Shown: positions 1 to 58,225 of the stretch, piece by piece
Layout of the letters: each line of letters begins with the position of its first letter
Numbering within the stretch: position 1 is the first letter of the stretch
Notes under the pieces: generated by a model
Databases searched by the model: none
What the model was told of the DNA's origin: nothing
What the model saw: only the letters and a program-made list of their open reading frames with translations
NCBI GenBank assembly: GCA_944326315.1
Contig: CALVDP010000008.1
Coordinates: 1 to 58,225, forward strand
DNA length: 58,225 nt
From: an uncultured Bacteroidales bacterium
GTDB lineage: Bacteria; Bacteroidota; Bacteroidia; Bacteroidales; UBA932
Direction of reading: 5' to 3'
Translations under genes and position numbers: made by a program

Positions 1-315
1 TCCGCATGCATCCACATGTCCTGAGACCATGTGTCCGCCGAATCTGCCTCCGCATTGCATCGCCCTCTCAAGATTTACCTTTGATCCCGGGACAAGGGCT
101 GCCAGGGAAGTCCTGCGTATGGTTTCCGGCATGGCATCGGCCGTGAAATGTCCCAGCCCTGGTGTCACGGTAAGGCATACCCCGTTCACTGCAATGCTGT
201 CTCCAGGCACAGTCCCTTCCAGCACCTTGTGCGCCTCGATGTCCAGCACCATGCCTGTTGCCCCGCCTTTCACCGAGCGTACGGTCCCTATTTCTTCTAT
301 TATCCCTGTGAACAT
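1..315 (-). CDS. ribE: Riboflavin synthase alpha subunit, 3' end cut by the window
   Basis: This is the N-terminal 105 codons of riboflavin synthase, which converts two 6,7-dimethyl-8-ribityllumazine molecules to riboflavin in the cytoplasm. The reverse-strand translation starts MFTGIIEEIGTV, the family's hallmark start, and carries the lumazine-synthase-type barrel motifs VNGVCLTV and GGHMVSGHVD. The frame is open to base 1, so only the start lies in the window. The ATG is at 313-315, 8 bases after the stop of ribD, so the two are co-transcribed under the FMN riboswitch upstream of ribD. No damage is seen in the visible part. Confidence 0.93.
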   Translation of the reverse strand, partial: MFTGIIEEIGTVRSVKGGATGMVLDIEAHKVLEGTVPGDSIAVNGVCLTVTPGLGHFTADAMPETIRRTSLAALVPGSKVNLERAMQCGGRFGGHMVSGHVDACG

Positions 316-323
316 CTGATCAT

Positions 324-1484
324 TCATTTTTTGTCTGTTGTACTGCTGCCCGGGAGGGAGGCTTTCACCCATGACGGTGTCCGGAAACGGCTGAAACCGT
401 GTATGAGCCAGTCGCATCCGCATCGTGAGACTGATGCTATGTCCACCGGCATCGCGTCCTCCATCCTGGCGAAACCTTTGCCGCCCACCGGCCCTTTGGA
501 AGTGCCGCCTCCTATGATCTTGGGTGCCACGAAAGTGAAATATTCATCGGCATGTCCGCCGCTTATCACACTCCATGCCAGTTCGGCCCCGCCTTCCACG
601 AGGATGGAATCCACGGACAGCGCACCGAGTTTTCCAAGAAGGTCACCCATGTCAACCCGTCCTCCGTCATCTGCAGTGCATTCCAATGTCTGTATTCCGC
701 ATTCCTGCAGGGCGCGGATATTCCCGGACGGCGCTTCAGCGGTGTGGGCAAGTATGGTCCTGTATTCCTTGGCTGTCCGTGCAATGGCTGATGATACCGG
801 CAGGGAAGCCCTGGAATCCGCTATGATCCTTATCGGCTGCCTCATGCCTTCTATACGGCAGTTCAGCATTGGGTCATCAGCCAGTACGGTACCTGTGCCG
901 GCCATTATGCCTGTATATTGCCCCCTCATCATGTGGCACAGTTTCCTTGATTCTTCACAGCTGACCCATTTTGAATCTCCGGAAGCCGATGCTATACGCC
1001 CGTCCATGGTCATGGCAGATTTAAGTACAATCCACGGCCGCCTTTCTGTGATGTATTTTATGAATACGCGGTTCAGATATCTGGCTTCATCTTCGAGCAG
1101 CCCGGTCTGCACACCGATTCCGTGCCCGCGCAGTATTTCCGCCCCGTGTCCGGATACAAGGGGATTCGGGTCAGTCATGGCAATGACGACCCTGGATATG
1201 CCGGCATCGATTATGGCCGTTGTACAAGGGGGTTGTTTCCCGAAATGGCAGCATGGTTCCAGAGTCACGTACATGGTGGCTCCTGCCGTATCTTCCGCGC
1301 ATGAGGCAATGGCTTCCGTCTCCGCATGCCTTTCCCCGTATTGTCTGTGCCAGCCTTCAGCTATGACGCGTCCGTTACGGACGATCACCGCGCCCACCAT
1401 CGGGTTGGGATTGGTACGTCCAAGACCCTTTTCCGCAAGCCCGAGGGCAATTTTCATGAATTTCCTGTCTTCTTCGCTCCACAT
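324..1484 (-). CDS. ribD: Bifunctional riboflavin biosynthesis protein RibD
   Basis: RibD deaminates diaminohydroxyphosphoribosylaminopyrimidine and then reduces the ribosyl chain, the second and third steps of riboflavin synthesis. The 386-residue protein has an N-terminal cytidine-deaminase-like domain with zinc ligands H53 (HAE), C78 (EPCC) and C87 (PPC), and a C-terminal dihydrofolate-reductase-like domain from about residue 145 (WIVLKSAMTMDGRIA, then VEGGAELAWS). The frame stays open 17 codons further upstream to 1535, but the ATG at 1484 gives the normal family start (MWSEEDRKFM) and leaves the riboswitch outside the gene. It is followed 8 bases later by ribE. Length and motifs look intact. 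Confidence 0.95.
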   Translation of the reverse strand: MWSEEDRKFMKIALGLAEKGLGRTNPNPMVGAVIVRNGRVIAEGWHRQYGERHAETEAIASCAEDTAGATMYVTLEPCCHFGKQPPCTTAIIDAGISRVVIAMTDPNPLVSGHGAEILRGHGIGVQTGLLEDEARYLNRVFIKYITERRPWIVLKSAMTMDGRIASASGDSKWVSCEESRKLCHMMRGQYTGIMAGTGTVLADDPMLNCRIEGMRQPIRIIADSRASLPVSSAIARTAKEYRTILAHTAEAPSGNIRALQECGIQTLECTADDGGRVDMGDLLGKLGALSVDSILVEGGAELAWSVISGGHADEYFTFVAPKIIGGGTSKGPVGGKGFARMEDAMPVDIASVSRCGCDWLIHGFSRFRTPSWVKASLPGSSTTDKK

Positions 1485-1567
1485 AACAAAAAACCTGAAT
1501 ACTTTCCAGTACCCAGGGCAAAGTCTGCACGACATTTACGTGGCATCGGACTCTTTCCAAGCCGCCA

Positions 1568-1690
1568 TCACTGTCTCCTCTTCCATCCGGACTTTACCGT
1601 CGGTACCGGAATTGCACCGGTTCAGTCCCTGATAATCAGGGAGTCGCGGACTGTCACCGCCGGTAGGGAATTGCACCCTGCCCTGAGAAT
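1568..1690 (-). promoter_or_regulatory. FMN riboswitch (RFN element)
   Basis: Read on the minus strand, the segment has the conserved RFN blocks in order: CAGGGCAGGGTG, AATTCCCTACCGGCGGT, a variable hairpin (GACTCCCTGATTATCAGGGA), CCGGTGCAATTCCGGTACCGACGGT and finally AGTCCGGATGGAAGA (given here in blocks of differing spacing). It lies about 85 bases upstream of the ribD start and just downstream of a TATATTTG -7 box. By analogy with known RFN elements, FMN binding should lower ribDE expression; no obvious terminator is seen between it and ribD, so translational control is a reasonable inference. Confidence 0.93.
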
Positions 1691-1705
1691 TCGTTTTCAA
1701 TCCTG

Positions 1706-1713
1706 CAAATATA
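1706..1713 (-). promoter_or_regulatory. Putative -7 box of the riboflavin operon
   Basis: The minus strand reads TATATTTG, an exact match to the Bacteroidota TAnnTTTG -7 element. A partial upstream element (TTGC) lies 19 bases before it. Transcription would start about 10 bases ahead of the riboswitch, which is the expected layout. Confidence 0.6.
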
Positions 1714-1816
1714 GTCAGATTATGACGGAAATGCAATAGTCTGCCGGATAGAATACAGATAGAATACATGAGAATACATGAATAAGATCCATGAGATAGA
1801 GGGCACGGCAATACGA

Positions 1817-1856
1817 AAAAAAGGGGCTGCGCCCAATTTAACACAGCCCCTTTTAT
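1817..1856 (-). terminator. Intrinsic terminator after the M16 peptidase gene
   Basis: An 11-base perfect stem (AAAAGGGGCTG with CAGCCCCTTTT) encloses a 14-base loop. On the minus strand the stem runs into eight T, so it should end leftward transcripts from the M16 gene at 1877. It could also work rightward, where the T run is shorter. It shares the GGGGCTGCG-CCAA core with the terminator at 5865-5912. Confidence 0.85.
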
Positions 1857-1876
1857 TTCCCTGAAACAGGGTGAGA

Positions 1877-4681
1877 TTATTCCGCAGTCTCCTCAGGTGA
1901 CATCATCACTTCGATGAAATTATCCTGTGACACGATATCACGGACGGCAGTCTTGATGTTTTCGGCATTGATTTCCGATAATGCTGCCTCGTAAGCCTTG
2001 TCGAAGTCTTCACCGTATTCCTCGTAGTATTTGATGTTGTTCAGCCAGTAGCTGTTCTTTATCCTTGATTCAGGTATGTTCTTCCTGAAGTTCTCGACAG
2101 TCATGGACAGCTGCTCCTCTGTAGGGCCTTCTTCCATGAGTTTGTTCAGACCGTCTACAGCAGACTTTCTGAGCTTGTCGGCTGCATCAGGGTTGGTGTC
2201 GAAATATACCTGGATAAGTGCACGCTCTTCCGGCTTTTGCTGGATATCGAAGCTTACGCCGGCTCCGTAGGTGCCGCCTTCCTCTTCACGCAGTGTGGCT
2301 ACATATATCATGTCCATGATGTATTGCGCTGCATTCATCATCACACTTCTGTGTATGGAGTATGGCACGTATGCAGAATAAAGCTGGAACACGGTGCTCT
2401 TCGGTGTCTCCATCTTCACAGAGAAGTGGTCTTCAATCCTGCCCTTGGCTATATCCTCGTCCCTGTCTATCCACTGGTGCGCTTTCTTGCCCTTAGGAAG
2501 GGAGCCGACATATTTTTCCACCATCGGCTTGAGTGTATCCATGTCTACGTTGCCGACAATCACAAGTGTGGCTCCGGCTATGTTGTCGTAGAGCTGGCGG
2601 TAAACTCTTTCTATAGTGGCGAGATTTGCCTTGGCAAGCACATCATCGCTGATAGTGAATCTCCTCGGGTTATTGTTGTAGAGGACCTTGGTCATTTCCT
2701 GCTGGAGCTTGAAGTCCGGCTGGTTTTCAAGGTTCGGAAGCACTGCCTTGATCTGGCTTATGCCAGTGTTGAATTCGTTCTCGTCGAAACGAGGCTCCAT
2801 GAATGTCAGATACATGAGCTGGAAGGCAGTTTCAAGATCCTTAGGCGAAGATGATGCGCTGATGCCGTGACTCAGGCTTGAAATGAACGGTGACACGCTC
2901 ACTGATTTCCCTGCAAGTATTTTCGGCAGGTCAGAGCCAGGGAAGTCTGCCAGACCTGAATTCTGCATGAATACGCCGAAGATATTGTCTTCGAATGAAG
3001 GCAGGTCTTCAGTGGCGATGAGTGACCTTCCGCCATCCATGTAGAGCTGCATCATGACATTGTCCTTCTCATACTCGGTAGGCAGGACAATGACTTTGAG
3101 GCCGTTCTTGAGGATCCATTCCGTGGCTCCGTATATGGTCTCGGATGTCTTTTTCACCGGTGAACCTTTCAGAAGAGCCGGGTCGAGAAGAGGTACATTG
3201 AAGTTCTGTGCCTCGTTGGCCTGTATTTCAGATGATTCCACTTCCTGGAGAGCGGACATGAAATCCGGTACGGCAGGATGTATGAGGCCTTCCTTTTCAG
3301 GAGCCTTGTAGAGGATCACCATGTTCTCCTTTGTGATCAGCTGTGAGGTCACCTGGTTGACAACGGCTGCGTTGACCTGAGCGGCTACGGCTTTGGCCAG
3401 TTCATATTCAGCCTCAGGCACCATGTAAGGGTAGTTGTCGAAGAAGTTGTTGATATAGCTCTGCACGAAGTCCGCGTTCTTCCTTGAATCAGCCCCTTCG
3501 GCCTGCTGTTCGTAGTAGCTCAGGATATTTTCCTTCGCCCTTGATACTTCGTCGTCAGTGAAGCCGTAGCGTTTCATCTTCTCGATTTCAGTCATGAACG
3601 CCTTGAATGCGCTGATACCTTCGCCGTTCTTGCATGAAATGTTACCCATGGCCACGTCACAAGTCTCGCACAGGTTGCCTATGCCGAAGCTTGCGTTCAT
3701 GAACGGAGCGTCAGGCTTGGAAGTGATGTCGTTGAATCTTTCTGCCATCACATAGTATATGACATCGTTCAGGAACTTGATTGAGAAGCCGAGATCCGTG
3801 CTGTTCAGCTCCTCAGGCAGCGGATCGCTTTTCCACATCACGGATATTGTCGTGGCAGTAGCCTCCGGATCGGTGATGACTCCGACCATAGGCTCGGTAT
3901 TTCCCGGAATCCTGTACACTTCCTTCTGCTTCGGATTCTCCTGTGCCGGGATATCGCCGAAAAGGTCCTTGATCTTGGATTCCACCTTGTCGACATCGAT
4001 GTCACCGACAACGATTACAGCCTGCAGATCAGGACGGTACCATGTGTGATAGAAGTTCAGAAGGCTTTCCGGCTTGAATGTCTTCAGATTTTCCTCGCTT
4101 CCGATGAGGGTGCATGTGGCATATTTGGAATCCCCGTAATAGTAAGGAAGGGATTTCTCGTGCATTCTCCAGTCAGCGTTGCTCCTGGTCCTTTTCTCCT
4201 CAAGGATGACACCTCTCTCGGCATCGATTTCCGCCGGGTCGCAGGTGACATAGTGAGAATAGTCATGCATGATGAGCAGGCACGTGTCCACAATGCCTTC
4301 CCTTACTACAGGGATGTTGTTCAGCATGTATGTGGTCTGCTCGACTCCGGTGGCGGCGTTGATGTTCCTTCCGAATTCAGCACCTATCTTCTGCAGATAA
4401 TCCAGCATTGTCTTGCCTGGAAGGTTCTTCGTGCCGTTGAAGCACATATGTTCAAGGAAATGTGCAAGTCCGTCCTGGTCTGGAGTCTCCTGTATGGCAC
4501 CTACATTGGTCGCCAGATAGAATTCAGCCCTCTGTGCCGGCTTGTCATTGTGTTTGATGTAGTAAGTCAGGCCATTGTCCAGCTTTCCCTTCCTTACGTC
4601 CGGGTCATTCGGCAGCTGGTTCTGCCCTGACATCGCCACTGCGGAAAGCAGGAGGGCGGCAAACAAAAAGATTCTCTTCAT
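1877..4681 (-). CDS. Secreted M16 family zinc metallopeptidase (insulinase type)
   Basis: A 934-residue two-half M16 peptidase expected to degrade peptides in the periplasm or at the outer membrane. A signal peptide (MKRIFLFAALLLSAVAMSG) leads the protein. The inverted zinc motif HFLEH is at H74-E77-H78, and the third ligand E155 (DAERGVILEE) follows at the usual spacing of 77 residues after H78. The C-terminal half lacks a zinc motif, as is normal for the non-catalytic half. The gene stands alone, with a -7 box 37 bases ahead of the ATG and a strong terminator after the stop. The substrate cannot be inferred. Confidence 0.93.
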   Translation of the reverse strand: MKRIFLFAALLLSAVAMSGQNQLPNDPDVRKGKLDNGLTYYIKHNDKPAQRAEFYLATNVGAIQETPDQDGLAHFLEHMCFNGTKNLPGKTMLDYLQKIGAEFGRNINAATGVEQTTYMLNNIPVVREGIVDTCLLIMHDYSHYVTCDPAEIDAERGVILEEKRTRSNADWRMHEKSLPYYYGDSKYATCTLIGSEENLKTFKPESLLNFYHTWYRPDLQAVIVVGDIDVDKVESKIKDLFGDIPAQENPKQKEVYRIPGNTEPMVGVITDPEATATTISVMWKSDPLPEELNSTDLGFSIKFLNDVIYYVMAERFNDITSKPDAPFMNASFGIGNLCETCDVAMGNISCKNGEGISAFKAFMTEIEKMKRYGFTDDEVSRAKENILSYYEQQAEGADSRKNADFVQSYINNFFDNYPYMVPEAEYELAKAVAAQVNAAVVNQVTSQLITKENMVILYKAPEKEGLIHPAVPDFMSALQEVESSEIQANEAQNFNVPLLDPALLKGSPVKKTSETIYGATEWILKNGLKVIVLPTEYEKDNVMMQLYMDGGRSLIATEDLPSFEDNIFGVFMQNSGLADFPGSDLPKILAGKSVSVSPFISSLSHGISASSSPKDLETAFQLMYLTFMEPRFDENEFNTGISQIKAVLPNLENQPDFKLQQEMTKVLYNNNPRRFTISDDVLAKANLATIERVYRQLYDNIAGATLVIVGNVDMDTLKPMVEKYVGSLPKGKKAHQWIDRDEDIAKGRIEDHFSVKMETPKSTVFQLYSAYVPYSIHRSVMMNAAQYIMDMIYVATLREEEGGTYGAGVSFDIQQKPEERALIQVYFDTNPDAADKLRKSAVDGLNKLMEEGPTEEQLSMTVENFRKNIPESRIKNSYWLNNIKYYEEYGEDFDKAYEAALSEINAENIKTAVRDIVSQDNFIEVMMSPEETAE

Positions 4682-4717
4682 AATTAATATAATTCGGATA
4701 AAAATTTTTCAGGCTTG

Positions 4718-4725
4718 CAAAGATA
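4718..4725 (-). promoter_or_regulatory. Putative -7 box of the M16 peptidase gene
   Basis: The minus strand reads TATCTTTG, an exact TAnnTTTG match, 37 bases before the ATG. No TTTG is present at the -33 position, so this rests on the -7 box and its location. Confidence 0.5.
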
Positions 4726-4809
4726 GTCTTTTTTCTTCTGAAAATGAATATGCATTGCAAGGGTGCCGCCCTCGGCAACTAATGTGCCATCATGCCTTCT
4801 GCAGACGGA

Positions 4810-5838
4810 TTATTTTCGTTCCAGCGACTTCATCCATCTCTCCAGACTTGTGAAAAACTCCTGGCGGGCGTATCCGAGTCCGTCGCGTCCTGTGAATTTG
4901 ACTGTAGAGAAGCCCCATCCATGTCCTCCGTACGGATAAATGTGCATTTCAGGGTTATGCCCCTTTTCCTTCAGTGCATTATAGAATACAATGCTGTTTA
5001 TCACAGGGACGGTTCTGTCATCGGAGCAGTGGGCCAGGAATACCGGGGGAGTGTCTTCCGTCACCTTTCTGTAGAGGGAATAAGTGGCTATCAGCTCATC
5101 ATGAAGGGCCTGATCTTCAAGCCACTTGTCCGCTGACTTGCCTTCCGTGGATTCCCATGTCTCGTCCTTTCCGATCAGGTTGTTCTTGCTGCCGCCGTGT
5201 GAAGGCACCTTATCCATGGCTATGACCGGGTAGATGAGTATGGAGAAATCCGGCCTCGTGGCTGCATCCGTGTAGAGTGTCGTGGCGGAAGCTGCCAGAT
5301 GTCCGCCGGCCGAGAAGCCCATGACCCCGATCTGATCCACACCCCACTCTGCGGCATGAGCGCGGCAATACCTGAAAATTTCGTGAATGTCGTCGAGCGG
5401 CACTGTCCAGTGGCCGTTCGGAAGCCTGTACTTGGCGACAGCCACTGTCACCCCATGCGATGTCATCCAGTCTGCCACATATACGCCTTCATTGTATGAT
5501 GAGACTATGGAGTATCCGCCTCCCGGGCATACGATCACCATTTGTCCGTTCGGTTTCTTCGGGAAATACAGGTCGAAGCGGGCGTTGTCGGAGATGTTGC
5601 CGATATTCCCGTTCTCCCGTATGGTCTCGTCACCGGACAGCCCGTTCACTACTTTCATTTCAAGTCCGAGGGCTTCGGTTTCCTTCCCGATGACAATATC
5701 GTTCGTCTCGGCAGGTGTGTCCCTGTATAGGAAAACGGTCTTGTCCGGCCTGAGCTTTGTTCCCGGCTGGGCGTCAGACGTGTTCATTGCTGCTATCATC
5801 ATGCATGCTGCCGATGCCAAAAAAATCAGTTTGTTCAT
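4810..5838 (-). CDS. Secreted alpha/beta hydrolase, acetyl-xylan-esterase-like
   Basis: A 342-residue exported serine hydrolase of the type found in Bacteroidota that removes acetyl groups from plant polysaccharides or other esters. The start at 5838 gives a signal peptide (MNKLIFLASAACMMIAAM); the frame is open 28 codons further upstream but that stretch overlaps a terminator. The oxyanion motif CPGGGYS is at 105-110, the nucleophile S176 sits in GFSAGG, the acid is D273 or D274 (SDDRTVP) and the base is H306 (GGHGWGF). No other polysaccharide gene is adjacent, so the substrate is an inference from the family only. Confidence 0.85.
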   Translation of the reverse strand: MNKLIFLASAACMMIAAMNTSDAQPGTKLRPDKTVFLYRDTPAETNDIVIGKETEALGLEMKVVNGLSGDETIRENGNIGNISDNARFDLYFPKKPNGQMVIVCPGGGYSIVSSYNEGVYVADWMTSHGVTVAVAKYRLPNGHWTVPLDDIHEIFRYCRAHAAEWGVDQIGVMGFSAGGHLAASATTLYTDAATRPDFSILIYPVIAMDKVPSHGGSKNNLIGKDETWESTEGKSADKWLEDQALHDELIATYSLYRKVTEDTPPVFLAHCSDDRTVPVINSIVFYNALKEKGHNPEMHIYPYGGHGWGFSTVKFTGRDGLGYARQEFFTSLERWMKSLERK

Positions 5839-5864
5839 TTCTCTGTCTGCTTTGATTTCATGTA

Positions 5865-5912
5865 CAATAAAAGGGGCCGAGCCCAAAAATCCGATTGGAC
5901 GCAGCCCCTTGG
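5865..5912 (-). terminator. Putative terminator after the pyruvate:ferredoxin oxidoreductase gene
   Basis: On the minus strand AAGGGGC pairs with GCCCCTT, with an inner partial stem, and the right arm runs into TTTTATT. It begins about 20 bases after the stop of the leftward gene at 5932. The next leftward gene starts at 5838, so read-through or an unseen promoter must serve the esterase. Confidence 0.7.
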
Positions 5913-5931
5913 TGTCAGTCACGCATCAAGG

Positions 5932-8900
5932 TTATTCCTTGCCTGCGAGACGTTTGTAAGTGTTGAGCCTGATCTTCGCGAACTCTTCTGTCCTGGTAAG
6001 AAGCTCAGCGGCTTCTGCAGGGAACATCTTGTAGAGCGATGCGAACCTGACTTCACCCTTGAGGAAGTCCTGGAACTTGCTCCAGTCAGGTTCCTTGCTG
6101 TCGAGTGAGAACGGATTCTTACCCTCTTCCTCAAGAGCAGGGTTGTACCTGTAAAGATGCCAGTATCCGCATTCTACAGCCAGTTTTTCCTCTTTCTGGC
6201 TCAGACCCATACCGGCTTTCAGACCGTGGTTGATACATGGCGAGTAAGCGATGATGAGTGACGGACCGTCGTATGCCTCAGCCTCTTTGATCGCGTTGAA
6301 GAACTGGGCTGGATTTGAGCCCATGGCCACCTGTGCGACATATACGTAGCCATAGCTTATCGCCATCATTCCGAGGTCCTTCTTGCGGATCTTCTTTCCT
6401 GATGCTGCGAATTTAGCTATCGCACCGGCAGGTGTTGACTTGGATGACTGACCTCCGGTATTGGAGTACACCTCGGTGTCAAGCACGAGAACGTTGACAT
6501 TCTCTCCGGACGCAAGTACATGGTCGAGTCCGCCGTATCCGATATCGTATGCCCATCCGTCACCGCCGAAGATCCACTGTGAACGTGCCGGGATGAAATG
6601 CTTGTATTCAAGGATAGACTTGCATACGTCGCAGTTGCACTCCTCCATGAGAGGTATGAGGGCATCCGCCACTTCGCGTGTAGTCTTCGCGTCGTTCTTG
6701 TTTTCAAGCCACTTCGTGAAGAGAGCCTTCATCTCGTCTGAGCAGCATGAGCATGCAAGCCCTTCTTCCATAAGCCTTGCAAGTGTCATTCTCACCCTGT
6801 CGGATCCGAGCTTCATACCGAGACCGTACTCGGCGTTGTCCTCGAAGAGGGAGTTGGCCCATGCCGGTCCGTGTCCCTGTGCGTTCGTGCAGTATGGAGA
6901 TGCAGGGAATGACGCACCGTAGATGGAAGAACATCCTGTAGCGTTGGAGATCATCATGTGGTCACCGAACAACTGTGTGATGGTCTTGATATACGGAGTC
7001 TCGCCGCAACCTGCGCAGGCGCCGGAGAATTCGAACAGCGGCTGAGAGAACTGTGCGTTCTTCACATTCTGGAACTTGTTCTGTACGGTGTCCTTGTAGC
7101 CGATGTGAGAGTGCAGGTAGTCGAAGTTGGCCTGCTCGTGCTCCTGTGTATCCTCAAGCACCATGACAAGGGCTTTCTCCTTGGCAGGACATACATCGGC
7201 GCAGTTGCCGCAGCCGGTGCAGTCTGCAGGGGATACCTGCATTGTGAATGTGTACTCCTTGAATACTGCCTTGCCCTGAGCCTTCTTGATGCCGGCAGGT
7301 GCAGCCGCAGCCTCGTCTGCTGTCATGAGGTATGGACGTATCGCTGCATGAGGACATACGAATGCGCAGGTGTTGCACTGGATACAGTTCTCAGGCTTCC
7401 ACTCAGGAACCTTGACTGCCACGCCTCTCTTTTCGTATGCGGCAGTGCCGTCCGGAATTGTACCGTCTGCCATGTCCTTGAATGTGCTTACAGGAAGCGT
7501 GTCACCGGCCTGGGCATTGACGATGTCGGCTATCTCCTTGACGAACTCAGGCGCAAGCCTGTCTTTGTTCGGATTTTCGAACTTGGCAGTGATGTCCTTC
7601 CAGTCTGCAGGTATTTCGACCTTGGTGTACTCTCCGCCCCTGTCGACAGCGGCATAGTTCATCTTGACAACATTCTCGCCCTTCTTGCCATAGCTCTTGT
7701 CGATGGCTTTCTTCATGTATGTCACGGCATCCTCGTAAGGGATAATGCCTGTGATCTTGAAGAATGCGGACTGGAGAATGGTGTTGGTTCTTCCTCCAAG
7801 ACCGATCTCGGCGGCAATCTTAGTGGCGTTGATGATATAGAGCGATATGTTCTTCTTGCCGATGACAGCCTTTACATGGTCAGGAATCCTCTTGAGAGTC
7901 TCTTCCTCGTCCCAAAGGCTGTTGAGAAGGAGTGTACCGTTCTGCTTGATACCCTTGAGCACATCATATTTGTGCAGGTATGACGGCACGTGGCATGCCA
8001 CGAAATCAGGGGTGGATACCAGGTAAGGAGCCTTGATAGGGGAGTCTCCGAAACGCAGGTGAGAGCAGGTGTATCCGCCGGATTTCTTGGAATCGTAGTC
8101 GAAATATCCCTGGCAGTATTTGCTTGTGTGGTCACCGATAATCTTGATGGTGTTCTTGTTGGCACCTACCGTACCGTCTGAGCCGAGTCCGTAGAACTTG
8201 CACTCCGTAGTGCCCGGCTTCACTATGCTTATCTCTTCCTTCACCGGGAGAGACTTGAATGTCACGTCATCGACTATGCCGATCGTGAAGCCGTCCTTAG
8301 GCTCAGCCAGCTCGAGGTTGTCATAAACGGCGATGATCTGTGCTGGTGAAGTGTCCTTAGACGAAAGTCCGTAGCGTCCGCCCACGATGAGAGGTGCGTT
8401 CGCCTTGCCCTGGAACAAAGCCTTGACATCCATGTAGAGAGGCTCTCCGAGAGCTCCCGGCTCCTTGGTCCTGTCAAGCACTGCTATCTTCTTCACTGTC
8501 TCAGGAAGCACCTTCATGAAATACTTGGCAGAGAACGGCCTGTAAAGGCGCACGACGATAAGTCCGTATTTCTTTCCTTCTGCAGTGAGATGGTCGATGG
8601 TCTCCTTGATGGTCTCAGTCACAGAGCCCATGGCTATGATGATGTTTTCAGCATCAGGGGCACCGTAATAGTCGAACGGTCTGTAATCCCTGCCTGTAGC
8701 CTCGCTGATCTCGCCCATGTACCTGGCCACGATATCAGGGACTGCATCATAGTACTGGTTGCTTGCCTCCCTTACCTGGAAGAATACGTCGGCGTTCTGT
8801 GCCGTTCCCCTGGTAACAGGGCTGTCCGGATTGAGGGCCTTCTCCCTGAAGCGGGCGAGAGACTTGGTGCTTATCATTTCCTTGAGCACAGCCTCGTCGA

Positions 8901-9462
8901 TAAGCTCTATCTTCTGTATTTCATGTGATGTACGGAAGCCGTCGAAGAAATGTACGAAAGGTACGCTTGACTTTATAGTCGAAAGATGGGCCACTGCGGC
9001 GAGGTCAAGGGCTTCCTGCACGGATGCCGATGCAATCATTGCAAAACCTGTCTGCCTGCATGCCATCACATCCTGATGGTCGCCGAAAATGGAAAGCGCG
9101 TGTGACGCCAGTGTCCTGGCAGATACGTGGAATACGCAAGGAAGCAGCTCTCCGGCGATCTTGTACATGTTCGGGATCATGAGGAGGAGACCTTGTGATG
9201 CAGTGAATGTAGATGTGAGCGCACCTGCCTGCAGTGAACCGTGCACTGCTCCGGCCGCACCACCTTCACTCTGCATTTCAGTAACTTTCACTACCTCTCC
9301 GAAAAGGTTTTTCTTCCCTTGGGAAGCCCATTCGTCAACATACTCGGCCATTGTCGATGATGGGGTGATCGGGTAGATGGCTGCATTCTCGCTGAAAAGA
9401 TAAGCGATATGGGCAGCGGCATAGTTACCGTCACAAGTGATGAATTTTTTTTCGTTTGCCAT
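5932..9462 (-). CDS. nifJ: Pyruvate:ferredoxin (flavodoxin) oxidoreductase, single-chain
   Basis: A 1176-residue single-chain enzyme that oxidises pyruvate to acetyl-CoA and CO2 while reducing ferredoxin, central to anaerobic energy metabolism in the cytoplasm. It starts MANEKKFITCDGN with the N-terminal pyrimidine-binding domain (YPITPSSTMAE). Two 4Fe-4S motifs appear near residue 694 (CIQCNTCAFVCP) and near 750 (CTGCGNCADVCP). The C-terminal thiamine diphosphate domain carries CAGCGETPY near 815, a CSCC pair near 904 and GDGWAYDIGYGG near 967. Length is normal for the fused form. It has its own upstream AT-rich region and a terminator, so it is probably a single-gene unit. Confidence 0.97.
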   Translation of the reverse strand: MANEKKFITCDGNYAAAHIAYLFSENAAIYPITPSSTMAEYVDEWASQGKKNLFGEVVKVTEMQSEGGAAGAVHGSLQAGALTSTFTASQGLLLMIPNMYKIAGELLPCVFHVSARTLASHALSIFGDHQDVMACRQTGFAMIASASVQEALDLAAVAHLSTIKSSVPFVHFFDGFRTSHEIQKIELIDEAVLKEMISTKSLARFREKALNPDSPVTRGTAQNADVFFQVREASNQYYDAVPDIVARYMGEISEATGRDYRPFDYYGAPDAENIIIAMGSVTETIKETIDHLTAEGKKYGLIVVRLYRPFSAKYFMKVLPETVKKIAVLDRTKEPGALGEPLYMDVKALFQGKANAPLIVGGRYGLSSKDTSPAQIIAVYDNLELAEPKDGFTIGIVDDVTFKSLPVKEEISIVKPGTTECKFYGLGSDGTVGANKNTIKIIGDHTSKYCQGYFDYDSKKSGGYTCSHLRFGDSPIKAPYLVSTPDFVACHVPSYLHKYDVLKGIKQNGTLLLNSLWDEEETLKRIPDHVKAVIGKKNISLYIINATKIAAEIGLGGRTNTILQSAFFKITGIIPYEDAVTYMKKAIDKSYGKKGENVVKMNYAAVDRGGEYTKVEIPADWKDITAKFENPNKDRLAPEFVKEIADIVNAQAGDTLPVSTFKDMADGTIPDGTAAYEKRGVAVKVPEWKPENCIQCNTCAFVCPHAAIRPYLMTADEAAAAPAGIKKAQGKAVFKEYTFTMQVSPADCTGCGNCADVCPAKEKALVMVLEDTQEHEQANFDYLHSHIGYKDTVQNKFQNVKNAQFSQPLFEFSGACAGCGETPYIKTITQLFGDHMMISNATGCSSIYGASFPASPYCTNAQGHGPAWANSLFEDNAEYGLGMKLGSDRVRMTLARLMEEGLACSCCSDEMKALFTKWLENKNDAKTTREVADALIPLMEECNCDVCKSILEYKHFIPARSQWIFGGDGWAYDIGYGGLDHVLASGENVNVLVLDTEVYSNTGGQSSKSTPAGAIAKFAASGKKIRKKDLGMMAISYGYVYVAQVAMGSNPAQFFNAIKEAEAYDGPSLIIAYSPCINHGLKAGMGLSQKEEKLAVECGYWHLYRYNPALEEEGKNPFSLDSKEPDWSKFQDFLKGEVRFASLYKMFPAEAAELLTRTEEFAKIRLNTYKRLAGKE

Positions 9463-9643
9463 AATCGTTAATGTTTATGTAAGATTATAATAAAATCGGT
9501 TATTGATCTTCAATCGTAAAATTATGCCAGTTTCCTTTCCTGTACTGTTCGTGTATTGCTGCAAGTCAAAACGGACAGAATTACAATATATTGTTTTCCA
9601 ATAAATTACAAATCCGTGCCCGTTAACGATAATGTTATCAGTA

Positions 9644-9651
9644 CAAATTTA
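9644..9651 (-). promoter_or_regulatory. Possible -7 box for the oxidoreductase gene
   Basis: The minus strand reads TAAATTTG, an exact TAnnTTTG match, in the 313-base gap before the gene. It would give a leader of about 175 bases. No convincing TTTG lies at -33. The rest of the gap (9463-9700) is AT-rich, and I see no gene in it. Confidence 0.35.
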
Positions 9652-9701
9652 TACAATTTTTTGGAATAGAGGCTTCTATTTCTGATTATTTTTCCCGCCT
9701 C

Positions 9702-9752
9702 AAAAATGATTCAGGGGATACGCCGGCCCTGTACGGTCCGGTGCATCCCCTG
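9702..9752 (-). terminator. Intrinsic terminator after fabD
   Basis: A long hairpin at 9712-9752 pairs CAGGGGAT and an inner GCCGG segment with CCGG and ATCCCCTG. On the minus strand it is followed by ATTTTTG. It starts 24 bases after the fabD stop, so it should end leftward fabD transcripts. Confidence 0.8.
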
Positions 9753-9775
9753 TGTTATCCTTATCAGGCATGATT

Positions 9776-10666
9776 CTACTTGAGGGCGCTTATGCCTTCG
9801 ATGGTGACAGTGTCTCCTGCGATTTTCTTCACAAGTCCCTGCAGGACAGTTCCTGGCCCGATCTCCATGAAGTATCCGGCACCGTCGGCTATCATGTTCC
9901 TGACAGTCTGTGTCCATTTTACCGGAGAAGTCAGCTGTGCAAGCAGGTTCTTCTTTATTGTGTCAGGGTCTGTTGAAGGGAGTGCGGTGACATTCTGGTA
10001 TACCGGGCATACAGGCACCTTGAAAGTCGTCTTCTCAATGGCCTCGGCAAGCTCTTCGCGGGCAGGCTCCATCAGAGGGGAGTGGAACGCTCCTCCTACC
10101 TGGAGTATCAGGGCCCTCTTGGCTCCTGCAGCCTTCATCTTCTCGCATGCTTCGTTGACAGAATCAGTCTCGCCGGATATGACGATCTGCCCGTCGCAGT
10201 TGTAGTTTGCAGGCACTACGGTACCCTGGCATGATGCGCATATTTCTTCCACCTTTTCGGTAGGGAGGGCGATGATGGCAGCCATTGTCGATGGTTTGGC
10301 CTCGCAAGCCTTCTGCATGGCCTGTGCCCTTATTGAAACGAGTCTCAATGCATCCTCGAAGTCCATGGCTCCGGCAGCCGCAAGTGCGGAGAACTCTCCG
10401 AGGGAGTGTCCGGCCACCATGTCAGGATGAAAACCTTCATAGCATTTTGCAAGGACAGTGGAATGCAGGAAAACCGCAGGCTGTGTCACCTTGGTGGCTT
10501 TCAGCTCTTCGGGTGTACCGTTGAACATGATGTCCGTTATCCGGAAACCGAGGATTTCGTCAGCCTTTTCAAGCATCTCCTTTGCGCGTGCATCTGATTC
10601 ATAAAGGTCCTTGGCCATTCCCGGGAATTGAGATCCCTGGCCAGGAAATACATAAGCTTTCTTCAT
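9776..10666 (-). CDS. fabD: Malonyl-CoA:acyl carrier protein transacylase
   Basis: FabD loads malonyl groups onto acyl carrier protein to feed fatty acid elongation in the cytoplasm. The 296-residue protein starts with the conserved FPGQGSQFPGM and has the nucleophile S88 in GHSLGE and the catalytic H195 in GAFHSPLM, with the usual QPAVFLHS and IGPGTVLQGL segments. Length matches the family. It stands alone between a good promoter (TTTG, 20 bases, TATTTTTG) and a strong terminator, not next to other fab genes, which is common in Bacteroidota. Confidence 0.97.
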   Translation of the reverse strand: MKKAYVFPGQGSQFPGMAKDLYESDARAKEMLEKADEILGFRITDIMFNGTPEELKATKVTQPAVFLHSTVLAKCYEGFHPDMVAGHSLGEFSALAAAGAMDFEDALRLVSIRAQAMQKACEAKPSTMAAIIALPTEKVEEICASCQGTVVPANYNCDGQIVISGETDSVNEACEKMKAAGAKRALILQVGGAFHSPLMEPAREELAEAIEKTTFKVPVCPVYQNVTALPSTDPDTIKKNLLAQLTSPVKWTQTVRNMIADGAGYFMEIGPGTVLQGLVKKIAGDTVTIEGISALK

Positions 10667-10711
10667 ATTACTTCTTATCTTTGTTAGACCTCATCTTGTT
10701 TATTCTTCAGG

Positions 10712-10743
10712 CAAAAATATGCGAAATTAAGTTTTCAAGCAAA
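10712..10743 (-). promoter_or_regulatory. Promoter of fabD
   Basis: On the minus strand TTTG at 10743-10740 is followed after exactly 20 bases by TATTTTTG at 10719-10712. Both boxes match the Bacteroidota sigma factor consensus. Transcription would start about 40 bases before the fabD ATG. Confidence 0.85.
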
Positions 10744-10828
10744 TTTATCCGCCGGAAGATGTCTTGGGAAGATGCCTTTTCCGGTGATCCCATTTTGCTA
10801 ATTCTTACACACCCTAAAGGGGCTGGGT

Positions 10829-10960
10829 CAAAAGTCCCGAAGGGACCGCGACCGGAGGAAGCGATATCCCCCTAATAGGGGGTACAGGGGGTTAGGATGG
10901 GTCCAGTCTTTCGAAGAAAGACGTTTGAGGGTGACCAAAAGTCACTTTTGAGTCACCCTC
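10829..10960 (-). repeat. Dispersed hairpin-rich repeat, copy 1
   Basis: Read on the minus strand this copy has all parts of the element: a 34-base imperfect palindrome (stem GAGGGTGAC with GTCACCCTC, inner CAAAAG with CTTTTG), a second hairpin (GTCTTTC, TTC, GAAAGAC), the segment CATCCTAACCCCCTGTACC, a CCCCCTATTAGGGGG palindrome, then CCTCCGGTCGCGG and a GTCCC-TTC-GGGAC hairpin. It begins 4 bases after the tRNA-Arg 3' end and has the same orientation. Copies 2-4 are at 14693, 33451 and 49131. Copy 1 is the most compact full-length copy. Confidence 0.9.
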
Positions 10961-10963
10961 TTG

Positions 10964-11035
10964 TACCCCCGTGCGGAATCGAACCGCAACCGTCAGAACC
11001 GGAATCTGAAATTCTATCCATTAAACTACGGAGGC
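10964..11035 (-). tRNA. tRNA-Arg (anticodon CCG)
   Basis: A 72-base cloverleaf can be folded on the minus strand. The acceptor stem pairs GCCTCCG with CGGGGGT (one G-T pair at each of two places), the anticodon stem pairs TCAGA with TCTGA around the loop TTCCGGT, and the T arm is TGCGG-TTCGATT-CCGCA. The anticodon CCG reads the arginine codon CGG. CCA is not encoded, which is usual in this phylum. The 3' end abuts a dispersed repeat. Confidence 0.95.
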
Positions 11036-11100
11036 GAAACGGAGTGCAAATATACAAATTTTCATGAAAAAGAAAATCTGCAGGCCAAACTTATTTTCCG

Positions 11101-13443
11101 TTATTGTCCCTTGCACCATCTGTCAAGCCAGCCGAAGTACTCTCTGTGCCAGCAGAGTGCGTCCTGAGGCTTGGTTATCCAATGGTTTTCCTCCGGAAAT
11201 ATGACGAGTCTTGAAGGCACTCCCATCAGCTGCGCCGCGTTGTATGCCGCCATGCCCTGGTCTACCGGCACCCGGAAGTCCATACCTCCGTGAGTCACGA
11301 GCAGAGGGGTATGCCAGTTGGTCACGAATTTGTGAGGGGAGTTGGAATAATGTCGCCTTGCTGCCTGTGACGAACTCCATGGTGAGCCGCCCTGTCTGAT
11401 GCCCCCGAAAGTCTCACCGTCTCCTGCCGGGCCTGTGGCGGGATCGTGCGAGGCTTCGTAAACATGTAGACCACCGTTGTCCCAGTTCGGGAACCACATT
11501 TCTTCTGTTGTCATGTACATGTGCTCTTCATTGAAGATACCGGCATGCGCTACAAAAGCATCGAAAAGGTCGCCGTGCACCCCGCAGAGGTAGTATACCG
11601 AATATCCGCCGTAACTTGCCCCGCAGGCCGCCATCCTGCCTATGTATTTTTCAGCCATGAGGGCCTTGGCTGCAGATATGTAGTCCTGGATATTCAGTCC
11701 GCAATAATCTCCTGATATCTGTTCCGTCCATTCCTGTCCGAAAGCCGTGGTCCCGCGTCTGTTAGGCAGCACAACGACATAACCCTGTGAGGCCATCAGC
11801 CTGTAGTTCCACCTGTACGACCATCCCTGGCTCAATGTGCTCTGAGGACCGCCCAGACAGATGAGTATTGCCGGATAAGTCTTGTTTTCATCGAATTCCG
11901 GCGGGTATATCACCCATGTGAGCATGTCTTTGCCGTCAACTGTCCTGATATGTCGTGCTTCGGTACGTGTCTCCGCCAGTTTGTCAAGTATGTAGGCATT
12001 CTCCCTGGTGACAGGCCTGGCCGTGACATTGCCGGAATTCATGTCCAGGGCTACAAGTTCATCCGGGAAATCCATGCTGCACCAGCTTGCGTAGAGCGTT
12101 GTCTTTCCCTCCGAAGAAGAGATGTGGAATGGCGAGCTGAAGTCATACCACATGTCTTCTCCTGTTATCCTTGTGATGCTGCCGTCTTCAGTATCAGCCG
12201 CGAATATACCCTGCAGGCCTTCGGCAAGGGCGTTGAAATATATCTTGTCCGAAGATTCTTCCCATACAGGGGCCGCCGCATTGTATTTGAAGCCGGAGGT
12301 CAGGTCCCGGACATTTCCCAATACGGGAAGCCTTTCCTCTGGACTTCCTGCCGGAGCCTTCCATCCGATGTCCGCTATCATGAGCCTCTGCTTGTCAGCC
12401 TCGTACCCGTCCCTTTCCATACTCAGCCAGCATATCTTGCTTCCGTCCGGAGACCAGACGGGACATGTGTCATATCCTCCGCCGGTGACTATCCGGGTGC
12501 ATTTGCCGCTCCTGACATCGTAAATGTATATTTCAGAGTTCGTGGAGAAGGCGTATTCCTTCCCCGTGAGCTTCTTGCACGAGTAGGCTATCGCCCTGCT
12601 GTCAGGACTCCACGCAAGTTGCTCGATTCCGCTGAAAGGCTCTGCCGGCAGTTCGTAGATTTCTTTTTCGGAAGCAAGTATATCCGTGGAATTTTCAGGC
12701 CTTATGCTTTTCGGCTTGCCTGATTTCACGTTGACAGGGGCTATGAAGGTGTGCGGGACTTCAGTGACCCAATGATCCCAGTGTCTGTACATGAGATTGT
12801 CTGCAGTGAATGCGTCGGCCTTGTCGAGGTCCGGCCAAATGTCTGACGGTCTTTTGACCGCTCCTTTCACTTTGCTCGTGTACATGAGCATCGTACCGTC
12901 CGGGGACAGCTTGAATTCGGAGATGCCGGCCGGAATGTCGGATATCTGTTCTTCGTTTTTCAGTATCCAGCTTCCGTTCCTGGCATGGCGCAGTTCTGCT
13001 ATCCAGATCTGCCCCTCCTTTATGTACAGAAGTTTCTTCCCTCCGTCACACCAGCGTGCGTTGCTGATGCTCTGGGCCGAAGCCGTAAGCTGCTGCCGTC
13101 CGCTTCCGTCCATGGCGCATATATACAGGTTGCCGCATGACCTGTTCTCGGGTACCGATGTATAGGATATGTTGTAAAGGATAAACGACCCGTCAGGAGA
13201 TACCTGCGGATCGGACACCCTGCCGAATGACAGCAGCACCTCAGGTGTCATCTTCCCGTCTGTAATGTCGGGCTCCGGCATGGCTATGTAGCCGGCCTCT
13301 GTCTTTCTTCCCATGATATTGTAACTTCTTTTCACCAGAAACGATACGGCGTAGATCAGGCATGCAAGTCCTGCAATCCAAGTCAGAACCTGCAGGAAAT
13401 TCCTCATCTGCCTTTTTCCCTTCATTTTTCTGCTATTGTCCAT
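11101..13443 (-). CDS. S9 family serine peptidase (prolyl oligopeptidase type), membrane-anchored
   Basis: A 780-residue peptidase that probably removes dipeptides or acyl-peptides outside the cytoplasm. A short basic N-terminus is followed by one hydrophobic segment (residues about 16-32), suggesting a signal anchor. Beta-propeller-type repeats follow (SPDGSFILY, SPDGTMLMY, SPDSRAIAY, SPDGSKICW). The C-terminal hydrolase domain has nucleophile S610 (GASYGGYS), acid D722 (GGMDFRVP) and base H754 (EENHW). Start codons at 13443, 13425 and 13407 are all possible. A stretch near residue 660-700 (MWFPNWDNGG, then a Gly/Ser-rich loop) is typical of the bacterial enzymes. It is probably monocistronic. 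Confidence 0.92.
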   Translation of the reverse strand: MDNSRKMKGKRQMRNFLQVLTWIAGLACLIYAVSFLVKRSYNIMGRKTEAGYIAMPEPDITDGKMTPEVLLSFGRVSDPQVSPDGSFILYNISYTSVPENRSCGNLYICAMDGSGRQQLTASAQSISNARWCDGGKKLLYIKEGQIWIAELRHARNGSWILKNEEQISDIPAGISEFKLSPDGTMLMYTSKVKGAVKRPSDIWPDLDKADAFTADNLMYRHWDHWVTEVPHTFIAPVNVKSGKPKSIRPENSTDILASEKEIYELPAEPFSGIEQLAWSPDSRAIAYSCKKLTGKEYAFSTNSEIYIYDVRSGKCTRIVTGGGYDTCPVWSPDGSKICWLSMERDGYEADKQRLMIADIGWKAPAGSPEERLPVLGNVRDLTSGFKYNAAAPVWEESSDKIYFNALAEGLQGIFAADTEDGSITRITGEDMWYDFSSPFHISSSEGKTTLYASWCSMDFPDELVALDMNSGNVTARPVTRENAYILDKLAETRTEARHIRTVDGKDMLTWVIYPPEFDENKTYPAILICLGGPQSTLSQGWSYRWNYRLMASQGYVVVLPNRRGTTAFGQEWTEQISGDYCGLNIQDYISAAKALMAEKYIGRMAACGASYGGYSVYYLCGVHGDLFDAFVAHAGIFNEEHMYMTTEEMWFPNWDNGGLHVYEASHDPATGPAGDGETFGGIRQGGSPWSSSQAARRHYSNSPHKFVTNWHTPLLVTHGGMDFRVPVDQGMAAYNAAQLMGVPSRLVIFPEENHWITKPQDALCWHREYFGWLDRWCKGQ

Positions 13444-13481
13444 GTCATATCATATTAACATCAATCCATTATATAGTATTA

Positions 13482-13540
13482 TAACGCCAGTTCGACGAAT
13501 TATTATGTTCAGTATCAAAGATTCCGTCGAACTGACGTTA
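13482..13540 (+). repeat. Inverted repeat upstream of the S9 peptidase gene
   Basis: TAACGCCAGTTCGACGAAT at 13482-13500 pairs with ATTCCGTCGAACTGACGTTA at 13521-13540, with two or three mismatches, around a 20-base loop. It lies about 40 bases ahead of the peptidase ATG. It may be an operator, an RNA hairpin in the leader, or the remains of a small mobile element. No target duplication was seen. Confidence 0.6.
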
Positions 13541-13586
13541 CGATTTCTTCGAAATCCATTTCCTTTTTCGTGTCACCCCTCTTAAA

Positions 13587-13608
13587 TTCTCCCCTGCGTA
13601 GGGGAGAA
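13587..13608 (+). repeat. Perfect hairpin in the gap between peptidase and WYL regulator
   Basis: TTCTCCCCT and AGGGGAGAA pair perfectly around a GCGT loop. It lies 75 bases after the leftward WYL gene ends at 13683, so it could help end that transcript, but neither side has a T run. The surrounding 13541-13682 has no gene. Confidence 0.6.
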
Positions 13609-13682
13609 CTTACATCGGACTTCGTCCTCCATAGAGGTAATTCTATGAAATTCATTCCATTCATTTCATCGAATTCACGTTA

Positions 13683-14606
13683 TTATATATAAAGTCTGTA
13701 CATTTCCTCAGTCAATTCCTTCATTTTCATCCTGATATTTTCAGGAGACAGTACCTCTATGCCCGGACCGTGGCTCAGGAATTCCAGGTAGAGTCCCTTG
13801 TCCGGAGATACAAATATGGAAAAAGTTGTCGACATTCCGTCATTTCCCACTATAGTCTGGGTATGGTGGAGCGGCAGATCCCTGATATATGACGCCTCAT
13901 TCCCGAAGGCCTTGAACAGAATAGTGCAGGCCTTGCCGGAAGGAAGGTAGCTGCCGAAAGATGTGGAGAACAGGGCGTCAATGTCGAAGTCTCCGGGCAT
14001 GGCAAAAGTGTCGGGAAGGACTTCCATGGATTCTATCCTGTCCAGGGAATAGACCCTGCAGCTGCCTTTTTCCTCTGCCAGGCCCACAAGATACCATCGT
14101 TGTGCGGATTCCTTGATTCCATAAGGATGCACCCTTCTGACATCCGGCTCCGATGCTCCGTATTTCCTGTAGCTTATCCTGACGATATTGTTTTCCTGCA
14201 TGGCTGTCATCAGAGGGGAAAGGTATTTTTTTCCGGACGGAACTTCTTCCACGGAAAGCCTTCCCGAGAGGCCTTCCTTCGAGAGAGACAGAAGATTGTT
14301 GACCGTGAAAGTGTCTATCAGCCATGATATTCCGGTGTCTCTGTCGGAAATATCCACGCTGTTCCTGATAAAATACCGGTTTGTGCTCCTGTTGCATTCT
14401 ATGTCTATGCCGAACACATCCGAGATGGCTTGCCTGTGGTTGTTGAAGGACCTTCTTGGATATGAGCCTCCGAACTTCCTTTCCCAGGAGGAACTGAGTT
14501 CCTCAAGGCTGATTCCATTGTCTCCGGCGGTGATGAATTTCTGGACGAGCCAGATGTATTTGTTAAGCAGTTCAGTGACCATTTTCCCGAATTTGTCTTC
14601 AAACAT
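13683..14606 (-). CDS. WYL-domain transcriptional regulator
   Basis: A 307-residue regulator with an N-terminal helix-turn-helix region (about residues 15-75) and a WYL domain around residues 130-210 that contains RWYLVG, the motif that names the family, preceded by RRVHPYGIKES. WYL proteins often sense a small ligand or nucleic acid and repress or activate nearby genes. Here the gene diverges from the GH3 cluster across a 521-base region that holds a dispersed repeat and two tandem palindromic promoters, so control of that cluster is a plausible inference. Start at 14606 (MFEDKFGK) fits; no better start was seen. Confidence 0.9.
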   Translation of the reverse strand: MFEDKFGKMVTELLNKYIWLVQKFITAGDNGISLEELSSSWERKFGGSYPRRSFNNHRQAISDVFGIDIECNRSTNRYFIRNSVDISDRDTGISWLIDTFTVNNLLSLSKEGLSGRLSVEEVPSGKKYLSPLMTAMQENNIVRISYRKYGASEPDVRRVHPYGIKESAQRWYLVGLAEEKGSCRVYSLDRIESMEVLPDTFAMPGDFDIDALFSTSFGSYLPSGKACTILFKAFGNEASYIRDLPLHHTQTIVGNDGMSTTFSIFVSPDKGLYLEFLSHGPGIEVLSPENIRMKMKELTEEMYRLYI

Positions 14607-14692
14607 AGTTAAAATTTATGATTATCCGCAATAATACTCCGTTCGTGTCATTTCGACGTGAGGATAATCTATCGCCATGGGGTGCCCCCGAA

Positions 14693-14894
14693 GAGGGTGA
14701 CTCAAAAGTGACTTTTGGTCACCCTCAAACGTCTTTCTTCGAAACCATTGACGAACAGAGTGCAATTGTGCCTGCACAAATTGCCGAGGTGAGGATATGG
14801 AAAAACTTCAGTTTAACCTGGACCCATCCTAACCCCCTGTACCCCCTATTAGGGGGATCTCGCTCCCTCCGGTCGCGGTCCCTTCGGGACTTTT
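14693..14894 (+). repeat. Dispersed hairpin-rich repeat, copy 2, with a 74-base insert
   Basis: This copy runs in the plus direction. Its first palindrome (14695-14724 core) is identical to copy 1. The second hairpin is broken: after GTCTTTCTTCGAAA comes a 74-base insert (14745-14818) absent from copies 1 and 3, then the sequence resumes with TGGACCCATCCTAACC and continues to the GTCCC-TTC-GGGAC hairpin. The insert has its own imperfect inverted repeat (GCAATTGTGC with GCACAAATTGC). The copy lies between two divergent genes, so it is not simply a terminator there. Confidence 0.88.
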
Positions 14895-14958
14895 CCTTCA
14901 TGTCCTTCATGCTTTTGTTTCATGATTCTGAGATATTTAACCTGCGGCCACTTATCCT

Positions 14959-15024
14959 GTGGCGCCTCGGCAATGCAAATCAAACAAGTTTGTTTGCATT
15001 GCTCTCGGCTTCTTGGTATATTTG
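14959..15024 (+). repeat. Palindromic promoter repeat, tandem copy 1
   Basis: This 66-base unit is repeated without change at 15042-15107 (period 83 bases). It holds a near-perfect palindrome at 14970-15002 (GCAATGCAAA, T, CAAAC, AA, GTTTG, TTTGCATTGC) that covers the -33 box of a promoter ending the unit. See the promoter entries for the boxes. Confidence 0.95.
14993..15024 (+). promoter_or_regulatory. Distal promoter (P1) of the GH3 cluster
   Basis: TTTG at 14993-14996, a 20-base spacer, then TATATTTG at 15017-15024 match the Bacteroidota consensus exactly. The TTTG lies in the right arm of the palindrome, so a protein bound there should block or modify polymerase binding. A transcript from P1 would contain the whole second palindrome in its leader. 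Confidence 0.8.
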
Positions 15025-15041
15025 ACTTCGTCATTTATACA

Positions 15042-15107
15042 GTGGCGCCTCGGCAATGCAAATCAAACAAGTTTGTTTGCATTGCTCTCGGCTTCTTGGT
15101 ATATTTG
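15042..15107 (+). repeat. Palindromic promoter repeat, tandem copy 2
   Basis: Identical to the unit at 14959-15024, including the palindrome (15053-15085) and the promoter. The 17 bases between the two units are not repeated. Confidence 0.95.
15076..15107 (+). promoter_or_regulatory. Proximal promoter (P2) of the GH3 cluster
   Basis: TTTG at 15076-15079, a 20-base spacer and TATATTTG at 15100-15107. It would start transcription roughly 10-15 bases before the GH3 ATG at 15128. Confidence 0.82.
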
Positions 15108-15127
15108 TCAGAATAAAAAGACCACAT

Positions 15128-17896
15128 ATGAGGAAAATGATGTTTTTCATCGGGTTGTCCGCTATCGCCCTGTCAGCTGGAGCGAGGGATGTCCGTGATA
15201 TCTACCACAAAGACTGGATTGATTTCAACAAGAACGGCAGGATGGATGTGTACGAAAATCCGAAGGCCCCTGTGGACGAGAGGGTGGAAGATCTGCTCAG
15301 CCAGATGACTCTCGAAGAGAAGACATGTCAGATGGTCACATTGTATGGCTACGGCAGGGTGCTGCAGGACGACCTTCCTGCCCCGGACTGGAAAGAGAAG
15401 CTGTGGAAAGACGGCATAGGGGCGATTGACGAACATCTTAACGGCTTCAGGCAATGGGGGATGCCGCCGTCCGACAATGAATATGTGTGGCCGGCTTCCC
15501 GCCATGCGTGGGCACTGAACGAAGTGCAGCGTTTTTTCGTGGAAGAGACAAGACTCGGGATACCTGTGGATTTTACCAATGAGGGCATACGCGGTGTCGA
15601 AAGCTACAAGGCGACAAATTTCCCTACGCAGCTCGGCCTGGGTCACACGTGGGACAGGGAGCTTATCCGCCAGGTAGGATATATCACAGGGCGTGAGGCA
15701 AGGCTGCTCGGCTATACCAATGTCTATGCGCCGATCCTTGACGTCGGGCGTGACCAGAGATGGGGCCGCTATGAGGAAGTCTACGGGGAAAGCCCATATC
15801 TGGTGGCCGAACTCGGCATCGAGATGGCAAAGGGACTGCAGACCGACTGGCAGGTGGCTTCTACTGCCAAGCATTTCATTGCATACAGCAACAACAAGGG
15901 GGCAAGGGAGGGAATGTCGCGTGTCGACCCTCAGATGTCACCGTCAGAGGTGGAGAACATACATGTGTATCCATGGCGAAGGGTGATCGAAGAAGCAGGC
16001 ATCCTCGGTGTCATGAGCTCCTACAATGACTATGACGGATATCCTGTCCAGGCAAGCGGCTACTGGCTTGAAGAACGTCTCCGCGGGGATTTCGGTTTCC
16101 GCGGATATGTGGTGTCGGACAGCGATGCAGTGGAATATCTGCACATGAAGCATGGCGTGTCTCCTGACATGAAAGAGTCTGTGAGGCAGTCCGTGATGGC
16201 CGGACTGAATGTACGCTGCACCTTCCGCACGCCGGATTCCTATGTCCTGCCCCTCCGCGAGCTTGTGGAAGAGGGCGGCATCCCGATGTCGGTCATTGAT
16301 GACAGGGTAAGGGACATACTCCGGGTCAAGTTCATTACAGGCATATTCGACAAGCCCTACCGGGATGATCTCGCAGAAGCGGACAAGATTGTGAACTGCA
16401 GCGAACATCAGGAAGTGGCACTGCGGGCTTCAAGGGAATCAATAGTCCTGCTCAAGAACGAAGGTCTGCTGCCGCTGGACATGGACAGCATAAGATGCAT
16501 AAGCGTCTGCGGGCCCAATGCGGCAGATGCATCGTATGCTCTGACGCATTACGGCCCTCTCGCCGTGGAAGTGACTTCCGTCCTCCAGGGGCTGGAAAAC
16601 AAGCTCGCAGGTCGTGCCGAGATCCTTTACACGAAAGGCTGCGACATCGTAGATGCAGCATGGCCCGAGTCCGAAATACTTCCGGAGCCTCTGACAGCAG
16701 TGGAGCAGGAGGAAATACGCAAGGCTGCGGACAATGCACGGAAAAGCGATGTGGCGGTAGTCGTCCTCGGGGAGAATTCAAGGACATGCGGGGAGAACAA
16801 GTCAAGGTCAAGCCTTGATCTTCCGGGACGCCAGCTTGACCTGCTCAAGGCGGTATATGCTACCGGAACGCCTGTGGTGCTGGTCATCATCAGCGGACGT
16901 CCGAATTCCGTCAACTGGGCAGACAGATATGTGCCTGCCATCATCGAGGCCTGGTATCCGGGCTCACAGGGCGGTACCGCCGTGGCCGATGTCATATTCG
17001 GTGACTATAATCCAGGCGGCAAACTCACGGTGACCTTCCCGAAGACAGTCGGGCAGATCCCGTTCAATTTCCCGGCCAAGCCTTCCTCGCAGGTGGACGG
17101 AGGCCGGACTCTCGGTCCTGACGGAAATGCCAGCCGGGTGAACGGACCGCTCTATCCTTTCGGCTATGGTCTCAGCTACACGACATTCGGATATTCCGGC
17201 ATGGACATGTCATCATCCGTTATCACCCCGTACCAGGACATTACAGTGAGTGTCAACGTGACAAATACGGGAGATGTTGCCGGTGACGAGGTGGTGCAGC
17301 TGTATATAAGGGACATCATCAGTTCCGCTACTGCGTATGAGAAGACCCTGCGCGGTTTCGAACGCGTACATCTTCTTCCGGGAGAGACGAAGAAAGTCTC
17401 TTTCAGACTTGTGCCGGATGACTTTGCATCTTATTACAGCGCGCAGGGCAGGAGAGTGGTCGAGCCTGGAGAATTCCGTATCATGGTAGGCGCTTCCTCT
17501 GAAGACATTCGTCTGTCCGATACACTGACGGTCGTCCCTTATCCTGGGCTGGAGACTGTGATACCTGCGTCTGACCGCAATCATGCCGCCTCTTCCGGAA
17601 AGAATAGCTCGTCAGAAGGCAAGCTGTGGTCAGGCGGCCCTGGAGATTTCATGACTGTGCCTGTCAATCCGGACGATCCCGTGTCCGGTGCGGTAATATC
17701 GTGGTACAGCCTGAGCGGGGAAGTGTCATTCGAGATACAGCTTTCAAACGGAGGCGGTCAGTTCCTTACGGTATTTTCGGGCATTGCCGGGAAAGGGGAG
17801 CAGACATGCAGCTTCGACACGAGCAATGCCAGTGACTGCAGGCTGCTTCTGAAAAGCGGACGCGCATCTGTATCCGGTATCCGCCTGTCACGATGA
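15128..17896 (+). CDS. Secreted glycoside hydrolase family 3 (beta-glucosidase/xylosidase type)
   Basis: A 922-residue exported enzyme that should release sugars from the non-reducing end of beta-linked oligosaccharides. The frame is open further upstream, but the ATG at 15128 gives a signal peptide (MRKMMFFIGLSAIALSAGA) and lies just after promoter P2; the upstream extension reads through the repeat. The nucleophile is D331 in VVSDSDA (the family more often has SDW). E556 in CGENKSRSSLDLPG fits the acid/base position. A fibronectin-type domain (VTNTGDVAGDEVVQLY) follows, and an extra C-terminal beta-rich region from about residue 800 looks like a carbohydrate-binding module. It is the first gene of a three-gene cluster. 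Confidence 0.94.
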   Translation: MRKMMFFIGLSAIALSAGARDVRDIYHKDWIDFNKNGRMDVYENPKAPVDERVEDLLSQMTLEEKTCQMVTLYGYGRVLQDDLPAPDWKEKLWKDGIGAIDEHLNGFRQWGMPPSDNEYVWPASRHAWALNEVQRFFVEETRLGIPVDFTNEGIRGVESYKATNFPTQLGLGHTWDRELIRQVGYITGREARLLGYTNVYAPILDVGRDQRWGRYEEVYGESPYLVAELGIEMAKGLQTDWQVASTAKHFIAYSNNKGAREGMSRVDPQMSPSEVENIHVYPWRRVIEEAGILGVMSSYNDYDGYPVQASGYWLEERLRGDFGFRGYVVSDSDAVEYLHMKHGVSPDMKESVRQSVMAGLNVRCTFRTPDSYVLPLRELVEEGGIPMSVIDDRVRDILRVKFITGIFDKPYRDDLAEADKIVNCSEHQEVALRASRESIVLLKNEGLLPLDMDSIRCISVCGPNAADASYALTHYGPLAVEVTSVLQGLENKLAGRAEILYTKGCDIVDAAWPESEILPEPLTAVEQEEIRKAADNARKSDVAVVVLGENSRTCGENKSRSSLDLPGRQLDLLKAVYATGTPVVLVIISGRPNSVNWADRYVPAIIEAWYPGSQGGTAVADVIFGDYNPGGKLTVTFPKTVGQIPFNFPAKPSSQVDGGRTLGPDGNASRVNGPLYPFGYGLSYTTFGYSGMDMSSSVITPYQDITVSVNVTNTGDVAGDEVVQLYIRDIISSATAYEKTLRGFERVHLLPGETKKVSFRLVPDDFASYYSAQGRRVVEPGEFRIMVGASSEDIRLSDTLTVVPYPGLETVIPASDRNHAASSGKNSSSEGKLWSGGPGDFMTVPVNPDDPVSGAVISWYSLSGEVSFEIQLSNGGGQFLTVFSGIAGKGEQTCSFDTSNASDCRLLLKSGRASVSGIRLSR

Positions 17897-17946
17897 CCCC
17901 AAGATACTGCAATGGGAAAATATTGTCTTAGTTATCAGTCGAATAT

Positions 17947-20496
17947 ATGAAGAAATGGATGATGCTTCTTGCCCTGCCGGTACTTGCGGCTGCAGAGACC
18001 GGTGCAGTGCAGACAGAAGATGATGTGGAGCCTTCTGTGGTGACGGCCGAAAAGTCGGATTCCACGGCCGTGACCCCTAAAAAGAGCGCCTACGGAAAAC
18101 TTCTCTCCGGTGTGACAGCCTCCGCATCAGGACTTATGGATATATATAAGGTCAAGTCGTCATATTATCTTGAAATCCCGGATTCCCTTATGGGAAAACC
18201 TATGCTTCTTGCATCCAGGGTATCCGGTATAAGTGACAATTCGGATGTCATAGCCGGTCAGATGCCCCGGGATCCTCTTCTGCTGCAGTGGAGCAGGGAT
18301 GATTCGCGGGTTTACCTCCTTGATGCCATGAACAATGCCGTGTGCGATACTTCCGAGACCATATTCAAGGGTTTTGAGCTCAATAACCTGAAGCCTGTGA
18401 TGAAAGCCTTCGACATCAAGGCATTCAAACCGGATTCTTCAGCTGTCGTGATAGATGTGACCAAGTTCTTCTGTGCTGACGAGCCGTACATGTCACCGTT
18501 CATCAAAGGCTCCACCCTCGATGTTCTTCTCGGCGTGGACAGGCTCAAGGGATCTTTCAGGTCTGACATGTCGTCGATATTGTCATTCAAGGCATTCCCC
18601 AGGAATATAGTGTTCAAGTCCAGAATGGTCTACACTGTGGATGACGAGCCGTTCACCGCTGTTGTGACCGTCTCCATGATCCGTCTTCCGGACGAGCCTA
18701 TGAGACCGCGGCTGTATGACTACAGGATCGGCTATTTCACCGACAGGTTCGTCAGATATTCCGAAAACACCGACAGGAGCGAGACTGTACGCTACATTAC
18801 GAGATGGAATCTGAAGCCAAGACCGGAGGATATGGCCGGATATCTGGCAGGGGAGCTTGTAGAGCCGGAGAAGCCTGTAGTATATTATATTGACGACGCA
18901 TTCCCTGAAAAATGGAAGAAATACATAAAGCTCGGGGTCGAGGACTGGCAGAAAGCGTTCGAACAGATAGGGTTCAAGAATGCCATAGTCGCCAGGGACT
19001 ATCCTTCCGACCCTGACTTCGACCCGGACGATATCAGGTATTCATGCATCAGGTATGCATCCACAAGAGTGGCGAATGCCATGGGACCATCCTGGACAGA
19101 CCCGCGGTCAGGGGAAATCATACAAGGTTCAGTATATTTCTACCATGATGTGCTGAAGCTCCTGCACAACTGGCGTTTTGTCCAGACTGCCGCGGTGGAC
19201 CCGGCTGCAAGGGACAAGGTGTTCGACACAGAAGTGATGGGACAGATGCTCAGGTACCTTATCGTACATGAAGTCGGCCACACTCTCGGGTTGAAACACA
19301 ACATGAGGGCCTCATACGCCTATCCGGTGGATTCCCTGCGCAGTCCTTCATTCACGTCGGAGCACGGGACAACGGCGTCCGTGATGGACTATGCCAGATG
19401 CAACTATGTGGCACAGCCCGGCGACGGGGTGACATGGCTTGTCCCTCCTGTGCTCGGCCCGTATGATTACTACGCGATAGACTGGGGATACAGGCCGATA
19501 CCGGGCGCCGGATCACCGGAGGACGAACTTCCGGTGCTGGACAGCATGATACGGGCAAAGTCAGGAAATCCGGAATACCTGTACGGGGAGCAGGAGCTCT
19601 TCACCTCCATCGACCCGGCCTCTCAGACAGAATCTCTCGGAGACGATGCCGTACTGGCAAGCGCCTACGGTATACGCAATCTCAAGGTGCTGATGGACCA
19701 TCTCGTGGAATGGACGGCGGAAGACGGGAAAGACTATTCCTATACAAGGGAAATTTACAATGAGGTGCTGCGCCAGTTCAGAAGGTACTTGGGACATTGT
19801 ACCGTCTATATAGGAGGGAATTTCAGACAATATCCTGTATACGGAGACGGAAAACCGGCATCGGTGCCTGTTCCAAGGAAGAAGCAGAAGGAAGCACTGG
19901 CTTTCATAATGGAGAGCCTGGAAGAATTGCCTTCCTGGATGCTGACATCCCAGGTCAGGTCTGTGATGGAGCCTGGCAATGATGTCATCTATGACTTCCA
20001 GGCCTCATGCATAAGGAATCTTGTGTCGCAGACTGTCAGGGTCGGATATACGGCCAAGAACTCCAGTGATCCATACACGCAGTATGAATATCTGAATGAC
20101 CTGAATGAGGCGGTATTCAAGGGAACACTGTCCGGCAGAAAGATAGACAGGGCTGCCATGAACATGCAGCAGGCCTTTGTCTCGTCGCTGGCAGGACAAT
20201 ACGGAGCATCATCCGGCTCTTCTTCCAGAAGGCTGAGCGTGACGGACAGCAGCATGTCCGCTGATTTGCTGCCGTGCTGGTCCATGGAGTCCGGCGAGTC
20301 TGATGCAGGGACAATATCGGCGGCATCATCTCTCCGCCAGAGTGATCTGACGGCAAGCAGCAGGGAAATATGCTTCGGCATATTGAAAAAACTACGCAAT
20401 GTCCTGGAAAACAGGACTGAGAAAGCAAAAGGAGAACTCTACTGCCATTATGCGTATCTCCTTCACGAGATTGACTCCGTCCTTGCCACGGATTGA
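17947..20496 (+). CDS. Secreted zinc-dependent metalloprotease (DUF5117/DUF4953 type)
   Basis: An 849-residue exported protease of a family common in Bacteroidota, related to the metzincins. It begins with a short signal peptide (MKKWMMLLALPVLAAAETG). The zinc motif is H441-EVGHTLGLKH (ligands H441, H445, H451, catalytic E442), and SVMDYARCNY about 44 residues later fits the Met-turn. The N-terminal part matches the family's beta-rich region and the C-terminal part (from about residue 640) is helical and Ser-rich near 755-785. It follows GH3 by 50 bases and precedes GH2 by 60 bases, so joint transcription is likely. Its substrate is not known; glycoprotein processing with its neighbours is an inference. 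Confidence 0.9.
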   Translation: MKKWMMLLALPVLAAAETGAVQTEDDVEPSVVTAEKSDSTAVTPKKSAYGKLLSGVTASASGLMDIYKVKSSYYLEIPDSLMGKPMLLASRVSGISDNSDVIAGQMPRDPLLLQWSRDDSRVYLLDAMNNAVCDTSETIFKGFELNNLKPVMKAFDIKAFKPDSSAVVIDVTKFFCADEPYMSPFIKGSTLDVLLGVDRLKGSFRSDMSSILSFKAFPRNIVFKSRMVYTVDDEPFTAVVTVSMIRLPDEPMRPRLYDYRIGYFTDRFVRYSENTDRSETVRYITRWNLKPRPEDMAGYLAGELVEPEKPVVYYIDDAFPEKWKKYIKLGVEDWQKAFEQIGFKNAIVARDYPSDPDFDPDDIRYSCIRYASTRVANAMGPSWTDPRSGEIIQGSVYFYHDVLKLLHNWRFVQTAAVDPAARDKVFDTEVMGQMLRYLIVHEVGHTLGLKHNMRASYAYPVDSLRSPSFTSEHGTTASVMDYARCNYVAQPGDGVTWLVPPVLGPYDYYAIDWGYRPIPGAGSPEDELPVLDSMIRAKSGNPEYLYGEQELFTSIDPASQTESLGDDAVLASAYGIRNLKVLMDHLVEWTAEDGKDYSYTREIYNEVLRQFRRYLGHCTVYIGGNFRQYPVYGDGKPASVPVPRKKQKEALAFIMESLEELPSWMLTSQVRSVMEPGNDVIYDFQASCIRNLVSQTVRVGYTAKNSSDPYTQYEYLNDLNEAVFKGTLSGRKIDRAAMNMQQAFVSSLAGQYGASSGSSSRRLSVTDSSMSADLLPCWSMESGESDAGTISAASSLRQSDLTASSREICFGILKKLRNVLENRTEKAKGELYCHYAYLLHEIDSVLATD

Positions 20497-20550
20497 CGGA
20501 TTCAGGCTGCAGGCCAAGACCGATACATGAACGGAAATTCACAAACATAA

Positions 20551-23679
<3,129 letters not shown>

Positions 23680-23718
23680 TGCAGGCATCGGGGTGGCCGG
23701 ATATCCTGGCGGAATGAC

Positions 23719-24390
23719 TTATCTGAGGTATGGAAGCAGCACGCTTTCCATCACCTTGTAGGCTTCGGCCGTCGGATGCACTCCGTCATCGGAATATCCG
23801 GCCTTCATGCCTCCCTCACTGTCCCGGAGGGCTGAATGGTAGTCGACATAAGGTATCCTGTTCTCCCTTGCATATTCCTCTATCATCTTGTTCAGGCTTT
23901 CTATAAGTCCGGACACATTCTCGATGCTTTTTCTCCAGCCGAACTGTATGGACGGGGTGACGGAGCAGAGTACAGGCCTTATCTTGTGGAGCCTGGCAAG
24001 TTCGCACATGGATGCGAGGTTGTCCATGATGTTTTCAGGTGCGATATATCCCGTGTTGCGTGCCAGATCATTGGTGCCGGCCAGTATCACGACATATTTC
24101 GGCTTCAGGTCCAGCACGTCCTGCCGGAAGCGGATGAGCATCTGAGATGAAGTCTGCCCGGATATACCCCTGCATGCGATGTTGTTGTCCGTGAAGAAGT
24201 CAGGATCCTTGCCGTCCCAGCCGTCCGTGATGGAATCCCCCATGAGGACTGCAAGAGGCCGGGATGTCACTTCCGAATTGGCCGCCGCGTATCTGCCGAA
24301 CTGCGCCCAGTCCCGGTCTGCCGGTATCTGTGCGGAAAGCGGCAGCATTGCAAGGGCAGCTGCTGCGATTAACGTGCATGTTCTTTTCAT
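23719..24390 (-). CDS. Secreted SGNH/GDSL-family hydrolase
   Basis: A 223-residue exported esterase or lipase-like hydrolase. After a signal peptide (MKRTCTLIAAAALAMLPLSA) it has block I GDSITDGW with nucleophile S53, a Gly in block II (RGISGQTS), block III GTNDLARN and block V DGVHPTAEAY with the Asp and His of the triad. In Bacteroidota such enzymes often remove acetyl groups from glycans, which fits the GH3/GH2 neighbours, but the gene is on the other strand and converges with GH2. Its -7 box overlaps the promoter region of the divergent BadF-type gene. Confidence 0.92.
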   Translation of the reverse strand: MKRTCTLIAAAALAMLPLSAQIPADRDWAQFGRYAAANSEVTSRPLAVLMGDSITDGWDGKDPDFFTDNNIACRGISGQTSSQMLIRFRQDVLDLKPKYVVILAGTNDLARNTGYIAPENIMDNLASMCELARLHKIRPVLCSVTPSIQFGWRKSIENVSGLIESLNKMIEEYARENRIPYVDYHSALRDSEGGMKAGYSDDGVHPTAEAYKVMESVLLPYLR

Positions 24391-24430
24391 ATCTGCATTT
24401 TGTTTGTTGTATCCAGTTCAAAAATCCGTA

Positions 24431-24447
24431 CAAAAATAATAAATTTG
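24431..24447. promoter_or_regulatory. Back-to-back -7 boxes of the SGNH and BadF-type genes
   Basis: The minus strand reads TATTTTTG at 24438-24431 (toward the SGNH gene, about 40 bases from its ATG) and the plus strand reads TAAATTTG at 24440-24447 (toward the kinase gene, 29 bases from its ATG). Each is an exact TAnnTTTG match. The -33 region of each falls beyond the other's start, so the two polymerase sites overlap. Confidence 0.6.
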
Positions 24448-24476
24448 CAGGTCAAGAGATCTGAATATACCGGAAT

Positions 24477-25379
24477 ATGATAATAACAGCAGAAAGCGGG
24501 GCTTCAAAGACCGACTGGGTGATCGACGGCAGGCATATCAGGACCAAAGGAATCAATTTCTCCGTCATGACCTATGAAGACATCTCCTCGATAGTGGCAT
24601 GCGTGGCCAACGAGATAAGGGAGGGACTGAGTCTCGGCATCACGCACAATATCCCTGTGTGCGTGAATTTCTATGGCGCAGGCCTTGTTTCAGAAGAACA
24701 GAAAGCCAGGATGTCCGAGATTCTCGAAGATTTTTTCCCCGGATCCCTGATAGAATGTTCGTCGGACCTTCTGGCGGCGGCAAGGGCTCTGTGGGGTGAC
24801 GGCCCCGGTACGGTGGCCATACTCGGGACAGGATCCAACAGCTGCAGCTACAACGGTCGCCGTATAACAGGCAACATCAGGCCGGGCGGTTACATCCTCG
24901 GCGACGAAGGCGGAGGCGCGGCACTCGGAAGACAGTTCCTCTCCGACTATATCAAGGATCTGGTGCCGGAAAGGATAGCGGCAAAGTTCAGGGAACAGTA
25001 TCCGCTCAGGTATCAGGACATCATCAATTCAGTCTACAAAAGTTCGAATCCTGCCGGCTTCCTGGCTTCGTTTGCACCGTTCATCATAGAGCTGGCCTCC
25101 AGAGACAGCTATTGCGGACGGATTCTCGACGGGAATCTGAGGGCATTCGTGACAAGGTCGCTCCTGCCGTACCGCCAAGCCGGAGAAGTACTTGATGTGG
25201 GCGTGGTCGGGTCTGTAGGCCTTGCATGCAGCACATGGCTGCAGAAGATAGGGGATGAATACGGCATCAGGTTCTGCAAATTCATTTCAACGCCGATAGA
25301 GTCCCTCGCCGATTATCATTTGAGGAAAAATCCTAATTTTGCACCCGGATTTCAGGCAGACGGCCGGAATCATTTTTGA
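24477..25379 (+). CDS. BadF/BadG/BcrA/BcrD-type ATPase, probable amino-sugar kinase
   Basis: A 300-residue ASKHA-fold protein similar to N-acetylglucosamine kinases of the BadF/BadG family. The N-terminal phosphate-1 loop reads ESGASKTDW, the second phosphate loop GTGSNSC is near residue 120, and GGYILGDEGGGAALG near 140-155 is typical of the kinase group. It would phosphorylate an amino sugar in the cytoplasm, in line with cell wall recycling. Its stop overlaps nothing, and recR starts 12 bases later, so both are likely in one operon. The exact substrate is not shown by the sequence. Confidence 0.82.
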   Translation: MIITAESGASKTDWVIDGRHIRTKGINFSVMTYEDISSIVACVANEIREGLSLGITHNIPVCVNFYGAGLVSEEQKARMSEILEDFFPGSLIECSSDLLAAARALWGDGPGTVAILGTGSNSCSYNGRRITGNIRPGGYILGDEGGGAALGRQFLSDYIKDLVPERIAAKFREQYPLRYQDIINSVYKSSNPAGFLASFAPFIIELASRDSYCGRILDGNLRAFVTRSLLPYRQAGEVLDVGVVGSVGLACSTWLQKIGDEYGIRFCKFISTPIESLADYHLRKNPNFAPGFQADGRNHF

Positions 25380-25390
25380 GAAAAGCATAT

Positions 25391-26020
25391 ATGAAAGACA
25401 AATATCCGTCAGCGCTTCTTCAGAATGCGGTAGATGCCATCGGGGCATTGCCGGGAGTCGGGAAAAGGAGCGCTCTTAAGCTTGCGCTGCATCTGCTCAG
25501 ACAGCCCGCGGACAATGTGAAGCATTTCACCGAATCCATTGACAGGCTCCGGAATGAGGTCAGATACTGCTCCGAATGCCGGATGATATCGGACGGGGAC
25601 ATATGCAGCATCTGTGCGGACGAGAAGCGGGACCACAGGACAATATGTGTCGTGGAGAGCGTGCAGGATGTCATGAGCATCGAGAAGACGCGCCAGTACA
25701 ACGGGGTATATCATGTCCTTGGCGGCATCATTTCCCCGATAGAAGGGACCGGCCCTTCCGACCTGACCATTTCAAGGCTAGAGGAAAGACTTGCACATCT
25801 TGTTTCGGATTCCGGCCCCGAAGGGATCGAGGTCATTTTCGCCCTGAGCGGAGACGTGGAAGGGGAGACCACCGCCTTCTACATATACCGCAGGATAGCG
25901 CCTCTCGGAATTCGGGTCTCCACCCTTGCCAGGGGGCTCGGTTTCGGCGACGACATCGATTACGCCGATGAGCTTACGCTCGGCCGCTCCATAGTCAACC
26001 GCCAGGCCTTCAAGCCGTGA
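25391..26020 (+). CDS. recR: Recombination mediator protein RecR
   Basis: RecR works with RecO (and RecF) to load RecA on gapped DNA. The 209-residue protein has the helix-hairpin-helix region (IGALPGVGKRSALKLALHLL) near the N-terminus, a four-Cys zinc finger (CSECRMISDGDICSIC), a Toprim domain (ICVVESVQDVMSIEKT to ALSGDVEGETTAFYIYR) and the conserved C-terminal VSTLARGLGFGDDIDYAD with HTL-like end. The ATG at 25391 is chosen because the only earlier start is a TTG that overlaps the preceding stop codon. Length is normal. Confidence 0.96.
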   Translation: MKDKYPSALLQNAVDAIGALPGVGKRSALKLALHLLRQPADNVKHFTESIDRLRNEVRYCSECRMISDGDICSICADEKRDHRTICVVESVQDVMSIEKTRQYNGVYHVLGGIISPIEGTGPSDLTISRLEERLAHLVSDSGPEGIEVIFALSGDVEGETTAFYIYRRIAPLGIRVSTLARGLGFGDDIDYADELTLGRSIVNRQAFKP

Positions 26021-26063
26021 CAGATAAGCCGGAACACAGCATCTTCTATAAAATTTGACATTG

Positions 26064-26621
26064 ATGACATTCGTTGAGATTTTTGTACTTGCTCTGTCCC
26101 TAAGCGTGGACTCCTTCGTGGTGTCAATGGGAGGCAGTGTGACCCTCGGACGGGTGAGTCTCCGCCAGGTGCTGAAAGTAGCCCTGGTCTTCGGCACCGT
26201 CCAGGCTGTCTGCCTGTTCACAGGATGGCTTTTCGGATACTCGATTGTGGCATACATAAGCAAGGTCGCGCATTATATAGCGCTTGCAGTGCTATCATGG
26301 CTCGGGGTGTCAATGATTGTCGCCGGGATAAGGAACAGTACAGAGTCCGTGAAACTGAACGGCTCAAGGAACCTCTGCCTGGCAGCCTTCGCCACAAGTG
26401 TGGATGCCATAGCTGTGGGAGTGTCCCTTGCAATGGGAGACATGAAGACGGCTGAGGCAATCGCGGTGACAGTCCTGACTTTTCTGATAACCGTGGCAGC
26501 CTCGTCTCTCGGCATAACTGTCGGTTCGGCTACGGGACGCATTTTCGGCAATGCCGCACGGATTGCAGGCGGACTTGTGCTGATATTCATCTGTGTCAGG
26601 CCCTTCCTGCCGTTCCTGTGA
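26064..26621 (+). CDS. mntP: Manganese efflux pump MntP
   Basis: A 185-residue inner membrane protein with six predicted hydrophobic segments in two related halves. Each half has the family's Asp-bearing motif: LALSLSVDSFVVSMGGS in the first and AFATSVDAIAVGVSLAM in the second. MntP exports Mn2+ to prevent toxicity. The ATG at 26064 is preferred over an upstream TTG. It lies 43 bases after recR and before the corA promoter. No manganese riboswitch (yybP-ykoY type) is visible upstream. Confidence 0.92.
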   Translation: MTFVEIFVLALSLSVDSFVVSMGGSVTLGRVSLRQVLKVALVFGTVQAVCLFTGWLFGYSIVAYISKVAHYIALAVLSWLGVSMIVAGIRNSTESVKLNGSRNLCLAAFATSVDAIAVGVSLAMGDMKTAEAIAVTVLTFLITVAASSLGITVGSATGRIFGNAARIAGGLVLIFICVRPFLPFL

Positions 26622-26626
26622 AAAAA

Positions 26627-26658
26627 TTTGCCGGAAAAGTAAAAAAGAGTTACTTTTG
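26627..26658 (+). promoter_or_regulatory. Promoter of the corA gene
   Basis: TTTG at 26627-26630, a 20-base spacer and TACTTTTG at 26651-26658 match the consensus exactly. The leader would be close to 100 bases long and contains a small hairpin (CAGGCT with AGCCTG, 26676-26694). Confidence 0.85.
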
Positions 26659-26763
26659 CAGACTTTCTTGTAAGGCAGGCTGGCTGCAAGCCTGATTATT
26701 AATTTTCCGACGACCCATGACTGTCTGGCACAGACTGAAAGCCGGAACAAAACGGATAAGGGG

Positions 26764-27711
26764 ATGATAGAGATTTTCTACAAGTCAAACGGCCAGATGG
26801 AGATGTCCCAGTCTGTGGACGTGCTTTCAGGCCTTACTCCTGAAATGGTGGTATGGATAGACCTCTTCGCACCGTCGGGCGAGGAGAAGAGATCCACCGA
26901 AGCCTTCGTGGGGACGACTATCCAGAGCCGTGCCCAGGCCGAGGAGATCGAGAGTTCATCCCGTTTTTCCGAGACGGACACTGCGATTTTCGCCAACACC
27001 AACTTCCTTATACCGGGTCCGGAAGAGTATTCGATGGAGACAGTCTCGTTCATCCTGACTGACAATGTGCTCGTGACACTGAGGGAATGTCCGCTGCGAA
27101 GCTTTACTGACCTTCAGCGCAGGCTTCTCGCTTTCCCGAAGTTTTATCCTACGGGATACATAGTGTTCGTGAGCATACTAGAGCAGAGAATTGACCTGGA
27201 TGCCGACATGATCGAGCTTATGTCCAAGGAGATAGAGCAGTTCAACAGGAAGGTGAGCCTAGGCGAGGACATAAACGAGGAGTTCCTTCTGGATATCAAC
27301 CAGCTGCAGGAGAATACCATGCTTGTGAGGGAAAACATTGTGGACAAGCAGCGTGTGATATCGAGCCTCCTGAAAAGCAACAAGTACCCCCACTCCCTCC
27401 AGCCCAAGCTGAATGTACTTCTCAAGGATATATCGTCTCTGATCAACCACACGAATTTCGGTTTCGAGCGTCTGGAATATCTGCAGAACACAGTTGTCGG
27501 TCTTATCAACCTGGACCAGAACAAGATAATGAAGGTATTCACGCTGGTATCACTCCTTTTCATGCCGCCGACTCTCATTACAGGTTTCTACGGAATGAAC
27601 GTGAAGCTGCCTGTTACCGGCACAGGATGGGATGTAGCCATTGTGCTTGCGCTGATGATTTTTTCCTTCAGTATTATCCTTATAATATTCAAGAAAAGGA
27701 AAATGTTGTAA
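26764..27711 (+). CDS. corA: CorA-type magnesium (divalent cation) transporter
   Basis: A 315-residue CorA-family channel for Mg2+ or related cations in the inner membrane. The N-terminal cytoplasmic domain (to about residue 250) is acidic and helical, and two C-terminal transmembrane helices flank the signature YGMNVKLPV near residue 278. The C-terminus is basic (IIFKKRKML), as expected on the cytoplasmic side. It has its own promoter with a roughly 100-base leader, and a hairpin terminator follows its stop. A transport direction cannot be read from the sequence. Confidence 0.93.
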   Translation: MIEIFYKSNGQMEMSQSVDVLSGLTPEMVVWIDLFAPSGEEKRSTEAFVGTTIQSRAQAEEIESSSRFSETDTAIFANTNFLIPGPEEYSMETVSFILTDNVLVTLRECPLRSFTDLQRRLLAFPKFYPTGYIVFVSILEQRIDLDADMIELMSKEIEQFNRKVSLGEDINEEFLLDINQLQENTMLVRENIVDKQRVISSLLKSNKYPHSLQPKLNVLLKDISSLINHTNFGFERLEYLQNTVVGLINLDQNKIMKVFTLVSLLFMPPTLITGFYGMNVKLPVTGTGWDVAIVLALMIFSFSIILIIFKKRKML

Positions 27712-27716
27712 AACTT

Positions 27717-27747
27717 TTTGAAAATCCGAAAATTATACATATTTTTG
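27717..27747 (+). promoter_or_regulatory. Promoter of rpsA
   Basis: TTTG at 27717-27720, a 19-base spacer and TATTTTTG at 27740-27747 match the consensus exactly. The G of the -7 box is the first base of the hairpin at 27747-27771, so the start of transcription lies in its left arm. Confidence 0.82.
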
Positions 27748-27780
27748 CCCGCCTTTATACCGGAGGCGGGCTTTCTGTTT
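27747..27780 (+). terminator. Hairpin after corA, overlapping the rpsA promoter
   Basis: GCCCGCCT and AGGCGGGC form a perfect 8-base stem around a 9-base loop, followed by TTTCTGTTT. It lies 36 bases after the corA stop and can serve as its terminator. Because it begins at the rpsA -7 box, a transcript started there would have lost part of the left arm. Confidence 0.7.
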
Positions 27781-27837
27781 CCGGCAAGGCACGGAAGATA
27801 ATGTTTAACCCGCTAGTTTGTTTTAAGTATTATTACA

Positions 27838-29712
27838 ATGGAAGAAAACAAAACAGTAACAGCAGAGGCAGCTCCTGCAACAGAGCCGGTACAGGAATCC
27901 GCACCGGTTGCAGAAGTGAAGGAGACCGCTGCTGCAAAGGAACCAGGAACGGTTTCCAATGCATCAATTGACCCGGACAAATTTGACTGGGATGCCTTCG
28001 AAGGTACGAATGTTTCCGCCGAAGACAAGAAGAAAATCGAGGACCAGTACGACCAGACACTTTCAAAGGTAGTCGAGAACGAGGTCGTGGAAGGTGTTGT
28101 CACTTCAATCAGCAAGAGAGAGGTGATCGTGAACATCGGCTACAAGAGCGAAGGTGTCATCATGGCTCCGGAGTTCCGCTACAACCCTGACCTCAAGGTA
28201 GGTGACAAGGTCGAAGTCTTCGTAGAGACAGCAGAGGACAAGAAAGGCCAGCTCGTGCTTTCGCACAAGAAGGCCCGTGCACTCCGTTCATGGGATATGG
28301 TCAACGCAGCATACAATGCAGGCGAAGTGGTCAAAGGCTATGTCAAGACACGCACCAAGGGCGGTATGATCGTGGATATCTTCGGTATCGAGGCATTCCT
28401 TCCTGGTTCGCAGATCGATGTCAAGCCTATCAGGGACTACGATCAGTATGTCGACACTACAATGGACTTCAAGATCGTCAAGATCAACCAGGAGTTCAGG
28501 AATGTGGTCGTATCTCACAAGGCTCTTATCGAGGCCGAGCTTGAGCAGCAGAAGATGCAGATCATCGGCAAACTCGAGAAAGGCCAGGTACTTGAAGGTA
28601 CAGTCAAGAACATCACAGGCTACGGCGTATTCGTGGACCTCGGCGGTGTGGACGGACTTATCCATATCACTGACCTCTCATGGGGCAGGATCAACCACCC
28701 TGAGGAAGTCGTTCATCTCGACCAGAAGATCAATGTCGTGATCCTTGATTTCGACGAGTCCAAGAAGAGGATTGCCCTCGGACTCAAGCAGCTTACACCG
28801 CATCCGTGGTCAGCTCTCGACCCGAACCTGAAGGTAGGCGACAAGGTGAAAGGCAAGGTAGTGCTCATCGCAGACTACGGCGCATTCGTGGAGATAGAAC
28901 CTGGCGTGGAAGGACTTATCCATGTATCTGAAATGTCATGGTCTCCAAGGCTCCGTGTAGCCCAGGACTTCTTGAAGGTCGGCGACGAGGTAGAGGCGCA
29001 GATCCTTACCCTTGACAGGGAGGAGAAGAAGATGTCTCTCGGCCTCAAGCAGCTCATCCCTAATCCATGGGAGAATATCCGCGACAAATATCCTATCGGA
29101 TCGAAGCATACGGCTACAGTCCGCAATGTCACCAATTTCGGCGTATTCGCAGAGCTTGAGGAAGGCATCGAGGGTCTCGTTCATATCAGCGACCTTTCAT
29201 GGACCAAGATCAAGCATCCTTCAGAGCTTGTACAGCCTGGTGACAAGATAGATGTCGTGATCCTCGACTTCGATGAAGAGAACCACAAGCTCAGTCTCGG
29301 ACACAAGCAGCTCCTGCCTAATCCATGGGAAGACATAGAGTCTACATACCGTCCTGGTACTGTGCATACTCTCAAGATCGCCAATGTTTCAGACAAGGGG
29401 GCTACAATCGACCTCGGCAACGATATCGAAGGATTCTGCCCTGCCAAGGAACTTGTCAAGGAAGACGGTACTGCCGCAGCAGCAGGTGAAGAGCTTGCAT
29501 TCAAGGTGACTGACCTCAAGCGCAGCACAAGGAGAGTCGGACTTTCACATGTCAGGACTTATTCTGAGCCTAAGGCCGCCGACAAGCCGGCAAGCGAGTC
29601 AGACAGCACCAAGAAGGCAGTCAAGAAGATAAACTCCAACATCGAGAAGACTACTCTCGGAGACATTTCCGAGCTTGCGGCCCTCAAGTCAAAACTTGAA
29701 AAAGGCGAGTAA
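27838..29712 (+). CDS. rpsA: 30S ribosomal protein S1
   Basis: A 624-residue S1 protein that binds mRNA at the small ribosomal subunit. A charged, Ala/Glu-rich N-terminal extension of about 75 residues precedes six S1 (OB-fold) repeats; clear repeat cores are GVVTSISKREVIVNIGYKSEG, VKTRTKGGMIVDIFGIEAF, VKNITGYGVFVDLGGVDG, VLIADYGAFVEIEPGVEG, VRNVTNFGVFAELEEGIEG and a degenerate last one, each quoted in part. It is longer than the E. coli protein because of the terminal extensions. A 90-base leader separates the promoter from the ATG, and rnz follows after 11 bases. Confidence 0.95.
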   Translation: MEENKTVTAEAAPATEPVQESAPVAEVKETAAAKEPGTVSNASIDPDKFDWDAFEGTNVSAEDKKKIEDQYDQTLSKVVENEVVEGVVTSISKREVIVNIGYKSEGVIMAPEFRYNPDLKVGDKVEVFVETAEDKKGQLVLSHKKARALRSWDMVNAAYNAGEVVKGYVKTRTKGGMIVDIFGIEAFLPGSQIDVKPIRDYDQYVDTTMDFKIVKINQEFRNVVVSHKALIEAELEQQKMQIIGKLEKGQVLEGTVKNITGYGVFVDLGGVDGLIHITDLSWGRINHPEEVVHLDQKINVVILDFDESKKRIALGLKQLTPHPWSALDPNLKVGDKVKGKVVLIADYGAFVEIEPGVEGLIHVSEMSWSPRLRVAQDFLKVGDEVEAQILTLDREEKKMSLGLKQLIPNPWENIRDKYPIGSKHTATVRNVTNFGVFAELEEGIEGLVHISDLSWTKIKHPSELVQPGDKIDVVILDFDEENHKLSLGHKQLLPNPWEDIESTYRPGTVHTLKIANVSDKGATIDLGNDIEGFCPAKELVKEDGTAAAAGEELAFKVTDLKRSTRRVGLSHVRTYSEPKAADKPASESDSTKKAVKKINSNIEKTTLGDISELAALKSKLEKGE

Positions 29713-29723
29713 TCTTTTCGGAG

Positions 29724-30653
29724 ATGAACTTCACTCTGAATATATTGGGCACGGCTTCGGCCCTGCCCACTGTAAACAGATATCCAAGCGCCCAAGTACT
29801 GGATGTACGGGGGCGCTTGTTTTTGATTGACTGCGGTGAAGGTGTCCAGGTCCAGATCAGGAAATGCAGGCTTTCCATCCTTAAGATAGAGAGTATTTTC
29901 ATCACTCATCTTCACGGCGACCACACATTCGGTGTCTTCGGCCTGCTGTCAACCATGAGCATGCTCGGGAGAAAGGCGCCCATTGATATCTATGCGCCGG
30001 CTGCATTCGCCAAGGTGCTGGAAGATTTCATGGCATCTTTCGGTGAGGGCATGAAATTCGAGCCTGTCCATCATCCGGTATCCGCCACCGAGCCTCAGCT
30101 GATACACGAGACAGGCAACCTTGAGATACTGGCATTCCCACTCAGACACAGGATTGAGACATACGGCTATCTTTTCCGGGAGAAAACCCCTCGGAAAAAT
30201 GTACGGAAGGAGATCATAGAAAGGGACGGGCTGACACTGGCCGAAATAGCCATGCTCAAACGCGGGGAGGATGTGACAAGGCAGGACGGCACCGTCATAC
30301 TTAATTCAGAGGCAGCGTACCAGCCCTACGAGCCGAGAAGCTATGCCTACTGCAGCGATACCATGCCCTTCCCCCAGCTGTCAGACTGGGTCAGAGGAGT
30401 GGACCTGCTGTACCATGAGGCAACATTCCCGAATGAATACGCCGATCTTGCAAAAGTCACCTTCCACTCTACCACGGGTGATGCCGCAGGCTGTGCCCTG
30501 TCTGCCGGGGTGGGGAAGCTTGTCGTAGGGCATTATTCGTCCAGGTTCAGCGATGTATCATTCTACCTCGATGAACTTACATCCGTCTTTCCGGCATCAT
30601 GTCTCGGACATGAGGGCATGAAAATAGACATTCCTCTGAAAAGATATCAGTGA
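29724..30653 (+). CDS. rnz: Ribonuclease Z
   Basis: RNase Z cleaves tRNA precursors 3' of the discriminator base. The 309-residue metallo-beta-lactamase-fold protein begins NFTLNILGTASALPT and has the zinc motif H62-LHGDH (H62, H64, D66, H67) with downstream ligands in YCSDTMPF, LYHEATF, FHSTTGDAA and LVVGHYSSRF. Length is typical. Because the tRNA in this window has no encoded CCA, processing by RNase Z followed by CCA addition is expected. It lies 11 bases after rpsA and is probably co-transcribed. Confidence 0.95.
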   Translation: MNFTLNILGTASALPTVNRYPSAQVLDVRGRLFLIDCGEGVQVQIRKCRLSILKIESIFITHLHGDHTFGVFGLLSTMSMLGRKAPIDIYAPAAFAKVLEDFMASFGEGMKFEPVHHPVSATEPQLIHETGNLEILAFPLRHRIETYGYLFREKTPRKNVRKEIIERDGLTLAEIAMLKRGEDVTRQDGTVILNSEAAYQPYEPRSYAYCSDTMPFPQLSDWVRGVDLLYHEATFPNEYADLAKVTFHSTTGDAAGCALSAGVGKLVVGHYSSRFSDVSFYLDELTSVFPASCLGHEGMKIDIPLKRYQ

Positions 30654-30702
30654 CCGGGAGGAAACTTCCCGAGGATTCTTGCGTCTTTTGACGATTTACT
30701 TT

Positions 30703-30710
30703 TATCTTTG
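30703..30710 (+). promoter_or_regulatory. Putative -7 box of the glucosaminidase-mltG pair
   Basis: TATCTTTG is an exact TAnnTTTG match 20 bases before the ATG at 30731, with TTGC 20 bases upstream as a partial -33 box. A small CGGGA/TCCCG hairpin at 30656-30671 may end the rnz transcript. Confidence 0.55.
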
Positions 30711-30730
30711 TCTCTTCCAAACATAGAAAA

Positions 30731-31813
30731 ATGAAGAAATTTGCGGTATATTTCCTTATACTTTGCTTATTGCCGGCATTTTCAGGCTGCGGCTCCCTTT
30801 CAAAGGTATCCTCATCCCGTGATGATGCCGGTGCGGTTTTTTCAGGCGCCGGAGACAGCCCCCAGCTTAACTATATTTCAAGGTATTCGCGCATTGCTGT
30901 CGAGGAAAGGAAACGCTCGGGAGTACCGGCCAGCATAACGCTTGCCCAGGGTATGCTTGAGTCCGGGAACGGAATGTCCGAACTTGCGGTAAGGGGCAAC
31001 AATCATTTCGGCATCAAGTGCCACGACTGGAAAGGCCAGAAAATCTATTACGATGACGACAGGAAGGGGGAGTGCTTCAGGAAATACCGGACTCCGGAAG
31101 AATCCTACAGGGACCATTCAGACTTCCTCCGTTACAGGGACAGATACAAGTTCCTCTTCGAGTTCCGTGTGACAGACTACAAGTCATGGGCTTATGGCCT
31201 GAAAAAGGCCGGATACGCCACTGACCCGTCGTATCCGAAGAAGCTTATAAACCTGATAGAGGAATATGACCTTGACCGGTTTGACAGAGCATTGCCGAAA
31301 AAGACACGCCAGGGCGCGGACAAGTCAGGAAAAGACAGCAAACCTGCAGCCGATGCAGGATACAGGAATGATGACCTTGCGGAAGAAGCCTCCGTACCGG
31401 CAACACCGGCCGAGCTTGAGACTCCCAAGCCGCTTTCCGACAGGCAGGGAAAGACAATGCATCTTTCGCTCTCCAGACAGCTCTTCTCACAGAACGGTGT
31501 TCCTTTCGTATATTCGGCGGAGGGGGAGACTTACGCCGACATTGCCAGGTCATACGACCTGTTTACCGGAGAGATATTGCGCTACAACGATCTTGAGAGC
31601 GACTGTGATCTTCTGCCCGGGACGGTAGTATATCTTCAGCCTAAGAAGTCCCGTGCGGCAAGACAGGTGGACAAATATGTGGCCGACGGCGGCGAGACAC
31701 TGAGAGATATAGCCCAGAGATACGCTGTCCGGATGAAAAGCCTGCTGAAACTGAACGGCATGGAGGCCGACAGGACATTGGATGAAGGAGAAATGATACT
31801 GCTCAGAAAATGA
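30731..31813 (+). CDS. Lipoprotein endo-beta-N-acetylglucosaminidase with two LysM domains
   Basis: A 360-residue peptidoglycan hydrolase. A lipoprotein signal ends at C20 (LLPAFSGC). The glucosaminidase (FlgJ/LytG-type) domain spans about 45-180, with the likely catalytic E77 in LAQGMLESGNG followed by NNHFGIKC. Two LysM domains, near 255-300 and 313-358, would bind peptidoglycan; the linker between is Pro/Lys-rich. It overlaps the next gene, mltG, by four bases (ATGA), a strong sign of coupled translation, so a glucosaminidase and a transglycosylase are made together for cell wall turnover. Confidence 0.92.
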   Translation: MKKFAVYFLILCLLPAFSGCGSLSKVSSSRDDAGAVFSGAGDSPQLNYISRYSRIAVEERKRSGVPASITLAQGMLESGNGMSELAVRGNNHFGIKCHDWKGQKIYYDDDRKGECFRKYRTPEESYRDHSDFLRYRDRYKFLFEFRVTDYKSWAYGLKKAGYATDPSYPKKLINLIEEYDLDRFDRALPKKTRQGADKSGKDSKPAADAGYRNDDLAEEASVPATPAELETPKPLSDRQGKTMHLSLSRQLFSQNGVPFVYSAEGETYADIARSYDLFTGEILRYNDLESDCDLLPGTVVYLQPKKSRAARQVDKYVADGGETLRDIAQRYAVRMKSLLKLNGMEADRTLDEGEMILLRK

Positions 31814-32862
31814 TGTTGAAAAAGAAAAGTATATTGGCTGTATCCGCAGCTTTCATAGTGCTTGCCGCGTCTGCAGGTGTTTTTGCCGGGACCAGGTACT
31901 GGCTTGACAGGAAGGCCCCGTGCTTCGGGAATGAATATGTACTCTATGTCTATCCGGAAACAGAATCGGGCGCCGTCCTGGATTCAATAGCTGCAGGAGC
32001 TTCCGCAAAAAGAAAGGGCAGCCTTGTGCGCTGTGCTGAAGCTTTCGGCCTTGAAAGCGGCATGAAGCCGGGTAAATATGTCATCAGGCCGGAGTATTCC
32101 GCGGCGTATGTTGTCAGGATGCTCCTGAACGGCTGGCAGACCCCGCAGAATCTCACCCTGTCAGGGACAATAAGGTCCAAAGGTAGACTGGCTAAGGCCG
32201 TGGATCTGCAGATGATGGCGGATTCGGCAGAATTTGCCGCAGCTCTTGAAGACACTACGTTTCTCGCAGGCTACGGCTTCACTCCTGAAAATGTCTTCGC
32301 CCTCTTTCTCCCCGATACTTACGAGATGTACTGGACAGCTTCCGTAAAAGATATATTCGACAGGTTCAAGAAAGAATACGACCGTTTCTGGACAGAGGAG
32401 CGCGTACGGCTGGCGGAGCAACAGGGCCTGTCTCCGATGGAGGTATCCGTGCTCGCTTCGATTGTGAACGGCGAGACGCTGAAGACGGCTGAATATCCGG
32501 TCATAGCAGGTGTCTATCTGAACCGTCTCAACCGCGGGATGAAACTCCAGGCCGATCCGACGGTATGTTTCTGCTTCGACTATACTCTTGACAGGGTGCT
32601 CAGAAAGCATCTTGCCGTGGATTCCCCGTACAATACGTACAAGTACAAAGGCCTGCCTCCTGCACCCATAAGTGTCCCTCCGAAAGCCTGCATCGACGCT
32701 GTACTGCATCCAGACACACATGGATACATGTATTTCTGCGCAAGCCCCGCATTTGACGGAACACACAGGTTCGCGGTGACATACAGGGAACACCTCAAAA
32801 ACGCCAGGGAGTTCCAGCGTGCACTGACCGCCCGTCAGAGGGCGGCTTCATCGGCTTCCTGA
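31810..32862 (+). CDS. mltG: Endolytic murein transglycosylase MltG
   Basis: MltG cuts nascent peptidoglycan strands at the inner membrane. The 350-residue protein has one N-terminal membrane helix (residues about 6-27) and a YceG-like catalytic domain with ASIVNGETLKTAEYP around residues 216-230 and VYLNRLNRGMKLQADPTV following. In most relatives the motif reads IVExET; here the first Glu is Asn (N220) while E222 is kept. The C-terminal YFCASPAFDGTHRFAVTYREH is normal. The 3' end overlaps the convergent gene at 32835 by 28 bases. Confidence 0.93.
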   Translation: MMLKKKSILAVSAAFIVLAASAGVFAGTRYWLDRKAPCFGNEYVLYVYPETESGAVLDSIAAGASAKRKGSLVRCAEAFGLESGMKPGKYVIRPEYSAAYVVRMLLNGWQTPQNLTLSGTIRSKGRLAKAVDLQMMADSAEFAAALEDTTFLAGYGFTPENVFALFLPDTYEMYWTASVKDIFDRFKKEYDRFWTEERVRLAEQQGLSPMEVSVLASIVNGETLKTAEYPVIAGVYLNRLNRGMKLQADPTVCFCFDYTLDRVLRKHLAVDSPYNTYKYKGLPPAPISVPPKACIDAVLHPDTHGYMYFCASPAFDGTHRFAVTYREHLKNAREFQRALTARQRAASSAS

Positions 32863-33344
32863 GATTCTTTCATCTGCAGCAGCCTGGATGCTATGATACG
32901 CGCCGAACACGCCACAAGTTCCGGACAAGGGCGCTTCCGGTAATATTCAGGAGTGCGCTGGGAGGGAGCTGGTGACTCTTCTTTTTTGGCCGTGATTCCA
33001 AGCAGTTCCCTGCAGATGATACTTCCGTTCTCTTTCCTGAATTCATCGGCGAGTTCCTGCACAAGTGCGTAATTAGCCGTCCTTTCCTTCATGTCTTTCG
33101 GCCGAATGGCCGGTGACATGAAACCGGCGGCCATGCCCATGGCTGTGACTGTCCCGCACACTTCTCTCATCCTGGCCATTCCGCCTCCGAAGCCCGAAGC
33201 AATTGTAGCGGCAGTAGTCCCGTCAATTCCGAAAATATCGCTGAATGCCAGCATTACGGCCTGGCAGCAATTGTAACCGTCAAGAAAGTTCTGCCTGGCC
33301 ATGCCGGCTCTTTCCTCAATGTTGAAATTATCAGGTAAATGCAT
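32835..33344 (-). CDS. C_GCAxxG_C_C family protein (putative redox protein)
   Basis: A 169-residue cytoplasmic protein of the family named after its spaced cysteines: NCCQAVMLAF, FGGGMARMREVCGTVTAMG and a later IICRELLG and CPELVACSA. The pattern suggests disulfide chemistry or metal binding, but no function is established. The ATG at 33344 is preferred; the frame is open 8 codons further. The C-terminal tail (KKEESPAPSQRT and beyond) is charged. Its 3' end overlaps mltG on the other strand by 28 bases. A TATCTTTG box lies 22 bases before the ATG. Confidence 0.88.
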   Translation of the reverse strand: MHLPDNFNIEERAGMARQNFLDGYNCCQAVMLAFSDIFGIDGTTAATIASGFGGGMARMREVCGTVTAMGMAAGFMSPAIRPKDMKERTANYALVQELADEFRKENGSIICRELLGITAKKEESPAPSQRTPEYYRKRPCPELVACSARIIASRLLQMKESQEADEAAL

Positions 33345-33365
33345 TTTGATCCGAAAATTGGGGGA

Positions 33366-33373
33366 CAAAGATA
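33366..33373 (-). promoter_or_regulatory. Putative -7 box of the C_GCAxxG_C_C gene
   Basis: The minus strand reads TATCTTTG, an exact TAnnTTTG match, with CTTG 20 bases upstream as a partial -33 box. The leader would be only about 15 bases. Confidence 0.55.
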
Positions 33374-33450
33374 TACATAATGGGCTGATCCGTCAAGTGA
33401 AGTTTCTTATATCGTCATTATATCGTCATCCCGGCATATCTGAAAAAGAA

Positions 33451-33653
33451 AAGGAGTGACCCAAAAGTCCTTTTGGGTCACTCCTCAAACGTCTTTCTTC
33501 GAAAGACAAAATCCATCCTAACCCCCTGCACCCCGGGGATTAACCTTGACAGGTTTTCCTCCTTCGCACCTCAGGAATATCCGTACCAGTCCGGTATTCC
33601 ATTCGGTTTGTCGTCGGTTTCGCTTCCTCCGGTCGCGGTCCCTTCGGGACTTT
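33451..33653 (+). repeat. Dispersed hairpin-rich repeat, copy 3, with an internal insert
   Basis: The first palindrome (33452-33485) is perfect: AGGAGTGACCCAAAAG, TC, then its exact complement. It differs from copies 1 and 2 at three paired positions and each change is compensated. The second hairpin (GTCTTTC-TTC-GAAAGAC) is intact. After CATCCTAACCCCCTGCACCC the palindromic CCCCCTATTAGGGGG is replaced by about 80 unrelated bases, and the element resumes at TCGCTTCCTCCGG and ends with GTCCC-TTC-GGGAC. It fills most of the 368-base gap between two leftward genes. Confidence 0.88.
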
Positions 33654-33712
33654 CGAAACAGCTCCTGACGTTTTTCTGCGAAAACGGAATATCTCTCAGG
33701 ATCCTGTCCCGG

Positions 33713-34612
33713 TTAGAAGTAGAAAGTCACTGAAATATTCTGTCCTATGTTGTTTGTCCCGAAACTGAAGCCATGTGAACTCGGGCTTTCGAGTTCTGTC
33801 CATGTCTCCACTGCATTGCTGACTGTATTGTATCCCTCTGCAGTGTAGTATGTAGCCTGGGTCCAGTTGTATATGGCTGATATGTTGATTTCCCCGCCTA
33901 TTGAGATTTTAGGGGCTACAAACCACTCTATCCCGGCAGAAAGAATAGCACCTGCATAGTGTGTCGGCTCATTTGAGAAACGGGAAAGATAACGCATGTA
34001 GCTGAAGCCGTCGGGAAGCGGGTTTACAGAAGCGTTGCCGAATGCAGTGGACGGATTCTGATTGACCTCGGTGACAGCATTGCCATAGCTGAATCTTGCC
34101 CTGTCGTAACTGAACGCATAGATGAGACCGGCGCTGAAGACTCCCTGGACACGGCGTTTCCCGACCCGGTATTCGGCTGCCACACTGAAGCTTCCTCCGC
34201 TTTCGACTGTCCTGTAGGAATCTATGAGCTTCTTCCCGGACAGAGGATTGGCGAGCAGTTCAGCATCGTCAGGGACATACTGGTTGGTGGTATTCCCGTC
34301 ATGGATCCATCCGAGGTTCACCCTGATCCCGAGATTGTCTGTCACCATATATTTTCCCGCTATCGACACGGACGGCTGGTGCAGTCCTCCGGTGTTGTAC
34401 GGACTGCCTCCGAAAGATCCTATTGTCTGGTCTGCGGTGTTGTTGAAAATGTTGCCCACGAAATTAATGAATGGGTTAGCGCTTACGCTGATGGCGAAGT
34501 CTCCCTCCTCTGGAAGGTAGTCACGCACATCTTTCATTGTCTTGGAATCCTCCGCTGAAAGTGCAGTGCAGAGGAAAGCGAGGGCCGCTGCAAGTATTAT
34601 AGTCTTTTTCAT
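33713..34612 (-). CDS. Outer membrane beta-barrel protein of unknown role
   Basis: A 299-residue protein with a signal peptide (MKKTIILAAALAFLCTALSA) and an alternating beta-strand pattern ending in the aromatic residue F (NISVTFYF), as in outer membrane barrels. Strands such as GIRVNLGWIHD, FSVAAEYRVGKRRVQGVFSAGLIYAFSY and ISIGGEINISAIYNW (each shorter in the protein) support this. No specific family was recognised. It lies 19 bases after the lipoprotein gene that precedes it on the same strand, and the two are probably one operon, so a surface complex of the two is a reasonable guess. Confidence 0.75.
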   Translation of the reverse strand: MKKTIILAAALAFLCTALSAEDSKTMKDVRDYLPEEGDFAISVSANPFINFVGNIFNNTADQTIGSFGGSPYNTGGLHQPSVSIAGKYMVTDNLGIRVNLGWIHDGNTTNQYVPDDAELLANPLSGKKLIDSYRTVESGGSFSVAAEYRVGKRRVQGVFSAGLIYAFSYDRARFSYGNAVTEVNQNPSTAFGNASVNPLPDGFSYMRYLSRFSNEPTHYAGAILSAGIEWFVAPKISIGGEINISAIYNWTQATYYTAEGYNTVSNAVETWTELESPSSHGFSFGTNNIGQNISVTFYF

Positions 34613-34631
34613 GTCCGTTGCCTTTTAGATA

Positions 34632-35720
34632 TTACCACCCAAGCTTGTTGTTGGAACTGCGCGGGATTGTGTTGCCGTCGCTTGTCTCGAATACCGTCAC
34701 ACCGTACAGGTTCTCGCGGCTGACAGGCTCGGTTTCGACAGTGATGGCAGATACTTCGACAGGGATGAGCTTGTTGCTGTCGGAAAGTGTGGCAGTCCCC
34801 TCGGCATACTGGTAGATGACATCGACATCCTGTGTCCTCCAGCTGTATTCGACAGGGTATGAGTATGATACCGTACAGCAGTAACGGTGTGTGAAGTTCG
34901 TTTCAAGGGAAGCATCGGTGCTTGCCGTGAATTCCGTATCCATATCCCAGCAATTTGACGGCAGGGTCATGGATGCACTATAATTCCCGTCGTTGTCCGT
35001 GACAGCGGTGACGGTGATCCTGACAGGGGAGGCGCTGCGGTCTGAAGGATCGGATACCGAAGCTTCGATCTTCACGGTCCTCCTTTCGAGCGGATTTGTC
35101 CCGGCGATGTAGTATTCGTCGGAAGTCTCGTCCACTCCAGTGGCCCTCAGCCATGTCTCCACTTCAGCCTTTCCGTTGACCTCTATCGTCTGGTCAAATG
35201 TGACAGGAAGCGTATCGTCGCTCCTGACAATCATGTCCCTTGTGTAGACCATTTTCTGTGACATGCTGACAGTCAGGCTTTCAGAGCTGCCGGACACGAC
35301 ATTGTTGTACAGGGCGTCGCTGATGGAGACAATGCTCATGTCTGCCTGTGCGAAGCTTTTCTGTGCGTTGAACGGAAGTACGGTGACAGTGGCGCTGACA
35401 GGGCTGTTTCCCACCGGTATTTCAATCCTGTAATTGCCGTTCTCGTCTGTGACAGTCTCGAAATACTGGTTGCCCTGTGCGCCGCCTGCGTAGTCTGACG
35501 TCGGAATTGTCACCATTACAGTCTGGCTTGCTGCAGGAAGCCTGTGGTTCGAGATTACGGCGCCGTTGACTTCGTAGTCGCCGACCTCGTATTCCACTGT
35601 GCCTGTCAAAACGGCGTCCGAAGGGATTGATTCAAGTCTAAGTTCAGATTGTTCCTTCTGGCAGGAAACCATGGCAGCCACGGCCAGGAAAAGGCCGGCT
35701 GCAAAAAGAGAATTCTTCAT
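34632..35720 (-). CDS. Lipoprotein with carboxypeptidase-regulatory-like beta domains
   Basis: A 362-residue lipoprotein: the signal ends at C20 (AVAAMVSC). The start at 35720 is chosen because it gives this signal; the frame is open 11 codons further. Residues about 35-125 read like a carboxypeptidase-regulatory domain (LTGTVEYEVGDYEVNGAVIS, then ENGNYRIEIPVG), and a second similar unit is near 240-270 (DNDGNYSASMTLP). The rest is beta-rich and Ser/Thr/Val-rich. I do not recognise a specific function. It is followed 19 bases later by the barrel gene, suggesting a joint role at the cell surface. Confidence 0.75.
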   Translation of the reverse strand: MKNSLFAAGLFLAVAAMVSCQKEQSELRLESIPSDAVLTGTVEYEVGDYEVNGAVISNHRLPAASQTVMVTIPTSDYAGGAQGNQYFETVTDENGNYRIEIPVGNSPVSATVTVLPFNAQKSFAQADMSIVSISDALYNNVVSGSSESLTVSMSQKMVYTRDMIVRSDDTLPVTFDQTIEVNGKAEVETWLRATGVDETSDEYYIAGTNPLERRTVKIEASVSDPSDRSASPVRITVTAVTDNDGNYSASMTLPSNCWDMDTEFTASTDASLETNFTHRYCCTVSYSYPVEYSWRTQDVDVIYQYAEGTATLSDSNKLIPVEVSAITVETEPVSRENLYGVTVFETSDGNTIPRSSNNKLGW

Positions 35721-35754
35721 GATAATAGATTTAGAATTGATTAATAAAAACACT

Positions 35755-35762
35755 CAAACTTA
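35755..35762 (-). promoter_or_regulatory. Putative -7 box of the lipoprotein-barrel operon
   Basis: The minus strand reads TAAGTTTG, an exact TAnnTTTG match 34 bases before the ATG. No TTTG is seen at -33. Confidence 0.5.
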
Positions 35763-35845
35763 AAATAAAAACTTCAGATAGATGCAGTTTTTTCTTTTTT
35801 TGTTGCAAATTTTTCTCTTTTTATCATGATTTCTGCAGAAAATTC

Positions 35846-38020
35846 CTATAGGCGGCTGACCTTGATGATATTTTTCCTCACCCTGATCTGAGATATCACC
35901 TTGTCAAGCTCCAGATTGTTCGGGACGGAGAGCCTGATCTGGATATCGTATGTGCCGTTACGGTCATTGTCGGTCACATTGAAGTTCCTTATCGACGCCT
36001 TGAATGAATTCACGGTGTCGAAAATCTCGTTGATTACGGAAGATTCGTGGGCGGCCACTATTTTCAATGCCACCTGGAAGCTGGAATTCCCCTGGGAATC
36101 GCTCCACTTGACCTTCTGTATCCTGTACGGATATTTCTCCATGAGCCTTGCGGCGTTCGTGCATGACATACGGTGTATCTTGATGCCGTCCTTGATCGAG
36201 ACGAAGCCGAATACATCGTCGCCGAATACTGGATTGCAGCATTTGGCCATCTTGTAGTCAAGAGACTTGAGGTTGCGTGCATCTATTATAAGTATGTCAT
36301 CCGATGCGCCTTCAGGCTTTCTGGCGGAAGGCTGCTGCGGTTTGTCAGGCTGCCTTGCCGCCGTGTCTTCGACAGGCCTTCCACCTTCCTTGCTGTCCAG
36401 GAAATTCTTTATTTCAGCGATGTCGATGCGTCCGTCGCCTACGGCCGCGTAGAATGCGTTGACATTCTTGTACTGCATCTTCTTCATGAGTACGGCAAGG
36501 TCCTCATCATCGAGCTCGAGCTTCCAGTTCTTCAGCCTCCGTTCCAGAAGTTCCTTGCCTTCTGCGGCCTTCTGGAATTCTGCTTCGCTCAGTTTCTGGC
36601 GTATCTTGGTCCTGGCCTTGCTTGTGACCACGAAATTCAGCCAGTCGGCCGACGGCTTCTGGTTCTTGCCGCTCATTATTTCCACGACATCTCCGGTATG
36701 AAGCTTCTCCTTGATAGGTACGGCTTTCCCGTTTATCTTGCCTCCCGTGCACCTGATACCGAGGTTCGAGTGTATGTCGAAGGCAAAGTCAAGCACAGTG
36801 GCCCCGGCGGCGAGCTTCCTCAGCTCTCCGGACGGAGTGAAGACGAAAATCTCTTTCTCCGGAGGTGAAGGCAGGTCGTCTTCATAATACCCGGAAGTGC
36901 CGCCATGGGTGACGTCCTCGGGATGTTCGAGGATATGACGCACCGAGGTCAGCCACTTGTCGAGGGCGGCCTCATGCTTTATACCTTTGTATGACCAGTG
37001 CGATGCAAGTCCGTTCTCGGCCGTTTCATCCATTCTCTTCGTCCGGATCTGCACTTCAAGGTACACATTGTCCTTGTTTTTCACCGTAATATGCAGAGAC
37101 TCGTATCCGTTCGGCTTCGGATTGGATATCCAGTCCCTCAGTCTGGAGGTGTCCGGCTCGTATTCTTCGGTCACCCTGGAGAATACTTTCCAGCAGAGGG
37201 CATGCTCCTTCTCCCTGTCAGGCTCGCAGTCTATGATGAACCTGATGGCGAACACGTCATACACGCCTTCGAAAGGCACCTTCTGCTTCTGCATCTTCCT
37301 CCATATGGAGTATGCTGTCTTGGTCCTGATCTTGAGCTTGTAGCTGATGCCTTCTTCGGACAGCTTGTTCTTGAGCGGCTCGATGAACTGCGTCATGAGC
37401 TTCTGCCTGTCACCTTCGGTGCTTTTCAGCTTGTTGGTGATGGCGCGGTACTGCTCCGGCTCGGCATACCTGAAATAGATGTCCTCCATCTCGCTTTTCA
37501 TGTTGTACAGCCCGAGCTGGTGTGCAAGCGGGATATACAGCATAAGGCTTTCGAGTATCTTCCTTTCTCTCGACAGCTTCGGGAAGATATCAAGGGAACG
37601 CATCACCTCCAGGCGGTCCGCAAGCTTGAGTACGGTCACCCTCGGGTCTCTGGAATAGGAGACTATCAGACGTTTGTAGTTCTCCGCCTCAAGTCTGGTG
37701 TCTTTCGGCTTGATGGTGGCGATCTTGTTCAGTCCGTCCACCATTGTCTTCACGTCCTTGCCGAAGTCTGCCCCTGTCATGATGTCTGTCTCCGGATGGA
37801 AACGCTGTGCCTCATGCAGGAAGACGGCGGCAATGCATTCTGCCGGGAGTCCGATCTCGTCTGCAGCTATTTTCGCCACATTCACGGGATGTTCCATGAA
37901 GGGTTTGCCGTTACCCCTTGTCTGCCCTTCAAGAGCTTTTTCTGCTATATCGTATGCCTGTCTTATCAGGTCCTTTCCTTTTCCGTCATAGTTCGGGAAC
38001 AATTCTTCTGTCCTGTCCAT
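35846..38020 (-). CDS. RelA/SpoT-family (p)ppGpp synthetase with degenerate hydrolase domain
   Basis: A 724-residue long Rel protein controlling the stringent response. Domains in order: HD-like (about 20-180), synthetase (about 230-350, with SIWRKM, NGYESLH and the catalytic E322 in LEVQIRT), TGS (about 395-455, FTPSGELRKLAAGATVLDFAF), helical, a Cys-containing region (MAKCCNPVFGDDVFG) and C-terminal ACT. In the HD domain, where hydrolases have HDxxED, this protein reads HEAQRF at residues 69-74, so the metal and catalytic acids are lost. It is therefore probably a synthetase only, like the RelA-type paralog of Bacteroidota; a separate hydrolase should exist elsewhere. Confidence 0.92.
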   Translation of the reverse strand: MDRTEELFPNYDGKGKDLIRQAYDIAEKALEGQTRGNGKPFMEHPVNVAKIAADEIGLPAECIAAVFLHEAQRFHPETDIMTGADFGKDVKTMVDGLNKIATIKPKDTRLEAENYKRLIVSYSRDPRVTVLKLADRLEVMRSLDIFPKLSRERKILESLMLYIPLAHQLGLYNMKSEMEDIYFRYAEPEQYRAITNKLKSTEGDRQKLMTQFIEPLKNKLSEEGISYKLKIRTKTAYSIWRKMQKQKVPFEGVYDVFAIRFIIDCEPDREKEHALCWKVFSRVTEEYEPDTSRLRDWISNPKPNGYESLHITVKNKDNVYLEVQIRTKRMDETAENGLASHWSYKGIKHEAALDKWLTSVRHILEHPEDVTHGGTSGYYEDDLPSPPEKEIFVFTPSGELRKLAAGATVLDFAFDIHSNLGIRCTGGKINGKAVPIKEKLHTGDVVEIMSGKNQKPSADWLNFVVTSKARTKIRQKLSEAEFQKAAEGKELLERRLKNWKLELDDEDLAVLMKKMQYKNVNAFYAAVGDGRIDIAEIKNFLDSKEGGRPVEDTAARQPDKPQQPSARKPEGASDDILIIDARNLKSLDYKMAKCCNPVFGDDVFGFVSIKDGIKIHRMSCTNAARLMEKYPYRIQKVKWSDSQGNSSFQVALKIVAAHESSVINEIFDTVNSFKASIRNFNVTDNDRNGTYDIQIRLSVPNNLELDKVISQIRVRKNIIKVSRL

Positions 38021-38098
38021 AACAACCTCCGCTTTCAGGATTATTCTCAGCCTGCACAGGCCGCGTACCTGTTGTGTCCGGCACGGGCCTAACCTTTC

Positions 38099-38106
38099 AA
38101 ATTTAG
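38099..38106 (-). promoter_or_regulatory. Putative -7 box of the rel gene
   Basis: The minus strand reads TAAATTTG, an exact TAnnTTTG match, about 80 bases before the ATG at 38020. TTTC lies 21 bases upstream as a partial -33 box. Confidence 0.5.
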
Positions 38107-38147
38107 AAAAAAATATGCAAAAAACAGAAAAATCTTCCGGATACGCG

Positions 38148-38177
38148 GGCTAATTCTCTTTCGGCTAATTCTCTTTC
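38148..38177 (+). repeat. 15-base tandem duplication spanning the uvrB stop codon
   Basis: GGCTAATTCTCTTTC occurs twice in direct succession (38148-38162 and 38163-38177). The right copy contains the last codons and stop of the leftward uvrB gene, so the left copy repeats the end of the gene just after it. It looks like a small replication slippage event. Confidence 0.85.
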
Positions 38178-40348
38178 CAGACCTTGAGATATTCCTGGAG
38201 TGCCCACATTTCGTCCCTGTACCTGGCTGCCGCAGGGAAATCCAGGTCCGCTGCCGCTTTCTGCATGTTCTTCCTGGCTGTGTCCACGGCCTTCTCCACC
38301 TGATCCCTGGTCATGGACCTTATGACAGGGTCCTGAAGCACTGCAGCAAGGTCGGCCTTGATATAGCCGTCTGCAAATGCCGAGTTGGAATCCCTTTTTG
38401 AATCATGTCCGAGTCCGACTGAAACATATCCGCTTCCAAGCTCGTTCGGATCCGGGATATAATGCGGGTCATCGTATGAATTGGCTGCACTCACCTTGCC
38501 GGAAACGGTATTCGCAAGACGCGGATTATGCCGCCTTGCCTGTTCTCCGCCCTGCCCGTTGTCCGCAAGTATGTTTTTCTTGAGCCCGACCTGGGTAGGG
38601 GTGATACCGTGTTTCTTGTTGTATTCCATCTGCTTGCTGCGCCTCCTGTCGGTCTCGTATATTGTCTCCTGCATGGACCCTGTGATGGTGTCGGCATACA
38701 TTATCACCAGGCCGTTGACATTCCTTGCAGCGCGACCTGCAGTCTGGGTAAGCGACCTTCCGGAGCGCAGGAAGCCTTCCTTGTCCGCGTCAAGTATGGC
38801 CACAAGTGAAACGGTAGGGATGTCCAGTCCTTCCCTGAGCAGGTTCACGCCGACCAGCACGTCAAAAAGCCCGTTCTTGAAATCCTCTATGATCTCGACC
38901 CTTTCCAGGGTGTCCACGTCGGAATGTATGTAGCGGCAGCGGACTCCCATTCTCGTGAAATATTTCTCCAGTTCTTCGGCCATTCTCTTGGTCAGGGTCG
39001 TCACCAGCACCCTCTCGTCCTTCTCGGCCCTTTTCCTTATTTCCTCAAGCAGGTCATCCACCTGGTTTTCCGTCGGCCTTACCTGTATCGGCGGGTCAAG
39101 CAGCCCTGTCGGCCTGACAACCTGTTCCACCACAAGCCCGCCTGACTTCTCGAGCTCATAGTCGCCAGGTGTGGCGCTCACATATACGGTCTGTCCTGTG
39201 ATCTCTTCAAATTCCTCGAACTTCAACGGCCTGTTGTCCGCGGCTGCCGGCAGCCTGAACCCGTACTCGACAAGTACGCTCTTCCTTGAGTGGTCGCCCC
39301 CGTACATCGCCCTTATCTGCGGCAGTGTGACATGGCTTTCGTCTATGAATGTGATGAAATCTTTCGGGAAATAGTCTATAAGGCAGAATGGCCTCATGCC
39401 TTCCTTCCTGCCGTCGAAATACCGTGAATAATTCTCTATGCCGGGACAATAGCCCATTTCCTTGATCATTTCCAGGTCGTATTCCACTCTCTGTTTCAGC
39501 CTTTTGGCCTCCAGAGGCTTGTCTACGCTCTCGAAGTATGCGCATTGTTTCACGAGGTCGTCCTGTATTTCGCTTATTGCCTTGATGCTCCTTTCCCGCG
39601 TAGTGACAAAGTTGTTGGCCGGATATATGGCGACTTCTTCGAGAGTGTCAAGGAATGCTCCTGTGACCGGGTCGATGACGGAAATACTGTCCACTTCATC
39701 ACCGAAGAATTCTATCCTTACCGCATTGTCGCCGTTGCCGAGGCATATATCGACAGTGTCGCCCCTTACCCTGAACGAGCCTCGCTTGAAGTCTGCTTCC
39801 GTCCTTGAGTACAAGGCGTCTACAAGCTGGTACAGAAAGCGTGTCATGCTCCTCCTCTCGCCTTTCTTCACGAAAACGGTCTGGGAATGGAAGTCTTCGG
39901 GATTGCCTATACCGTACAGGCAGGATACGCTGGAAATCACAATGACATCCCTCCGTCCGGACAGTAGCGAGGACGCCGCACTCAGCCTCAGCTTCTCTAT
40001 CTCGTCATTGATGCTCAGGTCTTTCTCTATGTATGTGTCCGTGGTGGGGATGTATGCCTCCGGCTGGTAATAGTCATAATACGAGACGAAATATTCCACC
40101 GCATTGTTCGGGAAAAAAGACTTGAATTCCCCGTAGAGCTGGGCTGCAAGCGTCTTGTTGTGGCTCAGGATCAATGCGGGACGCTGGAGCCTTTCGATGA
40201 CGTTGGCCATGGTGAAAGTCTTTCCCGAGCCTGTCACCCCAAGGAGGGTCACTGCGTCAATCCCGCTGTCAAGTGCCGAACATATCCCCTTTATAGCCTC
40301 CGGCTGGTCTCCCGAAGGCTTATAGTCCGAAACGATCTGGAATTTCAT
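38165..40348 (-). CDS. uvrB: UvrABC system protein B
   Basis: UvrB verifies DNA damage in nucleotide excision repair. The 727-residue protein starts [19 protein letters not shown] (the ATG at 40348; the frame is open 9 codons further), has Walker A GVTGSGKT near residue 37, the beta-hairpin region [12 protein letters not shown], the DESH box (FIDESHVT), helicase motifs V and VI ([17 protein letters not shown]) and a C-terminal UVR motif. It is longer than the usual 670-680 residues because of a charged, low-complexity insert of about 50 residues (about 610-660) before the UVR motif, a feature I associate with Bacteroidota UvrB. Confidence 0.96.
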
Positions 40349-40372
40349 TATTGTATAGCCTGTTTTCGCGCG

Positions 40373-40380
40373 CAAATTTA
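40373..40380 (-). promoter_or_regulatory. Putative -7 box of uvrB
   Basis: The minus strand reads TAAATTTG, an exact TAnnTTTG match, 24 bases before the ATG. No -33 box is seen, and I saw no LexA-like palindrome near it. Confidence 0.5.
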
Positions 40381-40480
40381 CGAAAAAACGCCGTAAATAC
40401 TCTCAGTCGCTTGCTTTTCGACGCATTGTTTATTATTAAATTAATTGCAAAAACATTATTGTGTTATTAAAAATATTTAT

Positions 40481-40488
40481 TATTATTG
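40481..40488 (+). promoter_or_regulatory. Possible promoter of the polysaccharide utilization locus
   Basis: TATTATTG matches TAnnTTTG with one mismatch, with ATTG 19 bases upstream. It sits 31 bases before the first gene of the locus in a very AT-rich stretch (40430-40519). Confidence 0.35.
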
Positions 40489-40519
40489 CATCTGTAAACA
40501 AAAATAACACTAAAAGTAT

Positions 40520-41928
40520 ATGAAGAAAACCGCAGCAATCATCACACTGATGTCAGTGATCTGCTTTTCTTCCGGAGCCGGGACGAAGACCGGGGATGAC
40601 AGGATCGGGCTGACCCTGATACCTCCCGGCACGATCACCGACAAGGTGGACCTCGACATCCGCGCCGGCATCGTGAACGACGGCGATGGAGAAGGGACGT
40701 ATGAAGTCTCTCTCTACCTCGTAGAAGAAAGCAGGAATTCCTTTCTGACCAGTTCGGTCATTTCACTCGGCCCCGGAGAGACAGAAATGATCAGGTATGT
40801 CCTCAAGTCTGAAAATCTTCCGGGGGGGGGAATAGTATTCTTCTTAGGGTAGTCACCCGGGATGACGGCTCGGTCCGAGAGCTGTCGAGAAAATTCGAAG
40901 TCATAAAATCATCTGTCCGGTCCACGGGCCTTATAGACGGGGCGTGGGCAGGCATCTATCATTGGAGCGAGGATGAAGGCCGACACTGGAATGCCGATAT
41001 CAGGGAACTTGATGACAGCCAGTGGCGGGAACTTGTGCGGTCGATGCACAAGATCGGAATGGACATCATCGTCATCCAGGAAGTATTCAGGAACAACGAC
41101 TATGTAGGGAAACATTCCCTGACGGCAGAAAGCTATCAGGGCAGGGCATTCTATCCGTCAGAGCTGTATCCCGGACGTATGCCGATAAAGTCGGCGGACC
41201 CGTTGGAGGCTATACTGGCCCAGGCGGACGAATGCGGGATGTCGGTGTTGATGGGCGTCGGCATGTTCGCATGGTTCGACTTCACGGAAGAGTCCCTTGA
41301 ATGGCACAAGAACGTAGCGAAGGAACTGTGGGAGCGGTACGGCCATCATGATTCCTTCTACGGCTTCTATGTTTCAGAGGAATGCGCAGGGAATCTGTAT
41401 AATTCGGAGACCACAGACGAGATGAAGCTCCGGCGCAAGAAGGAGATTTCCGATTTCTTCCGGGAATTCAAGCGATTCACATCAGGCCTTGCACCGGAAA
41501 AACCGGTCATGCTGGCGACAAACAGCATGGGAGTTCCGGACGGAGAGGATGCCTATCCGTCGCTTCTGGAGAATCTGGACATTCTGTGTCCGTTCGGATT
41601 TGCACGCATGCCAGAAGGTGACCTTACCGGGAAGCAGGCGGCGGATCTGCTTCAGAGTCTGTGCGACCAGGCAGGGGCACATCTGTGGTTCGATCTGGAA
41701 GCTTTCCTTTTCAATCCGGACATGTCACTGTATCCGCGCCCGGCAGACGAGATCATCAGAGACCTGAATCTGTTCGATAATTTCGAAAAAGTCCTCTGCT
41801 ATCAGTATCCCGGTGTCTTCAGCGACCCGGAAGCATCAGTCAGAGTGGGCGAGGAACGCACGGTGGAGCTTTTCAAAGCATACAAGGCCTACCGCGAGAA
41901 GGTCATCCAAAACAGAAATAACCAATAA
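40520..41928 (+). pseudogene. DUF4434-type putative glycan-active protein, frameshifted at a run of nine G
   Basis: Two open frames make one protein of about 470 residues. The first (40520-40852) has a signal peptide (MKKTAAIITLMSVICFSSG) and a beta-rich domain (VDLDIRAGIVNDGDGEGTY and on) and runs into a stop just after a run of nine G at 40822-40830. The other frame continues without a stop from the G run to 41928 (NSILLRVVTRDDG, then GAWAGIYHWSEDEGRHW). Seven or ten G would restore one frame. The C-terminal part (WAGIYHW, VIQEVFRN, FYVSEECAG) matches the DUF4434 TIM-barrel-like family found in polysaccharide loci. It is the first gene of the locus, 15 bases before the next. A sequencing error, a real mutation or phase variation are all possible. 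Confidence 0.85.
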
Positions 41929-41943
41929 TTAATACATACTCAA

Positions 41944-43179
41944 ATGAAAGACACAGTGTTTCTTTTGTCCTTCCTGTGCATGGCCGGACTGCTGTCCTCA
42001 TGCGAAGAAGGCACATTCGGAGCCAATCCGTACGATCCGGACACTCCAGTGACAGTCTCGGAATGGCCCAAGGTCGTATCATTCGAACCCGAAAGGGGCA
42101 AGGCCGGAGATGAAATAACGATCTCCGGAGCCAATTTCACCACAGCGGTAAGCGTTACCTTCGGAGGCCGTGAGGCAGAGAGCTTCACGATTGTGGATGA
42201 CGGCACCATCAAGGCAATCCTGAGCCAGTACGGGAATTCCGGTGCTGTAGCAGTGACTAACCACAAAGGGGAGCGTTCTCTCCAGGGATTTGTCTATGAA
42301 TGGCCTGAAGTGCCTACGGAGAACCCTAATTTCGCTCTTGACGGGACAGCTACGGCGACGGAAGCCTTCTCCGGATTTTTCGAGACAAGCATGAATGACG
42401 GGCAGGCAACGACTGCCTGGGTATCCGCAAACAATGACCAGGGGACAGAAAGATGGGTGATGATAGAGCTGGACATGCTGCGTGAAATAAATACTGTGAC
42501 CACAAGATGGGATCCTAATGCGGCAGGTACCGACTATGTCCTGGAAATCTCAGAAGACGGTACGTCATTCACTACCATAGCACAGGAAACAGGCTGGGTA
42601 TCCAACGGCGAGGATAACGGTGTGAAGACAATCACCTTCGAGCCTGTCAATGCCAGGTATGTGCGTCTGTCGGGACTGTATAATAGCCTGACACCATATA
42701 ACATGACGCTCTACGAATTCGAGATATACAACACTCCTCCGCCTCAGAATGTGGCTGAAGAAAAGGTGGCTGACGCGGATTGTGAAGCCAATCCTGATTC
42801 CAAATTCCATATAGTAGACGGCAAGCTGTCAAATATATGGCAGTGTGACTTGAGTCATGAGAGCCATTGGGTAACAGTGGATCTTGGTGATCTGACAACT
42901 ATCGACAATATTATAATATCCTGGGATGGCGGCGCATATCCAAAGACCGCGGAAATAAGCCTGTCAGCAGACGGACAGGAATACAGCCAGGTCTATTCGG
43001 TGACAGACTGGTCACCGGAGGCGGAGCCTCGCGAGCCTGGAGAGACGGCATGGACCAAGGTGGTTATGGATGCCGCATTCGAAGAGCAGGAGGCAAGATA
43101 TATCAGAGTGGACTTCAGTGATGCGTCAAGTCCTTATGCCATTTCCATATTCGAACTTGAAGCATACAACCAGTGGTAA
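41944..43179 (+). CDS. Surface glycan-binding lipoprotein with IPT/TIG and two F5/8 type C domains
   Basis: A 411-residue lipoprotein (signal ends at C20, GLLSSC). After a Pro/Thr-rich linker there is an IPT/TIG domain (about 42-118; FEPERGKAGDEITISGANF), then two discoidin-like F5/8 type C domains, about 128-265 (ERWVMIELDMLREINTVTTRW, RYVRLSGLYN) and about 270-410 (ESHWVTVDLGDLTTIDNIIISW, RYIRVDFSDA), quoted in part. The layout is that of a surface glycan-binding protein in Bacteroidota loci. It would hold the target polysaccharide at the cell surface for the enzymes and the SusCD pair. It lies 15 bases after the frameshifted gene and 5 before the next. Confidence 0.85.
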   Translation: MKDTVFLLSFLCMAGLLSSCEEGTFGANPYDPDTPVTVSEWPKVVSFEPERGKAGDEITISGANFTTAVSVTFGGREAESFTIVDDGTIKAILSQYGNSGAVAVTNHKGERSLQGFVYEWPEVPTENPNFALDGTATATEAFSGFFETSMNDGQATTAWVSANNDQGTERWVMIELDMLREINTVTTRWDPNAAGTDYVLEISEDGTSFTTIAQETGWVSNGEDNGVKTITFEPVNARYVRLSGLYNSLTPYNMTLYEFEIYNTPPPQNVAEEKVADADCEANPDSKFHIVDGKLSNIWQCDLSHESHWVTVDLGDLTTIDNIIISWDGGAYPKTAEISLSADGQEYSQVYSVTDWSPEAEPREPGETAWTKVVMDAAFEEQEARYIRVDFSDASSPYAISIFELEAYNQW

Positions 43180-43184
43180 CGGAC

Positions 43185-44345
43185 ATGAATACACTCAAAA
43201 CCATAATACCGATGCTGGCAGTATCGGTACTGATACTGTCGGCATCATGCAGCTGCGACAGGGATTCTGATACCTTGCCGCCTCCGTCGACCGGGACAAG
43301 GCCAGGCAGCAATGACATGTCGCAGATATACGACTACGTACAGTCCTACCAGCTTGCCTATATCAGGTCACTCCAGTTGCCAAGCGGGGCGATAAAGGAC
43401 AATGAAAGCGAAAACAGCAAGATTACGCCTTACTTTGCACATTTTGCAGTCCTCGCTCTCCTTACAGATCCCGATGATGACAACCTGACTGCAGTTAAAA
43501 ACTACATGCTTTGGTATTTCAGCAAGTTGAACGGCACTGTCACGGAATTCCGTAATGACGAAATAGCTGGTTCGGTATATGATTATTTCGCTCCGTCGGA
43601 AACCACGCAGGGCACATATGATTCCGTTGATTCGTACGCGGCGACATTCCTTGAAATTCTAATGAAGTTTGCCCAGGTGTCGGATTCCAATGAACAGTGG
43701 CTTGCTCAATACAAGGACAAGATATCCCTTGTGGCCGATGCCATGCTCAAGACGATTGATTATGGCGGGAACAGCCTTCCCGGCGGCAACCTTAATGACT
43801 ATCTCAGTATTGCGCATTACCGTTATCCTGTGAAATATCTCATGGACAACAGTGAGGTGAACATGGGGCTGAAGGCTGCAATCTGGCTTGAAAGCCGATC
43901 CCTGCTTGATACCGGGGCAGACCTGGAGAGCCTGCTGGAGGAAAATACAAGTGCAATCGGGACCCTGTACAATGAGACAAACCGGAATTACGACTATGCC
44001 AAGGGTAATGCCTCGGACTGGTCCGTATTCTATCCCGGGGCCACGGCCCAGCTGTACCCATGCCTTTTCGGGGTCACATCCCCGCTTGAGACACGTTCCA
44101 GACAGCTCTACGAGAAATTCAACGAGAATTATCCGGACTGGGCCTCGGGAACGACATATGACACCTATCCGTGGACGATGGTGGTCTATGCCGCAGCCGT
44201 GATGAACGATGCCGAAAGAGTCAACTCATATATAACACATATCTATGGCATGAACATGAAGAACGAACAGAAGGCCTACTGGTATGATGCCGAGGCGGGA
44301 AGCCTTGTCCTGGCCATCGATACCATCAGGAAAAATGCAGAATAA
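43185..44345 (+). CDS. Lipoprotein of probable alpha/alpha-barrel glycosidase type
   Basis: A 386-residue lipoprotein (signal ends at C22, VLILSASC). The ATG at 43185 is chosen; the frame opens earlier with GTG but that overlaps the preceding gene. The rest is alpha-helical with repeated aromatic/acidic segments (PSGAIKDNES, YFAHFAVLALL, SVDSYAATFLEILMKF, AYWYDAEAGSLVLAIDTI), reminiscent of six-hairpin glycosidases, where conserved Asp residues such as in DSVDSYAA often act. I could not place it in a named family. It sits in the locus just before susC, which supports a role in polysaccharide breakdown. Confidence 0.65.
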   Translation: MNTLKTIIPMLAVSVLILSASCSCDRDSDTLPPPSTGTRPGSNDMSQIYDYVQSYQLAYIRSLQLPSGAIKDNESENSKITPYFAHFAVLALLTDPDDDNLTAVKNYMLWYFSKLNGTVTEFRNDEIAGSVYDYFAPSETTQGTYDSVDSYAATFLEILMKFAQVSDSNEQWLAQYKDKISLVADAMLKTIDYGGNSLPGGNLNDYLSIAHYRYPVKYLMDNSEVNMGLKAAIWLESRSLLDTGADLESLLEENTSAIGTLYNETNRNYDYAKGNASDWSVFYPGATAQLYPCLFGVTSPLETRSRQLYEKFNENYPDWASGTTYDTYPWTMVVYAAAVMNDAERVNSYITHIYGMNMKNEQKAYWYDAEAGSLVLAIDTIRKNAE

Positions 44346-44363
44346 CCCAAAAACAGTCAGAAA

Positions 44364-47300
44364 ATGAAAATCAATGACAATATAGGACGGACATGGAAAT
44401 CCGCAGCGGCAGTCTTTTTGGCAATATTCATGTCAGCTGCACTTATGTCCGCACAGAACAGGTATATTACAGGAAAAGTAACTGATGCCAAAGGCGAGCC
44501 TGTACCGGGAGCTGTAATTATACTGGACAACGATACGTCCACGGGAGTGGTTGCAGATCTTGACGGTGAATTTTCTGTTGCAACGGATGACGCCAGCAAC
44601 CGCCTGACCGTGTCCATGATAGGATATGATACGGCAGATCTTGAGGCATCGGCAGGACAGAGGGTCGTCATAATTCTCGAGGAAGCAGCATACGAGCTGG
44701 AAGGCGTGGTATTCACAGGATACGGTACGATTTCCAAAAAGGACATGACGGGAGCTGTAGGTGTGATTGGCGGCAAGGAGTTGCAGGCCATGCCGGTAAC
44801 CAGCGTCAACAATGTCCTTCAGGGCAAAGTCCCGGGACTGACGGTGACTTCGACCAGCGGAACGCCTGGAGCGGGGAGTGTGGCAAGAATCAGGGGAATC
44901 GGCTCCATTACAGGTTCTACGACCCCTCTGTATATTGTCGACGGACTTCCTCAGGACGGGATTGACTATCTGAATCCCAATGACATAGAATCCATTTCGG
45001 TACATAAGGATGCTTCTGTCGCGGCAATTTACGGATCAAGAGGTTCGAACGGTATCATCGTAGTGACGACAAAGAGCGGGAGCTACAACAACAAGCTTCA
45101 GGTGAGCTATGACGGATATGCCGCATGGCAGAATCCATGGAAGAGGCCATACATGCTGAATGCTGAAGAATACATACGTTACAAGAATATGGCTGCCGAC
45201 AATGCCGGCCAGGACAGGATACCTGCTTTTGCCACCCAGGAGAATATTGATGCCGTTCTGGAATTTGTAAACAAGAATATCGGGCCGGAAGGGACGGACT
45301 GGTGGAATGAAATCATAAACAAGAACGCCTTCATGCACAGTCATAATGTCAGCATAAGCGGGGGCTCGAAAAACGTAAGCGCCATGTCAAGCCTTGCCTA
45401 TACGAACCAGGACGGAATTGTAAAAGGCTCGACGTATCAGCGCATATCCTGGAGAAACAATTTCAGTTTCAGAATATGCGACAGGATATCCCTGACGGCG
45501 AACCTTGGAATAATAGACGAGAAAAGACATCTTATCGACGAGAACAATCCATATACCGGCACAATTTTCAGTGCAATGGGTGCGGATCCTATTACACCGG
45601 TATTCAGAAACAATCTTACTGACGTCCCTGCCTTGCTGTCACAGATATATGACGGCTACGAACCGGACAATGTATATTCCCAATATGCCGGCATATTGTT
45701 TTCCAACAAGCGCAACCCTGTGGCACAGATAGAGAGGATGAAGCAGAGCGTATATGAATATTTTTATGTCAAGGGCGGAGCCAATCTTGAAATCAGGTTT
45801 TTTGATTTCCTGAAGTTCAATTCGAGGTTCAGCATGGACCTTTCCAGAAGTACTACAGACGGATTCCAGCCGAAGTATTCGCTCAATTCCAACGACTACG
45901 CCAATAACAACAAGGTGATAGCGAACAATTCGAGAAGTGAGTATTTCGTATGGGAACAGCTTCTGAATTATGACCAGACCTTCGGGAAATTCAAGATCGG
46001 AGCAATGCTTGGAACATCTGCGGAAGTGACCAATGTGTCATCGGTCAACGCATCCATCGAGGGGTTGCCGAACAACGACAGTGACATGGCGATACTCAAT
46101 GCGGGAACAGAAAATGCGATAGTGACAGGTTACCCATATTCCAACGCTCTGGTCTCAGTTTTCGGCAGGGTAAGCTTTGATTATGCAGGAAAATATCTTC
46201 TGGCTGCGAACTTGCGTTATGACGGTTCCTCGAAGTTTGCAAAAGGAAATAAATGGGGACTTTTCCCTTCTGTGTCTGCTGCATGGCGCTTTTCCGATGA
46301 AGGATTTATGCGGTCTGCCAAGAACTGGCTGAGTGAAGGCAAACTGAGAGTCAGCTATGGGCATATCGGAAATCAGAATATCAGCGGCGGCGCGTATATG
46401 TCCACTTTCGGAAGCACAATCTATGACAGGTACAATTTCGGCAGTCCGGATACGGCAGTCATTGGAGCCGGTATCACATCTGTGGGTAATCCGGTGCTTA
46501 TGTGGGAGACATCCAAGCAGTTCGACGTCGGTCTGGACATGAGTTTCTTCGATAACAGCCTTGAATTTGTGGCTGACTATTATATCAAGGACATAGACCA
46601 CATGCTTATGCAGGAACCTCAGCCGACGACTCTCGGCCTGCCGACCTTCCCTTATGCCAATGTAGGATCGATGAGAAACGAAGGATGGGAGTTCGGACTT
46701 ACTTACAGAAAGACTTTCGGAGAGTGGTTTGTGACGGCATCGGCAAATATTTCCACTTACAGGAATACTGTCACCTCTCTCGGAAACGGGGATGCCATCT
46801 ATGGATCTGCTTACAATAACAATGTGATAACCAAGACGGAAGTAGGCAAGCCTGTCGGATATTTCTACGGATATGTGACAAACGGCATTTTCCAGAATGA
46901 AGAGCAGGTGGAAGGCAGTGCACAGCGTGAAACAGCCACTCCTGGAGACATCCGCTTCAAGGATCTTGACGGTAATGATGTTCTTGATGATGATGACAGG
47001 ACCATGATAGGAAGCCCGTGGCCGGACTTTGTCTATGGACTGACTCTGGGTGCGGCATGGAAAGGTTTCGACATAAATGTATTTATCCAGGGATCACAGG
47101 GAAATGACGTGATGAACATGACATTGTACGATTTCGAGTCAGGTACCGGATACATGAACGCCCGCGCCGGTTTCCTTGAAAGGTCGTGGAACGGAGAGGG
47201 CTCTACGGACAGATATCACAAGATATCGGCGGACCAGGGGCAGAACCTTCTTATCTCGGACTATTTCATGGAAGACGGCTCATACATGAGGATAAAGAAC

Positions 47301-47516
47301 CTGCAGATAGGCTATGACTTCTGCAACAGGCTTGTCAGGAGTGACGTCATAAGCCAGCTGCGGCTTTACGTAAGCGCACAGAATCTCCTGACTCTGACAA
47401 GGTATTCCGGGCTTGATCCGGAAATAGGGTCATCCAATGCAATACTGAATGGTATCGACCAGGGCTTCTACCCGCAGGCAAGGGTATGGACAGTAGGTCT
47501 GAACATAAAATTCTGA
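44364..47516 (+). CDS. susC: SusC-family TonB-dependent outer membrane transporter
   Basis: A 1050-residue TonB-dependent transporter that imports oligosaccharides with its SusD partner. It has a signal peptide, an N-terminal carboxypeptidase-regulatory-like domain (ITGKVTDAKGEPVPGAVI, residues about 32-110), a plug with the family motifs VVFTGYGTISKKDMTGAV, PLYIVDG and IYGSRGSNGIIVVTTK, and a long beta barrel ending in GLNIKF. Motif and length match SusC proteins with a standard 'TonB box' just before the plug. It lies 18 bases after the lipoprotein gene and precedes susD by 5 bases. Confidence 0.96.
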   Translation: MKINDNIGRTWKSAAAVFLAIFMSAALMSAQNRYITGKVTDAKGEPVPGAVIILDNDTSTGVVADLDGEFSVATDDASNRLTVSMIGYDTADLEASAGQRVVIILEEAAYELEGVVFTGYGTISKKDMTGAVGVIGGKELQAMPVTSVNNVLQGKVPGLTVTSTSGTPGAGSVARIRGIGSITGSTTPLYIVDGLPQDGIDYLNPNDIESISVHKDASVAAIYGSRGSNGIIVVTTKSGSYNNKLQVSYDGYAAWQNPWKRPYMLNAEEYIRYKNMAADNAGQDRIPAFATQENIDAVLEFVNKNIGPEGTDWWNEIINKNAFMHSHNVSISGGSKNVSAMSSLAYTNQDGIVKGSTYQRISWRNNFSFRICDRISLTANLGIIDEKRHLIDENNPYTGTIFSAMGADPITPVFRNNLTDVPALLSQIYDGYEPDNVYSQYAGILFSNKRNPVAQIERMKQSVYEYFYVKGGANLEIRFFDFLKFNSRFSMDLSRSTTDGFQPKYSLNSNDYANNNKVIANNSRSEYFVWEQLLNYDQTFGKFKIGAMLGTSAEVTNVSSVNASIEGLPNNDSDMAILNAGTENAIVTGYPYSNALVSVFGRVSFDYAGKYLLAANLRYDGSSKFAKGNKWGLFPSVSAAWRFSDEGFMRSAKNWLSEGKLRVSYGHIGNQNISGGAYMSTFGSTIYDRYNFGSPDTAVIGAGITSVGNPVLMWETSKQFDVGLDMSFFDNSLEFVADYYIKDIDHMLMQEPQPTTLGLPTFPYANVGSMRNEGWEFGLTYRKTFGEWFVTASANISTYRNTVTSLGNGDAIYGSAYNNNVITKTEVGKPVGYFYGYVTNGIFQNEEQVEGSAQRETATPGDIRFKDLDGNDVLDDDDRTMIGSPWPDFVYGLTLGAAWKGFDINVFIQGSQGNDVMNMTLYDFESGTGYMNARAGFLERSWNGEGSTDRYHKISADQGQNLLISDYFMEDGSYMRIKNLQIGYDFCNRLVRSDVISQLRLYVSAQNLLTLTRYSGLDPEIGSSNAILNGIDQGFYPQARVWTVGLNIKF

Positions 47517-47521
47517 TGATT

Positions 47522-49117
47522 ATGAAAAAAATGAAAATATTATCCGCATTCCTGGCTGTCGCATGCCTTTGGTCATGCGAGAATTTTCTGACACGTGATC
47601 CGAAGGGGACGATGGATGAAAACAGGTTTTTCAATTCTCCCGATGCCGGGTTCCAGGCTGTGATCAAGTGTTACCAGACACTCAATGACTTTTACCGCTT
47701 CGAGCGGCCGAGGATGGATCTTTACAATATTTCCACAGATGACTCTGAAAAAGGAGGGTCGGGTGCCGGAGACGGTATTGCAGCGCAGGAGCTTAGCTTC
47801 GGACGGCCTCTGGCATCGAATGAAGATCTTGCCAATCTGTGGGAGGGCATGTATCTCGGTATTGCCAGATGCAATATATGCCTGGAAAAGTTACAGGACA
47901 ACTCCGTAGAAATGATTGATGCGGAAGGTTATCCTCTATCGGCAGAAACGAAAGCAAGGTACACGGCTGAAGTGCGTTTTCTCAGGGCATTCTTTCATTT
48001 TGAATTATGTAAGATTTTCGGAGGTGTCCCTATTGTCAAAAGGAGCCTGACTGTTGCTGACAGCAAGTCTCTGGTAAGAGCTACGGAAGCCGAAACAGGA
48101 CAGTTCATAATGGATGAGCTGAAAGCTATCGCCGATGAGGCGAATCTCCCGTCGAAGAGTACGTTGCCTTCTACCGAGCTTGGCAGAGTGACCAAAGAAG
48201 CCGTCTGGGCAATGCAGGCAAGGGTGTACATGTACTTTGCAAAAGATGATGAGGGGCTGTATGCTGATGCAAGGGATGCCGCCAAAAGGGTGATTGGCGA
48301 GAAGAGCTGCATACTTGAACCGAATTTCCAGGATCTGTATATGCCTGACGGCTACCTTTCCGGGGAATCCATATTCGTGAACATCAGGGGAGATGTACCT
48401 GCCCAGTATATTTACGGATCATTCCTTCCATGTTATTCGAGCCCGAGATCTACCGGTGCATACGGCTTTGACCAGCCTACGCAGAATCTTGTGGACGAAT
48501 TTGAAGAAGGCGATCCGCGTCTCCTGTACACTATCATTGAAAACGGTGACGTGTTCCCTACAAATTCCGGGACTGAAACACTGGATTTCTCCACCTATCC
48601 CAATACCGGATATCACAACAGGAAGGCGTTCCTGATTGAAAGCCGCCGGGGAGCGGGATGGGGTGATGATGCGTGGTCATTCCATCATATCAGATATGCC
48701 GATGTCCTGCTGTTGTATGCGGAAGCATTGATTCAGACAGGAGGAGACAAATCCGTCATTGTAGATTGCATAAACCAGGTAAGGACACGCGCCAATAATT
48801 CGCGTTCAGGTGATGCTGAAGCGGTCTCGAGAGTGAGGGCTATTTCCGACAGACAGCTGCCCATGGTTCAGGAATCAGATGATCTTCTTGCTGCTGTCAA
48901 ACATGAGCGCAGGGTCGAACTGGCACTTGAATACAATCGCCTTTATGATCTGAAACGCTGGAACTGCTATATTGAGACAATGAATGCTTTCGCCCAGTTC
49001 GATTATTCCAACGGCAGGGGTGCCGCATTCAGGAAAGGAGTCAACGAGTTCTTCCCTATACCACAGACAGAGATAGACCGGAGCGGTGGTTCGATAACAC
49101 AGAATCCAGGTTATTGA
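47522..49117 (+). CDS. susD: SusD/RagB-family nutrient-binding outer membrane lipoprotein
   Basis: A 531-residue lipoprotein (signal ends at C19, ACLWSC) that caps the SusC barrel and binds oligosaccharide at the surface. The tetratricopeptide-like segments (YLGIARCNICLEKL, YTAEVRFLRAFFHFEL) and the C-terminal RagB/SusD part (YADVLLLYAEALIQTGG, LLAAVKHERRVELALEYNRLYDLKRW, then FFPIPQTEIDR) are typical. The ATG at 47522 is used; ATG at 47516 overlapping the susC stop is also possible. It is the last gene of the locus, and a dispersed repeat follows its stop by 14 bases. Confidence 0.96.
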   Translation: MKKMKILSAFLAVACLWSCENFLTRDPKGTMDENRFFNSPDAGFQAVIKCYQTLNDFYRFERPRMDLYNISTDDSEKGGSGAGDGIAAQELSFGRPLASNEDLANLWEGMYLGIARCNICLEKLQDNSVEMIDAEGYPLSAETKARYTAEVRFLRAFFHFELCKIFGGVPIVKRSLTVADSKSLVRATEAETGQFIMDELKAIADEANLPSKSTLPSTELGRVTKEAVWAMQARVYMYFAKDDEGLYADARDAAKRVIGEKSCILEPNFQDLYMPDGYLSGESIFVNIRGDVPAQYIYGSFLPCYSSPRSTGAYGFDQPTQNLVDEFEEGDPRLLYTIIENGDVFPTNSGTETLDFSTYPNTGYHNRKAFLIESRRGAGWGDDAWSFHHIRYADVLLLYAEALIQTGGDKSVIVDCINQVRTRANNSRSGDAEAVSRVRAISDRQLPMVQESDDLLAAVKHERRVELALEYNRLYDLKRWNCYIETMNAFAQFDYSNGRGAAFRKGVNEFFPIPQTEIDRSGGSITQNPGY

Positions 49118-49130
49118 TACAATTTGATGT

Positions 49131-49190
49131 GACAGAGGGTGACCAAAAGTCGATTTTTGGTCACCCTCAAACGTATTTCTGCGAAAGACC
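49131..49190 (+). repeat. Dispersed hairpin-rich repeat, copy 4 (truncated)
   Basis: This copy has the first palindrome (49135-49168, stem GAGGGTGACCAAAA with its complement, 14 bases) and a worn second hairpin (GTATTTC, TGC, GAAAGAC), then stops. It lies between the convergent ends of susD and the phosphoesterase gene. The stem differs from copies 1-3 but pairs fully. Confidence 0.85.
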
Positions 49191-49211
49191 GGTAGATTGT
49201 CCTTTCTGCCG

Positions 49212-50351
49212 TCACAGTCCGATTGTCTTCGTCGCTCCCCAGCTAACGCCCGGGGCCTGGCCGGAATTCCAGAGACATTCACGCGCTGTGAGCCTGCGGC
49301 TTTCCGGGTCAATGCTGACAGCAATGAATGACAGCAGAGTCTCGTCTTCCGATGAATATTCGCCTTTCATAGGGGAATCCACCCTGAAAACGGGAAGACT
49401 GATGCTGCCGTCAACACCGTTCCAGATGTAGAATTCGTTGTAGTTCTTGTCCCCGTGAAAATAGGCCCTGATTTCAGGATGTGAGGCGAGGAACACTTCC
49501 AGGCCCTTCCAGTTGCCTGACGGCCTTCCGTCCGCATACCGTACCGAGGAGATGTCGGCAATGAGGTTCTGGAACCTGTCCACGCTGTTGATCCCGTGAT
49601 TTCCCCTCGGATTGGTGAAATGCTTGGCCTCGGCTTCAGGCGGGTCATGCGTGAAAATCAGGGCAGGAATATCACGGTCTTCCGCCACTTCCTTTTCATA
49701 CCACTCACGCATTATGCTGTCGGGCCACATGCCCATGAAGACGAACCTTATGCTGTCTTTGACGAAGGTATAGTGCGTCTTGTGCATGCTGTAGTCGAAA
49801 CGGTCAGCGGGAATGGTGTCGGAAGGCGTCTCCGCCATATTGTGATTCCATATACCCGCTGCGCTTGAAGCATCCCTTTCCGGGGTCAGAGGCTCCGTAT
49901 ACCCGATGGCGTCAGATATGTCATGATTCCCGGGGACAAGATACAGCGGGACCCTGTCATGTCCGCTATCCGGGCCGTCACCTATAATACAATAGCCGCT
50001 CCAGTCCCTGCAGAACATTGACCATGAGACGGAAGCCGGCTGCACCCCGTCCTCCATCCGGTTGGCAATGTCTCCGGTGCAGATGACGAAATCAGGACTC
50101 CCGTACACATTGCCGGCAGCGACTCCTCCGTCATCAGGCAGGGGAGTGTCCTCCAGAATCCGGAAGGCTTCAATCATGGCCCTGCTTACGGAATCCGCAG
50201 GTACCACACCGCCCCGGAACTCCCTTTCCAGCCCGTAATGAACGTCAGAGCAATATATGAAATTCAGGTATCCGCGCCCGCGTGCATCCGTGAAGGACAG
50301 GAATACGAACAGCGCTGCGGCTGCAGTCAAATATCTTTTCATCTTGGCCAT
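49212..50351 (-). CDS. Secreted calcineurin-like metallophosphoesterase
   Basis: A 379-residue exported phosphoesterase. The N-terminus (MAKMKRYLTAAAALFVFLSF) is a signal peptide; ATG at 50351 or 50342 both fit. Metal-binding motifs of the family appear in order: SDVHYG (D36, H38), CTGDIANR, PGNHD, TFVKDSIRFVFMG and later TGDKNYN-like AYFHGDKNYNEFY, with FTHDPPE in between. It would split phosphate monoesters or diesters in the periplasm. It is the last gene of a three-gene leftward operon after the porin and the lamin-tail lipoprotein, which together suggest use of organic phosphate. Confidence 0.88.
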   Translation of the reverse strand: MAKMKRYLTAAAALFVFLSFTDARGRGYLNFIYCSDVHYGLEREFRGGVVPADSVSRAMIEAFRILEDTPLPDDGGVAAGNVYGSPDFVICTGDIANRMEDGVQPASVSWSMFCRDWSGYCIIGDGPDSGHDRVPLYLVPGNHDISDAIGYTEPLTPERDASSAAGIWNHNMAETPSDTIPADRFDYSMHKTHYTFVKDSIRFVFMGMWPDSIMREWYEKEVAEDRDIPALIFTHDPPEAEAKHFTNPRGNHGINSVDRFQNLIADISSVRYADGRPSGNWKGLEVFLASHPEIRAYFHGDKNYNEFYIWNGVDGSISLPVFRVDSPMKGEYSSEDETLLSFIAVSIDPESRRLTARECLWNSGQAPGVSWGATKTIGL

Positions 50352-50387
50352 GTGCCGGCAATTACACTTCCGTCTGACAGGGAAAAA

Positions 50388-51404
50388 TTACCACTCTATC
50401 TTCTCGTCGCTGATCTTGGATGCTCCGGCGTTTGTCGCACCCTGGGTAGGCATCATTATGTACCAGTCACCGGTACCGTCGGTATCACGGGCAAAAGAAG
50501 GCTTGTTCTCCTTGTCCTTGCTGTCGTATTTGCCGTCATTCTCGCCCCATTTCTCTCCGGAAGCGACACTGAGGTTCTTGAACACGTCAAGTGAATTTCC
50601 CTCCGGGTCGAGAAGCTCTATCTTGACAGACTTGTCGGCAGAAAGTCCCGAAGAGAATATGAGCGCGTCGGAAGGCACGTCATCCTTGACATCCTCTGAC
50701 CATATCGTGATGAATTCCCCCGGTGCGACAGTGAGTGCGTCTGCCGTGAAAATCGTCTTCTCGTCATCTTTCATGATATAGCAGCCTGAGATGTCGATCT
50801 GGTCGTCAGAAGCATTGTAGAGTTCGATGAACTTGTCGTTTCCGTTCAGTTCATTGAGCTTGAGTCCGTCATATACCTCGTCTGCAGGGATCTCTGGGAC
50901 AGACGGCTCCGGAAGATCGTCCGGTTCTTCTGAATTGCTCCGCCCCATGGTGCCGCCGGCCACTGTCTCCCATGACGAACCACCGTCTTCTGTCCTCGAA
51001 TAGGTATAGTTGTCTTCCATTGCAGGCACCTGCACTGCATCGATCTGCGCATAAGCCTCGTCCAGAAGCGTAATTGAATCCCCGCTGCCGGAAATCCCGA
51101 ACTCGAACGTCCCTTCCTGTATCACAAGGAAGCCACCGGCATCTATGGACGAACCTGCCGGGAATGTGTATTCTTCGTCAGTGCCCTTGTTGTCCTGGAC
51201 ATGGTATCCGGAGATGTCTATCGATGCCGATGTGGAATTGTACAGCTCTATCCAGTCCCCGCCTTCGCCGCCGGAGCATACTTCGTTGATGTAGAGTCCG
51301 CTGACATCCGAATGTTCAGTGCCGGGCTCGACATCGTCCTTGCAGCCCGCGAGCATTGCCGCCGAAGAGATCATGGCGGCGATAATCATAAATCTTGTAT
51401 TCAT
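50388..51404 (-). CDS. Lipoprotein with two lamin-tail domains
   Basis: A 338-residue lipoprotein (signal ends at C21, AAMLAGC). Two lamin-tail-like beta domains are visible: about 37-125 (LYINEVCSGGEGGDWIELYN, ISGYHVQDN) and about 195-325 (LKLNELNGNDKFIELYN, ISGCYIMKDD), separated by an acidic Pro-rich linker. In Bacteroidota such domains often occur on surface proteins with phosphoesterase or nuclease partners. The gene lies 47 bases after the porin gene and 36 before the phosphoesterase gene on the same strand, so a link to phosphate-ester capture is an inference from context. Confidence 0.85.
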   Translation of the reverse strand: MNTRFMIIAAMISSAAMLAGCKDDVEPGTEHSDVSGLYINEVCSGGEGGDWIELYNSTSASIDISGYHVQDNKGTDEEYTFPAGSSIDAGGFLVIQEGTFEFGISGSGDSITLLDEAYAQIDAVQVPAMEDNYTYSRTEDGGSSWETVAGGTMGRSNSEEPDDLPEPSVPEIPADEVYDGLKLNELNGNDKFIELYNASDDQIDISGCYIMKDDEKTIFTADALTVAPGEFITIWSEDVKDDVPSDALIFSSGLSADKSVKIELLDPEGNSLDVFKNLSVASGEKWGENDGKYDSKDKENKPSFARDTDGTGDWYIMMPTQGATNAGASKISDEKIEW

Positions 51405-51451
51405 CTTGTTTTTGTTTGGTATTTCCGATTGTGACAGTCCGTGGCGCGGTG

Positions 51452-52861
51452 TCAGAATGAAACCATAAGCCTCAGCTGCAGTACGTGAAAATCGATCCCT
51501 TCAGGACGGGCGGCACTCAACGGCTGGCCGTCTGCCGTAATCTGTCCCTTGGAGTCGGCATATTTGTCATTGTCCATGAACAGGTAGTTCAGGCCTACAA
51601 GGATATTGCTGACAGGATACCAGTTCAGATTCACGCTGTATGAATAGGCAGAGCCGCCCGTGACAGGAGAGCGCATGTCATGGAAATCGTTCAGGTTCAG
51701 ATGGCTGACCCTTGCGGCGAGTTCGAGGTTGCCTCCGCGTCTGTCGACCTTCACCCCGCCGAATTCAGCGTCTTCACGGCTGTACTCCCTCTGTCTGCCG
51801 AGTATCATCCATGATACATTTGCATACCATCCTGCAAATTCTGCGTTTGCCAGCGGTTCACGCACTCCGCCGTTTTCCAGATAGCGGTTCAGGTCCGTGA
51901 ACAGGTATTCGCCGTATGCAAGCAGTTTGCTCCATCGGAAAGCGAACTCTGCGCCGTATGTCGCGTAATGGTCTACATTGCCCACCTCGGCCTGGAGGAA
52001 TCTCCTGCGGTCTGTCCGGCTCTCAGGAAATGTCCTGAACAATACCGTCCTGTTCTCCTCTCCGGTGGAATCTGGCTTCCTCCAGCTTGCATAGCCCCCT
52101 ATGTGCAGTGTAATGTTGTCGTTGCAGATGACAGGCACTGCCAGGCGGCCGGTGAAGCCATAGCCGTCACTTCCCCTGTTCCTTTCTTTCTGGATGATGT
52201 CTACCTGTTGGCCGAACACTCCGCCTGAAAACCACCAGTATCTGCCCCACCATGTGACAGCCGCCCCAAGCCTGCGTCCTCCTGCAAGCGCCTCTACGGC
52301 CATCGGACGTTCGTTCGCGGTAATATATCTGGAACTGGTGACCCTCTCCATGCTCATGGGCTCCTTGAAATGTCCCGCCTGGACAGACAGATGGTCATTG
52401 AACTTGTAGCCGAGGTACATGTCTTTAATTTCCACCTCATTATAAGCGAAATCCAGGTCGAATTCCGCGAACCATTTCTCGAAAAGTTCGGCCTTGATCG
52501 CAAAACGTGCCCTCCGGACGCTTACCCCGTTGCTGAAACGGAATACCCCGTCATCTTCCTCCAGGTCCTTGTTGAGCTTGGATGTGAGTCCGTCCACTGA
52601 TTCTGTGGGAATATAGAATGAAGCGTCGGTATAGATCCTGTTGTCAAGCCACAGCCTGAATTTGCCGTCGGATGTGCCTACATTCAGTTTTCCATCCTTA
52701 AAATATGCCTTGGCTTTCAGAGGCCTGCTGCCGTCATACTGCCAGTCGACCTTTCTTTCGTCGCCATTGCCGCTGTCTTTTCCCTGCACGTCCTGGATGT
52801 TGCCCTGGCAGAGCAGGAAAAATGCCGCCGCTGCCGCCAATATTGTCCCTTGCCTATACAT
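51452..52861 (-). CDS. Phosphate-selective porin O/P family protein
   Basis: A 469-residue outer membrane porin with a signal peptide (MYRQGTILAAAAAFFLLCQG), followed by the OprP/OprO-type barrel: FRLWLDNRIYTDASFY, VRRARFAIKAELFEKWFAEFDLDF, YLGYKFNDHLSVQAGHFKEPMSMERVTSSRY (quoted in parts) and a terminal F. It would let phosphate or small phosphate esters across the outer membrane. It is the first gene of the operon, with a TACTTTTG box close to its ATG and a perfect palindrome (53039-53061) further upstream that might bind a regulator. No known PhoB box was recognised with confidence. Confidence 0.9.
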   Translation of the reverse strand: MYRQGTILAAAAAFFLLCQGNIQDVQGKDSGNGDERKVDWQYDGSRPLKAKAYFKDGKLNVGTSDGKFRLWLDNRIYTDASFYIPTESVDGLTSKLNKDLEEDDGVFRFSNGVSVRRARFAIKAELFEKWFAEFDLDFAYNEVEIKDMYLGYKFNDHLSVQAGHFKEPMSMERVTSSRYITANERPMAVEALAGGRRLGAAVTWWGRYWWFSGGVFGQQVDIIQKERNRGSDGYGFTGRLAVPVICNDNITLHIGGYASWRKPDSTGEENRTVLFRTFPESRTDRRRFLQAEVGNVDHYATYGAEFAFRWSKLLAYGEYLFTDLNRYLENGGVREPLANAEFAGWYANVSWMILGRQREYSREDAEFGGVKVDRRGGNLELAARVSHLNLNDFHDMRSPVTGGSAYSYSVNLNWYPVSNILVGLNYLFMDNDKYADSKGQITADGQPLSAARPEGIDFHVLQLRLMVSF

Positions 52862-52879
52862 ACTTTGGAATTAATGCCG

Positions 52880-52887
52880 CAAAAGTA
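52880..52887 (-). promoter_or_regulatory. Putative -7 box of the phosphate operon
   Basis: The minus strand reads TACTTTTG, an exact TAnnTTTG match, 18 bases before the ATG at 52861. No TTTG is seen at -33, as is common for genes that need an activator. Confidence 0.5.
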
Positions 52888-53038
52888 TGTCCGCAAGGTT
52901 TAATATCTGTTGCGATTTCTTTTCCTGACTATTGATTTTTCGTGAAGATTATGTTAACCGGGTCTGACGCCCGACTCCGGAACTTCCTGCCATTCATCAT
53001 AACAGATTAGTTACATTTGTACATATTACATTCAAATT

Positions 53039-53061
53039 CATGACAAATGACGATTGTCATG
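53039..53061 (+). promoter_or_regulatory. Palindromic operator candidate between the phosphate operon and the sulfatase
   Basis: CATGACAA and TTGTCATG form a perfect 8-base inverted repeat around the 7 bases ATGACGA. It sits in the gap between the divergent porin and sulfatase genes, 93 bases from the sulfatase ATG and 178 from the porin ATG. Arm length and spacing fit a dimeric regulator. The regulator is unknown. Confidence 0.5.
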
Positions 53062-53153
53062 TCGCACAAAATCGTATCGTTTTCCTGCTCGAAATAAGGT
53101 AAAGTCACGGATTCTGTGTATATTCGCAATTTACACACCACTAATACATTGAC

Positions 53154-54560
53154 ATGAAAAATTTCCGAAAAGGTCTTTGCGCTGCAGTACCGGTATTTGC
53201 AGCCGCCATTCCGGCTTCCGCCGCAGATACAGACGCGTCAAAGGTTCCGGCCGCAAAAGAAAACAGAAGACCGAACATTATCTACATCATGACAGACCAG
53301 CAGTGCGCCACTGCGATGAGCTGCGCCGGAAATCCCGACGTGCTCACACCTAATATGGACAGACTTGCGGAACACGGCATACGTTTCACCAACGCCTATT
53401 GCGCCATGCCCCTGAGCGGCCCTGCCCGTGGTGCGATGTTCACCGGATACATGCCGGTTGAGACAGGGATCATTGAAAACGACATTCCCGTTCCGGATTC
53501 TCTGAAAGGAATGACTCTCGGCTCATTGGTAGCTTCTGCCGGATATGACTGCGCCTATGCCGGGAAATGGCATGTGAATACCGTCAGCCTCCCTTCAGAC
53601 CACGCCTTCGGGTTCAGGAACCTGCACGGGCACAATGACACAGGTCTGTCAGAAGCCTGCATAGAATATTTAAGGGAAGACCATGACAGGCCTTTCTTCC
53701 TTGTGGCTTCATATATCAATCCCCACAACATCTGCGAGTATGCACGCGGGCAGAATACCCCTCACGCTTCACTACCGGAATTCACTCTCGAAGACTGTCC
53801 GCCTCTGCCGGCCAATTTCGCTGTGAATCCGTATGATGCAGCCGTGCTTCAGTTCGAGAAACGGCAGAGCTATTCCCTTTATCCTTCGCAGGACTTCACT
53901 CCTGACGACTGGAGACGCTACCGCTATGCCTATTACCGTCTTGTGGAGGCTGTGGATGCCGAGATCGGAAAGCTGCTTGACGAGATCGACAGGCAGGGGC
54001 TGTGGGACAATACAGTCATTATTTTCACCAGTGACCACGGAGACGGCAATGCTTCGCACCAGTGGAACCAGAAGACCGTCCTGTACGAGGAAGTGGCCAA
54101 CATTCCTTTCATAATATGCCTTCCGGGCGGGCGGAATGCCGGCAAGGTGCTGCCGCAGCTTGTCAACAACGGCACCGACCTTATGCCTACCGTATGCGAC
54201 TGGGCGGGGGCGGAAGTTCCTGCAGGACGTTCGGGCCTGAGCCTGCGTGATGTGGCAGAATCGGGAGATGCCGCACACCCGTTCAGGGACTATGTGGTGA
54301 CCGAGACCAACTTCAACCAGACAGCAGGCACTTCAGGCTGGATGGTCCGCACGGCCAGGTACAAATATGTCCTTTACGACAAGGGGCTGTACCGCGAACA
54401 GCTGTACGACATGGAGAACGACAGGGGAGAGATGGTGAATCTTGCTGTGGATTCCAGATACAGGACTATCGTAGAGGAACACAGGGCCATGCTCAGGGAA
54501 TGGATGCAGACCCATCCTGGACCGAGGAATGCCTCCATGGCCAGGTTCATCCCTGAATAG
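53154..54560 (+). CDS. Secreted sulfatase, Ser-type formylglycine
   Basis: A 468-residue S1 sulfatase that would remove sulfate from glycans in the periplasm or at the surface. After a signal peptide (MKNFRKGLCAAVPVFAAAIPASA) it has the metal-site start NIIYIMTDQQ and the active-site motif S88-GPARGAMFTG (S-x-P-x-R). Because the modified residue is Ser, activation must come from an anaerobic radical-SAM maturase (anSME), which is not in this window. Later motifs are AGKWH, SDHGDGNASHQWNQKT and a C-terminal arylsulfatase tail. The nearest -7-like box (TATATTCG) has one mismatch. The gene is alone. Confidence 0.93.
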   Translation: MKNFRKGLCAAVPVFAAAIPASAADTDASKVPAAKENRRPNIIYIMTDQQCATAMSCAGNPDVLTPNMDRLAEHGIRFTNAYCAMPLSGPARGAMFTGYMPVETGIIENDIPVPDSLKGMTLGSLVASAGYDCAYAGKWHVNTVSLPSDHAFGFRNLHGHNDTGLSEACIEYLREDHDRPFFLVASYINPHNICEYARGQNTPHASLPEFTLEDCPPLPANFAVNPYDAAVLQFEKRQSYSLYPSQDFTPDDWRRYRYAYYRLVEAVDAEIGKLLDEIDRQGLWDNTVIIFTSDHGDGNASHQWNQKTVLYEEVANIPFIICLPGGRNAGKVLPQLVNNGTDLMPTVCDWAGAEVPAGRSGLSLRDVAESGDAAHPFRDYVVTETNFNQTAGTSGWMVRTARYKYVLYDKGLYREQLYDMENDRGEMVNLAVDSRYRTIVEEHRAMLREWMQTHPGPRNASMARFIPE

Positions 54561-54590
54561 GCCGTTCCGTCATTTCTTATATCATTGGTG

Positions 54591-54997
54591 TCATTTGTAC
54601 TCCGAAGGCATGCAGCCGATGTGTTTCTTGAAACTTGTCGCGAAGTAGGACGGTGAACTGAAGCCTGTCGCGGCAGCCAGCAAGATTCTCGCCCAGACAG
54701 TATTGTACCAGTGGGGCATTATTACCACATCGAGAGTGGTAGGAGTTTCGTTCCGATGCCGTCCTTGTTGGCCGCCTTCACCGCAAACCGGTATTTACCC
54801 GGAGGCAGATTGGAGTATGTGGCCGCCCGGGAAGGATCCATGACATAAGTCCATCCGTCGGAGAAGCCTTCAAGGGTATAGGCAAACCTGTTCTGCTTCC
54901 ACGACACGAAATCGGCCGCCGCAAATGTCAGGGTAAAGGAAGACCTACCCTCACTGAGCCGTATTTCGCCTGTCCTGCCGATATCGGAGGTCACCAA
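54591..54997 (-). pseudogene. Remnant of a hybrid two-component regulator (HTCS)
   Basis: On the minus strand the first part (54997 to about 54745) reads as a Y_Y_Y domain (FAAADFVSWKQNRFAYTLEG, then YSNLPPGKYRFAVKAANKDGIG). A change of frame near 54740 leads into VVIMPHWYNTVWARI, the start of the membrane helix of such proteins, and this joins directly to LLAAATGFSSPSYFATSFKK and GCMPSEYK, the end of an AraC DNA-binding domain, before a stop at 54591. The kinase, receiver and most of the AraC domain are missing, as is the beta-propeller, so about 1000 residues have been deleted. Another stop lies just upstream. The gene cannot make a working regulator. Confidence 0.85.
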
Positions 54998-55101
54998 CGG
55001 CGCAGGTGCCGACTACGACACGAAATACTGGATTGCACGATAGTCGGGTCCGAGTGTCCTCTCCAAGCCTTGAAGATTCAGTGAAAAACGTTTTCATCCA
55101 T

Positions 55102-55132
55102 TTTGATTATCTGCGACAATTCTTTATATTTG
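55102..55132 (+). promoter_or_regulatory. Promoter of the NifU-like / GGGtGRT gene pair
   Basis: TTTG at 55102-55105, a 19-base spacer and TATATTTG at 55125-55132 match the consensus exactly, with transcription starting about 30 bases before the ATG at 55171. Confidence 0.85.
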
Positions 55133-55170
55133 CGACCGGATTTGAAAAACTTTCTTTACAACAATAGGTT

Positions 55171-55872
55171 ATGGTTTATTCACACGAAGTGCAGCAGATG
55201 TGCTGCGTCAAAAAGGGACCAAACCATGGTCCGGCTCCTATTCCTGAGGAGGGAAAATGGGTAAAATCAAAGGAAATAACTGATATTTCAGGACTTACTC
55301 ACGGCGTGGGCTGGTGCGCTCCTCAGCAGGGTGCATGCAAGCTGACACTCAACGTCAAGGAAGGCGTTATCCAGGAAGCTCTTGTGGAGACTATCGGCTG
55401 CTCCGGAATGACACATTCCGCAGCCATGGCATCCGAAATCCTTCCGGGCAAGACCATTCTTGAGGCTCTTAACACGGACCTTGTTTGTGATGCTATCAAT
55501 ACCGCGATGAGGGAACTTTTCCTCCAGATCGTTTACGGACGTACCCAGTCCGCATTTTCGGAAGGCGGTCTTATGATCGGTGCCGGCCTTGAGGATCTCG
55601 GCAAGGGACTTCGCAGCCAGGTAGGTACACTCTACGGTACATTGGCAAAGGGTCCGCGCTACCTTGAGATGGCCGAGGGATACATCAAGACTCTTGCCCT
55701 CGACAAGAATGACGAGATCTGCGGATACGAGTTCGTACATCTCGGCAAATTCATGGATCTCGTGAAGAAAGGCGTTGACGCAAACGAGGCCCTGAAGCAG
55801 GTGACCGGCACTTACGGCCGTTTCTCAAAGGAGGATGGCGCTGTCAAATATATCGACCCACGTAAAGAATAA
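55171..55872 (+). CDS. NifU/IscU-like iron-sulfur scaffold-related protein
   Basis: A 233-residue cytoplasmic protein with a NifU N-terminal-like domain. The segment LVETIGCSGMTHSAAMASEILPGKT (residues about 72-95, quoted in part) aligns with the second cysteine region of IscU (C77 here), C49 and C56 lie where the first cysteine should be, and C106 in LVCDAINTAM may match the third. Its N-terminus adds MCCVKKG with C11 and C12, not found in IscU. The C-terminal half (about 140-233) is specific to this family. It is paired with the GGGtGRT gene 14 bases later, and no isc or suf gene is near. A role in handling Fe-S clusters or another metal centre is an inference. Confidence 0.82.
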   Translation: MVYSHEVQQMCCVKKGPNHGPAPIPEEGKWVKSKEITDISGLTHGVGWCAPQQGACKLTLNVKEGVIQEALVETIGCSGMTHSAAMASEILPGKTILEALNTDLVCDAINTAMRELFLQIVYGRTQSAFSEGGLMIGAGLEDLGKGLRSQVGTLYGTLAKGPRYLEMAEGYIKTLALDKNDEICGYEFVHLGKFMDLVKKGVDANEALKQVTGTYGRFSKEDGAVKYIDPRKE

Positions 55873-55879
55873 GGAGGAG
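55871..55879 (+). promoter_or_regulatory. Strong Shine-Dalgarno site before the GGGtGRT gene
   Basis: AAGGAGGAG overlaps the stop codon of the NifU-like gene (TAA at 55870-55872) and ends 7 bases before the ATG at 55887. Such strong sites are unusual in Bacteroidota, where most genes lack them. Confidence 0.8.
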
Positions 55880-55886
55880 ACATACT

Positions 55887-56897
55887 ATGATAAGAGAAGT
55901 TAAGTTCGAAAGCCAGGATCGTCGTATCAAACAGATTCTCGCTGCGCTCAATGCAAACGGTATCAAGGATATCGAGGAGGCCAACGCTATCTGTGACAAG
56001 TATGGTCTCGATCCTTACAAGACTTGTGAGGACACTCAGCCTATATGCTTCGAGAACGCCAAGTGGGCTTATGTAGTAGGTTGCGCAATCGCCATCAAGA
56101 AAGGGTGCAAGAACGCTGCCGAGGCTGCCGAGGCTATCGGTATCGGTCTCCAGTCATTCTGTATTCCCGGCTCCGTGGCAGATGACCGCAAGGTAGGTCT
56201 CGGACACGGCAATTTGGCCGCCATGCTTCTGCGTGAGGAGACCAAGTGCTTTGCTTTCCTTGCAGGCCACGAGTCATTCGCAGCTGCAGAAGGTGCTATC
56301 AAGATTGCAGCCAAGGCTGACAAGGTGCGTAAGGAGCCTCTCCGCTGCATCCTTAACGGTCTCGGCAAGGATGCCGCGCAGATCATTTCACGTATCAACG
56401 GCTTCACTTACGTGCAGACACAGTTCGACTATTACACAGGCGAGCTGAAGGTCGTTCGCGAGATTGCATACAGCGACGGCCCGCGTTCCAAGGTGAAATG
56501 CTACGGTGCAGACGACGTACGCGAGGGTGTAGCCATCATGTGGCATGAGGGTGTGGATGTTTCCATCACAGGCAACTCTACAAACCCTACACGTTTCCAG
56601 CATCCGGTTGCCGGTACATACAAGAAGGAGCGTATCCTTGCAGGTAAGCCATATTTCTCTGTTGCATCCGGCGGCGGTACAGGACGTACGCTTCACCCGG
56701 ACAACATGGCCGCAGGTCCAGCTTCCTACGGTATGACCGACACCATGGGCCGTATGCACAGTGACGCGCAGTTTGCAGGTTCATCTTCAGTTCCAGCCCA
56801 CGTGGAGATGATGGGATTCCTGGGAATAGGCAACAACCCTATGGTGGGATGTACTGTTGCTTGTGCTGTGGATGTGGCTACTGCCCTGAACAAGTAG
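55887..56897 (+). CDS. GGGtGRT family protein
   Basis: A 336-residue cytoplasmic protein of the conserved family named after its motif, here SGGGTGRT at residues about 261-268. Function is not established. Other strongly patterned parts are KYGLDPYKTCEDTQPICFENA (in part, residues about 30-50), VGCAIAIKKGCKNAAEAAEAIG (in part), HGNLAAMLLREETKCFAFLAGHESFAAAEGA (in part) and VGCTVACAVDVATAL at the end, with several conserved Cys (C46, C53 and others). The Gly-rich motif and His/Cys residues could bind a nucleotide or metal. It always seems to sit with the NifU-like gene; here it follows with a strong ribosome site. A terminator follows 100 bases later. Confidence 0.9.
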   Translation: MIREVKFESQDRRIKQILAALNANGIKDIEEANAICDKYGLDPYKTCEDTQPICFENAKWAYVVGCAIAIKKGCKNAAEAAEAIGIGLQSFCIPGSVADDRKVGLGHGNLAAMLLREETKCFAFLAGHESFAAAEGAIKIAAKADKVRKEPLRCILNGLGKDAAQIISRINGFTYVQTQFDYYTGELKVVREIAYSDGPRSKVKCYGADDVREGVAIMWHEGVDVSITGNSTNPTRFQHPVAGTYKKERILAGKPYFSVASGGGTGRTLHPDNMAAGPASYGMTDTMGRMHSDAQFAGSSSVPAHVEMMGFLGIGNNPMVGCTVACAVDVATALNK

Positions 56898-56904
56898 GCG
56901 TCAT

Positions 56905-56985
56905 TATCTGTCTTCAGAAAACCCTCCCACTCCGTGGGGCCCTCCCTGTGCGGGCGCAACGTTTTCTTCAGACAGACAATGACTT
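56905..56985 (+). repeat. Imperfect inverted repeat after the GGGtGRT gene
   Basis: CTGTCTTCAGAAAAC at 56909-56923 and GTTTTCTTCAGACAG at 56961-56975 pair at both ends (CTGTC with GACAG, GAAAAC with GTTTTC) with a symmetric 4-base TTCA internal loop, around a GC-rich centre (56924-56960) rich in short complementary runs (CTCCGTGGGG, GGGCGC). It looks like a structured intergenic repeat. The gap 57033-57203 that follows contains no gene that I can see. Confidence 0.6.
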
Positions 56986-57001
56986 GCAGCAAATAAACAG
57001 T

Positions 57002-57032
57002 CCCTGTAACTTTGACGGTTACGGGGATTTTT
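57002..57032 (+). terminator. Intrinsic terminator of the NifU-like / GGGtGRT operon
   Basis: CCCTGTAAC pairs with GTTACGGGG (one G-T pair) around a 7-base loop, then ATTTTT. It lies about 105 bases after the GGGtGRT stop. Confidence 0.8.
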
Positions 57033-57203
57033 CGTATGTGGGGGTGTCTGGGAAAAGACAGGATTTGCCAATTTGATTTTGGAGAAATTCAAGGTCAAGT
57101 TGGCACCTCCATTTAATAGACTTGTTTATATGGACTGAAATCGAGTACAGATAAAGAGAGATTCCAAAATTATGTGGAATGGCAGTCAAAGCCTATTCAC
57201 TTT

Positions 57204-57234
57204 TTTGTGAATCTTAATAAAATGACTATATTTG
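57204..57234 (+). promoter_or_regulatory. Promoter of the higBA module
   Basis: TTTG at 57204-57207, a 19-base spacer and TATATTTG at 57227-57234 match the consensus exactly. The -7 box ends 15 bases before the higB ATG, so the leader is very short. Confidence 0.82.
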
Positions 57235-57249
57235 CAGAAATAACGATTA

Positions 57250-57567
57250 ATGGACATAATTTTTGACAAAGATTATCTGAAAGAACTATATGTAACAGGA
57301 AAGACAAGTGACAAGAAACATAGATACCAGCCGCAGATAATCAACAAATATGTCCGAGTGATAGATATTATGATGAGTTTACCCGACACGTTGTCTTTAA
57401 TGAGGATAAACTCATTGAATTACGAGAAATTAAAGGGAGATAAGAAAGGACTGTCCTCTGTCAGAGTCAATGACCAGTACAGGATAGAATTTGAAGAATA
57501 TACTGTGGATGGACAAAGCATAGCAACAATATGTAATATAACGGAGTTGTCTAACCATTATAAATAA
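57250..57567 (+). CDS. higB: HigB/RelE-type toxin
   Basis: A 105-residue toxin of the HigB branch of the RelE superfamily, which cuts mRNA at the ribosome. The characteristic SLNYEKLKGDKKGLSSVRVN and DQYRIEFEEY segments (residues about 56-90) match the family's KLxGxxxGxxSIRINxxxRI pattern. In this gene the N-terminal part is a little longer than usual (MDIIFDKDYLKELYVTG). The antitoxin gene follows 7 bases later, the usual toxin-first order. It is more AT-rich than the rest of the window, suggesting transfer. Confidence 0.88.
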   Translation: MDIIFDKDYLKELYVTGKTSDKKHRYQPQIINKYVRVIDIMMSLPDTLSLMRINSLNYEKLKGDKKGLSSVRVNDQYRIEFEEYTVDGQSIATICNITELSNHYK

Positions 57568-57574
57568 TAAAGAT

Positions 57575-57922
57575 ATGATTACTTCCATTAAAGGGATAGA
57601 CCCTAATATGATAGCAAACAACCTGGAGCCTTTCCGACCGACACATCCCGGGGAAGTGCTGAAAGGTGAACTGGAATACAGAGGAATCTCCCAGAAACAG
57701 TTGGCAACAGAAATGGGGATTTCATGCACATTGCTTAATGAGGTGTTGAATGGCAAAAGACAGGTAAATACAGAACTTGCATTGCTTGTCGAGGCAGCTT
57801 TGGATATTCCTGCAGAATCCCTGTTGCAGATGCAGGCAAGATACAACATGCTTACAGCCAAACAGAATAAATCGTTTATGGAAAAGTTGCAGAATGTGCG
57901 TAAGATTGTCGCAGCACTTTAA
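57575..57922 (+). CDS. higA: HigA antitoxin, helix-turn-helix
   Basis: A 115-residue antitoxin with an XRE-type helix-turn-helix (residues about 35-90; LEYRGISQKQLATEMGIS and LLNEVLNGKRQVNTELAL). The N-terminal PTHPGEVLKGELE is the HigA family start. It should bind HigB and repress the module's promoter; no clear operator palindrome was found over the -7 box. A hairpin terminator follows the stop by about 20 bases. Confidence 0.9.
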   Translation: MITSIKGIDPNMIANNLEPFRPTHPGEVLKGELEYRGISQKQLATEMGISCTLLNEVLNGKRQVNTELALLVEAALDIPAESLLQMQARYNMLTAKQNKSFMEKLQNVRKIVAAL

Positions 57923-57941
57923 TTTCCGACAATTTACAGAG

Positions 57942-57986
57942 AATCTTCCGATTCGGTTTCTGATGAAATTGAGTCGGAAGATTTTT
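57942..57986 (+). terminator. Intrinsic terminator of the higBA module
   Basis: AATCTTCCGA pairs perfectly with TCGGAAGATT around a 22-base loop and is followed by TTT and CG, then TTT. It begins 20 bases after the higA stop. Confidence 0.75.
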
Positions 57987-58056
57987 CGTTTATATGCTGA
58001 CAAGATTTTGAGAATCCAATCTTATATATCCCTTGAAATTTTTGTCACTCATGTAA

Positions 58057-58225
58057 ATGATGGATAGTAATCTCGTTATAAATAAGTTACAAAACAAATA
58101 CCTGCCTTGCTTTAGGGATAACGAGAACTGGAAGAAGAAAGTCATTCATAATTAGGGACTGTCGTAAAAAGAATAAAACTTTATAACGAATTGATTGCCA
58201 ATGTAATATAAAATTTGTATCTTAG
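58057..58225 (+). other. Window edge: short open frame, then a possible element start
   Basis: A 32-codon open frame (58057-58155, MMDSNLVINKLQNKYLPC and on) has no recognisable function and may be the remnant of a broken gene. From its stop the sequence reads GGGACTGTCGTAAAAAG, which resembles the terminal sequences of some insertion elements, and the last bases (TTGC, 19 bases, TATCTTAG) look like a promoter with two mismatches at -7. The right side of the putative element is outside the window. Confidence 0.3.

Follow-up and report, generated by a model that had tools for sequence, protein, structure and literature searches.

BOX elements are modular, group IIC introns settle just downstream of terminator hairpins, and some IS elements likewise insert beside hairpins. 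The Rickettsia palindromic elements (RPEs) measure 105–150 bp, fall into several families and occur both between genes and in frame within protein genes, according to the accessible parts of their descriptions (PMC2229807, PMC10969869). The CGTC- and GTAG-tagged REPs are short palindromes located downstream of coding sequences, for the most part where the flanking genes converge or share a strand, and the CGTC kind is formed by an unpaired CGTC tag, a stem of 8–9 bp, a loop of 4–5 and a tail that is mostly CCA (PMC3733652, accessible part). In pneumococci, the BOX, RUP and SPRITE elements insert into one another and some of them are terminator-like, as far as the accessible text of PMC10969869 goes. 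Besides these elements, template-switch mutations are described, in the portion of PMC8794818 available to us, as producing reverse-complement copies that form perfect hairpins.

The element considered here is nearest to the RPE-like palindromic elements. It was noticed in a stretch of 58,225 nucleotides (the window), which is one contig (C8) of the 103 that compose a 2.42 Mb assembly from an uncultured Bacteroidales bacterium (G000, the window's genome), and it is formed by a first palindrome, P, and a core. It resembles RPEs in being palindromic and in having one core located in an open, metG-like frame (L179); it differs from them in the ordered multi-hairpin core, in a bias towards gene ends and in an arm copied from the target at some sites, of which the RPE descriptions make no mention in their accessible parts (PMC2229807, PMC10969869). 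In comparison with REP and BIME sequences, several different hairpins follow one another here in a fixed order and no Y1 transposase was found in the window's genome; the CGTC-tagged REP was ruled out, as the A hairpin described below has its GTC within a 7-bp stem and a loop of 3 nt. An arm of P is gene-derived here, whereas none is mentioned for BOX, RUP and SPRITE in the accessible part of PMC10969869, and template-switch mutations are not tied to a conserved inserted sequence in that of PMC8794818, whereas a core is present here. Unlike group IIC introns, the element has no Rfam match and seven of the carriers tested have no reverse transcriptase. The preliminary description recognised no known family name for the repeat, in agreement with the lack of any match among the families tested and in Rfam, where six loci (five of them with copies) gave nothing up to E = 1. 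The literature searched, which left out most subscription papers, held no description of the element family. At the Rfam gathering level the window contains only an FMN riboswitch (RF00050, 1571–1694, minus strand, 112.6 bits) and tRNA.

Anatomy and distribution of the element

Copy 1 (10829–10960, minus strand) is a complete P plus core that begins 2 nt after a tRNA-Arg(CCG) (10963–11035, minus strand). It comprises, all on the minus strand, the P hairpin (10927–10960, GAGGGTGAC..GTCACCCTC), the A hairpin GTCTTTC-TTC-GAAAGAC (10906–10922), the T hairpin CCCCC-TATTA-GGGGG (10868–10882), which flanks the conserved C-rich sequence ATCCTAACCCCCTGTA on its 3' side, the H1 hairpin CGCTTCC-TCC-GGTCGCG (10847–10863), which covaries between species and has two inner pairs unpaired in this copy, and the H2 hairpin GTCCC-TTC-GGGAC (10834–10846). 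The right-end sequence GGGGCTGGGTCAAAAGT (10819–10835, plus strand) corresponds, inverted and imperfectly, to GAGGGTGACTCAAAAGT of the left end, with agreement at 13 of 17 positions, or at 14 of 17 with the commoner GAGGCTGGGTCAAAAGT. The folding of copy 1 beats all 200 dinucleotide shuffles on each strand, with z values for the two strands of −4.7 and −4.0 as RNA and of −6.1 and −6.2 as DNA.

The other three copies lie on the plus strand. Copy 2 (14693–14894) has P, an A hairpin that an insert interrupts, the insert module S (14745–14817, CCATTGACGAACAGAG..CAGTTTAAC), which is found at the same place in other copies, and then the C-rich stretch, T, H1 and H2. Copy 3 (33452–33653) is formed by P (33452–33485, AGGAGTGACCCAAAA-GTCC-TTTTGGGTCACTCCT), A, the C-rich stretch, an insert V placed between this stretch and H1, and H1 and H2; the T hairpin is listed for copies 1 and 2. 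Copy 4 (49135–49189), 17 nt past the stop of an open frame, has only P and an A-like hairpin, without the C-rich segment or the GTCCC hairpin. The order of parts first reported for four copies is therefore borne out by the full series of copies 1–3, and to speak of four equivalent copies is an overstatement because copy 4 is truncated. The compensatory changes reported in the first palindrome of copy 3 are real (GGAGTGACCC..GGGTCACTCC). Three of the window copies have a P of GGGTGAC type; the P of copy 3, which is site-specific by the motif rule used, overlaps no gene end, and none of the four shows target copying.

The repetition of the element is not due to chance. A BLAST search of copy 1 against its own genome gave 61 matching pieces at E ≤ 10 and 56 at E ≤ 1e-3, counted as pieces and not as elements, since one element may give two or three. 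Copy 1 and five further full copies in the genome are identical over all 132 nt, an identity that points to recent spread. Part of the spread in G000 is plain hitch-hiking, since whole or part of the hairpin element is carried inside 5 of the 30 complete copies of a MITE (L005, L018, L035, L044 and L046). This MITE, of 197 nt and with ACGT-ended terminal repeats, has 30 or more complete copies, each in its own flanking sequence, and 27 of 30 have target duplications of 6–9 nt. A complete one is located in the window at 13484–13680 (ACGCCAGTTCGACG..GAATTCACGT), flanked by the 7-nt duplication TATTATA (13477–13483 and 13681–13687). Close to where an open frame on the plus strand starts, the window also holds two tandem 76-nt copies of another dispersed repeat (14949–15107, GCCTCGGCAATGCAAATC..GCTCTCGGCTTCTTGGTATATTTG), whose ending, TATATTTG, resembles a Bacteroidota −7 box.

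The dispersion proposed from the window alone extends beyond it and beyond its genome, where the covariance-model search suggested in the preliminary description found further copies. BLAST in 60 relatives, 36 of them congeners, gave a single weak match. Scanning species genomes with a sequence pattern yielded 55 stretches, distributed over 11 Bacteroidales genomes or bins, of which two bear the name Candidatus Cryptobacteroides; the C-rich stretch was fixed in the scan pattern, so that its conservation comes partly from the selection of hits. The covariance model of the core found 2–33 copies per genome in 8 MAGs, which are 8 of those 11 genomes and have at least one match each by construction. 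Among 61 genomes of the genus, the core model matched 17 including G000 (16 of the 60 sampled congeners), mostly weakly, with G000 and G073 alone exceeding 40 bits; the other 44 had no match at E ≤ 1e-3 under strict filters that lose weak matches. Many of the weak congener matches retain, by eye, the palindrome, a CCCCCTGCACCCCC-like sequence and more hairpins. G073 has the element at the same places as the MAG G067, which identifies G067 as a congener. An exact core pattern, which would overlook divergent copies, was found among 295 genomes of the order in G000, in G093 (same genus) and at two single places in other families (L295, L296), which were set aside as they are without H1 and H2 by eye. 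The genus name Cryptobacteroides for the carriers is itself inferred, and MAG assemblies break at these repeats. A plasmid collection gave no match to the element and viral contigs gave nothing for one exact pattern; in a phage collection, each of four records had a single match of 29 nt (E 3e-3), which was taken as chance.

Across species the order is P, A, a C-rich stretch that includes CCTAACCCCC, either an optional hairpin or a short TGCA, T, H1, H2 and a T-rich end. The consensus of A is GTCTTTC-TNC-GAAAGAC and that of T is CCCC-TATTA-GGGG; A is missing from some copies, and optional inserts (S, U, T' and V) occupy fixed places in the order, some of them common to other species. The sequence of H1 and H2 is rewritten between species with the pairing mostly kept. 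In the core alignment, 5 of 17 pairs are changed on both sides, giving 28 two-sided cells against 10.3 in shuffles, while the number of pair types is not above that of shuffles (344 of 500) and in 14 of the 29 rows two pairs of H1 do not form. An automatic consensus fold has 24 pairs, 4 of them with two-sided changes. The alignments, A1 and A2, comprise 40 of 45 and 29 of 30 listed sequences.

The loops are mostly T-N-C with a variable N, in 91 of 103 A hairpins and 111 of 133 H2 hairpins retained by the script. T-N-C on one strand is G-N-A on the opposite one, a very stable triloop, but as a clue to the strand these loops are suggestive only. The balance of G.T and A.C mismatches (3 to 3 in the A hairpin, 6 to 1 in H2) counts too few cases to pick an RNA strand.

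The first palindrome and neighbouring gene ends

Core matches of at least 15 bits define 157 distinct sites, 29 of them in the window's genome, and 96 have enough flank for statistics on P. A hairpin scoring at least 10 stands beside the core at 69 of the 96 sites against 2 of 288 block shuffles, although many of the 69 are of one GGGTGAC type and hence not independent; with a score of at least 13 the figures are 40 of 96 and none. In 997,657 bases of loci, which were fetched around cores, 46 of the 59 distinct palindromes (stem of at least 14, loop of 3–8) lie within 120 nt of a core match.

Where P is not of the GGGTGAC type it varies from site to site, and at many sites its left arm is the gene end. 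The left arm overlaps the end of a gene or tRNA at 13 of the 24 such sites with a hairpin score of at least 10, and the right arm there repeats the gene end in inverted form; the remaining 11 have no gene-end overlap by a crude ORF rule. Examples are an alaS-like gene (L114), a gene in L132, a purA-like gene (L193), tRNA ends in L184 and L187, yidD in the genomes G064 and G068, and a MltD-like gene in the window's genome (L308), where gene names come from reading the translations and the tRNAs of L184, L187 and others were confirmed with ARAGORN. Three more tRNA-like sites, in G011, show the left-arm overlap by reading, outside the ARAGORN confirmation. At L254 and L237 (G088) the gene-end palindrome is on the H2 side of the core, and the core may be inserted in reverse orientation as well.

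Covariation in P is marked, GGGTGAC-type copies included: in 25 distinct P hairpins from several genomes, hand-picked for difference, 9 of 11 pairs are changed on both sides, and the 35 two-sided cells, against 10.0 ± 2.1 in shuffles, were reached by none of 500 shuffles. The preliminary description had concluded from such changes in the window that the structure is kept and not the sequence. The picture of a dispersed, covarying element built of hairpins stands; the reason offered for the covariation does not carry over to every site, as some right arms are the inverted end of the neighbouring gene, and templated copying thus explains the joint changes at least as well as selection on structure.

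The setting of the element agrees with a preference for gene ends. Its 65 intergenic sites lie between 31 convergent, 29 same-strand and 5 divergent gene pairs, as counted with a rule-of-thumb ORF call in few genomes and without a matched background. The preliminary description took the variety of contexts to mean that the element would not be simply a terminator, but these contexts look far from random. Sufficient context was available at 77 sites, of which 11 carried an intragenic flag (checked in part) and 1 was at an edge. One core (L179, around 1502) lies within an open 1914-nt frame, the one read as metG-like, and is a possible in-frame protein insertion such as those of Rickettsia palindromic elements. 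Another (L258, around 1507) is found inside an open frame of 1863 nt whose reading suggests murE.

A direct comparison is possible with orthologous gene ends that are free of the element. For yidD, 58 of 61 genomes matched; the best 30 of the 58 were fetched and 28 were readable. The 26 orthologues without core-like sequence have hairpin scores of 2–8 at the stop, and two others with core-like sequence within 200 nt score 9 (G011) and 8 (G028), in comparison with 13 and 18 in the filled genomes G064 and G068, which were reached through their loci and need not be close kin of the empty ones. For the MltD-like gene, the best 30 of 54 were fetched, of which 11 were readable and 19 unreadable; the ten readable empty ends score 3 to 6 against 19 in the filled G000, and the empty end of G073 is almost identical to that of G000. 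The absence of the hairpin from the empty ends implies that at these two genes, the ones covered by the comparison, the inverted arm comes with the element.

The site-specific layout is then a left arm formed by the last bases of the gene (also labelled S, apart from the insert module), a right arm R that is their inverted copy, the core and sometimes a second loop and R, forming a direct repeat whose length varies. The second loop and R follow the core at L308, L149, L178, L180, L193 and L212; the second repeat runs on into A or the core at L205, L132 and L249; and whole units are repeated in tandem at L186 and L229, with a unit and part of another in L132. The array of L186 holds two full R-plus-core units and a partial third. 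Of the 96 sites, 16 have a loop-plus-R direct repeat scoring at least 13 and 22 have one of at least 10; among 282 controls with swapped partners the corresponding counts are 3 and 18. At most sites the second repeat is thus not clear (9 of 29 site-specific sites show it), and no short target duplication was seen by eye around solo copies.

A proposed insertion by fold-back copying and its alternatives

We are inclined to think that these are small non-coding, non-autonomous mobile elements which, in Bacteroidales resembling Candidatus Cryptobacteroides, occupy for the most part the 3' ends of genes and tRNAs, and that their insertion and a fold-back copying of the target are coupled. The steps of the mechanism go beyond the sequence facts. 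At the terminus of the gene, a 3' end would snap back on itself and copy roughly 10–23 nt of the gene end into R; synthesis would switch to the core and then over-run into a partial second unit. Fold-back copying, insertion and over-run in one event would explain the arm, the core and the second repeat together, and the outcome would be a gene end capped by a strong hairpin. The GGGTGAC-type copies, those of the window included, may represent lineages whose P moves along with the core. In its most specific form, the proposal is that insertion reverse-copies the target end by snapped-back priming at the gene end or terminator hairpin, adds the core and over-runs as if from a small circular template, so that the element would be tailored to its host without a guide or a dedicated transposase; we put this forward tentatively and hold it for less likely than not as a whole. 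With regard to a possible engine, the Y1 transposase (PF01797) had 0 matches in the assembled sequence of G000, which is 95.6% complete, and mobilisation by a RAYT was rejected on this ground. A reverse transcriptase (PF00078) is present in G068, G061 and G011 and was not found in the assembled sequence of G000 and G062–G067, and with seven carriers lacking it, it was rejected as a shared engine.

The alternatives overlap one another and the fold-back reading, and their probabilities need not add up to one. The arm and the core could have come by two separate events, in which template-switch mutations make or repair gene-end hairpins and the core inserts beside them later. The accessible part of PMC8794818 reports that template switching makes and keeps perfect stems, and the loop-plus-R direct repeat resembles a target duplication; however, long perfect palindromes away from cores are uncommon (13 of 59 in the loci examined), and among the gene ends that lack a full core, 28 of yidD and 10 of the MltD-like gene, none scores 10 or more, which leaves this succession doubtful in our opinion.

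A structured 3'-UTR RNA, serving as a processing, stability or termination signal, could also be under selection, in which case the covariation of P, H1 and H2 and the pairing of P would reflect RNA function. The stable folds and the 3'-end context fit such a role, and so does the core at the yidD end in two genomes with a P that matches each gene's own sequence. We consider it unlikely, because the element is patchy (44 of 61 genus genomes without a match and most others weak), its 132-nt identical copies point to recent spread, the mismatches single out no RNA strand, and folding is no less marked as DNA than as RNA. That it is an ordinary MITE or REP, with a transposase recognising the imperfect terminal repeats (GAGGGTGACTCAAAAGT / GAGGCTGGGTCAAAAGT) and with P varying by drift and repair, is quite unlikely: the ends of GGGTGAC-type copies do match inversely at 14 of 17 positions and 5 of the 30 complete copies of a genuine MITE hold the element in whole or in part, yet the P arms that copy the local gene end are left unexplained, no target duplication was seen by eye at solo copies and no Y1 transposase was found in G000.

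Beyond this family, the comparison carries a warning, since compensatory changes in a stem can stem from templated copying and not from selection on an RNA. The origin and spread of REP, RPE and similar small palindromic repeats in the absence of an obvious enzyme pose a question, acknowledged for CGTC REPs in the accessible part of PMC3733652. Insertion of the element described here seems to leave a chemical trace, namely an inverted copy of the target, which empty sites lack, and this makes the question testable with strain pairs.
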